From: Patescibacteria group bacterium
Lineage (GTDB): Bacteria; Patescibacteriota; Patescibacteriia; Patescibacteriales; GWC2-42-12
Assembly (NCBI GenBank): GCA_028703305.1
Contig: JAQVNC010000006.1
Span: 1-45,859 of the forward strand
Direction: 5' to 3'
Length of the DNA: 45,859 bases
Part shown: positions 1 through 45,859 of the stretch, piece by piece
How positions within the stretch are numbered: position 1 is the stretch's first letter
How the letters are laid out: each line of letters opens with the position of its first letter
The notes under the pieces: model-generated
What the model was told of the DNA's origin: nothing
The model's database searches: none
Seen by the model: the letters and a program-made list of their open reading frames with translations, nothing else
Made by a program: the position numbers and the translations under genes

Positions 1-778
1 ATTCAATTAAATCGCGCGTATTAACCTGAACGGCGCCGACTTTATTGATTAACAAATCATAATAAATGGCTTCCGAAGGTATGAACATAAAAGCGAAATC
101 CATGGTTTTTTCGCCGGGCTTAACGTACTTAGCCGTTTCGTCAATGCGCAATTTTAAATCCTGCTTGAATAATTTTTCAAGTTTTTCCCGTTCTTCGGCT
201 TCGCGGCAATTTAAAATCCTTTCGTAATTTTCCAAAGAAAATTTTGAATCCACCGGAATAATTTTATCTTTAACGAAGACCACCGCGTCAACGATGGTGC
301 CGTCTTTAAACGGATATTGCATCTGATAAGAATTCGGCGGCAAAACATTTTTTAAAGTCTCTTCTAAAAAATATTCGCCCAAGACGCCGCGCTGTTTGGG
401 ATTTTTTAAAATGTCTTGCAGATTCTGCAATTGGGCGGAAAAATTCACCACCTGTTTATTAGTCTCGTCCAGCTTGGTTAATTTCTCGGTTACATCGGCG
501 ATTAAACGAGCCGATTGGCCGGTGATGTTTTGGATGATTTTCGTAGTCTGGCCGATTTGCTCCTGGTTGGCGCGATGAGTTTCAGCCAGCTTGCCATCCA
601 TAGCCTGCCTTAAATCCCGATTCTGCTCGCCCAGCTGCGTTAGCCGCTCCATCATGGCCGCCAATTTTTCTCCGTCTTGGCCGGAAGATGCCTGATATTT
701 TTTCATTAGCATTATTATTACTATAATAACGCCGATTATCAATAACATTAGCAAAAAAATGATTAGTTGATTTAACAT
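1..778 (-). CDS. rmuC: RmuC-family DNA recombination protein, 3' end cut by window edge
   Basis: I translated the minus strand from an ATG at 776-778. The first 26 or so residues form one hydrophobic membrane anchor. A coiled-coil stretch rich in Q, E and K follows (about residues 30-125). Then comes the start of the RmuC nuclease-like domain, with GVLGEYFLEETLKNVLP, DAVVFVKDKIIPVDSKFSLENYER and FMFIPSEAIYYDLL, all typical of the family. About 259 codons are visible and the frame runs off the window at base 1, so the C-terminal half is missing from view. RmuC proteins are membrane-anchored and limit inversions and rearrangements at short inverted repeats. That is notable here because this genome is rich in inverted repeats. 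The gene diverges from the small gene at 931. Family assignment is firm; the role in this organism is inferred. Confidence 0.9.
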   Translation of the reverse strand, partial: MLNQLIIFLLMLLIIGVIIVIIMLMKKYQASSGQDGEKLAAMMERLTQLGEQNRDLRQAMDGKLAETHRANQEQIGQTTKIIQNITGQSARLIADVTEKLTKLDETNKQVVNFSAQLQNLQDILKNPKQRGVLGEYFLEETLKNVLPPNSYQMQYPFKDGTIVDAVVFVKDKIIPVDSKFSLENYERILNCREAEEREKLEKLFKQDLKLRIDETAKYVKPGEKTMDFAFMFIPSEAIYYDLLINKVGAVQVNTRDLIE

Positions 779-875
779 AAAATTTTATAATATAAAATAA
801 TTTTTTTATGAGTTCAGTTTAACAATAAAACAAAAACTCTACAAGTATTACATATTTTGACAAAAAAAATTAATA

Positions 876-904
876 TTGACATAGTAATCGCGGCCGAGTA
901 TAAT
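876..904 (+). promoter_or_regulatory. Consensus sigma-70 type promoter
   Basis: TTGACA (876-881), a 17-base spacer and TATAAT (899-904) match the consensus exactly. It lies 26 bases upstream of the ATG at 931. A second TTGACA lies just upstream at about 857. The rest of 779-875 is AT-rich and shows no gene. Confidence 0.85.
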
Positions 905-930
905 TTAAACATAAATATTTTTTAAAAAAT

Positions 931-1179
931 ATGCCTAATAATATGACCATAGACGATTTGGCGGTTATTATTAAAGACGAGTTCGGCCATGTTAATGAAC
1001 GTTTTGATAAAGTTGATCAGCGTTTTGATAAAGTTGAGTCAGACATTAAAGAATTAAAAGACGGCCATGAACGGCTTGAGTTAAGAATGTCCAACGTCGC
1101 CTACCGCTTTGAAGTTGATGATTTAAAAAATCAGCTTAACCTTTTAAGGCAAAGGGTTGATAAAATGGAAAGCAAATAA
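931..1179 (+). CDS. Small coiled-coil protein of unknown function
   Basis: This 82-residue protein is acidic, highly charged and predicted to be almost entirely helical. It contains a near-perfect short repeat (ERFDKVDQ, then QRFDKVES, residues about 24-38). A heptad-like pattern of leucine and valine follows to the C-terminus (DLKNQLNLLRQRVDKMES). There is no signal peptide or membrane segment. It has its own perfect promoter upstream and a hairpin terminator 30 bases downstream, so it appears to be a monocistronic, well-transcribed gene. Short proteins with RFDKV-type repeats are common in candidate-phyla genomes and in phages, but I know of no assigned function. Oligomerisation through the coiled coil is an inference. 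No Shine-Dalgarno sequence is visible. Confidence 0.75.
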   Translation: MPNNMTIDDLAVIIKDEFGHVNERFDKVDQRFDKVESDIKELKDGHERLELRMSNVAYRFEVDDLKNQLNLLRQRVDKMESK

Positions 1180-1208
1180 ATTCATCAAAAACTTTATTAT
1201 ATAAAAAT

Positions 1209-1244
1209 AACCCCTTCACCGATTATTTGGTAAAGGGGTTTTGC
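1209..1244 (+). terminator. Rho-independent terminator of the coiled-coil gene
   Basis: AACCCCTTCACC (1209-1220) pairs with GGTAAAGGGGTT (1229-1240) with one mismatch. The loop has 8 bases and a short T run follows. Confidence 0.8.
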
Positions 1245-1330
1245 TATATAAAGAGCGGCTATCATGCGCCCGCCTTGCCAAGATTACGTTTTTAATCTAT
1301 AATGAATTGCGTTGTTTTAAATAATTCTCT

Positions 1331-1439
1331 GTCATTGCGAGGAGCGTTAGCGACGAAGCAATCTCACGAACAACAAACTTCTTTCTAAGGCTCAATCTCC
1401 GTGAGATTGCTTCGCTCCTTCCAGTCGCTCGCAATGACA
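1331..1439. repeat. Inverted pair of family E repeats (GTCATTGCGAG type)
   Basis: One copy reads GTCATTGCGAGGAGCG and continues to GAAGCAATCTCACGAA (1331-1370). A second copy lies in opposite orientation (about 1401-1439, ending CTCGCAATGAC). Together they form a large palindrome between the coiled-coil gene and uvrA. The right copy contributes an in-frame GTG that lengthens the uvrA reading frame by 18 codons, which should be ignored. Related copies lie at 8096, 28678, 30614 and 35819. Confidence 0.8.
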
Positions 1440-1454
1440 TCTACTATATTCAAT

Positions 1455-4322
1455 ATGCAAAATAGCATCCGAATCAAAGGCGCGCGCGTCCATAATTTAA
1501 AAAATGTCAGCCTGGAAATTCCGCGCGATAAACTGGTGGTTTTAACCGGCCTGTCCGGCTCGGGCAAATCCTCTTTGGCTTTTGATACAATTTACGCCGA
1601 AGGCCAGCGCCGCTATGTTGAATCTTTATCCGCTTACGCCCGCCAATTCATCGGCCAGATGAATAAGCCTGATGTTGATTCCATTGACGGCTTGTCGCCG
1701 GCTATTTCCATTGATCAAAAATCCACTTCCCATAATCCGCGCTCAACCGTCGGCACGATTACGGAAATTTACGACTACTTGCGCCTGTTATACGCCCGCG
1801 TCGGCGTGCCTCATTGTCCGACCTGCGGCGAAAAAATCAAACCCATGTCAATTGATGAAATCGTCGGCCAGATTATTGCCGGCTTTATGGATAAGGACAT
1901 AATAATTTTAGCTCCCCTGATTAAAGACAAAAAAGGAGAGCATAAAAGCATTTTAGACGGCGTGGCCAAGGCCGGCTACTCCCGCCTTAAATATGATGGG
2001 CATATTTACTCTTTGGAAGAAGTCCGCGATTTAAACGTGGACAAGCAGAAAAAACATAACGTGGAAATCGTGATTGACCGCTTATCCGTCAATAAAGATA
2101 AAGAGGATCTGGCGCGCCTGACCGAGAGCGTGGAAAAAGCCATTGAGCTGGGCAACGGTTTGGTAGCGGTCGGACCGCTTAAGAGCGGTCCGACCGCTAA
2201 AACCGTCTCCGAAACCACTTTTTCCAAACTTTCCGCCTGCTCTAAATGCGGCATCAGCTTACCCGAATTGGAGCCGCGCAATTTTTCCTTTAACTCGCCT
2301 CATGGCGCCTGCTCTGATTGCTCCGGCTTGGGCACTAAGCTGGAAATTGACCCGAATTTAATTATCAATTCCAATTTAACCATCGCCCAAGGCGCTATCC
2401 GCCCCTGGGCCCATAGCACGGCCGGCGGCCAAGGCTGGATGATGCGTATCCTAGGCACGGTAGCGCAGGCTCAAGGCTTTGATTTAAATACTCCGGTTAA
2501 AGATTTAACTAAAAAACAATTAGCTATCGTGCTTTATGGCTCGGGCGAAAAAAACTATAATGTTGATTATCAAAGCGACCGTTTTTCCGGTGAATTAACC
2601 ACTGAATTTGAGGGCGTTATCCCTAATCTGGAACGCCGCTTCCAGCAAACCGAATCCGATTATGTTAGGCGTGAAATTGAGCAATATATGAGGATCTTGG
2701 TTTGCCCGACATGCTTAGGCAAGCGCTTAAAGCCGGAGATGCTGGCCGTAACTATCGCCGGCTTGTCAATTTATGATGTCTCGGAAAAAACCATTGGCCA
2801 GGAAAAAAAATTCTTTGGCGATCTGGCCGATTCAAAAACAATTTCCGCGCGCGACAAAAAAATTTCAACCCAGCTTTTAAAAGAAATTTGCGCCCGCCTG
2901 GAATTTCTTTCTAACGTCGGCCTGGATTACTTAACGCTCGGGCGCGCGGCCAATACCTTGTCCGGCGGCGAAGCCCAGCGCATACGTTTAGCTACCCAGA
3001 TTGGCTCGGCTTTAATGGGCGTAATTTATATTTTAGACGAGCCGTCAATCGGCCTGCACCAACGCGACAACAATAAATTGATCGGCACGCTTAAAAAATT
3101 GCGCGATTTAGGCAATACGGTTTTAGTGGTTGAACATGACGAGGCCATGATGCTGGCGGCCGATTGGCTGATAGATATCGGCCCGGGCGCGGGCGAGCAT
3201 GGCGGCCAAATCGTGGCCGAAGGAGCGCCGCTGGCTGTAAAGAAAAATCAAAAATCTTTAACTGGCCAATATTTAAGTGGCAAAAAATTCATACCCGCGC
3301 CGGCTAAATACCGCGCCGATAGTGGAAAAAGTTTAAAAATTATAAAAGCCGGCGAGCATAATTTAAAAAATATTGATGTGGAATTTCCTTTAGGCATGTT
3401 TATCGCCATTACCGGCGTTTCCGGCTCGGGCAAATCCACCTTAATGACCGATATTTTAGCCAATGCCTTAAACCAAAAGCTTTACCGCGCCAAGCAAGCG
3501 CCGGGCAAGCATGAAAAAATTCAAGGCCTGGAAAATATTGATAAAGTAATCAATATTGACCAGTCGCCGATCGGCCGCACCCCGCGGTCAAATCCGGCGA
3601 CTTACACCGGCGCCTTTACGCCGATTCGCGATTTATTCGCAAGCTTGCCTGAAGCTAAGATCAGAGGCTATAAAACCGGGCGCTTTTCTTTTAACGTCCC
3701 GGGTGGGCGCTGCGAAGCTTGCGGCGGCGACGGTATGGTTAAAATAGAAATGCAATTTTTGCCTGACATCTATGTTGAGTGCGAAGTCTGCCACGGCAAA
3801 AGATATAATAAAGAAGCTTTGGAAATTCATTATAAAGACAAAAATATTTCCGATGTATTAAATATGACAGTTGAAGAAGGCCTGCACTTTTTCAGAAACA
3901 TTCCGGCGATTGAGCAAAAACTTTTTACTTTAAATCAGGTCGGTTTAAGTTATGTTAAGCTCGGCCAATCAGCCACAACCCTGTCCGGCGGCGAAGCGCA
4001 AAGGGTAAAATTAGCCACCGAACTGTCCCGCCGCGCCACGGGAAAAACTTTATACATTTTAGACGAACCCACCACCGGTTTGCACTTTGACGACATCAAA
4101 AAACTTTTGCATGTCTTAAATCAGCTGGTTGATAAAGGCAATACGGTTTTAATTATTGAGCATAATTTAGACGTGATCAAATCAGTTGATTGGATCATAG
4201 ATCTCGGCCCGGAAGGCGGCGACAAAGGCGGCGAAATCGTGGCAATTGGCACGCCGCGCCAAGTCGCCAACAACAAAAAAAGTTACACTGGTCAATACCT
4301 CGCAAAAATCTTCAAAAAATAA
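1455..4322 (+). CDS. uvrA: Excinuclease ABC subunit A
   Basis: UvrA is the damage-recognition ATPase of nucleotide excision repair. The 955-residue protein has two ABC modules. The first has Walker [10 protein letters not shown] near residue 31 and the signature LSGGEAQR with [13 protein letters not shown]. The second has [10 protein letters not shown], then [12 protein letters not shown] and [13 protein letters not shown]. Zinc modules are intact: CSKC with CSDC, and CEAC with CEVC around the C-terminal DNA-binding region. I chose the ATG at 1455 over the upstream GTG at 1401 because the extra 18 codons are encoded by a family E repeat, and [13 protein letters not shown] matches the usual N-terminus. 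No Shine-Dalgarno sequence is seen. A perfect 15-bp inverted repeat lies inside the gene at 2165-2198. uvrB and uvrC lie about 13 kb away. Confidence 0.97.
2165..2198. repeat. Perfect 15-bp palindrome inside uvrA
   Basis: AGCGGTCGGACCGCT (2165-2179), a 4-base loop TAAG, and AGCGGTCCGACCGCT (2184-2198) are perfect inverted repeats. They encode the peptide [11 protein letters not shown] just before the first zinc module of UvrA. By eye against remembered E. coli UvrA, the stretch here is a few residues longer. An inserted repeat is plausible but unproven. Confidence 0.75.
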
Positions 4323-4332
4323 TTTAACTTGT

Positions 4333-4356
4333 TCTCCGTAGCCTTGGCGTAGGAGA
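4333..4356. repeat. Family G palindromic repeat after uvrA
   Basis: TCTCCGTAGCCTTGGCGTAG followed by GAGA is an imperfect palindrome just after the uvrA stop. It is related to the repeats inside valS (11684) and uvrC (20153). It could also act as a weak terminator hairpin, but no T run follows. Confidence 0.55.
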
Positions 4357-4380
4357 GCCGGACAATATCTAAGTAAAATA

Positions 4381-5736
4381 TTAAAATAATTTCTTATAAA
4401 ACAATAAAAAATATATTAGCGGCATTGTCTTAATGCCGTTTTTATTTTCCAGCCTGTCTTTACTTATAATAATGCCTTTTTTAAATCCGGCTAATTTAAA
4501 AATATTAAAATCCGCTTGGCTGATTTCTTTATCATACCTGATTAAAATCGGCGCTACGCCTTTCCCTCGCTTAACCAAAAAATTAATTTCTTTTTTCTTA
4601 ATATTGTCGCGCCAATAAGTTATTTTATTGGCCTCATCTTTGGCCAAATGGCTAAAAACCACATTCTCCACTAGATGAAAAAATACCGCCGGATCATGCA
4701 AACGCTGGCGCGCCAGCTGATAATAGTTTAGCGAACCGTGAGTATATGAATAGAACAGCCAAAAAATAAACGGATCCTGAAAATAAACTTTTTTGGCTTT
4801 ACGGCTGTCCGGTTCGCCCCCGTCTGACTGGTAGACGGTTTTTATAACGAACATTGATTCCAAAATATCTAAATATTCAACCGCGGTTAGATGAGTCTTG
4901 GCTTTGGTTTTATGGGTTAAAGTTTTATAGCCCAAAGGCGTGCCTAAATTTAAAATCAATTTTTCCATAATCTGCCTGGTTAAAACTATATCCCGATTAG
5001 ACCTGGCGACATGGGCTAAAAACCAATGCAGGAAATTACTGTAAATATTCTGCCTGATGGCGCCGTTTTCTTTGTAATCGTTGATGGCGGAAATAAAGCC
5101 GCCGGTTAAAAGATAAATGTCCAAATAATATTCAAGCCGGCCATGCCGCTTCTGATAATTTTCCCGGGTTAAATCTTTAAAAAGATCGGGATTAATTAAA
5201 TTGGCAAATTCGCTAAAAGCCAAACTATTAATGGTTATATTTTTTACATCATTGAATTTAGCTTTGGCTTGGCTAAAAGACGAAGCCGATAGAATAACCG
5301 TGGCATTAATCAGTTTGGCGGCTTTAGATAAATGATCCATGCCCTTTTGCCAATTTTTTATCATGGCGATCTCGTCAATAAAAATATAGCGCCGCGCCTT
5401 GCCCTCGGCTTTTAAACTTAAAAACAGCTTAATCATTTCATTAAGCTGCTCAAAGCTATCAAGATTGTGGCAAGAATAAAAAAAGATATTATTAGGATTA
5501 ACCCGATCTGCTTCAATTAATTTTTTAATCATGAGCTTCAGTAAAGTGGTTTTACCCGCGCCCTTTAAGCCGGTTAAAAAATATATTTTATCCTGTTTTA
5601 AATTTATTTGTTCTAAAGCCGCCGGCTGCCGCTTTAAGCTTTGCCGTTCATATTGTTCAATTGACGGATCAAATTTTAAACTTTCGCCCCTCCACCAGGG
5701 ATTTTGAATGGAAAGCAGCTCTAAATTTAAATCCAT
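4381..5736 (-). CDS. AAA ATPase with C-terminal DUF4143-like domain
   Basis: The P-loop FLTGLKGAGKTTLLKLM lies near residue 55-70 and the Walker B region RYIFIDEIAMIKNW near 140. A sensor-like segment ILSASSF follows. The C-terminal half has YLTGG, the LTHKTKAKTHLTAVEYLDIL winged-helix-like stretch, YFQDPFIFWLF and a nuclease-like NFLVKRG. This order matches the AAA_14 plus DUF4143 family, whose biochemical role is unknown. The frame is open to a TTG at 5751, but I prefer the ATG at 5736 (451 residues). It lies directly downstream of the DedA-like gene on the same strand with about 17 bases between them. No partner gene suggests a substrate. Confidence 0.8.
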   Translation of the reverse strand: MDLNLELLSIQNPWWRGESLKFDPSIEQYERQSLKRQPAALEQINLKQDKIYFLTGLKGAGKTTLLKLMIKKLIEADRVNPNNIFFYSCHNLDSFEQLNEMIKLFLSLKAEGKARRYIFIDEIAMIKNWQKGMDHLSKAAKLINATVILSASSFSQAKAKFNDVKNITINSLAFSEFANLINPDLFKDLTRENYQKRHGRLEYYLDIYLLTGGFISAINDYKENGAIRQNIYSNFLHWFLAHVARSNRDIVLTRQIMEKLILNLGTPLGYKTLTHKTKAKTHLTAVEYLDILESMFVIKTVYQSDGGEPDSRKAKKVYFQDPFIFWLFYSYTHGSLNYYQLARQRLHDPAVFFHLVENVVFSHLAKDEANKITYWRDNIKKKEINFLVKRGKGVAPILIRYDKEISQADFNIFKLAGFKKGIIISKDRLENKNGIKTMPLIYFLLFYKKLF

Positions 5737-5753
5737 ATTGCTAATTATCAAAA

Positions 5754-6374
5754 TTAATCATTTTTTAAATTTTTTAAATGCCTTCTAACATACCAAATCG
5801 CGCCAATTATAATTATTGCCACGATAGCCGCGTCAAACTTATGGAAATAAGCTCCGAGCGTATTCCAATGGTCGCCCAATTTTTTACCAATATAAGCTAA
5901 AACGTAGCACCAGGGCAAAGAGCCTAAAAAAGTATAAATCACAAACTTGGTAAAATTCATTTTAGCGATGCCGGCCGGCAAAGAAATAAAAGTTCTTACC
6001 ACCGGTAAGAGGCGCGATAAGAAAATCGCGCCGGAGCCGTATTTATTAAAAAAATTATCGGCCATGGCTAAATCATGATGAGAAATTAAAACATACTTGC
6101 CGTATTTTTCTATAAAAGATCGCCCGCCCCAAACGCCTACGGCATAAGCCGCGGCCGAACCGGCGACACAGCCTAAAGCGCCGGCTAAAGTTACGCCGAG
6201 CAAACTGAATTTCCCTTGCGCCGCTAAAAAACCGGCGAACGGCATGATAATTTCGGACGGCAACGGCACGCAGGCGCTTTCAATCGCCATCATTAAACCA
6301 ACGCCCGCGTAGCCTAATGAGGAGATAGCGTTGATAATAAACGAGGTCAAAACTGAAATAATAGATTCTAACAT
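5754..6374 (-). CDS. DedA/VTT-family integral membrane protein
   Basis: The 206-residue protein has several hydrophobic segments and the family landmarks. These include ESACVPLPSEIIMPFAGFLA (the conserved E and P of the re-entrant loop), AYAVGVWGG, the FLSRLLPVVRTFISLPAG motif with its conserved arginines, and GSLPWCYVLAYIGKKLG. DedA proteins are VTT-domain membrane proteins. Some family members help flip undecaprenyl phosphate or other lipids and maintain membrane potential; which lipid this one handles cannot be told from sequence. The length is normal for the family. It follows argS by about 10 bases on the same strand and precedes the DUF4143 ATPase, so the three may be cotranscribed. Confidence 0.92.
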   Translation of the reverse strand: MLESIISVLTSFIINAISSLGYAGVGLMMAIESACVPLPSEIIMPFAGFLAAQGKFSLLGVTLAGALGCVAGSAAAYAVGVWGGRSFIEKYGKYVLISHHDLAMADNFFNKYGSGAIFLSRLLPVVRTFISLPAGIAKMNFTKFVIYTFLGSLPWCYVLAYIGKKLGDHWNTLGAYFHKFDAAIVAIIIIGAIWYVRRHLKNLKND

Positions 6375-6383
6375 AATTTTATT

Positions 6384-8090
6384 TTACATTTCTTCCATGG
6401 TCTCAATCCCTAATAATCCCAGGCCATTCTCCAGCGTCTGCCTAACCGCCATAATCAGCGCTAAGCGAGCCCGCCTAATTTCCTCCTTGGCCTTTAAAAC
6501 CGGGACCGCGTGGTAATAATCATTAAGCTCCTGCGCCAATTCAAATAAATATTTGGCTAATTCGCTAGGATTATAATTTTTACCAGCTATGGTTACAATC
6601 TCCGGATATTTAGACAGCTTATTTACCAGCGCCAATTCTTTAGCGTCATTTAACGCTTCATATTTTATTTTAGTTGCGAGTTTTGAGCCGCCGGTTTTAC
6701 GAATTATGCTATTTATTCTGGCTGCCGTATATTGCAAATACGCCGCCGTGTAGCCGTCAAAGCGCAAAGCCTGGCCAATATCAAAAGTAATAACTTTATC
6801 GGCGCCGGCTTTAAGCATCTCAAATTTTAAAGCGCCATTAACCAGCTTATTAACCACGCTCGCCAGCTTTTTCTCGCTCCAATTTTTATGCCGCTTTTTA
6901 GTTTCGCTTAAAGCTTTTTTCATGGCCTGCGCGCGCAAATCTTCGTAAGTTATAACTTGACCGGTGCGCGAGCTCATCATGCCTTCTGGCAGTTTAACAA
7001 ATTCATAGCTTAAGTGCTTCATTTCCTGCTTAAAGCCCAAAAGCTCTAAAACTTTAAATAACTGCTTGAAATACAGTCCCTGCCTGACGTCCACTATGTA
7101 AATTGACTTGTCTATTTTATATTTTTTAAATTTTTCTTCGGCTAAAGCCAAGTCGGCCACCGGATATAAAGCCGTGCCGTCGCCTCTTAAAATTACCAGC
7201 ACGCCTAAATCATATTTATTTAAATCCGCGATAATCGCGCCCTGGCTTTTAATTAAAAAATGTTTGGCATAAAGCTTAGCTACCATGTCCAGGCCTTTAT
7301 CTATGGCCTCGCTTTCATAAAAAATATGTTCAAATTTAACGCCTAATTCTTTATATATTTTATCAAAGCCGTTAATGCTCCAGGTTCTGGTTTTCTGCCA
7401 TAATTTATAATCCGCTCCGGCGCGGCTTTCAATCTTTTTCATAATTTCCGCCACCTCAATCTTGGCAGTTTCATTATTTTCCAGCTCCGCGCAAGCCTTA
7501 ACATAAACCTTGCCCAAAAAATAACCTTTGTTAAGCGGCAATTTTTCTTTTTTATAAAATTTATTAAAAGCCCAAAGAGTTTTGGCCACATGAATTCCAA
7601 AATCATTTATATAAGAAACCGGTATGGCTTTAAAGCCGTTAGCGCTTAAAATTTTAGTTACCGCCTCGCCATAGCAAACATTGCGCAAATGCCCAACATG
7701 ATATTCTTTATGCGTATTAGCATTGGAAAATTCCACCATGACTTTTTTATTTTGGCCGAGATTATTTAAGCCGTATTTATTCTTGGCTTTGGCTATTTCC
7801 TCAATCACGCCCTGCGCCAGTTTAGCCTTGTTAAATGTAAAATTTAAAAACGGCCCGATGGCTTTAGCCGCTACGACCGTATCATTTAATTCAATCTTGC
7901 CGACTAAAAATTCCCCGGTCTCCACCGCGGTTTTTTTTAGTTCCTTGGCCAAATTAAAACAGGGCAAGCTTAAATCCCCGAAAGCCGGATTTGGCGGATA
8001 GACTAAATCATTAGCCGACACAACGTTTTTTTTCAAAACTTTATTAATCTCGTTAGCAATATTTTGTTTTACTTTTTCCAATTGATACAT
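6384..8090 (-). CDS. argS: Arginyl-tRNA synthetase
   Basis: The enzyme attaches arginine to tRNA-Arg in the cytoplasm. The 568-residue protein has the ArgRS N-terminal Add-1 domain. The class I HIGH region is VEFSNANTHKEYHVGHLRN at about residue 120, and the KMSKS-like segment is EGMMSSRTGQVITYEDL. The C-terminal anticodon-binding DALR helix bundle includes AAYLQYTAARINSIIRK and ends LENGLGLLGIETMEEM. ATG start at 8090, no Shine-Dalgarno sequence. A family E repeat (8096-8128) lies directly in front of the start codon. It sits in a minus-strand run of synthetase and cell-wall genes. Confidence 0.96.
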   Translation of the reverse strand: MYQLEKVKQNIANEINKVLKKNVVSANDLVYPPNPAFGDLSLPCFNLAKELKKTAVETGEFLVGKIELNDTVVAAKAIGPFLNFTFNKAKLAQGVIEEIAKAKNKYGLNNLGQNKKVMVEFSNANTHKEYHVGHLRNVCYGEAVTKILSANGFKAIPVSYINDFGIHVAKTLWAFNKFYKKEKLPLNKGYFLGKVYVKACAELENNETAKIEVAEIMKKIESRAGADYKLWQKTRTWSINGFDKIYKELGVKFEHIFYESEAIDKGLDMVAKLYAKHFLIKSQGAIIADLNKYDLGVLVILRGDGTALYPVADLALAEEKFKKYKIDKSIYIVDVRQGLYFKQLFKVLELLGFKQEMKHLSYEFVKLPEGMMSSRTGQVITYEDLRAQAMKKALSETKKRHKNWSEKKLASVVNKLVNGALKFEMLKAGADKVITFDIGQALRFDGYTAAYLQYTAARINSIIRKTGGSKLATKIKYEALNDAKELALVNKLSKYPEIVTIAGKNYNPSELAKYLFELAQELNDYYHAVPVLKAKEEIRRARLALIMAVRQTLENGLGLLGIETMEEM

Positions 8091-8095
8091 AAATT

Positions 8096-8128
8096 GTCAT
8101 TGCGAGCGAAGCGAAGCAATCTCACGAA
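8096..8128. repeat. Family E repeat upstream of argS
   Basis: GTCATTGCGAGCGAAGCGAA followed by GCAATCTCACGAA fills most of the gap between murI and argS. It lies 5 bases from the argS start codon, so it would be in the argS leader. Confidence 0.8.
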
Positions 8129-8140
8129 CGCAAACTTAAA

Positions 8141-8947
8141 TTATAAATTTGTTTTTTTAACCTCCTCTATATTTCCCCCTAAAAATTTCTTCCCAAAATT
8201 TTTAAATTTTTCAATATCATCTGTCGTATAAAAAACCAATTTCCCATTTTTTTCTAATTTTTTTTCAATCTCCTCATGCCGCTTTAAATAGCCGGATAAT
8301 TTTTCCGCGGCTATAGCGGCCGGATTTATAACTTTAACATTTTTGCCCATTAGCCGGGAAATATCTTTAATCATCAAAGGATAATGGGTGCAGCCTAAAA
8401 TTAAAGTGTCTATTTGCTTAATTTTTAACGGTTGCAAATATTTTTTTAAAATCATCCTGGCTTCCGGTTTTTTTATCCAGCCTTCTTCAATTAAAGGCAC
8501 TAAGAGCGGGCAGGCCTGTTGGTAAATTTCTAGATCACTCCTTAATTTTTCCAATTCTTTTTTATAAACTCCGGAATTAATCGTGGCCGTTGTGCCGATA
8601 ACGCCAAGTTTATGATAACGGCTTAGCTTAACCGCTTCTTCCACGGTCGGCGCCACCACGCCTAAAACACGGCTTTCCGGATAATTTTTCGGCAAATATT
8701 CCTGCTGAATTTTTCTCAAAGCTTTGCTTGAAGCTGTATGGCAGGCGATAATAACCAGCTCACATCCCTGCTTAAACAGAAAATCAACCGCTTCTTTAGT
8801 ATAATTATAAATTGCTTCATCCGATTTGTCGCCGTATGGCGCGCGCGCGTTGTCGCCCAGATAGATATAATCATACTCCGGCAATAACCGCAAAAATTCT
8901 TTTAAAACGGTTAAGCCGCCAAACCCGGAATCAAAAACTCCAATCAT
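8141..8947 (-). CDS. murI: Glutamate racemase
   Basis: The enzyme converts L-glutamate to D-glutamate for peptidoglycan. The 268-residue protein starts with the family motif IGVFDSGFGGLTVLKEF, followed by YLGDNARAPYGDKS. The two catalytic cysteines lie in IIACHTASSKAL and LILGCTHYPLM. ATG at 8947. murD is present further along the window at 40545, so the organism evidently makes its own peptidoglycan precursors. The gene is separated from tyrS by hairpin element A1, and from argS by a family E repeat. Confidence 0.96.
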   Translation of the reverse strand: MIGVFDSGFGGLTVLKEFLRLLPEYDYIYLGDNARAPYGDKSDEAIYNYTKEAVDFLFKQGCELVIIACHTASSKALRKIQQEYLPKNYPESRVLGVVAPTVEEAVKLSRYHKLGVIGTTATINSGVYKKELEKLRSDLEIYQQACPLLVPLIEEGWIKKPEARMILKKYLQPLKIKQIDTLILGCTHYPLMIKDISRLMGKNVKVINPAAIAAEKLSGYLKRHEEIEKKLEKNGKLVFYTTDDIEKFKNFGKKFLGGNIEEVKKTNL

Positions 8948-8992
8948 AATAAGTTTAAAATTTAAAAATCAAAATGAAAAATAGATTAACTC

Positions 8993-9108
8993 GCCAGGCA
9001 AAGATGTTTATTTTGAGCGCATACGAAATTGTAATATTTTTTCTTAAATTATTTTAAGAAAAAATACCCAAATTTCGTCTAAGCGAAAAGTAGACATCTT
9101 TGCCTGGC
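8993..9108. repeat. Family A hairpin element, copy A1
   Basis: Outer arms GCCAGGCAAAGATGT (8993-9007) and ACATCTTTGCCTGGC (9094-9108) are perfectly complementary. Inside is the conserved family core: GCGCATACGAAATTGT, an AT-rich inner hairpin, AAATTTCGTCTAAGC. Other complete copies lie at 41899 and 45034 and a broken copy at about 14977. The outer arms of the three complete copies share no sequence. It fills the gap between tyrS and murI. Confidence 0.85.
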
Positions 9109-9133
9109 AAATTATGATTAAAATATAAAAATT

Positions 9134-10348
9134 CTATTTTTTTATTACCTTTACAAACCCTCTTTTCCCTTTCTGCAATAACACACCCCCTTTAGTTATC
9201 TTAATTTCTTTATTTATATCTTTAATAACATTTCCATCCACTTTAACTCCGCCCTGCTCTATAAGCCTCCTGGCCTCGCCCTTGCTGGCCGCCAATTTAA
9301 CTTCTACTAATAAATCCGCTAACTTCCAATCGGCGATAGGCAAATTATAGTTTACAATTTCTTCCGGCACTTCCTTTTTCTGCACCGTTTTTACAAAATG
9401 CTCCTCGGCCGCCTTGGCTTTTTTCTCTCCCTGGTTTATTTTAGTTATTTCATAAGCCAGGCGCATTTTTATGTCGCGCGGATTTTTACCTTGCTTAATT
9501 TCGCCGGCCATGGCCTTAACTTCCGCGGACGGCAGATTAGTGCATAATTCCAAGCCGGCTTCAATTACTCCGTCCGGCCAGGACATAACCTGGCCGTACA
9601 TATTTTCCGGAGTTTCATCAAGGTTAACAATATTGCCCTCGGTTTTACCCATTTTCTTGCCGCTGGCATCAACCAAAAGCTTCATGGTCAAAACAAATTT
9701 TTCTTTATTTTTCATGGCTTTCATTAAATCCCGGCCGCAAAGCATATTAAATGTCTGGTCATTACCACCAATTTCTAAATCTACATCCATAGCCACGCTA
9801 TCGTAAGCTTGCGCCACCGGATAAAGAAATTCATGCAAATAAATCGGCTTGGCCGCCTTGATTCTTTCCTGAAACATATCGCGGGCAAACATCTGCTGCG
9901 CCGTAAAATTTGATGTAATTTCAATTAAATCTTTAAAGCTTAATTTATCAAGCCATTTGCCGTTATACATTATTTTAGCCGGATTAACGCCGGAAAATTT
10001 TAAATAAGCGCCGGCCTGTTTTTTATAATTCTTGGCGTTAGCTAAAACTTCTTTGCGGGTCAATTTTTTTCTGGCCGCGGTTTTATCCGTCGGATCGCCG
10101 ATCATACCGGTAAAATCACCGATTAAAAATATTATTTCATGGCCTAATTCTTGAAATTGACCTAATTTCATTAAAGAAATAGCATTGCCGATATGCAGAG
10201 CCGGCGCGCTCGGGTCAAAACCGCAATACAGCCTAATTCGTTTGCCGGACAATAAAACACGCTCCAAGGCTTCGCGGTTAGGATAAATATTTTCCACTCC
10301 TCGCCCTAAAGCCTCATCAATTTTATTTTTGTCGGTAATAATTTTCAT
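9134..10348 (-). CDS. tyrS: Tyrosyl-tRNA synthetase
   Basis: This is a 404-residue class I synthetase. The tyrosine-binding start is IRLYCGFDPSAPALHIGNA, where HIGN is the HIGH motif. FLIGDFTGMIGDPT and the EIGGNDQTFNMLCGRDLM active-site strand follow. The KMSKS loop is GKKMGKTEGNIV. The C-terminal S4 RNA-binding domain is KLAASKGEARRLIEQGGVKV. This is the TyrZ-like bacterial type with motif AYDSVAMDVDLEIGG. ATG at 10348. A family F repeat pair separates it from valS. No T-box leader is visible upstream. Confidence 0.96.
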   Translation of the reverse strand: MKIITDKNKIDEALGRGVENIYPNREALERVLLSGKRIRLYCGFDPSAPALHIGNAISLMKLGQFQELGHEIIFLIGDFTGMIGDPTDKTAARKKLTRKEVLANAKNYKKQAGAYLKFSGVNPAKIMYNGKWLDKLSFKDLIEITSNFTAQQMFARDMFQERIKAAKPIYLHEFLYPVAQAYDSVAMDVDLEIGGNDQTFNMLCGRDLMKAMKNKEKFVLTMKLLVDASGKKMGKTEGNIVNLDETPENMYGQVMSWPDGVIEAGLELCTNLPSAEVKAMAGEIKQGKNPRDIKMRLAYEITKINQGEKKAKAAEEHFVKTVQKKEVPEEIVNYNLPIADWKLADLLVEVKLAASKGEARRLIEQGGVKVDGNVIKDINKEIKITKGGVLLQKGKRGFVKVIKK

Positions 10349-10365
10349 AATATTGACTATTATCC

Positions 10366-10478
10366 GTCATTCCGGCCTCCGAGCCGGGATCCAGGTTTAT
10401 ACGCGCTGAACAAGTTTCTGGATTGTCGTGGCTTCGCCAGATCTCGCGTAGCGATGACGAGGTCAAGCCCGCAATGAC
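10366..10478. repeat. Family F repeats between valS and tyrS
   Basis: GTCATTCCGGCCTCCGAGCC leads on to GGGATCCAGG (10366-10395). Then TTTCTGGATTGTCGTGG runs to GCCCGCAATGAC (about 10425-10478). These are diverged family F and E units in head-to-head arrangement. They occupy nearly the whole 141-base gap. Confidence 0.65.
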
Positions 10479-10489
10479 AATTATTTTAA

Positions 10490-13156
10490 TTATTTACTCT
10501 TTAAACTTTTTAATTCCGCCTGCCAGCCTTTTAGTTTCTCTTTCTCTTTTTTTATAATTTCGGCTGGCGCCTTATCAATAAATTCCTTATTCGCCAGCCT
10601 GCTTTCCGCCGCCTTGATTATTTTTTCCAAATTACTAATTTCTTTTTCCAGTCTGGCTTTTTCTTTTTCCGCGTCAACCGCTCCCAATAAATATATTTCA
10701 ATATCGCCAACTGCCGCATAAATGGCTCCTGATATTTTTTCACCGCTGACTTTTATTTTCAGCTCACTGATTCCCGTGCGCAAACCCTTTATCAAATGCA
10801 CTTGCGAATCAATTAAATCTTTTTGTTTGCCGGCATAAATAACAGCCTTTATTTTTTTCGCCGGCTCAACTTTATTTCCACTCCTGGCATTTCGTATAGC
10901 GATAATTATATCTTTAATTAAATCGAATTCAACTGATACTTTAAAATTAAAATCACTGCCTTTCCGGTCCGGCCATTTTTCCACCATCAATAAACCTTTA
11001 TTGCCCATTTCTTGCCAAATAGTTTCGGTTACGAATGGTATAAAGGGGTGCCAAAGTTTTAGCAACTCGCTTAAAATATAAATTAATATTTCTTCTTTCT
11101 CTTTATTATCTTCAAATTTACTTATTTCCAAATACCAATCAGCCAAGTCGTTCCAAGTAAAAATTCTAAGTTCTTCTCCCGCCTGAGAGAATTGATAATT
11201 TTCTAAACAATTAATTGAAGTTTCATATATTAGCCAACTTATTTTTGATAGTATCCATTTATCCGCCAAGGTTATTTTTTTCGCGTTTAATTGAAAATTG
11301 GTTATTGGTAATTGGTTATTGCCGATTATAAATCGGCTAATATTCCACAACTTATTTACCATATTCCTGGCGCCTTCAACTTTCTCTTCGTAAAATTTGG
11401 AGTCGTTGCCCGGAGCGATGCCGGAAATTAAGCTTAAGCGCAAAGCGTCCGTGCCGAATTTAGCCGCCACTTCAAGCGGGTTCAAATTATTGCCTGACGA
11501 TTTGGAAAATTTCTTGCCCATTTCATTTCTTAGCATGCCATGGATATAAACGTCCTTAAACGGAATCTGATCCAAGGCATAAGTTGACATTAAAATCATC
11601 CTGGCCATCCAAAAAAATAAAATTTCATAGCCCATCTGCATCCAACTCGTCGGATGAAAAGTTTTTAAATCACTTGTTTTTACGGGCTTGTCCGCCGTAG
11701 CCTTGGCGGAGGCGGGCCAGCCTAAGGTGCTAAATGTCCAGAGCCCTGACGAAAACCAAGTATCCAAAGTATCTTCGTCTTGCTTCCAACCATCGCCTGG
11801 CTCTTTCTCTCCCACATAAATTTCTTCTTTTTTATACCAAACCGGAATCCTGTGCCCCCACCAAATCTGCCGCGAGATGCACCAGTCGCGCAGATTATCT
11901 ATCCAATTTAAATATACTTTGGCAAATCTGTCCGGCGTAATTTTTACTTTTTGTTTATCGTCTCCATTATGCCCGATTGTCACCGCCTCGCGCATTAAAT
12001 CTTTTAAACTTTTATCTTTATTAGGAATTTTTTTATTAACATCAATAAACCACTGCGTCATTGGCAAAACCTCTACCGCGTCGCCAAAGCGGTCGGAGGT
12101 GCCGACGTTTTGCGTAATATCTTCTTCTTTTTCCAGTAATTTTTCTTTATTAAGCCAATCAATAAATTTCTCCCGCGCTTCTAAAACCGTTAAGCCGGCG
12201 TATTCTTTCCCGGCCGCTTCCGTCATTTTGCCATTTTGGCCAATCACCTGAACTAAGCCTATATTATCGCCTTTAGCTTTTTGCTTTTCAAACATTTCAA
12301 AATCAACCATGCTGTGAGCCGGCGTCACGCCAACCGCGCCGGTGCCGAATTCCATCTCAACATTTTCGTCGGCAATAATCTTTATTTCAAGAGGCTTAGC
12401 CGCGCCGACTTCAACTTTAAAAACCTGGCCGATATATTTTTTATAGCGCTTATCTTTGGAGTTTACGGCTACGGCCGTATCACCGAGCTTTGTTTCCGGC
12501 CTGGTTGTAGCTACGGCAATGGGAAAATCTTTAGCGTATTTAAAAGTATAAAGTTTGGCCGGACGTTCAACGTGCACCAGCTCATCGTCCGAGCAGGTGG
12601 ACTGGCCTTTAACCGACCAATTAACCACCCGGTTGCCCCGATAGATCAATCCGTCATTATACATTTTTATAAACACTTCATTAACCGCTCGCCCGCGCGC
12701 TTCATCAAAAGTATAAGCCAGACGCGACCAATCGCAGGATGTGCCCATTTTTCTAATTTGTTTTAAAATTGTGGATTTGGAATCCTCGGCATACTCCCGA
12801 ATTTTTTCTAGCAGCTTCTCTCTGCCTAATTCTTGGCGTGGATTTTTCATACCTTGCTCCACTAAAACTTTTTCCACTTTAGCCTGCGTGGCCACGGCCG
12901 CGTGATCAGTTCCGGGCAAAAGCAAAACCTTTTTGCCGTTCATCCGCTGGTAGCGCGCCATAATATCCATTAAAGAATTTTCCAAAGCATGGCCTAGATG
13001 AAGCACGCCGGTAACGTTCGGCGGCGGCATCATAATGGAATATGGATCGCCTTTGAGATTATCGGGATTAAAAAAGCCTGATTTCTCCCATTGGGCGTAA
13101 ATCGCGTCTTCATAATCTGCCGGATTATATGCTTTTGGCAATTCTTTCTTCAACAT
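10490..13156 (-). CDS. valS: Valyl-tRNA synthetase
   Basis: The 888-residue class I enzyme has HIGH motif PPPNVTGVLHLGHALENS near residue 45 and KMSKS motif NEMGKKFSKSSGNNLNP. Its editing domain has VATTRPETKLGDTAVAV, and it has the WCISRQIWWGHRIPVWY segment. An anticodon-binding domain follows, then the ValRS-specific C-terminal coiled coil (EKEKARLEKEISNLEKIIKA). An extra peptide, PASAKATADKP, interrupts the conserved stretch between TLGW and the FHPTSWMQ segment and is encoded by a family G repeat (11684-11718). A second low-complexity peptide (NNQLPITNFQLN) maps to a repeated ATTGGTTATTGG-type stretch near 11300. The enzyme is expected to remain functional because both insertions lie outside catalytic motifs. 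Confidence 0.96.
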   Translation of the reverse strand: MLKKELPKAYNPADYEDAIYAQWEKSGFFNPDNLKGDPYSIMMPPPNVTGVLHLGHALENSLMDIMARYQRMNGKKVLLLPGTDHAAVATQAKVEKVLVEQGMKNPRQELGREKLLEKIREYAEDSKSTILKQIRKMGTSCDWSRLAYTFDEARGRAVNEVFIKMYNDGLIYRGNRVVNWSVKGQSTCSDDELVHVERPAKLYTFKYAKDFPIAVATTRPETKLGDTAVAVNSKDKRYKKYIGQVFKVEVGAAKPLEIKIIADENVEMEFGTGAVGVTPAHSMVDFEMFEKQKAKGDNIGLVQVIGQNGKMTEAAGKEYAGLTVLEAREKFIDWLNKEKLLEKEEDITQNVGTSDRFGDAVEVLPMTQWFIDVNKKIPNKDKSLKDLMREAVTIGHNGDDKQKVKITPDRFAKVYLNWIDNLRDWCISRQIWWGHRIPVWYKKEEIYVGEKEPGDGWKQDEDTLDTWFSSGLWTFSTLGWPASAKATADKPVKTSDLKTFHPTSWMQMGYEILFFWMARMILMSTYALDQIPFKDVYIHGMLRNEMGKKFSKSSGNNLNPLEVAAKFGTDALRLSLISGIAPGNDSKFYEEKVEGARNMVNKLWNISRFIIGNNQLPITNFQLNAKKITLADKWILSKISWLIYETSINCLENYQFSQAGEELRIFTWNDLADWYLEISKFEDNKEKEEILIYILSELLKLWHPFIPFVTETIWQEMGNKGLLMVEKWPDRKGSDFNFKVSVEFDLIKDIIIAIRNARSGNKVEPAKKIKAVIYAGKQKDLIDSQVHLIKGLRTGISELKIKVSGEKISGAIYAAVGDIEIYLLGAVDAEKEKARLEKEISNLEKIIKAAESRLANKEFIDKAPAEIIKKEKEKLKGWQAELKSLKSK
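11684..11718. repeat. Family G palindrome inserted in frame in valS
   Basis: GGGCTTGTCCGCC followed by GTAGCCTTGGCGGAGGCGGG has CCGCC/GGCGG arms. It encodes PASAKATADKP on the minus strand, absent from the ValRS consensus that I remember at this position. Relatives lie at 4333, 20153 and 28019. Confidence 0.8.
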
Positions 13157-13178
13157 ATTAATTAAACGTTATATAAAT

Positions 13179-13278
13179 GATTGGGCTAAATTTGGAAAAT
13201 TTTCGTGCGAGGACTGTTTGAGGCCGCCAGCAGGCGGACGAGTTCCGCAGTAGAAAATTTACTAAATTTAGCCCAATC
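13179..13278. repeat. Family B hairpin element, copy B1
   Basis: Arms GATTGGGCTAAATTT (13179-13193) and AAATTTAGCCCAATC (13264-13278) pair perfectly. The core is CGTGCGAGGACTGTTTGAGG, a small hairpin CCGCC-AGCA-GGCGG, then GAGTTCCGCAGTAG. Copy B2 is at 33296. It sits between the divergent valS and DHH genes. Confidence 0.85.
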
Positions 13279-13375
13279 AACTCATATGGCTCATAAATAA
13301 TTACAGCATTTTTATAATTTAAGATTAACAGAATTGCCCTTATTTTGCAAGAAAAATAACATATTTATTATCCTC

Positions 13376-13404
13376 TTGACACCCCTGATTATATAAGATA
13401 TATT
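13376..13404 (+). promoter_or_regulatory. Sigma-70 type promoter for the DHH gene
   Basis: TTGACA (13376-13381), a 17-base spacer, and TATATT (13399-13404) lie about 50 bases before the ATG at 13454. The region 13279-13375 holds nothing else that I recognise. Confidence 0.8.
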
Positions 13405-13453
13405 GAATAATTGACCGTTAAACCTCATGCGATTAAACAGATAAAACGCAAAC

Positions 13454-14623
13454 ATGTTAACCCAGGAACAGCAAATTTTTGAACAAATTAAAAAAGCTTC
13501 CAATATTTTAATCACTTTTAAAAAGACTTGGAACGGCGACTCCGTGGCTTCGGCTTTGGCGCTTTATTTGTTTTTAAAAAAAATGGATAAAACCGTTGAA
13601 GTGGTGGCGGAAAAATTCAGCTTGGACAAGCTTTATTCTTTTTTGCCAGGCTATACCGAGATAAAACACGAACTGGATAACTTAAGAAAATTTATAATTT
13701 CCTTGGATATTACCAATACTAAAGTCTCGCAAATTAAATATAAGCAGGAAGACAACCAATTAAATTTTATTATCTCGCCCCAAGACGGCTTTTTTAGCGC
13801 CTCGGACATTACCTCGGGCGCCTCGGGCTTTAAATATGATTTAATAATCGTCGTGGACACGCCTGATTTAGAATCTTTGGGCCGGATCTATGATAATGAC
13901 ACCGAATTTTTTTACCAGACTCCAATCATTAATATTGACCATAATTCCACCAACGAAGAATTCGGCCAAATTAATTTTATTGAACTTACCGCGGTTTCAA
14001 CCTCGGAAATAATCTTTTCTTTGTTTGAAAGTTTCGGCCGCGATTTAATTGATGAAAATATCGCTACCTGCCTGCTTACCGGCATGATTGCCGAAACCAA
14101 AAGCTTTAAAACCAACAATGTTACTCCGCGCGCGCTTTTAACCGCTTCCCAATTAATGTCCTTGGGCGCGCGGCGCGAAGAAATCGTTAATTACCTTTAC
14201 CGCTCAAAAAGCATAAATGTTTTAAAACTCTGGGGCCGGGTTTTGGCACGGCTATCCAGCGGCTTGGATAATAAATTGGTCTGGTCAACGCTGGCGGCGG
14301 CTGATTTTATAAAAACCAACTCTACGGAAAATGATTTAACCGATGTCATAGATGAATTAATCGTCAGCATTCCGCAGGCCAAAGTCATCGCCGTTATTTA
14401 TGAAAATCAAAACTCTAACGAAGAAGCCAACGGCGAACCGGCCAAAAAAACCAATTTATTGCTTTATGCCATAAAAAACATTGATTCACTGGGCTTAATA
14501 AAAGAATTTAATCCGACCGGCACTAAAAGTTTGGCCCGCGCGATTATTAATTTACCTATCATTGAAGCGGAAAAAACCATTATTAACGCGATTCAAGACA
14601 AGCTTAATAAATTACCGCTATAA
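13454..14623 (+). CDS. Degenerate DHH-family phosphoesterase (NrnA/RecJ-like)
   Basis: The 389-residue protein follows the DHH/DHHA1 plan. Metal-binding motif I aligns as ILITFKKTWNGDSVASALAL. The usual H-x-N-P-D-G-D has lost its histidine and first aspartate and keeps only the last one. Motif II LIIVVDTPD keeps its aspartate. Motif III reads NIDHNSTNEEFG, so DHH has become DHN. The C-terminal glycine-rich GGGH is replaced by NPTGTKSLARA. Active members degrade nanoRNA, pAp or cyclic dinucleotides with two manganese ions. The loss of several ligands suggests a pseudoenzyme or a changed chemistry. It has its own promoter and terminator, and two tRNA genes follow. ATG start, no Shine-Dalgarno sequence. 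Confidence 0.8.
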   Translation: MLTQEQQIFEQIKKASNILITFKKTWNGDSVASALALYLFLKKMDKTVEVVAEKFSLDKLYSFLPGYTEIKHELDNLRKFIISLDITNTKVSQIKYKQEDNQLNFIISPQDGFFSASDITSGASGFKYDLIIVVDTPDLESLGRIYDNDTEFFYQTPIINIDHNSTNEEFGQINFIELTAVSTSEIIFSLFESFGRDLIDENIATCLLTGMIAETKSFKTNNVTPRALLTASQLMSLGARREEIVNYLYRSKSINVLKLWGRVLARLSSGLDNKLVWSTLAAADFIKTNSTENDLTDVIDELIVSIPQAKVIAVIYENQNSNEEANGEPAKKTNLLLYAIKNIDSLGLIKEFNPTGTKSLARAIINLPIIEAEKTIINAIQDKLNKLPL

Positions 14624-14660
14624 GGCTTGAAAAAAACCAAACTTAGTGCTAAATTGATAA

Positions 14661-14682
14661 AAAGGATTAACTCCTTTTTTTC
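14661..14682 (+). terminator. Rho-independent terminator after the DHH gene
   Basis: AAAGGA (14661-14666), loop TTAAC, TCCTTT (14672-14677) and a T run separate the DHH gene from the tRNAs. Confidence 0.65.
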
Positions 14683-14693
14683 TTTTAGGCCAA

Positions 14694-14767
14694 GGGCGTG
14701 TAGCTCAGCTGGTTAGAGCACGGCTCTTATAAAGCCGGGGTCGATGGTTCAAGTCCATCCACGCCCA
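14694..14767 (+). tRNA. tRNA-Ile with anticodon UAU
   Basis: Full cloverleaf: acceptor GGGCGTG/CACGCCC, D-arm GCTCAGCTGGTTAGAGC, anticodon stem CGGCT/AGCCG, T-arm GATGG-TTCAAGT-CCATC, discriminator A. The seven-base loop is CTTATAA, giving anticodon UAU, which reads the isoleucine codon AUA. Most bacteria read AUA with a CAU anticodon modified by TilS, so this form is uncommon. CCA is not encoded. Confidence 0.93.
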
Positions 14768-14789
14768 CCTTCAAAATAAATTTAAATTT

Positions 14790-14863
14790 GGACAATTAGC
14801 TCAGTTGGTTAGAGCGCGTCGTTGACATCGACGAGGTCAGAGGTTCGAGCCCTCTATTGTCCA
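14790..14863 (+). tRNA. tRNA-Val with anticodon GAC
   Basis: Acceptor GGACAAT/ATTGTCC, D-arm GCTCAGTTGGTTAGAGC, anticodon stem CGTCG/CGACG with loop TTGACAT (anticodon GAC), T-arm AGAGG-TTCGAGC-CCTCT, discriminator A. It lies 22 bases after tRNA-Ile and is probably cotranscribed with it. CCA is not encoded. Partial copies of its 3' half follow. Confidence 0.93.
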
Positions 14864-14950
14864 CCTAGAAACGTCATAGAGGTCAGCCCCGTTTTGAAAC
14901 TTCGGCTCCGAGGAAAGCACCGAGGAGCTTCGAGCCCTGTATTGTCCACC
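14844..14950 (+). repeat. Direct duplication of the tRNA-Val 3' end
   Basis: The 22 bases covering the T-arm and 3' end of tRNA-Val (14844-14865, starting TTCGAGCCCTCTATTG) recur at 14929-14950 with one mismatch. Shorter matches to the anticodon-variable region (ATCGACGAG with GTCAG or ATCAA) occur at about 14870-14890 and 14954-14972. The pattern resembles a tRNA remnant or an attachment-site duplication. No integrase is seen. The rest of 14951-15064 holds only the broken A2 element. Confidence 0.75.
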
Positions 14951-14976
14951 AAACATCGACGAGATCAACCCCGTAT

Positions 14977-15045
14977 TATAGTAATTTTTTACAAAAATTA
15001 TTTTTGTAAAAAATACACAAATTTCATCTAAGCAAAAAAAGCAAT
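14977..15045. repeat. Family A element, broken copy A2
   Basis: The inner hairpin TTTTTTACAAAAATTATTTT leads on to TGTAAAAAA, then ACACAAATTTCATCTAAGC, matching the right half of family A. The GCGCATA left half and complementary outer arms are missing, so this looks like a decayed copy. Confidence 0.55.
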
Positions 15046-15064
15046 TTCACGAGCCAAACACCTC

Positions 15065-15093
15065 TTGTTAAATATTGTAATAAATATTATAAT
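15065..15093 (+). promoter_or_regulatory. Promoter of the hsp20 operon
   Basis: TTGTTA (15065-15070), a 17-base spacer and TATAAT (15088-15093) lie 33 bases before the hsp20 ATG. No CIRCE-type inverted repeat is visible. Confidence 0.7.
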
Positions 15094-15126
15094 ATTAACA
15101 TAAACTACTCACAAAATTTAATTACT

Positions 15127-15603
15127 ATGGCTAATTTTTTTAAAAAACTTTACGGGCTGGACGATAAAATTAATGTTAGGCAAAACGATGGGCTTGAATT
15201 TGGCGATCATGAAATTGCCGAACAGCTAAATCAAGAGCCGGAACCGGGCGAATGGCTGGGCGGAGATTATGATGAAGGCCAGCTGTCAATTGATGTTTTC
15301 CAAACGCCTGACAGCTTAGTGGTTAAATCCACTATTGCCGGCGTTAAACCCGGCGATATTGATATTTCCATCAATAACGACATGCTGACGATTAGGGGTC
15401 GGCGCGAAATCCAGGAAAATATTGCCGAAGAAAACTATTTAATTAAAGAATGCTACTGGGGCGGCTTTTCTCGCTCCGTCATCCTGCCGGTGGAAGTTGA
15501 GGTGGAGAAAATTGAAGCCTCCTTGGATAATGGCGTCTTAACCGTTATTTTGCCAAAAGCCAAAAGCGCCAAACAAGTTTCCATTAAAGTAAGAGAGAAA
15601 TAA
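15127..15603 (+). CDS. Small heat-shock protein, Hsp20/alpha-crystallin family
   Basis: The 158-residue protein has a variable acidic N-terminal region. The alpha-crystallin domain covers about residues 55-158: LSIDVFQTPDSLVVKSTIAG, DIDISINNDMLTIRGRREI, then GGFSRSVILPVEVEVEKIEA, DNGVLTVILPKA and KQVSIKVREK. The A-x-L-x-N-G-V-L-T signature appears as ASLDNGVLTVILPK. Small heat-shock proteins are ATP-independent holdases that bind unfolding cytoplasmic proteins. It is the first gene of an apparent three-gene unit with the DUF3006 protein and VanW; the gaps are 3 bases and 1 base. Own promoter upstream, no Shine-Dalgarno sequence. Confidence 0.95.
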   Translation: MANFFKKLYGLDDKINVRQNDGLEFGDHEIAEQLNQEPEPGEWLGGDYDEGQLSIDVFQTPDSLVVKSTIAGVKPGDIDISINNDMLTIRGRREIQENIAEENYLIKECYWGGFSRSVILPVEVEVEKIEASLDNGVLTVILPKAKSAKQVSIKVREK

Positions 15604-15606
15604 TTT

Positions 15607-15822
15607 ATGCTGATTAAATTTACCATTGACCGCTTTGAAGAAGATAAAGCCGTTTTAATAGCCGATAGCGGCGCGGCGGTTATTTGGCCGAAAAATAAAT
15701 TACCGGCCGATATCCATGAAGGCTCGGCTTTAAGCTTTAAGATAGAAGAGGCGGGCGAAAGGGAAAAACTGGATAAGCAAACAGCCAAAGACATAATAAA
15801 TGAAATAATTAAAAATTCTTAA
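15607..15822 (+). CDS. DUF3006-family small protein
   Basis: This 71-residue acidic protein begins LIKFTIDRFEEDKAVLIAD and continues IWPKNKLPADIHEGSALSF. That is the typical short beta-rich DUF3006 layout: IDRFEG-x-AVLI, then P-x-x-LP-x-x-x-x-G-x. No catalytic residues are known for the family. It has no signal peptide or membrane segment. It sits tightly between hsp20 and the VanW gene, so it is almost certainly cotranscribed. A function linked to the cell envelope or to stress is only suggested by the neighbours. Confidence 0.8.
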   Translation: MLIKFTIDRFEEDKAVLIADSGAAVIWPKNKLPADIHEGSALSFKIEEAGEREKLDKQTAKDIINEIIKNS

Positions 15823-15823
15823 A

Positions 15824-17692
15824 ATGCTGGAAATTATTAGCGGCAAGATAAATAAAGATAAACTTAGATGGTTGCTCGCGCCGGCAATCATTTTTTTTAT
15901 TTTGCTGGCCGTAATTTCTTCCGGCTTATTTGTATTTGATAAAATTTATCAAGCTAAAATTTACCCCAATATTTTTATAGGCGATTTAAATCTGGGCGGT
16001 AAAACAATTGATCAAGCCAAAGAGCTGATAAATATAGAAATCAATAAAATCAGCCAAGCCGGCGTGGTTTTTTTCCATAAAGACAGCCAAACTATTATAA
16101 CGCCGGTTATTGCTTCGGCTGACGCCGATTTGGCTATCCAAATTATTAATTTTAATCCCGATCTCACAGCCGAAGCGGCTTTTAACTACGGCCGGCATGA
16201 TAATTTTTTTATAAATCTGGAAAAAAAAATATCCCTGTTGATTAGTAAAAAACACCTGTTTGTAGAAATATCCACGAATCAAGACCAGATAAAAAAAATA
16301 CTGGATAATAATTTTGCTAAAACTTTTCAGCCGGCCGAAGACGCCGCGCTAATAGTAAAAAAACTGCCGGATAACAATGCTTATGAATTTACCGTGGCTA
16401 ATGAAAAATTAGGTAAAACCATAGACTATGAAGAAGCTATCGGGCAAATGATAAATAATTTATCTCAACTTGACGGCCAAGAGATAAAACTTTCTACGGT
16501 TACGCAATATCCGAAGATTCTGGCCGAAGACGCTTTAAATATAGATAGCAAAGCCAGGGCTATTTTAGCCGCCGCTCCCCTGGCTTTAACCTACGGAGAA
16601 AAAAAATGGATCATTGAGCGTGATCAGCTGGCTGATTTATTGGCGTTAAAATTAAATGATTCAGCCATTGATAAAATCGGCGTCGGTTTGGATAAAATCA
16701 AAACCGCCGCTTATTTAAAAGAAAAAATCGCCTCGCAAATAGATCGGCAACCGCTTGAAGCAAAATTCGCAATCAATAACGGCAAAGTCAGCGAATTCCA
16801 AAACGGCCAAGACGGCTTGGCGCTTAATCTAGAAGCGACTTTAGCTAAAATAGAAAATGAGATTATATCCGCTAACCCGATTGAATTAGTGGTTGAAGCC
16901 CAGCCGGTTTTAATCAGGTCAGGCGATATAAATACTTTAGGCATTAAAGAAATAATCGGCATCGGCACTTCAAATTTTGCCGGCTCGCCGTCCAATCGCC
17001 GGCATAATATCAGGGTCGGCGCCGCCGCGGTTAACGGCACGTTAATAAAGCCGGGTGAAGAATTTTCTCTTTTAAAAACTTTAGGAGAAGTTTCCGGCGC
17101 CACCGGCTATTTAACCGAATTGGTTATTAAAGAAGGAAAAACTATCCCTGAATATGGCGGCGGCTTATGCCAAATCGGCACGACTGTCTTTAGGGGAGCG
17201 ACTGACAGCGGCCTGCCGATAACATCAAGGCGCAACCACTCCTACCGCGTCTCGTATTATGAGCCGGCCGGCACTGACGCCACGATTTATGACCCTTGGC
17301 CTGATTTTCGCTTTATTAACGACACGCCGTCCTATATTTTAATCCAACAAAAATTTTCCGGTGATATTATCTCTTTTGAATTTTGGGGAACTAAAGACGG
17401 CCGGAAAGTGGAAAAAACCAAACCGACGATTTATAATATTGTTAAACCGGCGCCGACTAAGATTATTGAAACCACGGATTTAAAACCGGGCGAAAAAAAA
17501 TGCACCGAACATGCCCATAATGGCGCTGACGCTTATTTTGATTATAAAGTTACTTACTCAAGCGGAGAGGCTAAAGAAAAAAGATTTTCTTCTCATTACG
17601 TGCCCTGGCAGGAAGTTTGCCTTTTAGGCGTTGAAAAGCTTACTCCGCCGCCGGATACGGCTACGACTACGCCGACAGCTTTAACCAACTAA
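15824..17692 (+). CDS. VanW-family cell-wall protein with tandem YoaR-like domains
   Basis: A single N-terminal membrane anchor (about residues 16-38) is followed by two putative peptidoglycan-binding-4-like/YoaR domains (about 45-370). The VanW domain spans about 390-520, with GAAAVNGTLIKPGEEFSLLK, GGGLCQIGTTVFRGATDSG, and RRNHSYRVSYYEPAGTDATI. The C-terminal tail carries a cysteine pair (KKCTEHAH and EVCLLG) and a low-complexity threonine-rich end. VanW proteins occur in glycopeptide-resistance clusters and widely elsewhere; the domain resembles L,D-transpeptidase-associated proteins, but its activity is not settled. It is expected outside the membrane. It is the last gene of the hsp20 unit and is closed by a terminator that begins at its stop codon. 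Confidence 0.9.
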   Translation: MLEIISGKINKDKLRWLLAPAIIFFILLAVISSGLFVFDKIYQAKIYPNIFIGDLNLGGKTIDQAKELINIEINKISQAGVVFFHKDSQTIITPVIASADADLAIQIINFNPDLTAEAAFNYGRHDNFFINLEKKISLLISKKHLFVEISTNQDQIKKILDNNFAKTFQPAEDAALIVKKLPDNNAYEFTVANEKLGKTIDYEEAIGQMINNLSQLDGQEIKLSTVTQYPKILAEDALNIDSKARAILAAAPLALTYGEKKWIIERDQLADLLALKLNDSAIDKIGVGLDKIKTAAYLKEKIASQIDRQPLEAKFAINNGKVSEFQNGQDGLALNLEATLAKIENEIISANPIELVVEAQPVLIRSGDINTLGIKEIIGIGTSNFAGSPSNRRHNIRVGAAAVNGTLIKPGEEFSLLKTLGEVSGATGYLTELVIKEGKTIPEYGGGLCQIGTTVFRGATDSGLPITSRRNHSYRVSYYEPAGTDATIYDPWPDFRFINDTPSYILIQQKFSGDIISFEFWGTKDGRKVEKTKPTIYNIVKPAPTKIIETTDLKPGEKKCTEHAHNGADAYFDYKVTYSSGEAKEKRFSSHYVPWQEVCLLGVEKLTPPPDTATTTPTALTN

Positions 17693-17724
17693 AAAACTGC
17701 TTCTATATTTAGAAACAGTTTTTT
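17693..17724. terminator. Bidirectional terminator between VanW and the candidate RNA
   Basis: AAAACTGCTTC, loop TATATTTA, GAAACAGTTTT, with A and T runs on both sides. It can stop the VanW transcript on the plus strand and the candidate minus-strand RNA. Confidence 0.8.
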
Positions 17725-17885
17725 AAAAGCCCAACTTAAGCGGGCAGGCAAGAAAATTTCCGCTAGGTGAAATCCAGTAGAAACCACATCGCACCTTGCA
17801 AGAAGATCCCCATGCTTGTCGTGCCTGGCCCGCTTAAATCGGCCTTATACCCATCTTTAAAGAGAAAGAGTATTAATTAGGTTGA
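17725..17885 (-). ncRNA. Candidate structured small RNA upstream of uvrB
   Basis: A long hairpin has arms TTAAGCGGGCAGGCA (17736-17750) and TGCCTGGCCCGCTTAA (17822-17837) with one bulged base. The 71-base interior can form further short stems, for example AGGTG with CACCT. On the minus strand it is preceded by a promoter (TTGACA at 17920-17915, TAGGCT at 17897-17892) and ends in a bidirectional terminator, giving a predicted RNA of about 190 bases. I looked for signal recognition particle, 6S and RNase P signatures and found none. It could instead be a hairpin repeat like families A-D. The remainder of 17838-17983 is the promoter region. Confidence 0.4.
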
Positions 17886-17891
17886 TTTTAT

Positions 17892-17942
17892 AGCCTATCA
17901 CAATTAAATAGTCTTGTCAAGTCATTTTGTTTTTGCTATGCT
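17892..17942. promoter_or_regulatory. Overlapping divergent promoters (uvrB and candidate small RNA)
   Basis: Plus strand: TTGTCA (17914-17919), 17 bases, TATGCT (17937-17942), leading to uvrB. Minus strand: TTGACA (17920-17915), 17 bases, TAGGCT (17897-17892). The palindrome CTTGTCAAG supplies both -35 boxes, so polymerase binding in the two directions should compete. Confidence 0.5.
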
Positions 17943-17983
17943 TATTTAGCAAAAAATACTTAATTTCTAAACTTTACGGCTTC

Positions 17984-19801
17984 ATGCGAAAATTTATACT
18001 AAAAAGCAAGTTCAAGCCTACCGGCGATCAGCCTGACGCTATCGCCAAGCTTGCCAAAGGTCTAAATAGCGGCTACCGCGACCAGACTTTACTCGGTGTA
18101 ACCGGCTCGGGCAAAACTTTTACCATGGCCGGCATTATTGAAAAAATCCAAAAACCAACTCTGATAATTTCCCATAATAAAACTTTAGCCGCCCAACTCT
18201 ACGGCGAATTTCGCCTTTTTTTTCCTGACAACGCCGTTCATTATTTTGTTTCTTATTATGACTATTACCAACCCGAAGCCTACATTCCGCAAACCGATAC
18301 TTATATTGAAAAAGAGGCCACTATCAACGAAGAAATTGACCGCTTGCGCCATGCCGCCACCCAGTCTTTGTTAAACCGCGAAGACGTTTTAATCGTAGCC
18401 AGCGTTTCCTGTATCTACGGCCTGGGCGAACGCGCCGACTACGAAGCCATGAGCCGGCATTTTCAAGTCGGTCAAAAAATAAAAAGAAACCAGCTTTTAA
18501 GGGAGCTGGTTGCCATCCAATATACTCGCGACGAGTTAGAATTTAAACGCGGCAGTTTTCAGGTTAAAGGCGATACTATCAGCATTCACCTGGCTACCGG
18601 CGAAGCCGTAGTTCGCATTATTATGAACGGCGATCTGATTGAAAAAATTTCTCTCTTGTCTGGCCGCCTGATTAAAGGAAAAGCCATTAAACCTTTGGTG
18701 CGAGGCGGCGAAGCCGAGATGAAATCAATCGCTATTCTGCCGGCCAAGCATTTTATGACGCCAAAAGAAAAAATGGTTCTGGCGCTAAAAGCTATTCGCG
18801 CCGAATTGGCCGGCAGGCTGGAAGAATTAAAAAAACAAAATAAACCCATTGAAGCCTACCGTTTGGAGAAAAAAACCAATTATGATTTGGAGATGATGGA
18901 AGAAGTCGGCTACTGCAATGGCATTGAAAACTATTCGCGGCACTTAACCGGCCGTACAGCCGGCTCTCCGCCGGAAACTTTAATTGATTTCTTTCCGCGC
19001 GATTTTTTAATGTTTATTGACGAATCGCACGCGACCATACCGCAAATCCGCGGCATGTACGCCGGCGATCAGTCGCGCAAACAAAACTTGATTGACTTTG
19101 GCTTTCGCCTGCCTTCGGCGCGAGATAACCGGCCGCTTAATTTTGAAGAATTTAACGCCAAAGTAAATCAGGTTATTTACGTTAGCGCCACGCCGGCCGA
19201 ATATGAAATAAAAAATTCCAAGCAAGTGGCCGAGCAGTTAATCAGGCCGACGGGACTTCTAGATCCGGAGATCGAAGTTAGGCCAAATCAAGGGCAAATT
19301 CAGGATTTAATCAAAGAAATAAAAATCAGGGCGGAAAAAAGCCAACGAACTTTAGTTACGACTTTGACTAAGCGCATGGCCGAAGAATTAGCCGCCTATT
19401 TGGCGGAGCAAAAAATTAAAGTCCAATATCTTCATAGCGACGTGGAAACTTTGGAGCGAGTTGATATTCTGCGCGATTTGCGTTTAGGCAAATACGATGT
19501 TTTGGTCGGCATTAACCTTTTGCGCGAAGGCTTGGATCTGCCCGAAGTATCGCTGGTCGCCATATTAGACGCCGACATGTCCGGCTTTTTGCGCACAGAA
19601 ACTTCGCTCATCCAAACTATGGGCCGGGCCGCGAGACACCTAAACGGCAAGGTTATTATGTACGGGGATAAAATAACCCCGGCCATGCGCTACGCCATTA
19701 ACGAAACCAAGCGCCGCCGCCATACCCAAGAGCTTTATAACAAAAAACACGGCCTTACGCCGCGCCAGATTATTGCCGAATTTCATGAGAGCATACTTTA
19801 A
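17984..19801 (+). CDS. uvrB: Excinuclease ABC subunit B, lacking the C-terminal UVR domain
   Basis: This is the DNA-verifying helicase of nucleotide excision repair. Walker A is [13 protein letters not shown] near residue 40. The damage-clamp beta-hairpin is [20 protein letters not shown]. Other motifs are [25 protein letters not shown] and the helicase VI segment [18 protein letters not shown] chose the ATG at 17984 (605 residues) rather than a TTG at 17927, because [12 protein letters not shown] then falls at the usual distance. The protein ends at [18 protein letters not shown], whereas E. coli UvrB continues about 70 residues into the UVR helical hairpin that contacts UvrC. There is no room for a frameshifted tail, since uvrC ends 6 bases beyond. 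Confidence 0.96.
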
Positions 19802-19807
19802 ATGCTT

Positions 19808-21106
19808 TTAAATAAACTTCGCTCTATTTCTTAATTTCCTATGATACCCTACGGCAAAACGGTGCGCTTCGTCGCGCACTCTTTTTATTAAATGCAAGGC
19901 CGGCGAAGCTAAAGGCAGTTCCAGCGGCTTAGCTTGTCCGGGAAAAAATAATTTATCCGGCGCTATGGCCGAGCGCAAGCCCAAACCTTTAGCAATCGCC
20001 ACAGCCGGAATCTTTAAGCCTAATTTTTTAAAAACTCTCTCAACCGCGTTTATCTGCGCCTTGCCGCCGTCTACTATGATTAAATCCGGCAACGGCCAGC
20101 TATTATTAAATCGCCTCTCTAGTACTTGGCTTAACATTTGCACGTCGCCTTGCTTGCCCGCCGAAGCTTCAGCGTAGGCGGGGCCGATTTTAATTTTAAA
20201 TTTCCGATATTCATTTTTGTTGGCTTCGCCGCCCGAAAACACCACCATTGAGCCGACAGCATCTTTGCCAAAAATGTTGGCAATATCATAACCTTCTATT
20301 CTTTCCGGAATTTTAGGCAGCATAAGCAGCTTGGCCAGTTCAACCACGTCATTGGCGTATTTTTCACCGATGCTTAAAACCCTGGCGCCGGCTAAAACCT
20401 GCTTCATATTGCTTAACTCAAATTTCAACTTATTCAACACTTCATCATTGATGCCATTTACATTATTTTTTTCCAGCTTATTGATGTTAACTTCTAAATT
20501 TTTTACCAAGCTTTTTTTCTTCCCCTCTAAAAATAAAACTAGCGGCTTAATAGCTCGTTTTAAATATTCCTGCCTGGTTATTTTTCCCGCGCATATGCCA
20601 AGGCATCTACCGATTTGATAATAAAAACAAGGCCGCTTTTGCTCTTTCCTGGCCGTGCAATAAGGAAAAATTTTCCTAAGGGCGCGGATGGTTTCTCGAG
20701 CCGCCAAAGCGCTCGTAAACGGGCCGAAATATCTTCCGGCTTTATCAATCTTTCTGGTTATAAACAGACCAGGAATTTCATCATCCAAAGAAATTTTAAT
20801 GTAGGCGAAGCGCTTATCATCGCGCAAAAGCACATTGTACTGCGGCTGATATTTTTTAACTAAATTAGCCTCTAAAAGCAAGGCTTCAATTTCCGAATCG
20901 GTTTCTATCCATTTTATTTTTACGATTTCCCGAAGCATTTTATTTTTTATCGGCGTATGGCCGGCGCTTTTTTGCCAATAGGAAAGAACCCGGCTTTTTA
21001 AATTAGCCGCTTTGCCGATATAAATAATTTCGTCATTAGCATTATAAAATTGATAACTTCCGGGCGCGATTGGAATATTTAATAGTTTTATTTTATTTAA
21101 ATTCAT
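19808..21106 (-). CDS. uvrC: Excinuclease ABC subunit C, short form without HhH domain
   Basis: The protein has 432 residues; typical UvrC has about 600. The N-terminal GIY-YIG nuclease (3' incision) has PGSYQFYNANDEIIYIGKA and ESEIEALLLEANLVKKYQP-like residues. The CysC-type region is KRPCFYYQIGRCLGICAGKI. The UvrC RNase H-like domain (5' incision) has IEGYDIANIFGKDAVGSMVV, DLIIVDGGKAQINA and RDEAHRFAVGYHRKLR. It stops there, so the helix-hairpin-helix pair is missing. The UVR motif expected near residue 200-235 is not recognisable. A repeat-derived peptide GPAYAEASAGK (20153-20187) is inserted before the RNase H core. The gene is tail-to-tail with uvrB, 6 bases apart. A GIY-YIG/RNase H pair with conserved aspartate suggests it is still active. 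Confidence 0.95.
   Translation of the reverse strand: MNLNKIKLLNIPIAPGSYQFYNANDEIIYIGKAANLKSRVLSYWQKSAGHTPIKNKMLREIVKIKWIETDSEIEALLLEANLVKKYQPQYNVLLRDDKRFAYIKISLDDEIPGLFITRKIDKAGRYFGPFTSALAARETIRALRKIFPYCTARKEQKRPCFYYQIGRCLGICAGKITRQEYLKRAIKPLVLFLEGKKKSLVKNLEVNINKLEKNNVNGINDEVLNKLKFELSNMKQVLAGARVLSIGEKYANDVVELAKLLMLPKIPERIEGYDIANIFGKDAVGSMVVFSGGEANKNEYRKFKIKIGPAYAEASAGKQGDVQMLSQVLERRFNNSWPLPDLIIVDGGKAQINAVERVFKKLGLKIPAVAIAKGLGLRSAIAPDKLFFPGQAKPLELPLASPALHLIKRVRDEAHRFAVGYHRKLRNRAKFI
20153..20187. repeat. Family G palindrome inserted in frame in uvrC
   Basis: GCCCGCCGAAGCTTCAGCGT followed by AGGCGGGGC has complementary GCCCGCC/GGCGGGGC ends. It encodes GPAYAEASAGK, a peptide with no counterpart in typical UvrC proteins at this point. 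Confidence 0.85.
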
Positions 21107-21135
21107 AAAAATTTACTACAATATACCATTTCCCC

Positions 21136-21170
21136 ATAAAAAAACAACCCACTTTTAAATGAGCTGTTTC
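21136..21170 (-). terminator. Terminator of the gyrA-regulator-ferredoxin unit
   Basis: On the minus strand, AACAGCTCA, loop TTTAAAAG, TGGGTTGTT, then seven T. The stem has nine pairs, two of them G-U. It lies 18 bases after the ferredoxin stop. Confidence 0.7.
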
Positions 21171-21185
21171 TATTATTCATATTAC

Positions 21186-21362
21186 CTATTTCACCTCTAT
21201 CGCCTGCGTCGGACAGCTTTCGGCCGCGTTTTTGGCGCAAGGCGCTTCTTCTTGGGTAATTATATCCGCCTTGCCTTCGGCGTTTAATTTAAAAACGGCC
21301 GGGCACAAAGCTTCACAAGTCCCGCAACCGATGCACAAATTGTTGTTCACTTTGATAGACAT
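21186..21362 (-). CDS. Small [4Fe-4S] ferredoxin
   Basis: I found this 58-residue protein by translating the minus strand; it is short. It begins MSIKVNNNLCIGCGTCEALC and ends AESCPTQAIEVK. The first three cysteines have the C-x2-C-x2-C spacing and the last is in a C-P pair, which together ligate one [4Fe-4S] cluster. An extra cysteine sits at position 20. Such single-cluster ferredoxins carry electrons in the cytoplasm; the redox partner is not in this window. It starts 8 bases after the receiver-domain gene's stop and is followed by a terminator, so it is the last gene of that unit. ATG start, TAG stop. Confidence 0.9.
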   Translation of the reverse strand: MSIKVNNNLCIGCGTCEALCPAVFKLNAEGKADIITQEEAPCAKNAAESCPTQAIEVK

Positions 21363-21369
21363 AAAAAAG

Positions 21370-22182
21370 TTATTTATTTAATAATTTTTCCACTTCTTTA
21401 ACTAATTTTGCCGGAGTAATCATTGATTTTATCAAGCAAGCGGCCGCTCCCAATTTTTTAGCTTCTTTAATATCGCCGTCCTGGGCGCTATTTGATAAAA
21501 TTACGATCGGCACGTCTTTGGTATTATCATCAGACTTTAAAATTTTAATGGCTTCAAAGCCGTTCATGGCCGGCATCACCATATCCAAAAGGATAACATC
21601 AAATTTTTTCTGCTTGGCCAGTTTTAAGCCCCAGGCGCCATTGCGCGCCACTTCAATTTGAAAACCTTCTTTATCAAAACGTAATTTATACATGTTGATA
21701 ATTGCTTCCTCGTCTTCAATCAACAAAATTTTAGCTTGTTTCCTTTCAACCGCCTGATGCTCAAAATTTTCAATCTGAATAACTTTATTTTTTTTGTCTT
21801 TAGCCGCCTGGCTTTGATTATTGAAAATTGCGTCAACTTTTTCCAATAGCTGGCTGGGCGTTAGATTGGCTTTTATGAAATAGCCGTCGGCGCCGGTTGC
21901 CATACCCTTATTAACTTCATCGCTTTGGCCTAAATTAGATAAAATAAATATTTTAATTTTTTTTGTGCTTGGCTCTTTCCTTATTTGCGCCAATACTTTA
22001 AAGCCGTCCAGTTTTGGCAAAATCAAATCTAAAAGCACTAAATCAGGCTGCTCTCTTTTGGCCAATTCAAAACCTTCTAAGCCGTCATGGGCGATAACAG
22101 TGGCATAACCGGCCTGCTCAAACTTAATTTTGTACATGTCGGATAAATATTCCTCATCCTCCACAATTAATATTTTAGGCAT
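21370..22182 (-). CDS. Response regulator with two tandem receiver domains
   Basis: Two complete CheY-like receiver domains are joined by a 30-residue linker. Domain 1 (about residues 1-120) has acidic pair VEDEE, phosphoacceptor VLLDLILPKLDGF, IFILSN and YFIKAN. Domain 2 (about 150-270) has IEDEE, ILLDMVMPAMNGF, IVILSN and CLIKS. The acceptor Asp, switch Ser and Lys are present in both, so both could be phosphorylated. There is no DNA-binding or enzymatic output domain and no histidine kinase in the window. Output by protein-protein contact is inferred. It lies between gyrA and the ferredoxin gene, all on the minus strand. Confidence 0.92.
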   Translation of the reverse strand: MPKILIVEDEEYLSDMYKIKFEQAGYATVIAHDGLEGFELAKREQPDLVLLDLILPKLDGFKVLAQIRKEPSTKKIKIFILSNLGQSDEVNKGMATGADGYFIKANLTPSQLLEKVDAIFNNQSQAAKDKKNKVIQIENFEHQAVERKQAKILLIEDEEAIINMYKLRFDKEGFQIEVARNGAWGLKLAKQKKFDVILLDMVMPAMNGFEAIKILKSDDNTKDVPIVILSNSAQDGDIKEAKKLGAAACLIKSMITPAKLVKEVEKLLNK

Positions 22183-22248
22183 ATAGTTAAATGTTATAAC
22201 AAATAATCTAACATTTAGACTGACCTGCCTCCTTAATTTTTCATTATT

Positions 22249-24897
22249 TTACACCCAAGTAACGCAAGCCACTTTATCCGAAGCTTCTTTAAATCTCATT
22301 AGCCTGACGCCCTGGGTATCGCGGCCCAATTGGCTGACGGTTTTAAATGTCAGCCTGATAACCTGGCCTTTTTCCGAAATAATGATTAAATCCTTATCCG
22401 CCATGGTTTCCGCGTTGACTATAAAAGCGCTAATCAATTTTCCGGTTTTAGAAGTCACTTTGGCAGTTTTAATGCCCGAGCCGCCCCGGCCTTGGACTTT
22501 ATACAAGCTAATCGGCGTGCGTTTGCCAAAACCATTTTCGGCAATGGCTAAAAGCTGATATTTTTTAATTTTTTCTTTATCATTTTTGATCACGCCCATG
22601 CCAACGACCATATCATCTTTCTTTTTTAATCTAATACCCCTAACCCCGGCGGCATTTCTGCCCATATCGCGGACATCGCTTTCTTTAAACCTAATGGCCT
22701 GGCCCTCGGCCGTAACCAATTCAATATGATCGTTGCCGTCGGTCGGCTTAGCCCAAATCAATGAGTCGTCATCTTTTATTTTAATGGCGATTAGCCCCGA
22801 GCGCCTGACATTGGCAAAAGCGTTAATTTCAACTTTCTTAACCAAACCTTTGGCCGTGGCAAAAAATAAATATTTGCTCTTGGCTAATTTATCCAAAGGC
22901 AGAACCGAGGTGATTTTTTCTCCGCCCGAAAGCTGCAAAAAATTAACGATTGGCGTACCCTTGGCCGTTCTCTGCGCTTGAGGTATTTCATAGGCTTTAA
23001 GCTGAAAGACTCGGCCCTTGGTGGTAAAAAATAATAAATCATTATGAGTCAAAGTCGTGAACACAAATTCCACCATGTCTTCTTCTTTGGTGGTTAAGCC
23101 GATAACGCCTTTGCCGCCACGGCCCTGCACTTTAAAAGTATCAGGCACGGTTCTCTTAATATAGCCGTCCCGCGTCATCATGACTACGGCTTCTTCATTC
23201 GGCACCAAATCTTCCACTGAAAATTCCTTAACGCCATGGGCCAGAACTTTAGTTTTGCGGTCATCGCCGAATTTTTCCGCCAAATCTTTTATTTCTTTTT
23301 TAATAATATCTTTTATCCTAATAGTTGATTTTAAAATTGACTCCAGCTCTTTAATCAACGCCCGCTTCTCTTTTAATTCATTTTCTATTTTTAATCTTTC
23401 CAAATTGGCCAAAGTTGAAAGCTTCATATCTAAAATCGCCAAAGTCTGGCGCTCGGACAGCTTAAACTTTTTCATTAAATTCACTTTGGCCACCTCTTTA
23501 TCTTTTGAAGCTTTTATTATTTTTATAACCGCGTCAATATTGTTCAAAGCGATCATCAAGCCTTCTAAGATATGCGCTCGCTCGCGCGCTTTATCCAAAT
23601 CAAATTGGGTGCGGCGCTTAACCACTTCGGCGCGATGCTTAATATATTCTTCCAAAACCATTTTTAAGGTTAAAACCTTGGGCTGGATGCCGTCCACTAA
23701 AGCCAGCATGTTAACATGGAAAGTTTCCTGGAGCTGGGTCATTTTAAACAAGCTGTTTAAAATCTTTTTCGGATAAGCGTCTTTTTTTAAATCAACGACA
23801 ACGCGCACGCCGTCTTTATCCGATTCATCGCGCAGATCTTTAATGCCTTCAATTTTTTTATCTTTTACCAAGTCGGCGATTTTTTCCACTAAAGTAGCTT
23901 TATTTATCTGGTAAGGAATTTCCGAAATAACGATTTGGAACATGCCATTTTTTGCTTCCACTACTTCGGCCACGCCGCGCATAACTATGCCGCCTTTACC
24001 GGTCGCGTAGGCTTGTAAAATATCTTTTTGATTATAGATAACGCCGCCGGTCGGAAAATCAGGCCCTTTAACAAACTGCATTAAATCTTCAACCGTAGCT
24101 TCGGGGTTGCTGATTAAATGGGTGATGGCATCGGTTAATTCTCTTAAATTGTGCGGCGGTATATTGGTCGCCATGCCTACGGCAATGCCCATGGTGCCGT
24201 TTAACAAGAGATTGGGCAGTTTGGCCGGCATAACGCGCGGCTCCTGGTGCGAACCGTCAAAGTTAGGTATGAAATCAACGGTATTTTTTTCAAGGTCAAA
24301 TAATAATTCCTCGGCAATGGCGGATAATTTAGCTTCAGTATAGCGCATGGCCGCGGCGCGATCGCCGTCCATGGAGCCGAAATTTCCCTGGCCGCGAACT
24401 AACGGATAACGCATGGAAAAATCCTGCGCCATGCGCACCATGGAATCATAAACCGCGGTATCGCCGTGCGGATGATATTTGCCCAAAACTTCGCCGACTA
24501 CCGTGGCTGATTTGCGGAATTTGCCGCCGGCTCTAAGGCCGACGCTCCACATGGCGTATAAAATCCGGCGATGCACCGGCTTTAAGCCGTCGCGCACGTC
24601 CGGTAAAGCGCGTGAAACGATTACGCTCATGGCATAATCCAAATAAGACTTGCGCATTTCCTCGTTTATCGGCTGGGGTTCAACCGTGCCATAAAGAGTT
24701 TTTTCTCTTTTAGCCACCGTTAAATTAGCGATTGAGCCAGCGCCGTTTTTTACTTCTGGCTCAACCGCCTCCGGCGTTGCTTCCGCTTTCTTTTTTAACG
24801 GCTTAACTTCCATTTCTTCTGGCTTAGCCTTTTTAGTTTCAGCTTTTTTTTTCGGCTCTTTCTTTTTATTTTTTTCCTTGATTATTTTTTTTACCAT
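22249..24897 (-). CDS. gyrA: DNA gyrase subunit A
   Basis: The 882-residue subunit cuts and rejoins DNA for negative supercoiling. After a lysine- and glutamate-rich extension of about 70 residues come [20 protein letters not shown] and the winged-helix segment [19 protein letters not shown]. The catalytic tyrosine lies in [11 protein letters not shown]. The C-terminal beta-pinwheel has six-blade repeats and a GyrA box, VQGRGGKGV, which supports GyrA over ParC (canonical QRRGGKG with one change). A second similar loop VQGRGGSGI lies further on. The charged N-terminal extension is unusual and low-complexity. gyrB is not in the window. It lies downstream of the 149-residue coiled-coil membrane protein gene, separated by a family F repeat. 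Confidence 0.96.
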
Positions 24898-24908
24898 AAA
24901 ATCTATTC

Positions 24909-24938
24909 GTCATTCCCGCGTAGGCGGGAATCCAGAAA
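24909..24938. repeat. Family F repeat (GTCATTCCCGCG type)
   Basis: GTCATTCCCGCGTAGGCGGG followed by AATCCAGAAA has hairpin arms CCCGC/GCGGG. It directly abuts the stop codon of the upstream gene. Related copies lie at 10366, 30641, 36033 and 41710. Confidence 0.85.
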
Positions 24939-25388
24939 TTATTTATTTACGCTTGTACTGCTGGCGACTGTGCTGCTCGCCATCTCGCCCATCAGCTTGC
25001 CCTTAAGTAAATCAATCTGCGCGCTCGTTAATTCCGATTCGCGGGGCAAAGTATTCTGCGGTTGAGTTGCCTGGATTTGTTTGATTTCGGCAACGCCCTG
25101 TTTTATTTGGTTCATGGCTCTGTCCAGTTCGGCTTTTGTTTGCTCCCAATTGAATGAGCTTTTCCCGTTATTGTTTGAATTGATTTTAAACTGATATTTT
25201 AAATTAAAAATCCAGCCCACAAAAAAAACCACCATAACGCAAGCCACGCCGACTCGCATTAATAAAAGCTTTTCTTTTTCTACGTCCTCATTAGTTTCTT
25301 TTTCTAAAATTACAGCCGCTTCGGCCTTACCGGATTTTTTCTTATTTTTAATCTTCACTTCTATCTTTTTTGGCCTCCTGTTAACCAT
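24939..25388 (-). CDS. Single-pass membrane protein with basic N-terminus, unknown function
   Basis: The 149-residue protein has a strongly basic, acidic-mixed N-terminal region (VNRRPKKIEVKIKNKKKSGK). One membrane segment follows at about residues 45-63 (VGVACVMVVFFVGWIF). A soluble coiled-coil segment follows (AELDRAMNQIKQGVAEIKQI), then a Ser/Thr-rich tail. The positive-inside rule places the N-terminus in the cytoplasm. I recognise no family. It is the first gene of an apparent unit with gyrA, the tandem-receiver regulator and the ferredoxin. A family F repeat abuts its stop codon, which may have replaced its original 3' end. Confidence 0.75.
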   Translation of the reverse strand: MVNRRPKKIEVKIKNKKKSGKAEAAVILEKETNEDVEKEKLLLMRVGVACVMVVFFVGWIFNLKYQFKINSNNNGKSSFNWEQTKAELDRAMNQIKQGVAEIKQIQATQPQNTLPRESELTSAQIDLLKGKLMGEMASSTVASSTSVNK

Positions 25389-25436
25389 AAAATAACGCTT
25401 AAAATAGCCCTCTAAAGAGCCCTAAAATCTACCTAA

Positions 25437-25465
25437 ATTGTAGCAAAAAGAAGTATAAAAGTAAA
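25437..25465 (-). promoter_or_regulatory. Possible promoter of the gyrA unit
   Basis: Minus strand TTTACT (25465-25460), 17 bases, TACAAT (25442-25437), about 50 bases before the start at 25388. Moderate match only. The surrounding 25389-25516 is otherwise AT-rich gap. Confidence 0.4.
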
Positions 25466-25516
25466 GTATAAAAAAACTCCGCCGAAACGAAGTTTTATAT
25501 ATACTTTATTTATACG

Positions 25517-26161
25517 CTACATGCTTAAAATCACCAATTCCATATCTTCTTGCGGCAAATCTTTTTTAGTGATTTTCAGCTTTTCCTCATTTCTGGGCTT
25601 AAGGCCAAGCTCTTTTATAAATTTCTCCACCCCGTCAACATCAGCCTTTAAGCCGGGAATTTTATAATGCATCGGGATAACGATTCTGGGCTCAATCTGG
25701 GAAATTACTTCAACGGCTTTGGCCGCGTTAATCGTATATTTCCCGCCCACCGGAATTAATAATATATCGGTGCCTTCCAATTTTTCCAATTGCTTAGCGT
25801 CCAGGACATGGCCCAAGTCGCCCAAATGAGTGATGGAAATATCTTCCATCTCAATGCGGTAAATAATATTTTCTCCTCGCTCGGCGCCATTTTTTTCATC
25901 ATGGGCGCTTTCCACGCCTTCAACAAACACATCTTTAATTTCATATTCGCCGGCCGTATTAATTACAAACGGATTGCCGCGGATAGCGCCGATGTTATTA
26001 TGATCATGATGGTCATGGCTGACAGTCACAATATCGGCTTCAAAATGAGGCACTTTTAAGCCAACATCCGCCGCGAACGGATCGGTAATTAGAGTTACGC
26101 CGTCAGGCCCGATTTTATCCTGAAGTTTAAAACATGATTGTCCCAGCCAGGTTATGTACAT
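25517..26161 (-). CDS. Metallo-beta-lactamase-fold hydrolase
   Basis: The 214-residue protein begins MYITWLGQSCFKLQDK. The metal site is TVSHDHHDHNN (H-x-H-x-D-H arrangement), then INTAGEYEI, ITHLGDLGHVL and IPMHYKIPG supplying later ligands. This matches the UPF0173/UlaG-like branch of the superfamily, in which two metals activate water. The substrate is unknown; ring-opening lactonase and RNA or phosphodiester hydrolysis both occur in the superfamily. It uses a TAG stop. The bases directly upstream of the start codon are an unusual run of GAATTAC repeats (26167-26199) that separate it from ftsK. Confidence 0.9.
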   Translation of the reverse strand: MYITWLGQSCFKLQDKIGPDGVTLITDPFAADVGLKVPHFEADIVTVSHDHHDHNNIGAIRGNPFVINTAGEYEIKDVFVEGVESAHDEKNGAERGENIIYRIEMEDISITHLGDLGHVLDAKQLEKLEGTDILLIPVGGKYTINAAKAVEVISQIEPRIVIPMHYKIPGLKADVDGVEKFIKELGLKPRNEEKLKITKKDLPQEDMELVILSM

Positions 26162-26166
26162 AGAAT

Positions 26167-26199
26167 GAATTACGAATTACGAATTACGAATTACGAATT
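26167..26199. repeat. GAATTAC tandem repeat, 4.7 copies
   Basis: Four full 7-base GAATTAC units (26167-26194) are followed by GAATT. A related AATTCATGATTCATTATTCA stretch lies at about 26231. Together they occupy the leader of the hydrolase gene, and copy-number slippage there could alter its expression. No other feature is seen in the ftsK-hydrolase gap. Confidence 0.85.
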
Positions 26200-26266
26200 T
26201 TATGAAATATACTTTATTTTATATTTCCATAATTCATGATTCATTATTCATAATTCAAAAAATTAA

Positions 26267-28672
26267 TTATCTTGAAAAATATTTCCCCTCATCATCATCT
26301 TTATTAGCTCCTCCGGCTCCGGCGGTTTTCGTCGGATCTTCCATTAACTCGGCCGCTTCATCTTCTACCTCCTCTTCGGCTTCATCGGTCCCAAGCTCAT
26401 CTTCTTCATCCTCGGCCAAATACTCATCCGGCGCTACCGCTTCTTCGCGCTTATGCAAAGTCATGCCGCTGACACCCTGGTTTATCATGCTATCATATTG
26501 TTCGCGAGTTATCAAGATTTCGCGCGGCTTTGAGCCGTTGCCGGCGCTAACCACGCCGGCTTCTTCCAATAAATCCAAAAGTCTGGCGGCTCTAGCATAA
26601 CCGATGCTTAAACGGCGCTGTAAATATGAAGCCGAGGCTTTACCCGAGTTAATGATTAATTCTTTGGCTTCAGACAATAACTCATCCGAGTCGGCGTCGC
26701 CATCCAGCCCCACGCCGGCAATACCCTTAACTTTTTGCCGTTCGGTTACTTCTTCAAGATATTGCGGCTCGCCGCTTCTGTCTTTTATGTAATTAACAAT
26801 TCTTTTAATTTCATTGTCACTGACGAACGCGCCTTGTAAGCGCCTGGGCTTGGAAATCTCCGCCGTGGTAAATAGCATATCGCCTCGGCCTAATAATTTT
26901 TCCGCGCCCAAAGAATCCAAAATCGTGCGCGAATCTATGCCCGACGCCACGGAAAAAGCGATGCGCGCCGGCATGTTGGCTTTAATTAAACCGGTAATGA
27001 CATCAACACTCGGCCTTTGCGTAGCTAAAACCAAATGGATGCCCACGGCCCTGGCCATCTGCGCCAGCCTGATTATGCCGGCTTCCACGTCCCGCCCGGC
27101 CGCCACCATCAAGTCGGCCAATTCGTCTATGATAAAAATAATAAATGGCATTTTATCTTTGCCCATTTCATTATAACTGCCGATATTTCTTTTGCCGGAT
27201 TTGGCTAAAAGTTCAAAGCGCCGATCCATTTCATTCAAGCACCATTTTAAAGCATTAATGGTTTTGCCTACCTCGGTGATAACCGGAGTTAAAAGATGCG
27301 GCACGCCGTTATAGACCGGCAGTTCCACGCGCTTGGGATCAACCATAATAAAGCGCAAATCGTCCGGATTATTCTGATAAAGCAAGCTGACAATTATGGC
27401 GTTTAAGCAAACCGACTTGCCGGAATTAGTGGCGCCGGCCACGAGCAAATGCGGCATCTTAGATAAATCATCAAGCCAGACTTTGCCGGAAACGTCCTTG
27501 CCTAAAGCCACCATAATATTGGTTTTTCTATTTTTAAACATCTCGCCGGCTAAAACTTCCCTTAAGCCCACGATGGCTTTAGTTTGGTTAGGCACTTCAA
27601 CGCCCACTAAAGATTTACCCGGTATCGGCGCTTCAATCCTAATCGGGTGCGCGGCCAATGATAAAGCCAAATCATTGCTTAAAGTGGTAATTTTAGTTAG
27701 CTTTATGCCCTCGGCCGGCTTTAAGGTATACTGGGTTACAGTCGGCCCGACATTAACCTCGCCCATTTCCACCGGTATGCCGAAATTTTCCAAAGTCCGC
27801 TGGATAACCAGCATGTTATTTTTAATATCGCCTGAAGTCGGCTTGCCGATTTTAGCGTTTAATAAATCCATGGGCAAATCAATTTGCACATGCGTTTGCT
27901 TCCAGCCGCTATCCTTAGATTCTTTGGCTAAGGCTTGAGCTTCGTCCGGAGCGTTTTTAATTTTACGCTTTAAAAATCCCGGCACGATATCTTCTGCCTC
28001 GTCATCATCTTCGGGCTCGCCCTCCAAAGCTTCAGCGTCGGAGGGCTCATCAAATTCAACTCCGGCGTCCGCTTCGCTTTCTTGGCTGCTGCCGAAAATT
28101 TTATTAAAAACAAAATTAATCGGATACAACATTTTGGCAAACCAGCTATCTCGGCCGATTAAAGATTCCAAGCTGGCGTTAAGCATCAGCATTAAGGAAA
28201 TTAAAATCAAGCAGACCACCGCGATCAGGCTGGCCCAAAAACCCATGATTTTTGTAAAAATCGTAATTATGCCATAGCCAATGTAGCCGCCGCCCGCGCC
28301 TTCTTTTATGGCTGACTGCCAATTATCCTGGCCTACCATGATATGAAGCAAAGCGCTAAAAAAGAGAAGAAAAATAAACAAGCCTAAATAATTAGCGCCT
28401 CTGAACCATTCTTTATCTCGGTTATACATTAAAAAGCCGACGGCCATAATAGTCAAAGGAAACAGCCATTTGCCCCAGCCGAATAAAAAAATTATGGCTT
28501 GCTCTAAATAAGAGCCTAAACCCTCGGCCAGGCCGAACAGGCTTAAGAGGCTAATGGCGCCAAAAGCCAAAATTAGGATAATAAAAATACCCTTTTTCAT
28601 GTCAGGGTCTAAATCAACCGTAGGCAATTTTATATAATCCAGTGAATTTAATTTTCTTCTGCGCCTAGCCAT
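26267..28672 (-). CDS. ftsK: DNA translocase FtsK/SpoIIIE
   Basis: The 801-residue membrane-anchored motor pumps chromosomal DNA through the division septum. Four N-terminal membrane segments (about residues 28-170) are followed by an acidic linker. Then comes the alpha/beta motor, with Walker A VAGATNSGKSVCLN near residue 410 and Walker B FIIFIIDELADLM. ATQRPSVDVITGLIKAN and SRTILDSLGAEKLLGRGDML follow. The gamma winged-helix domain (SASYLQRRLSIGYARAARLL) would read orienting DNA sequences. An acidic tail of about 70 residues after gamma is unusual. A family G palindrome lies in the linker (28019-28046, peptide PSDAEALEGE). ATG at 28672, and a family E repeat lies 6 bases upstream of it. Confidence 0.96.
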   Translation of the reverse strand: MARRRRKLNSLDYIKLPTVDLDPDMKKGIFIILILAFGAISLLSLFGLAEGLGSYLEQAIIFLFGWGKWLFPLTIMAVGFLMYNRDKEWFRGANYLGLFIFLLFFSALLHIMVGQDNWQSAIKEGAGGGYIGYGIITIFTKIMGFWASLIAVVCLILISLMLMLNASLESLIGRDSWFAKMLYPINFVFNKIFGSSQESEADAGVEFDEPSDAEALEGEPEDDDEAEDIVPGFLKRKIKNAPDEAQALAKESKDSGWKQTHVQIDLPMDLLNAKIGKPTSGDIKNNMLVIQRTLENFGIPVEMGEVNVGPTVTQYTLKPAEGIKLTKITTLSNDLALSLAAHPIRIEAPIPGKSLVGVEVPNQTKAIVGLREVLAGEMFKNRKTNIMVALGKDVSGKVWLDDLSKMPHLLVAGATNSGKSVCLNAIIVSLLYQNNPDDLRFIMVDPKRVELPVYNGVPHLLTPVITEVGKTINALKWCLNEMDRRFELLAKSGKRNIGSYNEMGKDKMPFIIFIIDELADLMVAAGRDVEAGIIRLAQMARAVGIHLVLATQRPSVDVITGLIKANMPARIAFSVASGIDSRTILDSLGAEKLLGRGDMLFTTAEISKPRRLQGAFVSDNEIKRIVNYIKDRSGEPQYLEEVTERQKVKGIAGVGLDGDADSDELLSEAKELIINSGKASASYLQRRLSIGYARAARLLDLLEEAGVVSAGNGSKPREILITREQYDSMINQGVSGMTLHKREEAVAPDEYLAEDEEDELGTDEAEEEVEDEAAELMEDPTKTAGAGGANKDDDEGKYFSR
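28019..28046. repeat. Family G palindrome in the ftsK linker
   Basis: GCCCTCCAAAGCTTCAGCGT followed by CGGAGGGC has complementary ends GCCCTCC/GGAGGGC. The centre (AAGCTTCAGCG) is identical to the uvrC copy, while the paired arms have changed together. Confidence 0.8.
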
Positions 28673-28677
28673 TTTTT

Positions 28678-28716
28678 GTCATTGCGAGCCCGCGCCAAGC
28701 GGGCGAAGCAATCTCC
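28678..28716. repeat. Family E repeat upstream of ftsK
   Basis: GTCATTGCGAGCCCGCGCCA followed by AGCGGGCGAAGCAATCTCC contains an internal CCCGC/GCGGG hairpin. It lies within the ftsK leader. Confidence 0.8.
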
Positions 28717-28787
28717 GATTAATTAAAATAATAGGGCAAATCCACAATCTGTTTTGCCTTCGTTAATAATTATACCACAATTTAATA

Positions 28788-28823
28788 ATAAAAAAACCCG
28801 TTCCATAAATTACCGGAACGGGC
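28788..28823 (-). terminator. Terminator of the ACP-like gene
   Basis: Minus strand CCCGTTCC, 10-base loop, GGAACGGG and a run of seven T, 20 bases beyond the stop at 28843. Confidence 0.85.
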
Positions 28824-28842
28824 TATTAATTTCATGGCTATA

Positions 28843-29118
28843 TCAGGCCGGCTTGATCGGCTGTTGCTTTAAAAGCGAAACAACTATCTCAACCAGGTCG
28901 CCGATGGTTTTGCAGTCGCACAAACCATCTTCGGGAATATCCACGGCGAATATTTCTATCAGATCAGCCCGGACAACCGTTGTCCCTAGCGTATGCCATT
29001 GGTTTTCTCCAAAAACATCTGTCAGTAGCACCCCCTCAGTCAACTCGCCGACAAAATCTTTGCGCTGCGATCTTGCAACAACCTTTAAAACACGGAATAA
29101 AACAAATTTTCTGTACAT
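28843..29118 (-). CDS. Small protein resembling acyl carrier protein without the serine
   Basis: The 91-residue protein is not a clear family member. Its second half aligns by eye to acyl carrier protein. HTLGTTVVRADLIEIFAVDI sits where ACP has DSL-D-T-V-E-L-V-x-A-L-E-E-E-F-D-I, and PEDGLCDCKTIGDLVEIV matches the IPDE...IKTVGDAV segment. The phosphopantetheine-carrying Asp-Ser-Leu would be His-Thr-Leu, so it probably cannot carry an acyl group. The start is preceded by a strong Shine-Dalgarno sequence (AAAGGGGGAATG), unlike the housekeeping genes. Its G-rich codon choice also differs from theirs. It has its own terminator. The family D element lies just upstream. The ACP reading is tentative. 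Confidence 0.6.
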   Translation of the reverse strand: MYRKFVLFRVLKVVARSQRKDFVGELTEGVLLTDVFGENQWHTLGTTVVRADLIEIFAVDIPEDGLCDCKTIGDLVEIVVSLLKQQPIKPA

Positions 29119-29248
29119 GATACATTCCCCCTTTGAACGAATTTGAATTAAAAGACCATTTAAAACTGATTTTAGATATTAACTAAAAATCCATTAAATG
29201 TCAAGTTAAAAAGAATTAAGTACTAATTGCTTTAAATATAATTAAAAA

Positions 29249-29390
29249 TCACCCGGGGGTTCGGGGGTTGGAGTTGGCGCCAAGGCTTACAGAGATTAGA
29301 TAAATCTACGTGATAGCCAATCGGAAACCCCCGAGACTTTTTGCTTACTTTTTAGTCATAAAAAGTAAGTCCTAGCGAAGCGTCACGAAC
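29249..29390 (+). repeat. Family D structured element, copy D1
   Basis: Stem TCGGGGGTT (29261-29269) pairs with AACCCCCGA (29326-29334), and inner stem TTGGC pairs with GCCAA. A junction has the conserved GCTTACAG, GATAAATC and ACGTGATAGC. A 10-bp hairpin CTTACTTTTT/AAAAAGTAAG (29344-29369) follows, then CCTAGCGAAGCGTC. Copy D2 (37308) keeps the same pairing with different bases. It fills most of the 337-base gap 29119-29455; the rest is AT-rich. Confidence 0.8.
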
Positions 29391-29455
29391 TAGAAGTTGA
29401 GAAAAAAGTATACGACAATATTCAAATGAGTAATATATAAAAATGACAAAATAAA

Positions 29456-32400
29456 TTAACTTTTCCTCTTCATCTTTATAAATAACCCCGTTAATAATAT
29501 TATTACGCCACCAGCTATTATCAATAAATACTTAAATAATTCTAATTTTTTATCTCGTTCGGCTAAATCCCATTCTTCGGCAGATGCCACCTCGCCAAAA
29601 ACTTGCGGCTTTAAACCTTCGGCGGATTCTATAACCGCGATATCAGACTGATAGCGCGGTAGTAATCTAAACCCGGTTTGAGTTTTGCTTAAAATGCCGG
29701 TTACCGAAACTTTTTGCCCGGCGGTTAAACTTTTTGTATCAATGCCGGTATTTTGCTTGATATAAACAAACATTTCATCACTGCCATCGTCAATATACAG
29801 CGAAGTACTTTTTTTATCGGTAATTTCGCCGGTGATGGTTAAAAGCTGGCCGATATTTTCTTCGCTAATTTCTTCGGCTTTTATGGCTAAAGCAGCCGGC
29901 GCGTCTTTATGCTCCAAAAAACTAATATTGCTTTTATCTTTGGTTTTTATTCTAAGTTCGCCTTGCGTCTGCGCCAGTTCGCCCATTACTTCAATATAGT
30001 CGCCGACTTTTAGCGCTGGGAAATCTTTTTTATAATTATAAATTTGTATACCCGGCGATCCGACAATATAAAAAATTTGCACGCCTAAAATCCCGGGTGG
30101 AGCGGCTACTGTGCCTTTAACTTTTACTAAACTGCCGATTTCCATTTGTCTAACTTTCTCCAGCGTTGTTTCCGCGTGCTCATCGGCGTTTCCTGATATA
30201 CTTGCCGCTTTATATTTTATACTGGCTTCACTGGCCGCCAAACTAATAATATTTTCTTCGCCCGGCGTAGCTTTAGTGGTCCAAAACCATTTATTGTTAG
30301 CGCCGCGCGCGTAAATTTCGCCTTGAACCGCGTTGGCGTAGTCAACTTGGTCAGCCAGCTCGTCAAGGTTGTTATATAAAATGACAACGTCAGCGGTATT
30401 TTTAAATGCCAGTTTGCTTTTAGCATTATCTAGAACATAAAAAGCGCCGGCTTTTATGAGCTCTTCGCTTTTAAATTCATATTTGCCATTGCTGTTTTCC
30501 ACCCGCCAATTTAATAAATTTATTTCGGTTACGCCTTGATTTTTTAGTTCCAGCCATTCTTGACCCGTATCAGCGCCACTCGGATTGGGAAAAATTTCAT
30601 TGATTATTATATTGTCATTGCGAGAAATCTCCTCTATTTTGTCATTCTCGCGCAGGCGGGAATCCAGAACATTTTTTATCTCGCTAACGTTGCTAACCAC
30701 CTTCACGCTTTTTTCTTTGGTTGATGTGGCCTGCACATCGCTAACTTCCAGCTTCACTTTATATATGCCGATTTTTAAATATGTATGCTCCGGACTAGCT
30801 AAGCTATTTTTAAAGCCATCGCCAAAATCCCAACTGAATTTTAATTTATCATCGTCTTGATCGGCCGTGTCCGAACTGTCAAAAATAACCGGAGCATTAA
30901 CCAGGGCCGGCGATTTAAAGCTAAATTCAACTTCCGGCGGCTGATTGATCGTTTTCAGCGCATTCATCGCCCCAGGCGTGATAGTCTCGCTCCAAACCCA
31001 TTGGCTTTTTATATTATAATCAGTTAAATTATAGCTTAAACCTTCTTTTACATTTTTATAATCCACTGTAGTTATCGGCTTATCGGCCAGAGGCTCAAAT
31101 AATTTAACTTCGCCCTGGTCATTATGCAAAACTATTTTAGTTCGCGGACGAAAGAAGGTTAGATATTCTCCGGCTTTTATAATTGTACTAGTGGCCATAT
31201 TTTCCAAATATTTTTTCTTGTTGTCTTCGTTGCTTATGCTCCAGCCGGTTAAGTTAACTTCTCGCCGGCCCGCGTTATATATTTCTATAAATTCCGCCTT
31301 GGTATCGTCGCCAAGCGGATTAGGCAATATTTCGGAAATAAAAATATCATTGGAAAAATCAAAATCCGCCTTGGCCGCCTGGCCTACTTCGTCTTCAGCT
31401 TCAACTTCTATAATATTGCTAGCGCCTTTAGTCGGCTTTAACGTTATCGCGAAGTCGTTAAAATTATCATAAGTATTATAGCCGTCATATTTTCTAACTA
31501 AGCTTACAGGGTCGTGCGCTACCGGCGCATTATCTTTTGCATTGCCGTCGTTCCAATCCCCATAAGCCACTTGGTCAATTATTCTTTCGCTTGCGTCATA
31601 TAAAACAACTAAATCGCCGGCATTATTTAAACTGCCGGACGGCTTTTCAATAACTTTATATTTAACCAAACTGCCGGTTAAATTGGTTTTGGCTTTACTG
31701 CCGTCTTCAAGCCGCCAGCCGGTCAGATCAATTTTTTTATTAGTTTTATTATATAGCTCAATAAATTCCACTTCATTATCAGCCGGATCAGATACCAACT
31801 CGTTTATCACCACGTCGCCAAAATTAATTTTCTGCTCCGGCGGAGGGGGCGCGGGCATATCTTCTGCCATGTTAGTTGAAGTTGCTGTCTCGCTTGGCGC
31901 CGGATTTGGCTCAACCGGAATAATTAGCTGCTCATCCGCCGGAGGCGCAGTAGCAACCGTTGAACTTGAATTCTGCGGATTAGGATTTTCTTGAATAAAA
32001 AAATCGGCAAGATTATTATTAGTATCAATAAAAAAGTTTCGTTGAATACTAAAGTTTTCACCAGGATTTAAAGCACAATTACCTTCATTGCCTTCGCAAT
32101 CGGTAGACAGCCCAAATCCGACTTTATCAATAACATTTTGACTATTGTCATAAATAATAACAGTATTATCTTTAGCAATAGTATTTGATTTTGCCCACAT
32201 AATGTCCGAAACTGCATCACTGATATACCCTTCTTCACTTGTTAATAATAAATAACTCTTTGCTAAAATAAATTTGCCTTTAAACCGACTGCTCGCCAAC
32301 AAAGAATCTTCTTTACCACCTGAAGTTTTTTTCTTAACCGACCAACCGGTTAAATCAACTGAAAAATTATTCATATTGTAAATCTCAATAAATCTTTTTC

Positions 32401-32548
32401 CAATTGGATAAACTTGAATTTCATTAATTATAACGCCGCCAGGGCTAACTGCTTCCGCTTTATTTGGGTACAATATTTGGGCATAAAAAAATCCCGCGCT
32501 CATAAGCGCCAGGATAAAAATAATTATAAGGCCTCCTATTTTTTTCAT
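29456..32548 (-). CDS. Large secreted/surface protein with LTD, PKD and OB-fold domains
   Basis: The protein has 1030 residues from the ATG at 32548 (a TTG two codons earlier is less likely). A signal peptide covers about residues 1-33. Lamin-tail domains follow, each with an INEI or ISEI start and an E-x-IEIYN and L-T-G-W core: IEIYNMNNFSVDLTGWSV, IELYNKTNKKIDLTGWRL and IEIYNAGRREVNLTGWSI. A PKD domain (FSWDFGDGFKNSLASPEHTY) is followed by a fourth, more diverged lamin-tail domain. Two OB-fold-like modules end the ectodomain. A C-terminal membrane segment with basic tail (LLTGLFIKMKRKS) would anchor it to the cell. Repeat-derived residues (LDSRLREND) lie between PKD and LTD4. Such proteins in candidate phyla are thought to be cell-surface; binding to nucleic acid or to hosts is inference. 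Confidence 0.9.
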   Translation of the reverse strand: MKKIGGLIIIFILALMSAGFFYAQILYPNKAEAVSPGGVIINEIQVYPIGKRFIEIYNMNNFSVDLTGWSVKKKTSGGKEDSLLASSRFKGKFILAKSYLLLTSEEGYISDAVSDIMWAKSNTIAKDNTVIIYDNSQNVIDKVGFGLSTDCEGNEGNCALNPGENFSIQRNFFIDTNNNLADFFIQENPNPQNSSSTVATAPPADEQLIIPVEPNPAPSETATSTNMAEDMPAPPPPEQKINFGDVVINELVSDPADNEVEFIELYNKTNKKIDLTGWRLEDGSKAKTNLTGSLVKYKVIEKPSGSLNNAGDLVVLYDASERIIDQVAYGDWNDGNAKDNAPVAHDPVSLVRKYDGYNTYDNFNDFAITLKPTKGASNIIEVEAEDEVGQAAKADFDFSNDIFISEILPNPLGDDTKAEFIEIYNAGRREVNLTGWSISNEDNKKKYLENMATSTIIKAGEYLTFFRPRTKIVLHNDQGEVKLFEPLADKPITTVDYKNVKEGLSYNLTDYNIKSQWVWSETITPGAMNALKTINQPPEVEFSFKSPALVNAPVIFDSSDTADQDDDKLKFSWDFGDGFKNSLASPEHTYLKIGIYKVKLEVSDVQATSTKEKSVKVVSNVSEIKNVLDSRLRENDKIEEISRNDNIIINEIFPNPSGADTGQEWLELKNQGVTEINLLNWRVENSNGKYEFKSEELIKAGAFYVLDNAKSKLAFKNTADVVILYNNLDELADQVDYANAVQGEIYARGANNKWFWTTKATPGEENIISLAASEASIKYKAASISGNADEHAETTLEKVRQMEIGSLVKVKGTVAAPPGILGVQIFYIVGSPGIQIYNYKKDFPALKVGDYIEVMGELAQTQGELRIKTKDKSNISFLEHKDAPAALAIKAEEISEENIGQLLTITGEITDKKSTSLYIDDGSDEMFVYIKQNTGIDTKSLTAGQKVSVTGILSKTQTGFRLLPRYQSDIAVIESAEGLKPQVFGEVASAEEWDLAERDKKLELFKYLLIIAGGVIILLTGLFIKMKRKS
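30614..30670. repeat. Family E and F repeats inside the LTD protein gene
   Basis: GTCATTGCGAGAAATCTCC (30614-30632) and GTCATTCTCGCGCAGGCGGG followed by AATCCAGAAC (30641-30670) lie in the coding frame. They encode LDSRLRENDKIEEISRNDN on the minus strand, between two domains. Confidence 0.9.
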
Positions 32549-32568
32549 ATTCAATTATAATTACTATG

Positions 32569-32650
32569 TGCCGAGGAGAGGACTCGAACCTCCACGGATT
32601 GCTCCACCAGCTCCTAAGGCTGGCGTGTCTACCAGTTTCACCACCTCGGC
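32569..32650 (-). tRNA. tRNA-Leu with anticodon UAG
   Basis: Acceptor GCCGAGG/CCTCGGC, long variable arm typical of leucine tRNAs, anticodon stem CCAGC/GCTGG with loop CTTAGGA (anticodon UAG), T-arm GGAGG-TTCGAGT-CCTCT region, discriminator A. It lies just upstream of the LTD gene on the same strand. Confidence 0.93.
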
Positions 32651-32652
32651 AT

Positions 32653-32687
32653 AATGAGATGGTTTTGTTGCCATCTCATTTTTTTAT
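32653..32687 (+). terminator. Plus-strand terminator with no gene before it
   Basis: AATGAGATGG (32653-32662), loop TTTTGTTG, CCATCTCATT (32671-32680) and a T run. It points along the plus strand although no plus gene ends here. It may block antisense readthrough or belong to the tRNA-Leu upstream region. Confidence 0.6.
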
Positions 32688-32725
32688 TCTTAATTATCCT
32701 TGGCCTTTTGTCAACCGCTTAGACT

Positions 32726-32892
32726 AAGGGGCTGTCGCCGAATGCTCTTTCGGAAATAAATTTTCACAATTTCGAGGAAATTTTTTATAAAATTTTTGAG
32801 GCGATATTACTATATCGTCGAGGAAATTTTAGATAAAAATTTACCGAAATTTGAAAATTTAGACCGAATACGGCATTCGGCGACAGCCCCTT
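32726..32892. repeat. Family C hairpin element, copy C1
   Basis: Arms AAGGGGCTGTCGCCGAATG (32726-32744) and CATTCGGCGACAGCCCCTT (32874-32892) pair perfectly over 19 bases. The AT-rich core contains TTTTTGAGGC, TATATCG and GAAATTTTA stretches shared with copies C2 and C3. It fills the gap between tRNA-Leu and the DUF4870 gene. Confidence 0.88.
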
Positions 32893-32954
32893 TATTACCA
32901 TTATAACAAAATTATGCTATTATTATAATAGATTAATTTATAAAACATAAATCT

Positions 32955-33272
32955 ATGGCTGAAGAAAAAACAACCAAAACTTCGCTTGATCCGGATATTG
33001 AAAAGAACAAAACCGTGGCGGCTTTGTCTTATGTCTGGATTCTATTTTTAATCCCGCTTTTAGGCAAAAAACGCTCAAAATTTTCTCAATTCCACGCCAA
33101 ACAAGGCCTGATTCTATTCCTCTTAAGTTTTATTTCCTGGTTTCCGCTAATCGGCTGGCTGATCGGCTTAGCCATTATCGTTATTTCCATTATCGGCATT
33201 TTAAAATGTTTGGAGGGTTCTTGGTGGAAAGTGCCGTACATTTACGACATAAGCAAAAATATTAATCTATAA
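32955..33272 (+). CDS. DUF4870-family membrane protein
   Basis: The 105-residue protein has a soluble acidic N-terminus and SYVWILFLIPLLGKKRSKF. The family signature FSQFHAKQGLILFLLSFISW follows, then two or three membrane segments and KCLEGSWWKVPYIYDIS at the end. This F-H-x-x-Q-x-x-L arrangement is typical of DUF4870/TIC20-like small membrane proteins. Function is unknown. ATG at 32955; a weak TATAAT (about 32924-32929) lies upstream without a good -35 box. It stands alone between element C1 and element B2. Confidence 0.88.
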   Translation: MAEEKTTKTSLDPDIEKNKTVAALSYVWILFLIPLLGKKRSKFSQFHAKQGLILFLLSFISWFPLIGWLIGLAIIVISIIGILKCLEGSWWKVPYIYDISKNINL

Positions 33273-33295
33273 ATAAAATTAGTCAATTCATATTT

Positions 33296-33394
33296 GATTG
33301 GGCTAAATTTGTTTAATTTTCGTGCGAGGACTGTTTGAGGCCGCTTCAAGCGGCCGAGTTCCGCAGTAGAAAATTTAATAAATTTAGCCCAATC
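33296..33394. repeat. Family B hairpin element, copy B2
   Basis: Arms GATTGGGCTAAATTT (33296-33310) and AAATTTAGCCCAATC (33380-33394) match those of B1. The core CGTGCGAGGACTGTTTGAGG is the same but the inner hairpin is GGCCGC-TTCAA-GCGGCC, changed on both sides relative to B1. It lies 33 bases before ppsA. Confidence 0.85.
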
Positions 33395-33427
33395 ATAAAT
33401 AATCTATAATATTTACTGCCTAAATCT

Positions 33428-35812
33428 ATGTCCGAAAATAAATTTATTAAATTTTTTGAAGAAACCACTATTAAAGACGTGCCTGAAGTCGGCGGCAAAA
33501 ACGCCTCGCTCGGCGAAATGTATAAAAATTTGGCCGGCCAGGGCATAAAAGTGCCTAATGGCTTTGCCACCACGGCTAACGCCTATAATTATCTTTTAGA
33601 GCAGACCCAGCTTAAAGAAAATATTAAAAAAATCCTGGACGGCTTAAATACCAGAAACGTAACCGATTTGGCTAAACGCGGCGCGGCCGTTAGAAAATTA
33701 ATTATCGCCACGGATTTTCCCAAAGACTTAAGCCAAGCCATTACTCAAGCTTATAAAAAATTATCCCAATTCTATAAAACTAAAAATCTGCATGTGGCGG
33801 TTCGTTCTTCGGCCACGGCCGAAGATTTGCCGGACGCCTCGTTCGCCGGCCAGCAAGAAACTTATTTAAATATTTCCGGCGAAGTTGAACTGCTCCTCGC
33901 GGTAAAAAAATGCCTGGCTTCGCTTTTCACCAACCGCGCTATTTCTTACCGCGTGGATAAAGGCTTTGACCATTTTAAAATTGCCCTATCGGTCGGCGTA
34001 CAAAAAATGATTAGATCTGATTTAGCGGCCTCGGGCGTTACTTTTACGATTGACACTGAATCAGGCTTTAATAATGTTGTCCTGGTCAGTTCAATTTTCG
34101 GCTTAGGCGAAAATATCGTGCAAGGCAAAGTTGACCCTGATGAATTTTATGTTTTTAAGCCCACTAAAACCATTATTTCCCATTCAATCTCCACTAAAAA
34201 AATCAAGATGATTTATAGCGCTGATCTGAAACATCCGGTCAAAGACATTAAAGTGCCGCTAGCCGAGCAGCGCCAACAATCAATTACCGATGCCCAAGTT
34301 TTAAAGCTGGCTGACTGGGCCATGCAAATTGAAAAGCATTATGGCCGTGCCATGGATATAGAATGGGCCTTGGACGGCCAAGAAAACGAATTATACATTA
34401 TCCAGGCGCGTCCGGAAACTATTCATAGCGTGCGCGATTACAGCGTAATTGAAGAATATGTCTTGGAAAAAAAGAGCCGCGTCATCTCTACCGGCCGCAG
34501 CGTCGGCAACCGCATCGGCGCCGGCATAGCCAACCGGATTATGGATATTGTTGATATTGCAAAATTCAAGCCGGGCGAAGTCTTAGTGACTGACATGACC
34601 GACCCGGACTGGGAGCCGATTATGAAGATCGCCTCGGCTATTGTGACGGATAAAGGCGGGCGCACCTGCCACGCGGCTATTGTCAGCCGCGAGCTGGGCA
34701 TTCCTTGTATCGTGGGTACCGGCGACGTATCGCGCAAAGTAAAAACCGGGCAGGCCGTAACCATTAGCTGTGCCGAAGGCGATGCCGGCTTTATTTATGA
34801 AGGCAAACTGCCATTTAAAATAAATAAAACCAGCATTAAAAATTTAGCCAGGCCGAAAACTAAAATCATGATGAATATCGGCTCGCCTGATATCGCCTTT
34901 CTGTCGTCTTTCATCCCTAACGACGGCGTGGGCTTGGCGCGCGAAGAATTTATTATTAACGACCATATAAAAATTCATCCTTTGGCTTTGATAAATTACC
35001 CTAAATTAAAAGATAAAAAAGCCAAAAAGAAAATTGATGAATTAACCGCCGGCTATAAAGACAAAAAACAATATTATATTGATAAACTGGCCGAAGGCAT
35101 AGCCATAATCGCGGCCGCCTTTTACCCCAAAGACGTGATTATCAGATTTTCCGATTTTAAAACCAATGAATACGCTAATCTGATCGGCGGCGCCGAGTTT
35201 GAACCGATTGAAGGCAACCCGATGATTGGCTGGCGAGGCGCTTCCCGCTATTACACGCCCTTATTTAAGCCGGCCTTCGAACTTGAATGCGCGGCCATAA
35301 AAAAAGTGCGTGATAAAATGAAACTGACCAATTTAAAAGCCATGGTGCCGTTCTGCCGCACCATAAAAGAAGCCGAGCAGGTTATAAAAATCATCGCCGA
35401 CAACGGGCTAAAGCAAGGCGTTAATAATTTTGAATTATATTGCATGGTGGAAATTCCCTCTAACGTTATTTTGGCCGATGAATTCGCCGAGCTTTATGAT
35501 GGCTTTTCCATCGGTTCCAATGATTTAACACAGCTTACGCTCGGCGTTGACCGAGACAGCTCGCTGGTTAGCCAAGTTTATGACGAAAATAACGCGGCCG
35601 TAAAAAAATTGATTAAGCAAGTTATTGAAGTCTCTAAAAAAACCAAGACTAAAATCGGCATCTGCGGCCAGGCGCCGTCCGACTTTCCCGAGTTCGCCCA
35701 GTTTTTAGTGGAATGCGGCATAGACAGCATTTCCTTAAATCCGGACACGGTTATAAAAACCACCATGGCCATATTGGAAACCGAGAAAAAAATTAAATCT
35801 CGCAACTCATAA
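33428..35812 (+). CDS. ppsA: Phosphoenolpyruvate synthase
   Basis: The 794-residue enzyme interconverts pyruvate plus ATP with PEP, AMP and phosphate. The N-terminal ATP-grasp domain has VGGKNASLGEM, VRSSATAEDLPDASFAGQQE and EFYVFKPTK. The central phosphohistidine domain has GGRTCHAAIVSRELGIPCIV, whose His accepts phosphate. The C-terminal TIM barrel has VGLAREEFI, VIIRFSDFKTNEY, MVEIPSNVILADEF, IGSNDLTQLTLGVDRD and CGQAPSD with the catalytic cysteine. Length and motif order are normal. In a sugar-fermenting candidate-phyla cell it could run either way. Element B2 lies directly upstream, and a family E repeat and a terminator follow. Confidence 0.96.
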   Translation: MSENKFIKFFEETTIKDVPEVGGKNASLGEMYKNLAGQGIKVPNGFATTANAYNYLLEQTQLKENIKKILDGLNTRNVTDLAKRGAAVRKLIIATDFPKDLSQAITQAYKKLSQFYKTKNLHVAVRSSATAEDLPDASFAGQQETYLNISGEVELLLAVKKCLASLFTNRAISYRVDKGFDHFKIALSVGVQKMIRSDLAASGVTFTIDTESGFNNVVLVSSIFGLGENIVQGKVDPDEFYVFKPTKTIISHSISTKKIKMIYSADLKHPVKDIKVPLAEQRQQSITDAQVLKLADWAMQIEKHYGRAMDIEWALDGQENELYIIQARPETIHSVRDYSVIEEYVLEKKSRVISTGRSVGNRIGAGIANRIMDIVDIAKFKPGEVLVTDMTDPDWEPIMKIASAIVTDKGGRTCHAAIVSRELGIPCIVGTGDVSRKVKTGQAVTISCAEGDAGFIYEGKLPFKINKTSIKNLARPKTKIMMNIGSPDIAFLSSFIPNDGVGLAREEFIINDHIKIHPLALINYPKLKDKKAKKKIDELTAGYKDKKQYYIDKLAEGIAIIAAAFYPKDVIIRFSDFKTNEYANLIGGAEFEPIEGNPMIGWRGASRYYTPLFKPAFELECAAIKKVRDKMKLTNLKAMVPFCRTIKEAEQVIKIIADNGLKQGVNNFELYCMVEIPSNVILADEFAELYDGFSIGSNDLTQLTLGVDRDSSLVSQVYDENNAAVKKLIKQVIEVSKKTKTKIGICGQAPSDFPEFAQFLVECGIDSISLNPDTVIKTTMAILETEKKIKSRNS

Positions 35813-35818
35813 TAAATT

Positions 35819-35860
35819 GTCATTGCGAGCGAGCCCGTACTCGGGCGACGAAGCAATCTC
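35819..35860. repeat. Family E repeat after ppsA
   Basis: GTCATTGCGAGCGAGCCCGT followed by ACTCGGGCGACGAAGCAATC contains the hairpin GCCCG-TACT-CGGGC. Compare the CCCGC/GCGGG hairpin in the copy at 28678: same position, different paired bases. Confidence 0.85.
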
Positions 35861-35879
35861 ATTTTTCTTCCATAAAAAT

Positions 35880-35910
35880 AAAGGCGGTTATTATAACCGT
35901 CTTTATTTTA
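35880..35910 (+). terminator. Terminator after ppsA
   Basis: AAAGGCGGTTA, then TAACCGTCTTT with one G-T pair, followed by ATTTTA. Confidence 0.65.
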
Positions 35911-35941
35911 CTTAATATTAGCATAATTATACTAATATCTA

Positions 35942-35970
35942 TTGACAAAAAAAAGAAAGTGTGATATAGT
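35942..35970 (+). promoter_or_regulatory. Promoter of the small-gene cassette
   Basis: TTGACA (35942-35947), a 17-base spacer and TATAGT (35965-35970). Transcription from here would include a leader of about 155 bases containing the large hairpin at 36000-36090. Confidence 0.8.
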
Positions 35971-35999
35971 TTAAAAATAATTTTGGTCTTTAAAACCAT

Positions 36000-36090
36000 T
36001 TAATTACCCCGAAATTGCTGTTATTTTTATTCGTCATTCCTGCGTAAGCAGGAATCCAGAAATTAACGCCGGCAGTTTCGGGGTAATTAA
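36000..36090 (+). promoter_or_regulatory. Leader hairpin carrying a family F repeat in its loop
   Basis: Arms of 21 bases (36000-36020 and 36070-36090, cores TTACCCCGAAA and TTTCGGGGTAA) pair with only two G-U positions. A family F repeat (36033-36062, GTCATTCCTGCGTAAGCAGG) sits in the loop. A T-rich stretch follows, so this could act as an attenuator before the strong ribosome site at about 36113-36125. No known riboswitch motif is recognised. Confidence 0.6.
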
Positions 36091-36131
36091 AGTTTTTCTA
36101 ATTTTTTTCTAAAGGAGGAGGAGGAGAAATA

Positions 36132-36353
36132 ATGAGAAATAAGTTAGCGACATGGGGCGCGGCAGTCGGTTGCCTGTTGGCGATCGCAATCATAATATTA
36201 ATTAACTTGAATGCCGACGTTAAGATAGTACTGACGTTGGCGATGATATTGGTTGCCGGCATTGTCATCTTCATGGCAACCTGCCTTATGGATTATTTGG
36301 CCGAGTTGTCTTTCAAAAAAAATCGGCCGAGCAAAAGCCTTAGGAAGGCTTAA
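36132..36353 (+). CDS. Small two-segment membrane protein, cassette gene 1
   Basis: The 73-residue protein has two membrane segments (about residues 8-26, GAAVGCLLAIAIIILINL, and 31-52, IVLTLAMILVAGIVIFMATC). A basic tail follows (KKNRPSKSLRKA), which puts both termini in the cytoplasm. No family is recognised. The start follows an extended Shine-Dalgarno sequence, AAAGGAGGAGGAGGAG, the strongest in the window. Codon choice (CTG, GTC, GCG) differs from neighbouring housekeeping genes. It is headed by a consensus-like promoter and a hairpin leader, and followed by a hairpin terminator at 36410. These marks suggest a highly expressed gene of different origin. Confidence 0.75.
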   Translation: MRNKLATWGAAVGCLLAIAIIILINLNADVKIVLTLAMILVAGIVIFMATCLMDYLAELSFKKNRPSKSLRKA

Positions 36354-36409
36354 AATTCCGAACTCATCGGTTGAGCTAGCTTCGCTGGCAAAACCGTAAA
36401 TATATAAAA

Positions 36410-36450
36410 GGAGCCGAGGCATTAACTTGCTCTCGGCTCTACTTCTTTTA
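36410..36450 (+). terminator. Hairpin between cassette genes 1 and 2
   Basis: GAGCCGAG (36411-36418) pairs with CTCGGCTC (36432-36439), followed by the T-rich TACTTCTTTTA. It may terminate partially, since no new promoter is obvious before gene 2. Confidence 0.6.
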
Positions 36451-36472
36451 ACCTTATTTTAAGGGGGTGGCA

Positions 36473-36670
36473 ATGAAAAAAATATTAGGAGCAATAGGAT
36501 TGCTCCTGCTCTGCGTCGGAATTATTGGCTTCATCTATTTAGCTAAAATCGACGGAGCCGAACCGGAACTATCATGGGGATTGGGCATGGGTCCACTTCT
36601 GATCGGCTTGATGCTGCTATTGGCATCATCGCAAAGGAAGGAGGACAGTAATGCAAATTCGCTGCCCTAA
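36473..36670 (+). CDS. Small two-segment membrane protein, cassette gene 2
   Basis: The 65-residue protein has two membrane segments (LGAIGLLLLCVGIIGFIYLA at about 4-23, and LLIGLMLLLASS near 43-54). They are joined by an acidic loop, and the tail is polar. The ATG at 36473 is preferred over the GTG at 36467 because it follows AAGGGGGTGG at a suitable distance. Its last 20 bases overlap the next gene, so translation of the two is probably coupled. No family is recognised. Strong Shine-Dalgarno use and codon choice match cassette genes 1, 3 and 4, not the housekeeping genes. Confidence 0.7.
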   Translation: MKKILGAIGLLLLCVGIIGFIYLAKIDGAEPELSWGLGMGPLLIGLMLLLASSQRKEDSNANSLP

Positions 36671-36860
36671 CCCGGGTTGTCAGCAGCCTGTCACTCTACG
36701 AGAGTTGACAGAAACGGAAATGGGCGGTTGCGGACGAAATGTGGTATGCCCGATTTGCAACGGGTCTTTTCACATTCTGTTCAGCGGAAAGACAATCTTC
36801 TTCCCGCAGGCCACCGACCAATACGGCCGTCCGCGCGTTCTGCGGAGTGTGCCTCAATAA
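36651..36860 (+). CDS. Small zinc-ribbon protein, cassette gene 3
   Basis: The 69-residue protein begins MQIRCPNPGCQQPVTLRELT. It has one cysteine pair C-x4-C (5 and 10) and another C-x2-C in VVCPICNGSFHI, with an extra cysteine in GGCGRN. Four cysteines in this spacing suggest a zinc ribbon. The remainder (FPQATDQYGRPRVLRSVPQ) is short and basic. No catalytic motif is seen. The start overlaps gene 2 by 20 bases and has a perfect AGGAGG seven bases upstream. A strong terminator follows. DNA, RNA or protein binding are all possible; none is shown. Confidence 0.72.
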   Translation: MQIRCPNPGCQQPVTLRELTETEMGGCGRNVVCPICNGSFHILFSGKTIFFPQATDQYGRPRVLRSVPQ

Positions 36861-36865
36861 AAACC

Positions 36866-36906
36866 GCCGAGGATAGCTTTTAAAGCATCCTCGGCTTTTC
36901 TTTTTT
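36866..36906 (+). terminator. Strong terminator after cassette gene 3
   Basis: GCCGAGGAT (36866-36874) pairs with ATCCTCGGC (36887-36895), and the palindrome GCTTTTAAAGC extends the stem. TTTTCTTTTTT follows. Confidence 0.88.
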
Positions 36907-36979
36907 AAAATTTGACTAAAAGCAATAAGCAAGGCAAAATGAAATTAATAGATCATTGAATGCGTGAAAGGAGAAAGCC

Positions 36980-37243
36980 ATGTCATCACCTTGGTTTATT
37001 GTTTCAATTTCCTCGGTATGTATATCCTTAAGCATCGGGCTAATCTCAAGCTTTTTCTTTTATCAATACGGGACAGTAGAATACTGGTGGGCAGTTGCCA
37101 AAATTACCTTAATATCGGCTTTTCTGGCTTTCTGCGCTATTGATATTCTATCTGCCTGCGGACATTTAAAGCCCGCACAGATGCTCAAAAAGCCCAGAGC
37201 AAGATTATCATACAAAAGAGGGCTCACACTGCTGGTTGAATAA
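36980..37243 (+). CDS. Small two-segment membrane protein, cassette gene 4
   Basis: The 87-residue protein has two membrane segments: about 6-28 (FIVSISSVCISLSIGLIS) and 39-60 (AKITLISAFLAFCAIDIL). A basic tail follows (KKPRARLSYKRG). A Shine-Dalgarno AAAGGAG lies seven bases before the ATG. The terminator hairpin overlaps its stop codon. The topology is like cassette genes 1 and 2, but I see no clear sequence similarity among the three. No family is recognised. It may have its own promoter in 36907-36979, but none is convincing. The family D element D2 begins about 65 bases downstream. Confidence 0.7.
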   Translation: MSSPWFIVSISSVCISLSIGLISSFFFYQYGTVEYWWAVAKITLISAFLAFCAIDILSACGHLKPAQMLKKPRARLSYKRGLTLLVE

Positions 37244-37259
37244 CCAGCTTTTTTTATTT
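37231..37259 (+). terminator. Terminator overlapping the end of cassette gene 4
   Basis: GCTGGTT (37231-37237), loop GAAT, AACCAGC (37242-37248), then seven T. The stop codon lies in the right half of the hairpin. Confidence 0.85.
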
Positions 37260-37307
37260 GACTAAATTGCCTTAAAAAGAGAAAATGATTATAAGAATAT
37301 TTTAAAA

Positions 37308-37447
37308 TCACCCTGGGGTTTGGGGTGATGAATAAGCGCCACCGCTTACAGCACGAAGATAAATCAACGTGATAGCGCATTGAGGCACCCCAAAACTTCT
37401 TTGGTTACTTTCTTAGTTATAAGAAAGTAACCCCTAGCGGAGCGTCG
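37308..37447 (+). repeat. Family D structured element, copy D2
   Basis: Stem TTGGGGTG (37320-37327) pairs with CACCCCAA (37386-37393). GCGC/GCGC plus AAT/ATT form the inner stem. The junction keeps GCTTACAG, GATAAATC and ACGTGATAGC. The 11-bp hairpin GTTACTTTCTT/AAGAAAGTAAC (37404-37431) is followed by CCTAGCGGAGCGTC. Bases in paired positions differ from D1 but stay complementary. The following 37448-37584 holds a weak AACGGTA/TACCGTT inverted repeat and a diverged E/F repeat. Confidence 0.8.
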
Positions 37448-37584
37448 AGAATGAAAAAATATAATTAAAAAGTAACGGTAAAATATTTAAATGTGTATTA
37501 GGCAAATATGTCAGACTGTTTTACATATTCCTACCGTTTCCTCCTGGATTGCGGCTCAAGGGCCGCAATGATAATCATAAATAT

Positions 37585-38394
37585 ATGTTTAACTTCCTTC
37601 ATACTTTTAATCCCTCGCCCATTCTCGCCGCTATCGGCCCAATCCATATTTATTGGTATGGCTTTTTTATAGTACTCGGAATTTTAGCGGCTATCGCCAT
37701 TGCGATTTATCTGGCTAAAATTTATGGCCTGGAAAGTGAAACGATTATTGACCTGTCTGTTTGGCTGATCGTTGGCGGGCTGATCGGCGCCCGGGCTTAT
37801 GACATATTTTTGGAATGGCCTTATTTTTCAACTCATCCATTAGACGTTTTTAAAGTCTGGCAAGGCGGCCTGGCTATTCATGGGGCGATCATCGGCGGCC
37901 TAATCGCCCTCTGGCTCTTCGCCAAAAAACATCACCATAATTTTTGGCAACTGGCCGGCATAGCGGCGACCACTTTGCCGCTAGCCCAAGCCATCGGCCG
38001 CTGGGGCAACTATTTTAATCAGGAACTATTCGGTTATCCGACCAACCTGCCCTGGGGCATACCAATAGATATGGCCCATCGCCCTTGGCAATATATGGAT
38101 TATAATTATTTCCACCCGGCGTTTTTATATGAAAGCTTGGGCTGCTTGCTGATTTTTATCATTCTTATATATCTTCAAAGAAAAGTCGCGAGCTATAAAT
38201 TACAGGTTGCCAGCTATTTATTCATGTATGGCGTTTTAAGATTCGCCATGGAATTTATCCGCCTTGACGCTACGCCGGTAATTTTCGGCCTGCGTTTTCC
38301 ACAAATAGTAAGCTTGCTTATTGTATTCTTGTCTTTAGGCTATTTTTGCTACATTATTTGGCTAAAAATCAGCAAAAAAACCGCTATTGAATAA
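37585..38394 (+). CDS. lgt: Prolipoprotein diacylglyceryl transferase
   Basis: Lgt transfers diacylglycerol from phosphatidylglycerol to the lipobox cysteine of prelipoproteins in the membrane. The protein has 269 residues from the ATG at 37585. A TTG at 37549 would add 12 codons made from a repeat (peptide RLKGRNDNHKY), so I reject it. About seven membrane segments are seen. Family landmarks include the GGLIGARAYD arginine, GGLAIHGAIIGG with its histidine, and the signature GRWGNYFNQELFG. HPAFLYESLGC and MYGVLRFAMEFIR follow. A short repeat-like peptide (KVASYKLQVASYLF) lies in a loop. The presence of Lgt implies lipoproteins in this organism. Confidence 0.95.
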   Translation: MFNFLHTFNPSPILAAIGPIHIYWYGFFIVLGILAAIAIAIYLAKIYGLESETIIDLSVWLIVGGLIGARAYDIFLEWPYFSTHPLDVFKVWQGGLAIHGAIIGGLIALWLFAKKHHHNFWQLAGIAATTLPLAQAIGRWGNYFNQELFGYPTNLPWGIPIDMAHRPWQYMDYNYFHPAFLYESLGCLLIFIILIYLQRKVASYKLQVASYLFMYGVLRFAMEFIRLDATPVIFGLRFPQIVSLLIVFLSLGYFCYIIWLKISKKTAIE

Positions 38395-38459
38395 TAAAAG
38401 AGCTTATGCTAATATAATTAAGTCTCACGCCAAATTTTATAAAAATTTAAAACTAACTT

Positions 38460-38723
38460 ATGCCTAATTCAGCTTCAGCTAAAAAAGAATTGCGTAAATC
38501 AAAAAAACGCCAAACGCGCAATAAAAAAATTGAAAATAATTTAAAAGATTTGATTAAAAAAAGCCGCAAAGCGATTGAAACTAAAGATGCCGGCGCTAAA
38601 GAGCTGGTAGCAAAAGCTTTACGCGCTTTGGATAAAGCGGCCGGCAAAGGCGTTATTAAAAAAAATACCGGCAACCGCAAAAAATCAAGGTTGCATAAAA
38701 AATTAAACCAAACTTTTAAATAA
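38460..38723 (+). CDS. rpsT: Small ribosomal subunit protein S20
   Basis: The 87-residue, very lysine-rich helical protein begins MPNSASAKKELRKSKKRQTR and contains NKKIENNLKDLIKKSRKAI. It ends NTGNRKKSRLHKKLNQTFK, the classic S20 layout (A-K-K-x-x-R, then N-x-x-x-R-x-K-S-R-L). It binds 16S rRNA during 30S assembly. ATG at 38460 with no Shine-Dalgarno sequence. It faces holA across a gap filled with hairpin elements and terminators; rpsT next to holA is a familiar bacterial arrangement. Confidence 0.94.
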   Translation: MPNSASAKKELRKSKKRQTRNKKIENNLKDLIKKSRKAIETKDAGAKELVAKALRALDKAAGKGVIKKNTGNRKKSRLHKKLNQTFK

Positions 38724-38729
38724 ACTCGA

Positions 38730-38891
38730 AGAGGCAGTCGTCGAATACTCTTTCGAGTATAAATTTTTGAAATTTCTAGAAAATTTTTTATAAAATTTTT
38801 GAGGCAATATATTATATCGGCAAGAAAATTTTAGAAAAAATTTACAGAAATTTTAAATTTAGACAGAATACGGTATTCGACGACTGCCTCT
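38730..38891. repeat. Family C hairpin element, copy C2
   Basis: Arms AGAGGCAGTCGTCGAATA (38730-38747) and TATTCGACGACTGCCTCT (38874-38891) pair perfectly. The arms differ from C1 and C3 at several positions with matching changes on the other side. The AT-rich core with GAGGCAATAT is shared. Confidence 0.88.
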
Positions 38892-38951
38892 AAAACAAAA
38901 AACTGTAAATATATTATAGTTTATCATAATAATATTACAGTTTTTTGTTTT
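38892..38951. terminator. Bidirectional hairpin terminator between rpsT and holA
   Basis: AAAACAAAAAACTGTAA (38892-38908) and TTACAGTTTTTTGTTTT (38935-38951) pair perfectly, with further AT pairs inside. T runs exist on both strands, so it can stop rpsT and holA transcripts. Confidence 0.75.
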
Positions 38952-38998
38952 GCATCGCTCTTTCGAATTTATCACTAACTATATATAGTAATACATAG

Positions 38999-39018
38999 CC
39001 CCTCTAGCAGGGGTTTTT
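38999..39018 (+). terminator. Second terminator after rpsT
   Basis: CCCCT (38999-39003), loop CTAGC, AGGGG (39009-39013) and five T. Confidence 0.75.
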
Positions 39019-39026
39019 GTATATCT

Positions 39027-39189
39027 GGGGCTGCCGCCGAATGCTCTTTCGGAAATAAATTTTCACAATTTTAAGGAAATTTTTTTTAGAATTTTTAAGG
39101 CAATATGATTATATTGGCGAAAAAATTTTAAATAAAAATTTACCAAAATTTGGAAATTTAGGCCGAATACGGCATTCGGCGGCAGCCCC
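39027..39189. repeat. Family C hairpin element, copy C3
   Basis: Arms GGGGCTGCCGCCGAATG (39027-39043) and CATTCGGCGGCAGCCCC (39173-39189) pair perfectly. Compared with C1 one arm base changed T to C and its partner A to G. The right arm ends one base before the holA stop codon. Confidence 0.88.
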
Positions 39190-39190
39190 T

Positions 39191-40225
39191 TTACAGCCCG
39201 GCTATCAGCATATTCAAGCCGGTAAGATAATCGCTTTGGCCGGACTTAACTCTAAAATCAATTTCGGCCAGCCGGCTTAGAATATTTTTTAAAACAGGCA
39301 AAGTAAAATGGCGCGCCTGCTCTATGCCTTTTTGCGCCACAAAGGGATGGAGTTTAAGCTGGCCGGCAATCTGGCGCTGGCTTAAGCCGGAATCAAGCGC
39401 CTGCTTAACTTGAAGCAAAATCCTAAATTGCCTGGTGAACATATTTAAGAGATAGCTGTCGCTTAAACCGGCTTCAATTTGCTCGTCTAACAGCCTGATT
39501 GCCAAAGCCTTATTTTTAACGCTTAAAGCATCAGTCAAAGCAAAAATATTTTCGCTGAAATTTCCCCGAACTAACTGTTTAACATCCTCTATTTCTATCT
39601 CGATGCCGCCTTGAGTTAATTTTCCGGCCGTTTTATAGCTTAATAATTTATCCAATTCATTGTTGATCTGCCAGCCGTCAGCGCCTACTAAGCCGACCAG
39701 CATTTCAGCGGCCTTAAGGCTAATCTTGCCACCGCGCGAAGCCGCTTGTTTTTTTACCCAATTAGCCGATTCGGTATTGCTCAATAGATTAAAACTATAG
39801 GCATACTTTTGGCCGGATAAAAACTTAAACAGCTCTGACTGCTTTTTATTCAAGGGCTTTTCTTTGCCGCTTGCATCTAAGAGCATGGGCGAGAGCGCGT
39901 TCTTAAATTTTTTCGTCTTAATATTTGACTCCCAGAAAATGATAATATTGTCGCTCTGTTTTAAATTTTTAAAATACTCGCCAAGTTTTTCAAAAATCAG
40001 CTTATCTTTATTGATAAAAACATCCTCAATAATAATCAAGCGCTTTTTTGATAAAAGCGATGACGGGCTGATAGCCGCCGCGATTTCAGAAAAATCCGCC
40101 TTAGCGCCGTTGATAATTTTAAGGCCGCTGCCTAATTTATCAACCTCTCTAAGATACTTGTCTTTTAATTCATTTAATTTTAAGCGGCTGCGGAAATTAT
40201 CTTGGCCGTAGAGAAAAATTATCAT
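39191..40225 (-). CDS. holA: DNA polymerase III subunit delta
   Basis: The 344-residue delta subunit of the clamp loader opens the sliding clamp. It starts MIIFLYGQDNFRSRLKLNEL, the typical Y-G-x-D-x-F-x-x-x opening. The N-terminal AAA-like domain has KKRLIIIEDVF and IIIFWESNIK but no P-loop, as normal for delta. The central segment WVKKQAASRGGKISLKAAE and the C-terminal collar region with NMFTRQFRILLQVKQAL and SRLAEIDFRVKSGQ complete it. ATG at 40225. The length is normal. It converges with rpsT. Confidence 0.93.
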   Translation of the reverse strand: MIIFLYGQDNFRSRLKLNELKDKYLREVDKLGSGLKIINGAKADFSEIAAAISPSSLLSKKRLIIIEDVFINKDKLIFEKLGEYFKNLKQSDNIIIFWESNIKTKKFKNALSPMLLDASGKEKPLNKKQSELFKFLSGQKYAYSFNLLSNTESANWVKKQAASRGGKISLKAAEMLVGLVGADGWQINNELDKLLSYKTAGKLTQGGIEIEIEDVKQLVRGNFSENIFALTDALSVKNKALAIRLLDEQIEAGLSDSYLLNMFTRQFRILLQVKQALDSGLSQRQIAGQLKLHPFVAQKGIEQARHFTLPVLKNILSRLAEIDFRVKSGQSDYLTGLNMLIAGL

Positions 40226-40308
40226 ATTCTTATGGGCTTGTTGTAAATTCGGTTAAATTTTGCTAATATTATAATAGGTTAATAATTATTAAAATTCAAG
40301 TTTAACTT

Positions 40309-40485
40309 ATGCAAACAACTCAATGCCCGGTCTGCTCAAGCGATATTATTATTGAAGAAGAAGCATCGGAAAAAGATTTAGTCAGCTGCTTAAACTGCGG
40401 CACCGAGCTGGAAATCGTTACTCTGCAACCCTTATTTTTAAACCCGCTCCAGGAAGAATCGGAGGAAGAAAATGACAGCAATTAA
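40309..40485 (+). CDS. LysW-like zinc-ribbon protein
   Basis: I found this 58-residue protein by reading the gap between holA and murD. It starts MQTTQCPVCSSDIIIEEEAS and has CPVC and CLNCGTELEIV cysteine pairs, then LQPLFLNP and an acidic tail ending EEENDSN. The layout C-x2-C, ELVSC-x2-CGTELEIV, L-x-P-L closely resembles LysW, the amino-group carrier of lysine or arginine synthesis. LysW, however, ends in the conserved EDWGE whose last glutamate carries the substrate, and this end is absent. No LysX, LysZ or LysY gene is nearby. So the carrier role seems unlikely and the function is unknown. A TATAAT (40270-40275) lies upstream with no good -35 box. Confidence 0.82.
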   Translation: MQTTQCPVCSSDIIIEEEASEKDLVSCLNCGTELEIVTLQPLFLNPLQEESEEENDSN

Positions 40486-40524
40486 ACATTAATAACCACT
40501 CCGTCAACTTTGACGCTTTATAAC

Positions 40525-40550
40525 AAAGCCGTAATGGCTTTATTTTATTT
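40525..40550 (+). terminator. Weak terminator after the LysW-like gene
   Basis: AAAGCC, loop GTAAT, GGCTTT (40525-40541), then ATTTTATTT. It overlaps the murD stop region on the other strand. Confidence 0.55.
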
Positions 40551-41879
40551 TAAATTATTTACTTGCTTTTTAAACAAATCTCCCCGTTCTTTATAATTTT
40601 TAAACATGCCGAAGCTGGCGCAGGCGGTGGATAAGAGAACTACATCGCCAAATTCAGACTCCGCGCGCGCTATGGCTATCGCCTCTTTCATATTATTTGC
40701 CAGCTTCATCTTATTTTTATCAAATTTAGCTTTCAATAATTCTTTTTTTATTCCGGGAGTGGCGCGGCCGTTTAATAAAACAACAAATTTGCATCGTCTT
40801 TTTGCTTCTAAGGCCAAAACCTTAAAATTAGATCCTTTATCAGCGCCGCCGAGTAAAATAATTACCGGTTGAGCGAAAGCCTTAAGCGCTATAATCGCCG
40901 ACTCCGGGGTGGTGGCAAAACTGTCATCATAATATTTCACGCCCTGGCGTTCTCCGGCTAATTCCAGCCTGTGCTTTAGCCCCTTAAAATTCACTACTGC
41001 CTTTTTAATAACCTCCGGCTTAATGCCGACAATTTTCGCCGCTTTAACGGCCGCGGCAATATTTTCTTTATTGTGTTCGCCAATCAACTTTGACGGCAAT
41101 TCTGACTTTTTAAAATAAACTATTTTTGATTTGAGATTTGGAATTTTTTTTGTCATTGGAAATTTGTCATTGGAAATTAAATAATCACCAGATTTCTGCC
41201 ATCTCGCAATGTTGATTTTCGCGTTAAGATATTTTCTAAAAGAATGATGAAAATTAGGGTTATTCGGATCGGCCGGCGCCAAATGCTCTGGATATAAATT
41301 GGTAATCACGGCGATATGCGGGCTAACCGTCATGTCTTCCAGCTGAAATGACGACAATTCAAGCACCACCCAATCGGTTTTTTTAATTTTATCCATAAAT
41401 TCAAACGGCGCTACGCCAATATTGCCGCCCAGCCAAACCTTTTTTCCGGCTAATTTTAAAATTTCATAAATTAAACTGACCGTCGTGCCCTTACCTTTAG
41501 TCCCGGTCACGCCAATAATATTTTTTGTCGGGCACAATTCAAAGAATAACCTCATCGGCGAATTTAAACTTTCAACTTTTAACTTTCTACTTTTTAGCTC
41601 ATTTAACGGCCAACCCGGCGACCTGAATAAAATATCAAATTTATCCAAGTTTTTATCATACTCTTTGCCTAACTGCCAACTAATTTTAATCATTCTCACC
41701 CTCTTTTTTGTCATTCCCGCGAAAGCGGGAATCCAGGGGTGCTTTATCTTAACGTCTTTTCTCGCATCGCAAATCGTAATCTCGCATTTTACTTTATGCT
41801 TCAATAAATACTTAATCAAGGCTAAATTTTCCAATCCTAGCCCTAAAATAGCAATTTTTTTATTTCTTAACTCTAACAT
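40545..41879 (-). CDS. murD: UDP-N-acetylmuramoylalanine--D-glutamate ligase
   Basis: MurD adds D-glutamate, supplied by MurI, to UDP-MurNAc-L-alanine in the cytoplasm. The 444-residue protein has the N-terminal nucleotide-binding start KKIAILGLGLENLALIKYLL. The ATP loop is GVTGTKGKGTTVSLI. LELSSFQLE, NLYPEHLA and a C-terminal domain with LKHRLELAG, YDDSFATTPESAI and LLGGADKGSNF follow. Three extra peptides look repeat-derived. HPWIPAFAGMT near residues 47-57 is encoded by a family F repeat at 41710. SRKLKVESLN comes from an AACTTTTAACTTTC-like run near 41571. FPMTKKIPNL comes from repeated GTCATTGGAAATT near 41154-41175. They lie in loops, and the catalytic motifs are intact. Confidence 0.94.
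   Translation of the reverse strand: MLELRNKKIAILGLGLENLALIKYLLKHKVKCEITICDARKDVKIKHPWIPAFAGMTKKRVRMIKISWQLGKEYDKNLDKFDILFRSPGWPLNELKSRKLKVESLNSPMRLFFELCPTKNIIGVTGTKGKGTTVSLIYEILKLAGKKVWLGGNIGVAPFEFMDKIKKTDWVVLELSSFQLEDMTVSPHIAVITNLYPEHLAPADPNNPNFHHSFRKYLNAKINIARWQKSGDYLISNDKFPMTKKIPNLKSKIVYFKKSELPSKLIGEHNKENIAAAVKAAKIVGIKPEVIKKAVVNFKGLKHRLELAGERQGVKYYDDSFATTPESAIIALKAFAQPVIILLGGADKGSNFKVLALEAKRRCKFVVLLNGRATPGIKKELLKAKFDKNKMKLANNMKEAIAIARAESEFGDVVLLSTACASFGMFKNYKERGDLFKKQVNNLK
41710..41738. repeat. Family F repeat inserted in frame in murD
   Basis: GTCATTCCCGCGAAAGCGGG followed by AATCCAGGG has CCCGC/GCGGG arms and encodes PWIPAFAGMT on the minus strand. MurD proteins that I know of lack this peptide. 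Confidence 0.9.
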
Positions 41880-41898
41880 AATTTTTATAATATTATAT

Positions 41899-42034
41899 CC
41901 GGCTTGACAAAATTATTTTTGGCGCATATAAAATTGTAGCAATTTTTTACAAAAAATTACTTTTCTTACCGCTTAATTTTTTGTAAAAAATGCACAAATT
42001 TTATCTAAGCAAAAAAATAATTTTGCCAAGCCGG
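41899..42034. repeat. Family A hairpin element, copy A3
   Basis: 22-base outer arms (41899-41920, CCGGCTTGACAAAATT start, and 42013-42034, ending TTTTGCCAAGCCGG) pair with one mismatch. The conserved core is GCGCATATAAAATTGT, an inner hairpin TTTTTTACAAAAAATTA/TAATTTTTTGTAAAAAA, and CAAATTTTATCTAAGC. It lies between murD and polA. Confidence 0.87.
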
Positions 42035-42105
42035 TCATTCCGCCATTGAAATCTTGATTCCGGCATACCGTATCAAAGTCCAGGACAGGCTCCGGCCGGA
42101 ATGAC
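42034..42105. repeat. Diverged family F repeat between polA and murD
   Basis: It begins GTCATTCCGCCATTG and ends TCCGGCCGGAATGAC, so its ends are inverted copies of GTCATTCCG. The middle (CAAAGTCCAGGACAGGC) is diverged. It directly follows element A3. Confidence 0.6.
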
Positions 42106-42143
42106 GAAAAAAATTCTTAATTTCTAATTCGTAATTCTTAATT

Positions 42144-44942
42144 TTAAATTTCCTCCATCTCCCCCCAATTATCTCCCACGCTGGCGTCTACCTCAATCGG
42201 CACTTTTAATTTAATCACATTTTCCATAATCTCTTTAATTTCAGCCACCGCTTCTTTTACTGAATTTTCTTTTACCTCAAATACCAGCTCATCATGGACT
42301 TGCAAAAGCATTTTAATTTCATCGGCTTGATATTTTTTATCAATCAGCTCCTGAACCCTTATCATGGCTACTTTAATAATATCCGCGGCCGTGCCTTGAA
42401 GCGGCGTGTTAACGGCCATGCGCTCGGCCGCTTTTCTAACCTGCATAACCGACGAATTTATCTCCGGCAAAAACCGCCGCCGCCCGAACAAAGTTTCCGC
42501 GTAGCCGCGGCCTCGCGCCTGCTCTATGGTCTCTTCCACAAATTCTTTTACGCCCCGATAAACTTTAAAATACTGGTCAATAAACTCTTTGGCCCTCATA
42601 TAAGGTATATCCGCGTTTTGCGACAAGCCATGCGGCCCCTGACCGTAGAGAATGCCAAAGTTAGTGGCTTTGGCCTCTCGCCGCATCTTCGGCGTCACCT
42701 CGCTTAAAGCTACCTGATTTATCGCCGCGGCCGTGGCCGTATGAATGTCTTCGCCGTCCTTAAAAGCCTTAATCATTTTTTTATCGCCCGACATATGCGC
42801 GGCCAGCCTTAATTCAATTTGCGAATAATCCAAGCTTAATAATTTATAGCCCCTGTCGGCCACAAAAGCTTTTCTGATTTCCCGCCCGAGCTCGGTGCGA
42901 ATCGGTATATTTTGCAAATTCGGTTCGGTTGAAGACAGCCGGCCGGTGGCCGTAACGGTTTGATTAAAACTGGTATGCAGCCGGCCGGTTTTTTCGTTAA
43001 CCAGCCTGGGTAAAGCTTCAATATAAGTCGTGGACAATTTTACCACCTCGCGGTATTCCTGAATTAAATCAATAATCGGATGCTGGCCTTTTAATTTCGC
43101 CAATTCATCGGCGCCGGTAGATAAGCCGGTTTTATTTTTAGAAATGCCCATGGCTGGTATGGCTAATTTTTCAAACAACACTTCCCTTAGCTGTTGGGTT
43201 GAATTTATATTAAATTTTAGGCCGGCCATTTCATGTATTTTTTTAGTTAAGCTGTTAATTTTTTTATCGGCCACGATCCCCATATCGGCTAAAAATTTTT
43301 GGTCTATCCTTATGCCGTTATTTTCCATAACGGCTAAAACTAAAATCAAAGGCATCTCAATCTCCTCAAACAGCTTAATCAATTTTTGCTTCTTTAATTC
43401 CGGCAATAATTTTTTTATTAGACGATTGGTAAAATCCGCGTCTTCGCAGGAATAATTATACAATTTTTCAGTCGGTACTTCGACAAAAAATATTTTTTCC
43501 TTGCCTTTACCTAATAAATCTTCCTTAGTGATTTTTTGATGGTTAAATTCGCTAAAAGTCACGGCGTCTAAATTATGCTGGCGGCTGCCCGGGTTTAAAA
43601 GATAAGACGCCACCATGGAATCCGCGGCCGCGCCTTTAACGTTGATCTCTAAACTGGCCATGACTTCAATATCATATTTAATATTATGCCCGTATTTTTT
43701 TATTTTTTCATCTTCCAATATAGGCTTTAATTTTTCCAGCCATAAACTATTGCTCGACTTATCGTTTTTATAATTAAATAAATCGCTTTTCACTTTTGAC
43801 TCTTTATTTTTAACTTCCAGATAATAGGCCTCACCCGCCTTCCAGCTAAAGCTTATGCCCAATAATTCGGCCGTTACCGGATTGAAATTCGCCGTTTCGG
43901 TATCAAAGGCAAACTCTTTCTGCGCCCGCAATTTTTTTAAAAATTTATCAAATTTTTTATCATTATCAATTAATTCATACTTAAACAACTCCAAATTTCT
44001 CTTAAATTTATCAATCTGTTCATAATCATCGCTTTTTATAAGGCGTTTGGCCGCGTCTTGCGCTAAGCCCTGGAGCCTTGGCAAAAGCGAACGGAATTCC
44101 AGCTCATTAAACAGCTTAGCCAATTTTTCTTGATCAAACTGCCCGAAGCGCGCTTCATCTAAATCAAACTCAATCGGCGCGTCGCATTTTATAGTAGCTA
44201 AGTCTTTACTCATTAAGGCATTATTTTTATGTTGAACCAGCAGTTCGCGCACCCGATCTTTTATTTTTTTTGAATCTACATTTTTATAAACTCCGTCTAA
44301 AGTTTTAAAATTTTGCAAAAGCTCGGTGGCGGTTTTTTCGCCAATGCCTTTTACCCCGGGAATATTATCCGACGGGTCACCGCGTAAAGCCTTAAAATCA
44401 ATCATCTGATCCGGTTTTAAGCCATATCTTTCTTTAACCGCTTTTTCGTCATAAACCACAGAATCGGTTAAGCCGCGCTTCATGGTAAAAACTTTAGTAT
44501 GGCCATTAATCAGCTGCATGGTATCCATATCGCCGGTCACGATTATTTTCTCTACCGCACTGTCAACTTTATTAGCCAAAGTGCCGATTAAATCGTCGGC
44601 TTCAAATCCGGCCAGCTCAAAAATCGGGATATTAAAGCCTCTGGCGATTTCTTTAACACGGGGAATTTGCGCGTATAATTCGTCCGGCGCTTTAACTCGG
44701 GTAGCTTTATAATCCTTGAATTGCTCATGGCGGAAAGTCTTTTCTTTTCTGTCTAAAGTTAAAGCTACATATTCGGGCTTAAATTCTTTTAGCGCCTTAA
44801 TCAAAACGGCCGTAAAACCATAGGCCGCATTAATAATTTCTCCGGTTTTGGTGGTTAAAGGCGGCAAAGCATGAAAGCTCCTATGGATCAGGGCATTGCC
44901 GTCAATTATCATAAATTTTGCTTTTTTGGCAGAGTGATTCAT
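42144..44942 (-). CDS. polA: DNA polymerase I
   Basis: The 932-residue, three-domain enzyme handles repair and Okazaki fragments. The 5' nuclease has MIIDGNALIHRSFHALPPL, FEADDLIGTLA, ITGDMDTMQLI and the GDPSDNIPGVKGIGEKTA helix-hairpin-helix. The 3'-5' exonuclease keeps its acidic residues (FAFDTETANF, GHNIKYDIE, YSCEDADF), so proofreading appears intact. The polymerase has motif A LLSLDYSQIELRLAAHMSGD, motif B RREAKATNFGILYGQG and motif C LQVHDELVFEV. I keep the ATG at 44942, though the ATG at 44912 (MIIDGNALIH) is equally possible. A lysine-serine rich segment (KESKVKSDLFN) in the exonuclease domain resembles simple-repeat peptides. It lies directly downstream of tRNA-Ala. Confidence 0.96.
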   Translation of the reverse strand: MNHSAKKAKFMIIDGNALIHRSFHALPPLTTKTGEIINAAYGFTAVLIKALKEFKPEYVALTLDRKEKTFRHEQFKDYKATRVKAPDELYAQIPRVKEIARGFNIPIFELAGFEADDLIGTLANKVDSAVEKIIVTGDMDTMQLINGHTKVFTMKRGLTDSVVYDEKAVKERYGLKPDQMIDFKALRGDPSDNIPGVKGIGEKTATELLQNFKTLDGVYKNVDSKKIKDRVRELLVQHKNNALMSKDLATIKCDAPIEFDLDEARFGQFDQEKLAKLFNELEFRSLLPRLQGLAQDAAKRLIKSDDYEQIDKFKRNLELFKYELIDNDKKFDKFLKKLRAQKEFAFDTETANFNPVTAELLGISFSWKAGEAYYLEVKNKESKVKSDLFNYKNDKSSNSLWLEKLKPILEDEKIKKYGHNIKYDIEVMASLEINVKGAAADSMVASYLLNPGSRQHNLDAVTFSEFNHQKITKEDLLGKGKEKIFFVEVPTEKLYNYSCEDADFTNRLIKKLLPELKKQKLIKLFEEIEMPLILVLAVMENNGIRIDQKFLADMGIVADKKINSLTKKIHEMAGLKFNINSTQQLREVLFEKLAIPAMGISKNKTGLSTGADELAKLKGQHPIIDLIQEYREVVKLSTTYIEALPRLVNEKTGRLHTSFNQTVTATGRLSSTEPNLQNIPIRTELGREIRKAFVADRGYKLLSLDYSQIELRLAAHMSGDKKMIKAFKDGEDIHTATAAAINQVALSEVTPKMRREAKATNFGILYGQGPHGLSQNADIPYMRAKEFIDQYFKVYRGVKEFVEETIEQARGRGYAETLFGRRRFLPEINSSVMQVRKAAERMAVNTPLQGTAADIIKVAMIRVQELIDKKYQADEIKMLLQVHDELVFEVKENSVKEAVAEIKEIMENVIKLKVPIEVDASVGDNWGEMEEI

Positions 44943-44948
44943 ATTTTG

Positions 44949-45022
44949 TGGACCGGAGGGGGCTCGAACCCCTGACCTCCTCGTTGCAAACGAGGCGCTC
45001 TACCAGCTGAGACTACCGGCCC
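44949..45022 (-). tRNA. tRNA-Ala with anticodon UGC
   Basis: Acceptor GGGCCGG/CCGGTCC gives the G3-U70 pair that identifies alanine tRNAs. Anticodon stem CCTCG/CGAGG with loop TTTGCAA (anticodon UGC), T-arm AGGGG-TTCGAGC-CCCCT, discriminator A. The D-stem reads TAGTCTCAGC, one T more than the standard TAGCTCAGC, giving 74 bases. CCA is not encoded. Confidence 0.92.
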
Positions 45023-45033
45023 ATAATCCTAGT

Positions 45034-45173
45034 CAGTTCAGTAAAACTATTTTTTCGCGCATATAAAATTGTTGCGATTTTTACAAAAATTATAACTAAT
45101 TATTTTATTAAAAAATAATTTTTGTAAAAACGCCCAGATTTTATCTAAGCAGGAAAATAGTTTTACTGAACTG
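45034..45173. repeat. Family A hairpin element, copy A4
   Basis: Outer arms CAGTTCAGTAAAACTATTTT (45034-45053) and AAAATAGTTTTACTGAACTG (45154-45173) pair perfectly over 20 bases. The core GCGCATATAAAATTGT, inner TTTTTACAAAAATTA/TAATTTTTGTAAAAA and TTTTATCTAAGC match A3. Confidence 0.88.
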
Positions 45174-45176
45174 GCA

Positions 45177-45431
45177 TTAGATCGGTTTATTGTACCTTAA
45201 AATCGGCGACAATATCCATTCTAAAAATCCGCCAATCATATTTGTCATAATCAGCATGCCTATAAAAATAGCCAACAAACCCACTAATTTATAACCCAGC
45301 CTGGAGCCGCCCTCGGCTCCAAATTGGCGCTCAAAAAATTCTATTCTGCCAAAAGCGTTTAGCATGGCCTCTGATTTAATAACAATCAAAGCGCCAACCG
45401 CCAGAATAATAAAACCAACTAAAATATTCAT
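45177..45431 (-). CDS. Small two-segment membrane protein, unknown function
   Basis: The 84-residue protein has two membrane segments (about 3-20, ILVGFIILAVGALIVIK, and 49-71, LVGLLAIFIGMLIMTNMIGG). A conserved-looking middle part separates them, NAFGRIEFFERQFGAEGGSR, rich in charges and glycine. Similar short proteins with a F-G-R-x-E-W/F-x-E-x-x-x-G-x-x-G segment are frequent in candidate-phyla genomes, without known function. It starts 6 bases after the stop of the M23 peptidase gene, so the two are probably cotranscribed. Confidence 0.8.
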   Translation of the reverse strand: MNILVGFIILAVGALIVIKSEAMLNAFGRIEFFERQFGAEGGSRLGYKLVGLLAIFIGMLIMTNMIGGFLEWILSPILRYNKPI

Positions 45432-45437
45432 AAAAAT

Positions 45438-45859
45438 TTATTTTAAATAGTTTAATGGATTATATTTTACGCCATTAATAATATATTCAAAATGCAAGTG
45501 CGGTCCGGTTGACCAGCCGGTTGAACCCATCAAACCGATAGCCTCGCCCTTTTTAACAACTTCGCCTTTGCCAACATAGAATTTGGACATGTGGGCATAG
45601 CGGGATTTTCTGCCCCCGCCATGATCTATTACAATTTGGTTGCCGTAACCGGTGCCCCAACCGGCTACTTCAACTACGCCTGCATCACAAGCATAAATCG
45701 GCGTGCCGGTCTTATTAGCTATATCTATGGCATAATGCCTCCAAGAAAAATATTGCGTCAACCTGGCGCCAACCGTTGGCCAGGCCAATTTATTGCTGGC
45801 GGTCGGCCTTGAATCTTTTGGCTTAAGCAAATCTTTAAGGATAGAAACGGCTGACGATC
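45438..45859 (-). CDS. M23-family peptidoglycan endopeptidase, 5' end cut by window edge
   Basis: The frame has no stop up to base 45859, so the N-terminus lies outside; an internal TTG at 45830 is not a convincing start. The visible 140 residues hold the LytM/M23 fold: FSWRHYAIDIANKTGTPIYA (H-x-x-x-D zinc ligands), then VVEVAGWGTGYGNQIVIDHG and RYAHMSKF. STGPHLHFEYIINGVKYNP supplies the H-x-H ligand pair. Such enzymes cut peptide cross-links in peptidoglycan outside the membrane and usually have an export signal and LysM or coiled-coil region upstream. All zinc ligands are present, so it is probably active rather than an EnvC-like regulator. Confidence 0.92.
   Translation of the reverse strand, partial: SSAVSILKDLLKPKDSRPTASNKLAWPTVGARLTQYFSWRHYAIDIANKTGTPIYACDAGVVEVAGWGTGYGNQIVIDHGGGRKSRYAHMSKFYVGKGEVVKKGEAIGLMGSTGWSTGPHLHFEYIINGVKYNPLNYLK

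Follow-up and report, generated by a model that had tools for sequence, protein, structure and literature searches.

A probable lineage-restricted accessory island of four tiny genes between ppdK and lgt in a Patescibacteria genome

The window analysed here (45,859 bases) is the entire contig C8 of a Patescibacteria genome of 925 kb, assembled in 37 contigs and 98% complete (G000). It was compared with genomes of the same genus (G001, G002, and G003), with one of another genus of the same family (G010), and with genomes drawn from the same phylum, which span 0.6-1.7 Mb. Between two genes that we take, from reading their translations, to be ppdK (33428-35812, on the left) and lgt (37549-38394, on the right) lies a block of 1.4 kb with four tiny genes. 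All four are on the plus strand and start with ATG: ORF1 (36132-36353) encodes 73 aa, ORF2 (36473-36670) 65 aa, ORF3 (36651-36860) 69 aa, and ORF4 (36980-37243) 87 aa. This agrees with the preliminary description of the locus, which had reported four ORFs of 65-87 residues and a 20-base overlap between the second and the third; the overlap is present at 36651-36670. In addition, the Shine-Dalgarno (SD) site of ORF3 lies within ORF2. The overlap and the position of this site suggest that the translation of the two genes is coupled. The left edge of the block is the transcription terminator of ppdK (35875-35909, plus strand), located by a terminator scan and by alignment with G003, in which it also follows ppdK. 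The right edge is a segment upstream of lgt (37250-37288, plus strand), recognised by alignment, with an identity of 95% in G001 and 89% in G003.

Very strong ribosome sites and signals of high expression had been claimed for these genes. We found SD duplex energies of -11.8, -11.5, -12.3, and -9.0 for ORF1 to ORF4, respectively, which are far above the genome background. For instance, all four beat each of 68 spurious ORFs, the best 1% of which reach -6.7. Only 0-4.3% of the native genes attain the energies of the island, the median native gene has no SD site, and an energy of -9 is reached by 1.4% of all ATGs. It is very unlikely that four strong and properly spaced SD sites stand by chance before ATGs that open 65-87 codons. 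Meanwhile, the codon usage of the four ORFs is odd. A dicodon model trained on 136 native genes scores them about as low as the spurious ORFs. When the synonymous codon score was compared with 736 native chunks of 75 aa, ORFs 2-4 fell under more than 99.8% of the chunks and ORF1 under about 98%. Odd codon usage alone could mean either non-coding or foreign sequence, and the SD sites decide for foreign. Judged by these signals, the four ORFs are probably real genes.

The products of ORFs 1, 2, and 4 each have two hydrophobic segments, predicted to be membrane spans, and that of ORF3 has none, in line with the three two-span membrane proteins first proposed. The C-terminal tail is basic in ORF1 and strongly basic in ORF4, and the positive charge of both proteins is gathered there. 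AlphaFold2, run on the single sequence, models ORF1 as a helical hairpin (pLDDT 78), and a Foldseek search with this model gave no match. ORF3 is the cysteine-pair protein of the preliminary description and has five cysteines (CxxxxC, C, CxxC); its single-sequence model is unreliable (pLDDT 49.6). It resembles short zinc-ribbon proteins in its cysteine pairs and in weak profile alignments of nearly full length to Zn_ribbon_4 and Zn_ribbon_19. However, its first pair is CxxxxC and not CxxC, and the scores (12.4 and 15.5 bits) do not reach the curated gathering cut-offs (30.3 and 30.8). The ORF3 product is a putative zinc-binding protein. Its PDB hits to zinc fingers of TRAF6 (E 0.016) were rejected, since they reflect the cysteine spacing. 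One earlier reading joined these proteins in a membrane complex served by a cytoplasmic zinc adaptor, and we found nothing in its favour except the overlap of ORF2 and ORF3.

The block has a sigma70-type promoter (TTGACA-17-TATAGT; 35942-35970, plus strand) with an extended -10 (TGN before the -10). It matches 11 of the 12 consensus positions and bears out the earlier claim of a near-consensus promoter. Promoters with at least 11/12 matches and an extended -10 occur only nine times in 246 kb of this genome (the window plus 200 kb of other stretches, our background sample), both strands counted. A pattern search located the upstream promoter element TTAATATTAGCATAA at 35912-35926 (plus strand), which has seven matches in G000 with at most one mismatch and no control match. 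The possibility that elements of this type belong to rRNA promoters was rejected, as Rfam finds no rRNA at the matching loci. We also observed that the promoter of a DUF3800-IX RNA in G010 (G010:C8:11885-14899, positions 1373-1436) has the island's TTTACTTAATATTAGC upstream element.

The transcript would start with a hairpin leader (35999-36091, plus strand), found by folding and followed by a U-rich tract. The arms (about 35999-36020 and 36070-36091) form a stem of 22 pairs, where one of 21 bp had been described, around a loop of about 50 nt. The minimum free energy is -58.3 kcal/mol (z -7.85), and no shuffled sequence was equally stable. The U-rich tract 3' of the stem may plausibly make the leader an attenuator, a site of partial termination, or the terminator of a small RNA. 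Missed earlier, one copy of a dispersed repeat lies in the loop (36023-36062, plus strand), and this repeat has several further matches elsewhere in the genome. Thus, part of the hairpin's size comes from an unrelated repeat. A different dispersed palindromic repeat lies at the 3' end of ppdK (35813-35860), and similar copies of both repeats are present in relatives. The inverted repeat of the leader itself is unique in the 246 kb examined, and the idea that it is a mobile MITE was rejected for want of a second copy there. An Rfam search of the island gave nothing credible.

The stability of this fold, its U-rich tail, and the fact that an unlisted conserved RNA has similar promoters in both G000 and G003 would fit a locus that is mainly for RNA. 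The product of the promoter would then be a small hairpin RNA with its 3' end at the U-tract that follows 36091, and the downstream ORFs would be minor or spurious. However, the four ATG starts have SD energies past those of all spurious ORFs, the inverted repeat occurs once in the sample, and its loop is filled by the dispersed repeat. We regard this explanation as improbable.

Downstream of the leader, we found a hairpin with a weak U-tract after ORF1 (36410-36440), which is a possible leaky terminator, a strong intrinsic terminator after ORF3 (36866-36895), and a terminator overlapping the end of ORF4 (37231-37248). ORF4 is also preceded by a weak promoter-like site (9/12; 36912-36940) that resembles the segment upstream of lgt. 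All these features are on the plus strand. Because the terminators follow ORF1 (weak), ORF3, and ORF4, the block would comprise two or three transcription units rather than one, with ORF4 apart. The stacked terminators and the single, tightly controlled cassette of the preliminary description do not hold: the terminators are spread over these three places, the strong one separates ORF4, and the leader hairpin holds a generic repeat.

The statement that the proteins match no known family stands, as profile searches against Pfam, PHROGs, NCBIfam, and PADLOC gave no match above the cut-offs for any island protein. Matches to GABA permease, IBR, and DUF3487 were set aside as chance hydrophobic or cysteine matches. 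ORFs 1 and 3 are absent from 40 relatives, three of the same genus included, and none of the four ORFs has a credible match among 380 genomes sampled from the phylum. The phylum-wide matches of ORF3 and ORF4 (E about 0.0001-0.01) were rejected, since they run mostly through stop codons or short hydrophobic stretches. Furthermore, no island homologue was found among viral contigs or in the GTDB collection by pattern-seeded scans, which detect close relatives only and, for GTDB, used no pattern from ORF2. Phage and plasmid records likewise gave no homologue, the plasmids being tested with ORFs 3 and 4 only, and we found nothing on the block in the literature on small or orphan CPR proteins.

Toxin-like or phage-defence proteins had been suggested as another reading, and PADLOC, PHROGs, and the phage searches returned nothing for it. 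A related explanation is that these are membrane-active killing genes with a regulatory leader, similar to either type I toxins or class II holins. Class II holins have two spans, both ends inside, and a charged tail. The island's membrane proteins are like them in size, in the basic tails of ORFs 1 and 4, and in a topology of two spans with both ends inside, predicted here from hydropathy and charge only, and a structured leader covers the start region. However, no endolysin or antitoxin gene was recognised alongside the island, and PHROGs, PADLOC, Pfam, and NCBIfam gave no match. In the region we saw only weak minus-strand promoter-like sites and identified no promoter for an antisense RNA. 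Moreover, three different proteins of this kind in one block, together with a zinc protein, would be unusual for either system. Killing genes thus seem a poor prospect, and we give them little weight.

The junction between ppdK and lgt differs among relatives. In G002 and G010, which lack the island, the gap is at most a few tens of bases long, and G011 and G012 carry other inserts there. Thus, the junction is a variable site. The preliminary description had asked for conservation of gene order in related genomes. The neighbours ppdK and lgt are kept in G002 and G010 without the block, of which the searches found no second copy. In G003, a rearrangement has placed another gene, that of a conserved RNA, behind the ppdK terminator. 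We noted that in this genome (G003:C27, about 11700-12000) ppdK lies directly 5' of the conserved RNA and is convergent to a vanW-like gene; this arrangement would fit an inversion with respect to the window. A promoter in common with G003 was considered as a sign of common descent of the island and rejected, as the G003 promoter belongs to the conserved RNA and was moved beside ppdK by the rearrangement.

In G001, the sequence before the lgt upstream segment resembles the terminator region of ORF3 (36866-36895), and the contig ends there. Aligned over all 94 bases, this place scores 39, and the next-ranking unrelated place of the 246-kb sample reaches 32; the terminator part alone scores 31 against 32 and is not distinguished from chance. 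As a weak lead, a related island may once have been present in G001. At the island itself, we saw no integrase, attachment site, or flanking direct repeat, and the searches found no donor of its genes. Because there is no homologue, acquisition is inferred from the codon usage, the SD style, and the empty sites.

The style of these genes recurs in the genome, and the island is probably one of several. In a sample of 202 genes of at least 100 aa, a strong SD was found in 8 of 16 foreign-codon genes versus 9 of 186 others (Fisher p = 3.7e-6), with cut-offs chosen after seeing the ranked list. Across genes, the rank correlation of codon score and SD was not significant (rho 0.10, p 0.15), and only the tail of low codon scores is enriched. 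Ten proteins with foreign codons and a strong SD were searched; one has a clear DUF155 domain, two have marginal matches (to DHH and to alpha/beta hydrolase), and the rest had none. This class looks like scattered acquired genes and not a single mobile element. A second island (C37:123068-125638) has an exact copy of TTAATATTAGCATAA 5' of a strong promoter, a structured leader, a strong SD site, and three foreign-codon genes. One of its proteins has just two weak partial matches among 287 genomes of the phylum, and viral contigs searched with two other island proteins gave no match. Because of the SD strength and this recurrence, the ORFs are probably real despite having no homologues. Spurious ORFs had been expected to lack homologues anywhere; such a lack was indeed seen within the searches made, and the two observations just named argue against that explanation.

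Two further observations were made on contig C37. A 170-nt direct repeat, 98% identical (G000:C37:120001-140000, positions 3868-4037 and 5128-5297), flanks a nearly orphan gene of 343 aa in the second island, which looks like a repeat-gene-repeat arrangement. At G000:C37:100001-120000, positions 5760-6310, a strong promoter and a leader that looks T-box-like by eye precede a 57-aa cysteine-containing ORF with a strong SD and native codon usage.

The genes could instead be native orphans, born in the lineage or evolving fast, whose odd codons would mean youth and not foreign origin. No donor or homologue was found, the codon scores are near those of non-coding frames, a native non-coding RNA has a promoter of similar style, and the upstream element is shared within the genome, all of which suit this explanation. 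However, all four genes have an exceptionally strong SD when most genes have none, and this style is common to larger proteins of low codon score, one with the old DUF155 domain, which are not new genes. We therefore hold a native origin to be unlikely. On a more tentative note, the lineage may carry dispersed islands of species-restricted genes with a common promoter type, structured leaders, foreign codons, and strong SD sites where most genes have none. By the same reading, and equally speculatively, the membrane-protein block could be one member of a translationally privileged accessory pool, which the lineage would maintain by acquiring genes repeatedly from an element that has not been sampled.

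We propose that an accessory island restricted to this lineage was acquired between ppdK and lgt with its own promoter, leader, and terminators, similar to a phage moron, and we put the probability at roughly 0.6. It is probably real and undescribed, and more ordinary (orphan accessory genes) than the title of the preliminary description suggests. Transcription from 35942 would run past the leader hairpin, where part of it may terminate. The transcript would supply ORF1 and the coupled pair of ORF2 and ORF3, and ORF4 would be expressed from a promoter of its own. The products of ORFs 1, 2, and 4 would insert into the cytoplasmic membrane as two-helix hairpins with both ends inside, following the positive-inside rule, and ORF3, made with ORF2, would be a cytosolic zinc-binding protein. 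The small double-span proteins might then alter the cell envelope and, for example, stop phage entry.

Published morons are accessory loci that are often independently transcribed, and phage immunity is among the traits they affect (PMC7067206). The island is like them in being an extra block between genes that are adjacent elsewhere (ppdK and lgt in G002 and G010), in having its own promoter and terminator, here as sequence signals only, and in its distinct composition, seen here in the codon scores; morons are also often small membrane proteins. However, morons are borne by phages, whereas the island lies in the chromosome between housekeeping genes, with no phage gene nearby and no PHROGs or phage matches, and it has more than one gene and terminator. 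As no phage carrier is seen at the island, it lacks the trait that defines a moron.

Small superinfection-exclusion membrane proteins, such as T4 Imm, are small and basic with two membrane spans. The island proteins are like them in size, basic charge, and spans; however, there is no sequence match and no phage context here. Blocking of phage entry, or exclusion, would be the likeliest single role of the island, although an unlikely one in itself. If translated, the genes represent four protein families without known relatives in a genome under a megabase. In addition, a strong SD and foreign codons define a class recognisable by sequence alone, and where most genes lack an SD, this filter would point to acquired and probably highly translated accessory genes.

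Elsewhere in the window, we noticed a rod-like conserved RNA of about 125 nt (17722-17847, minus strand), which has its own promoter and lies between the vanW-like gene and uvrB. It has no Rfam match, and its DNA has matches in 49 of 61 relatives. The consensus structure has 46 pairs, 11 of them changed on both sides, and an invariant 5' bulge (CGACAAGCAUGGGG), and this RNA possibly represents an undescribed family.
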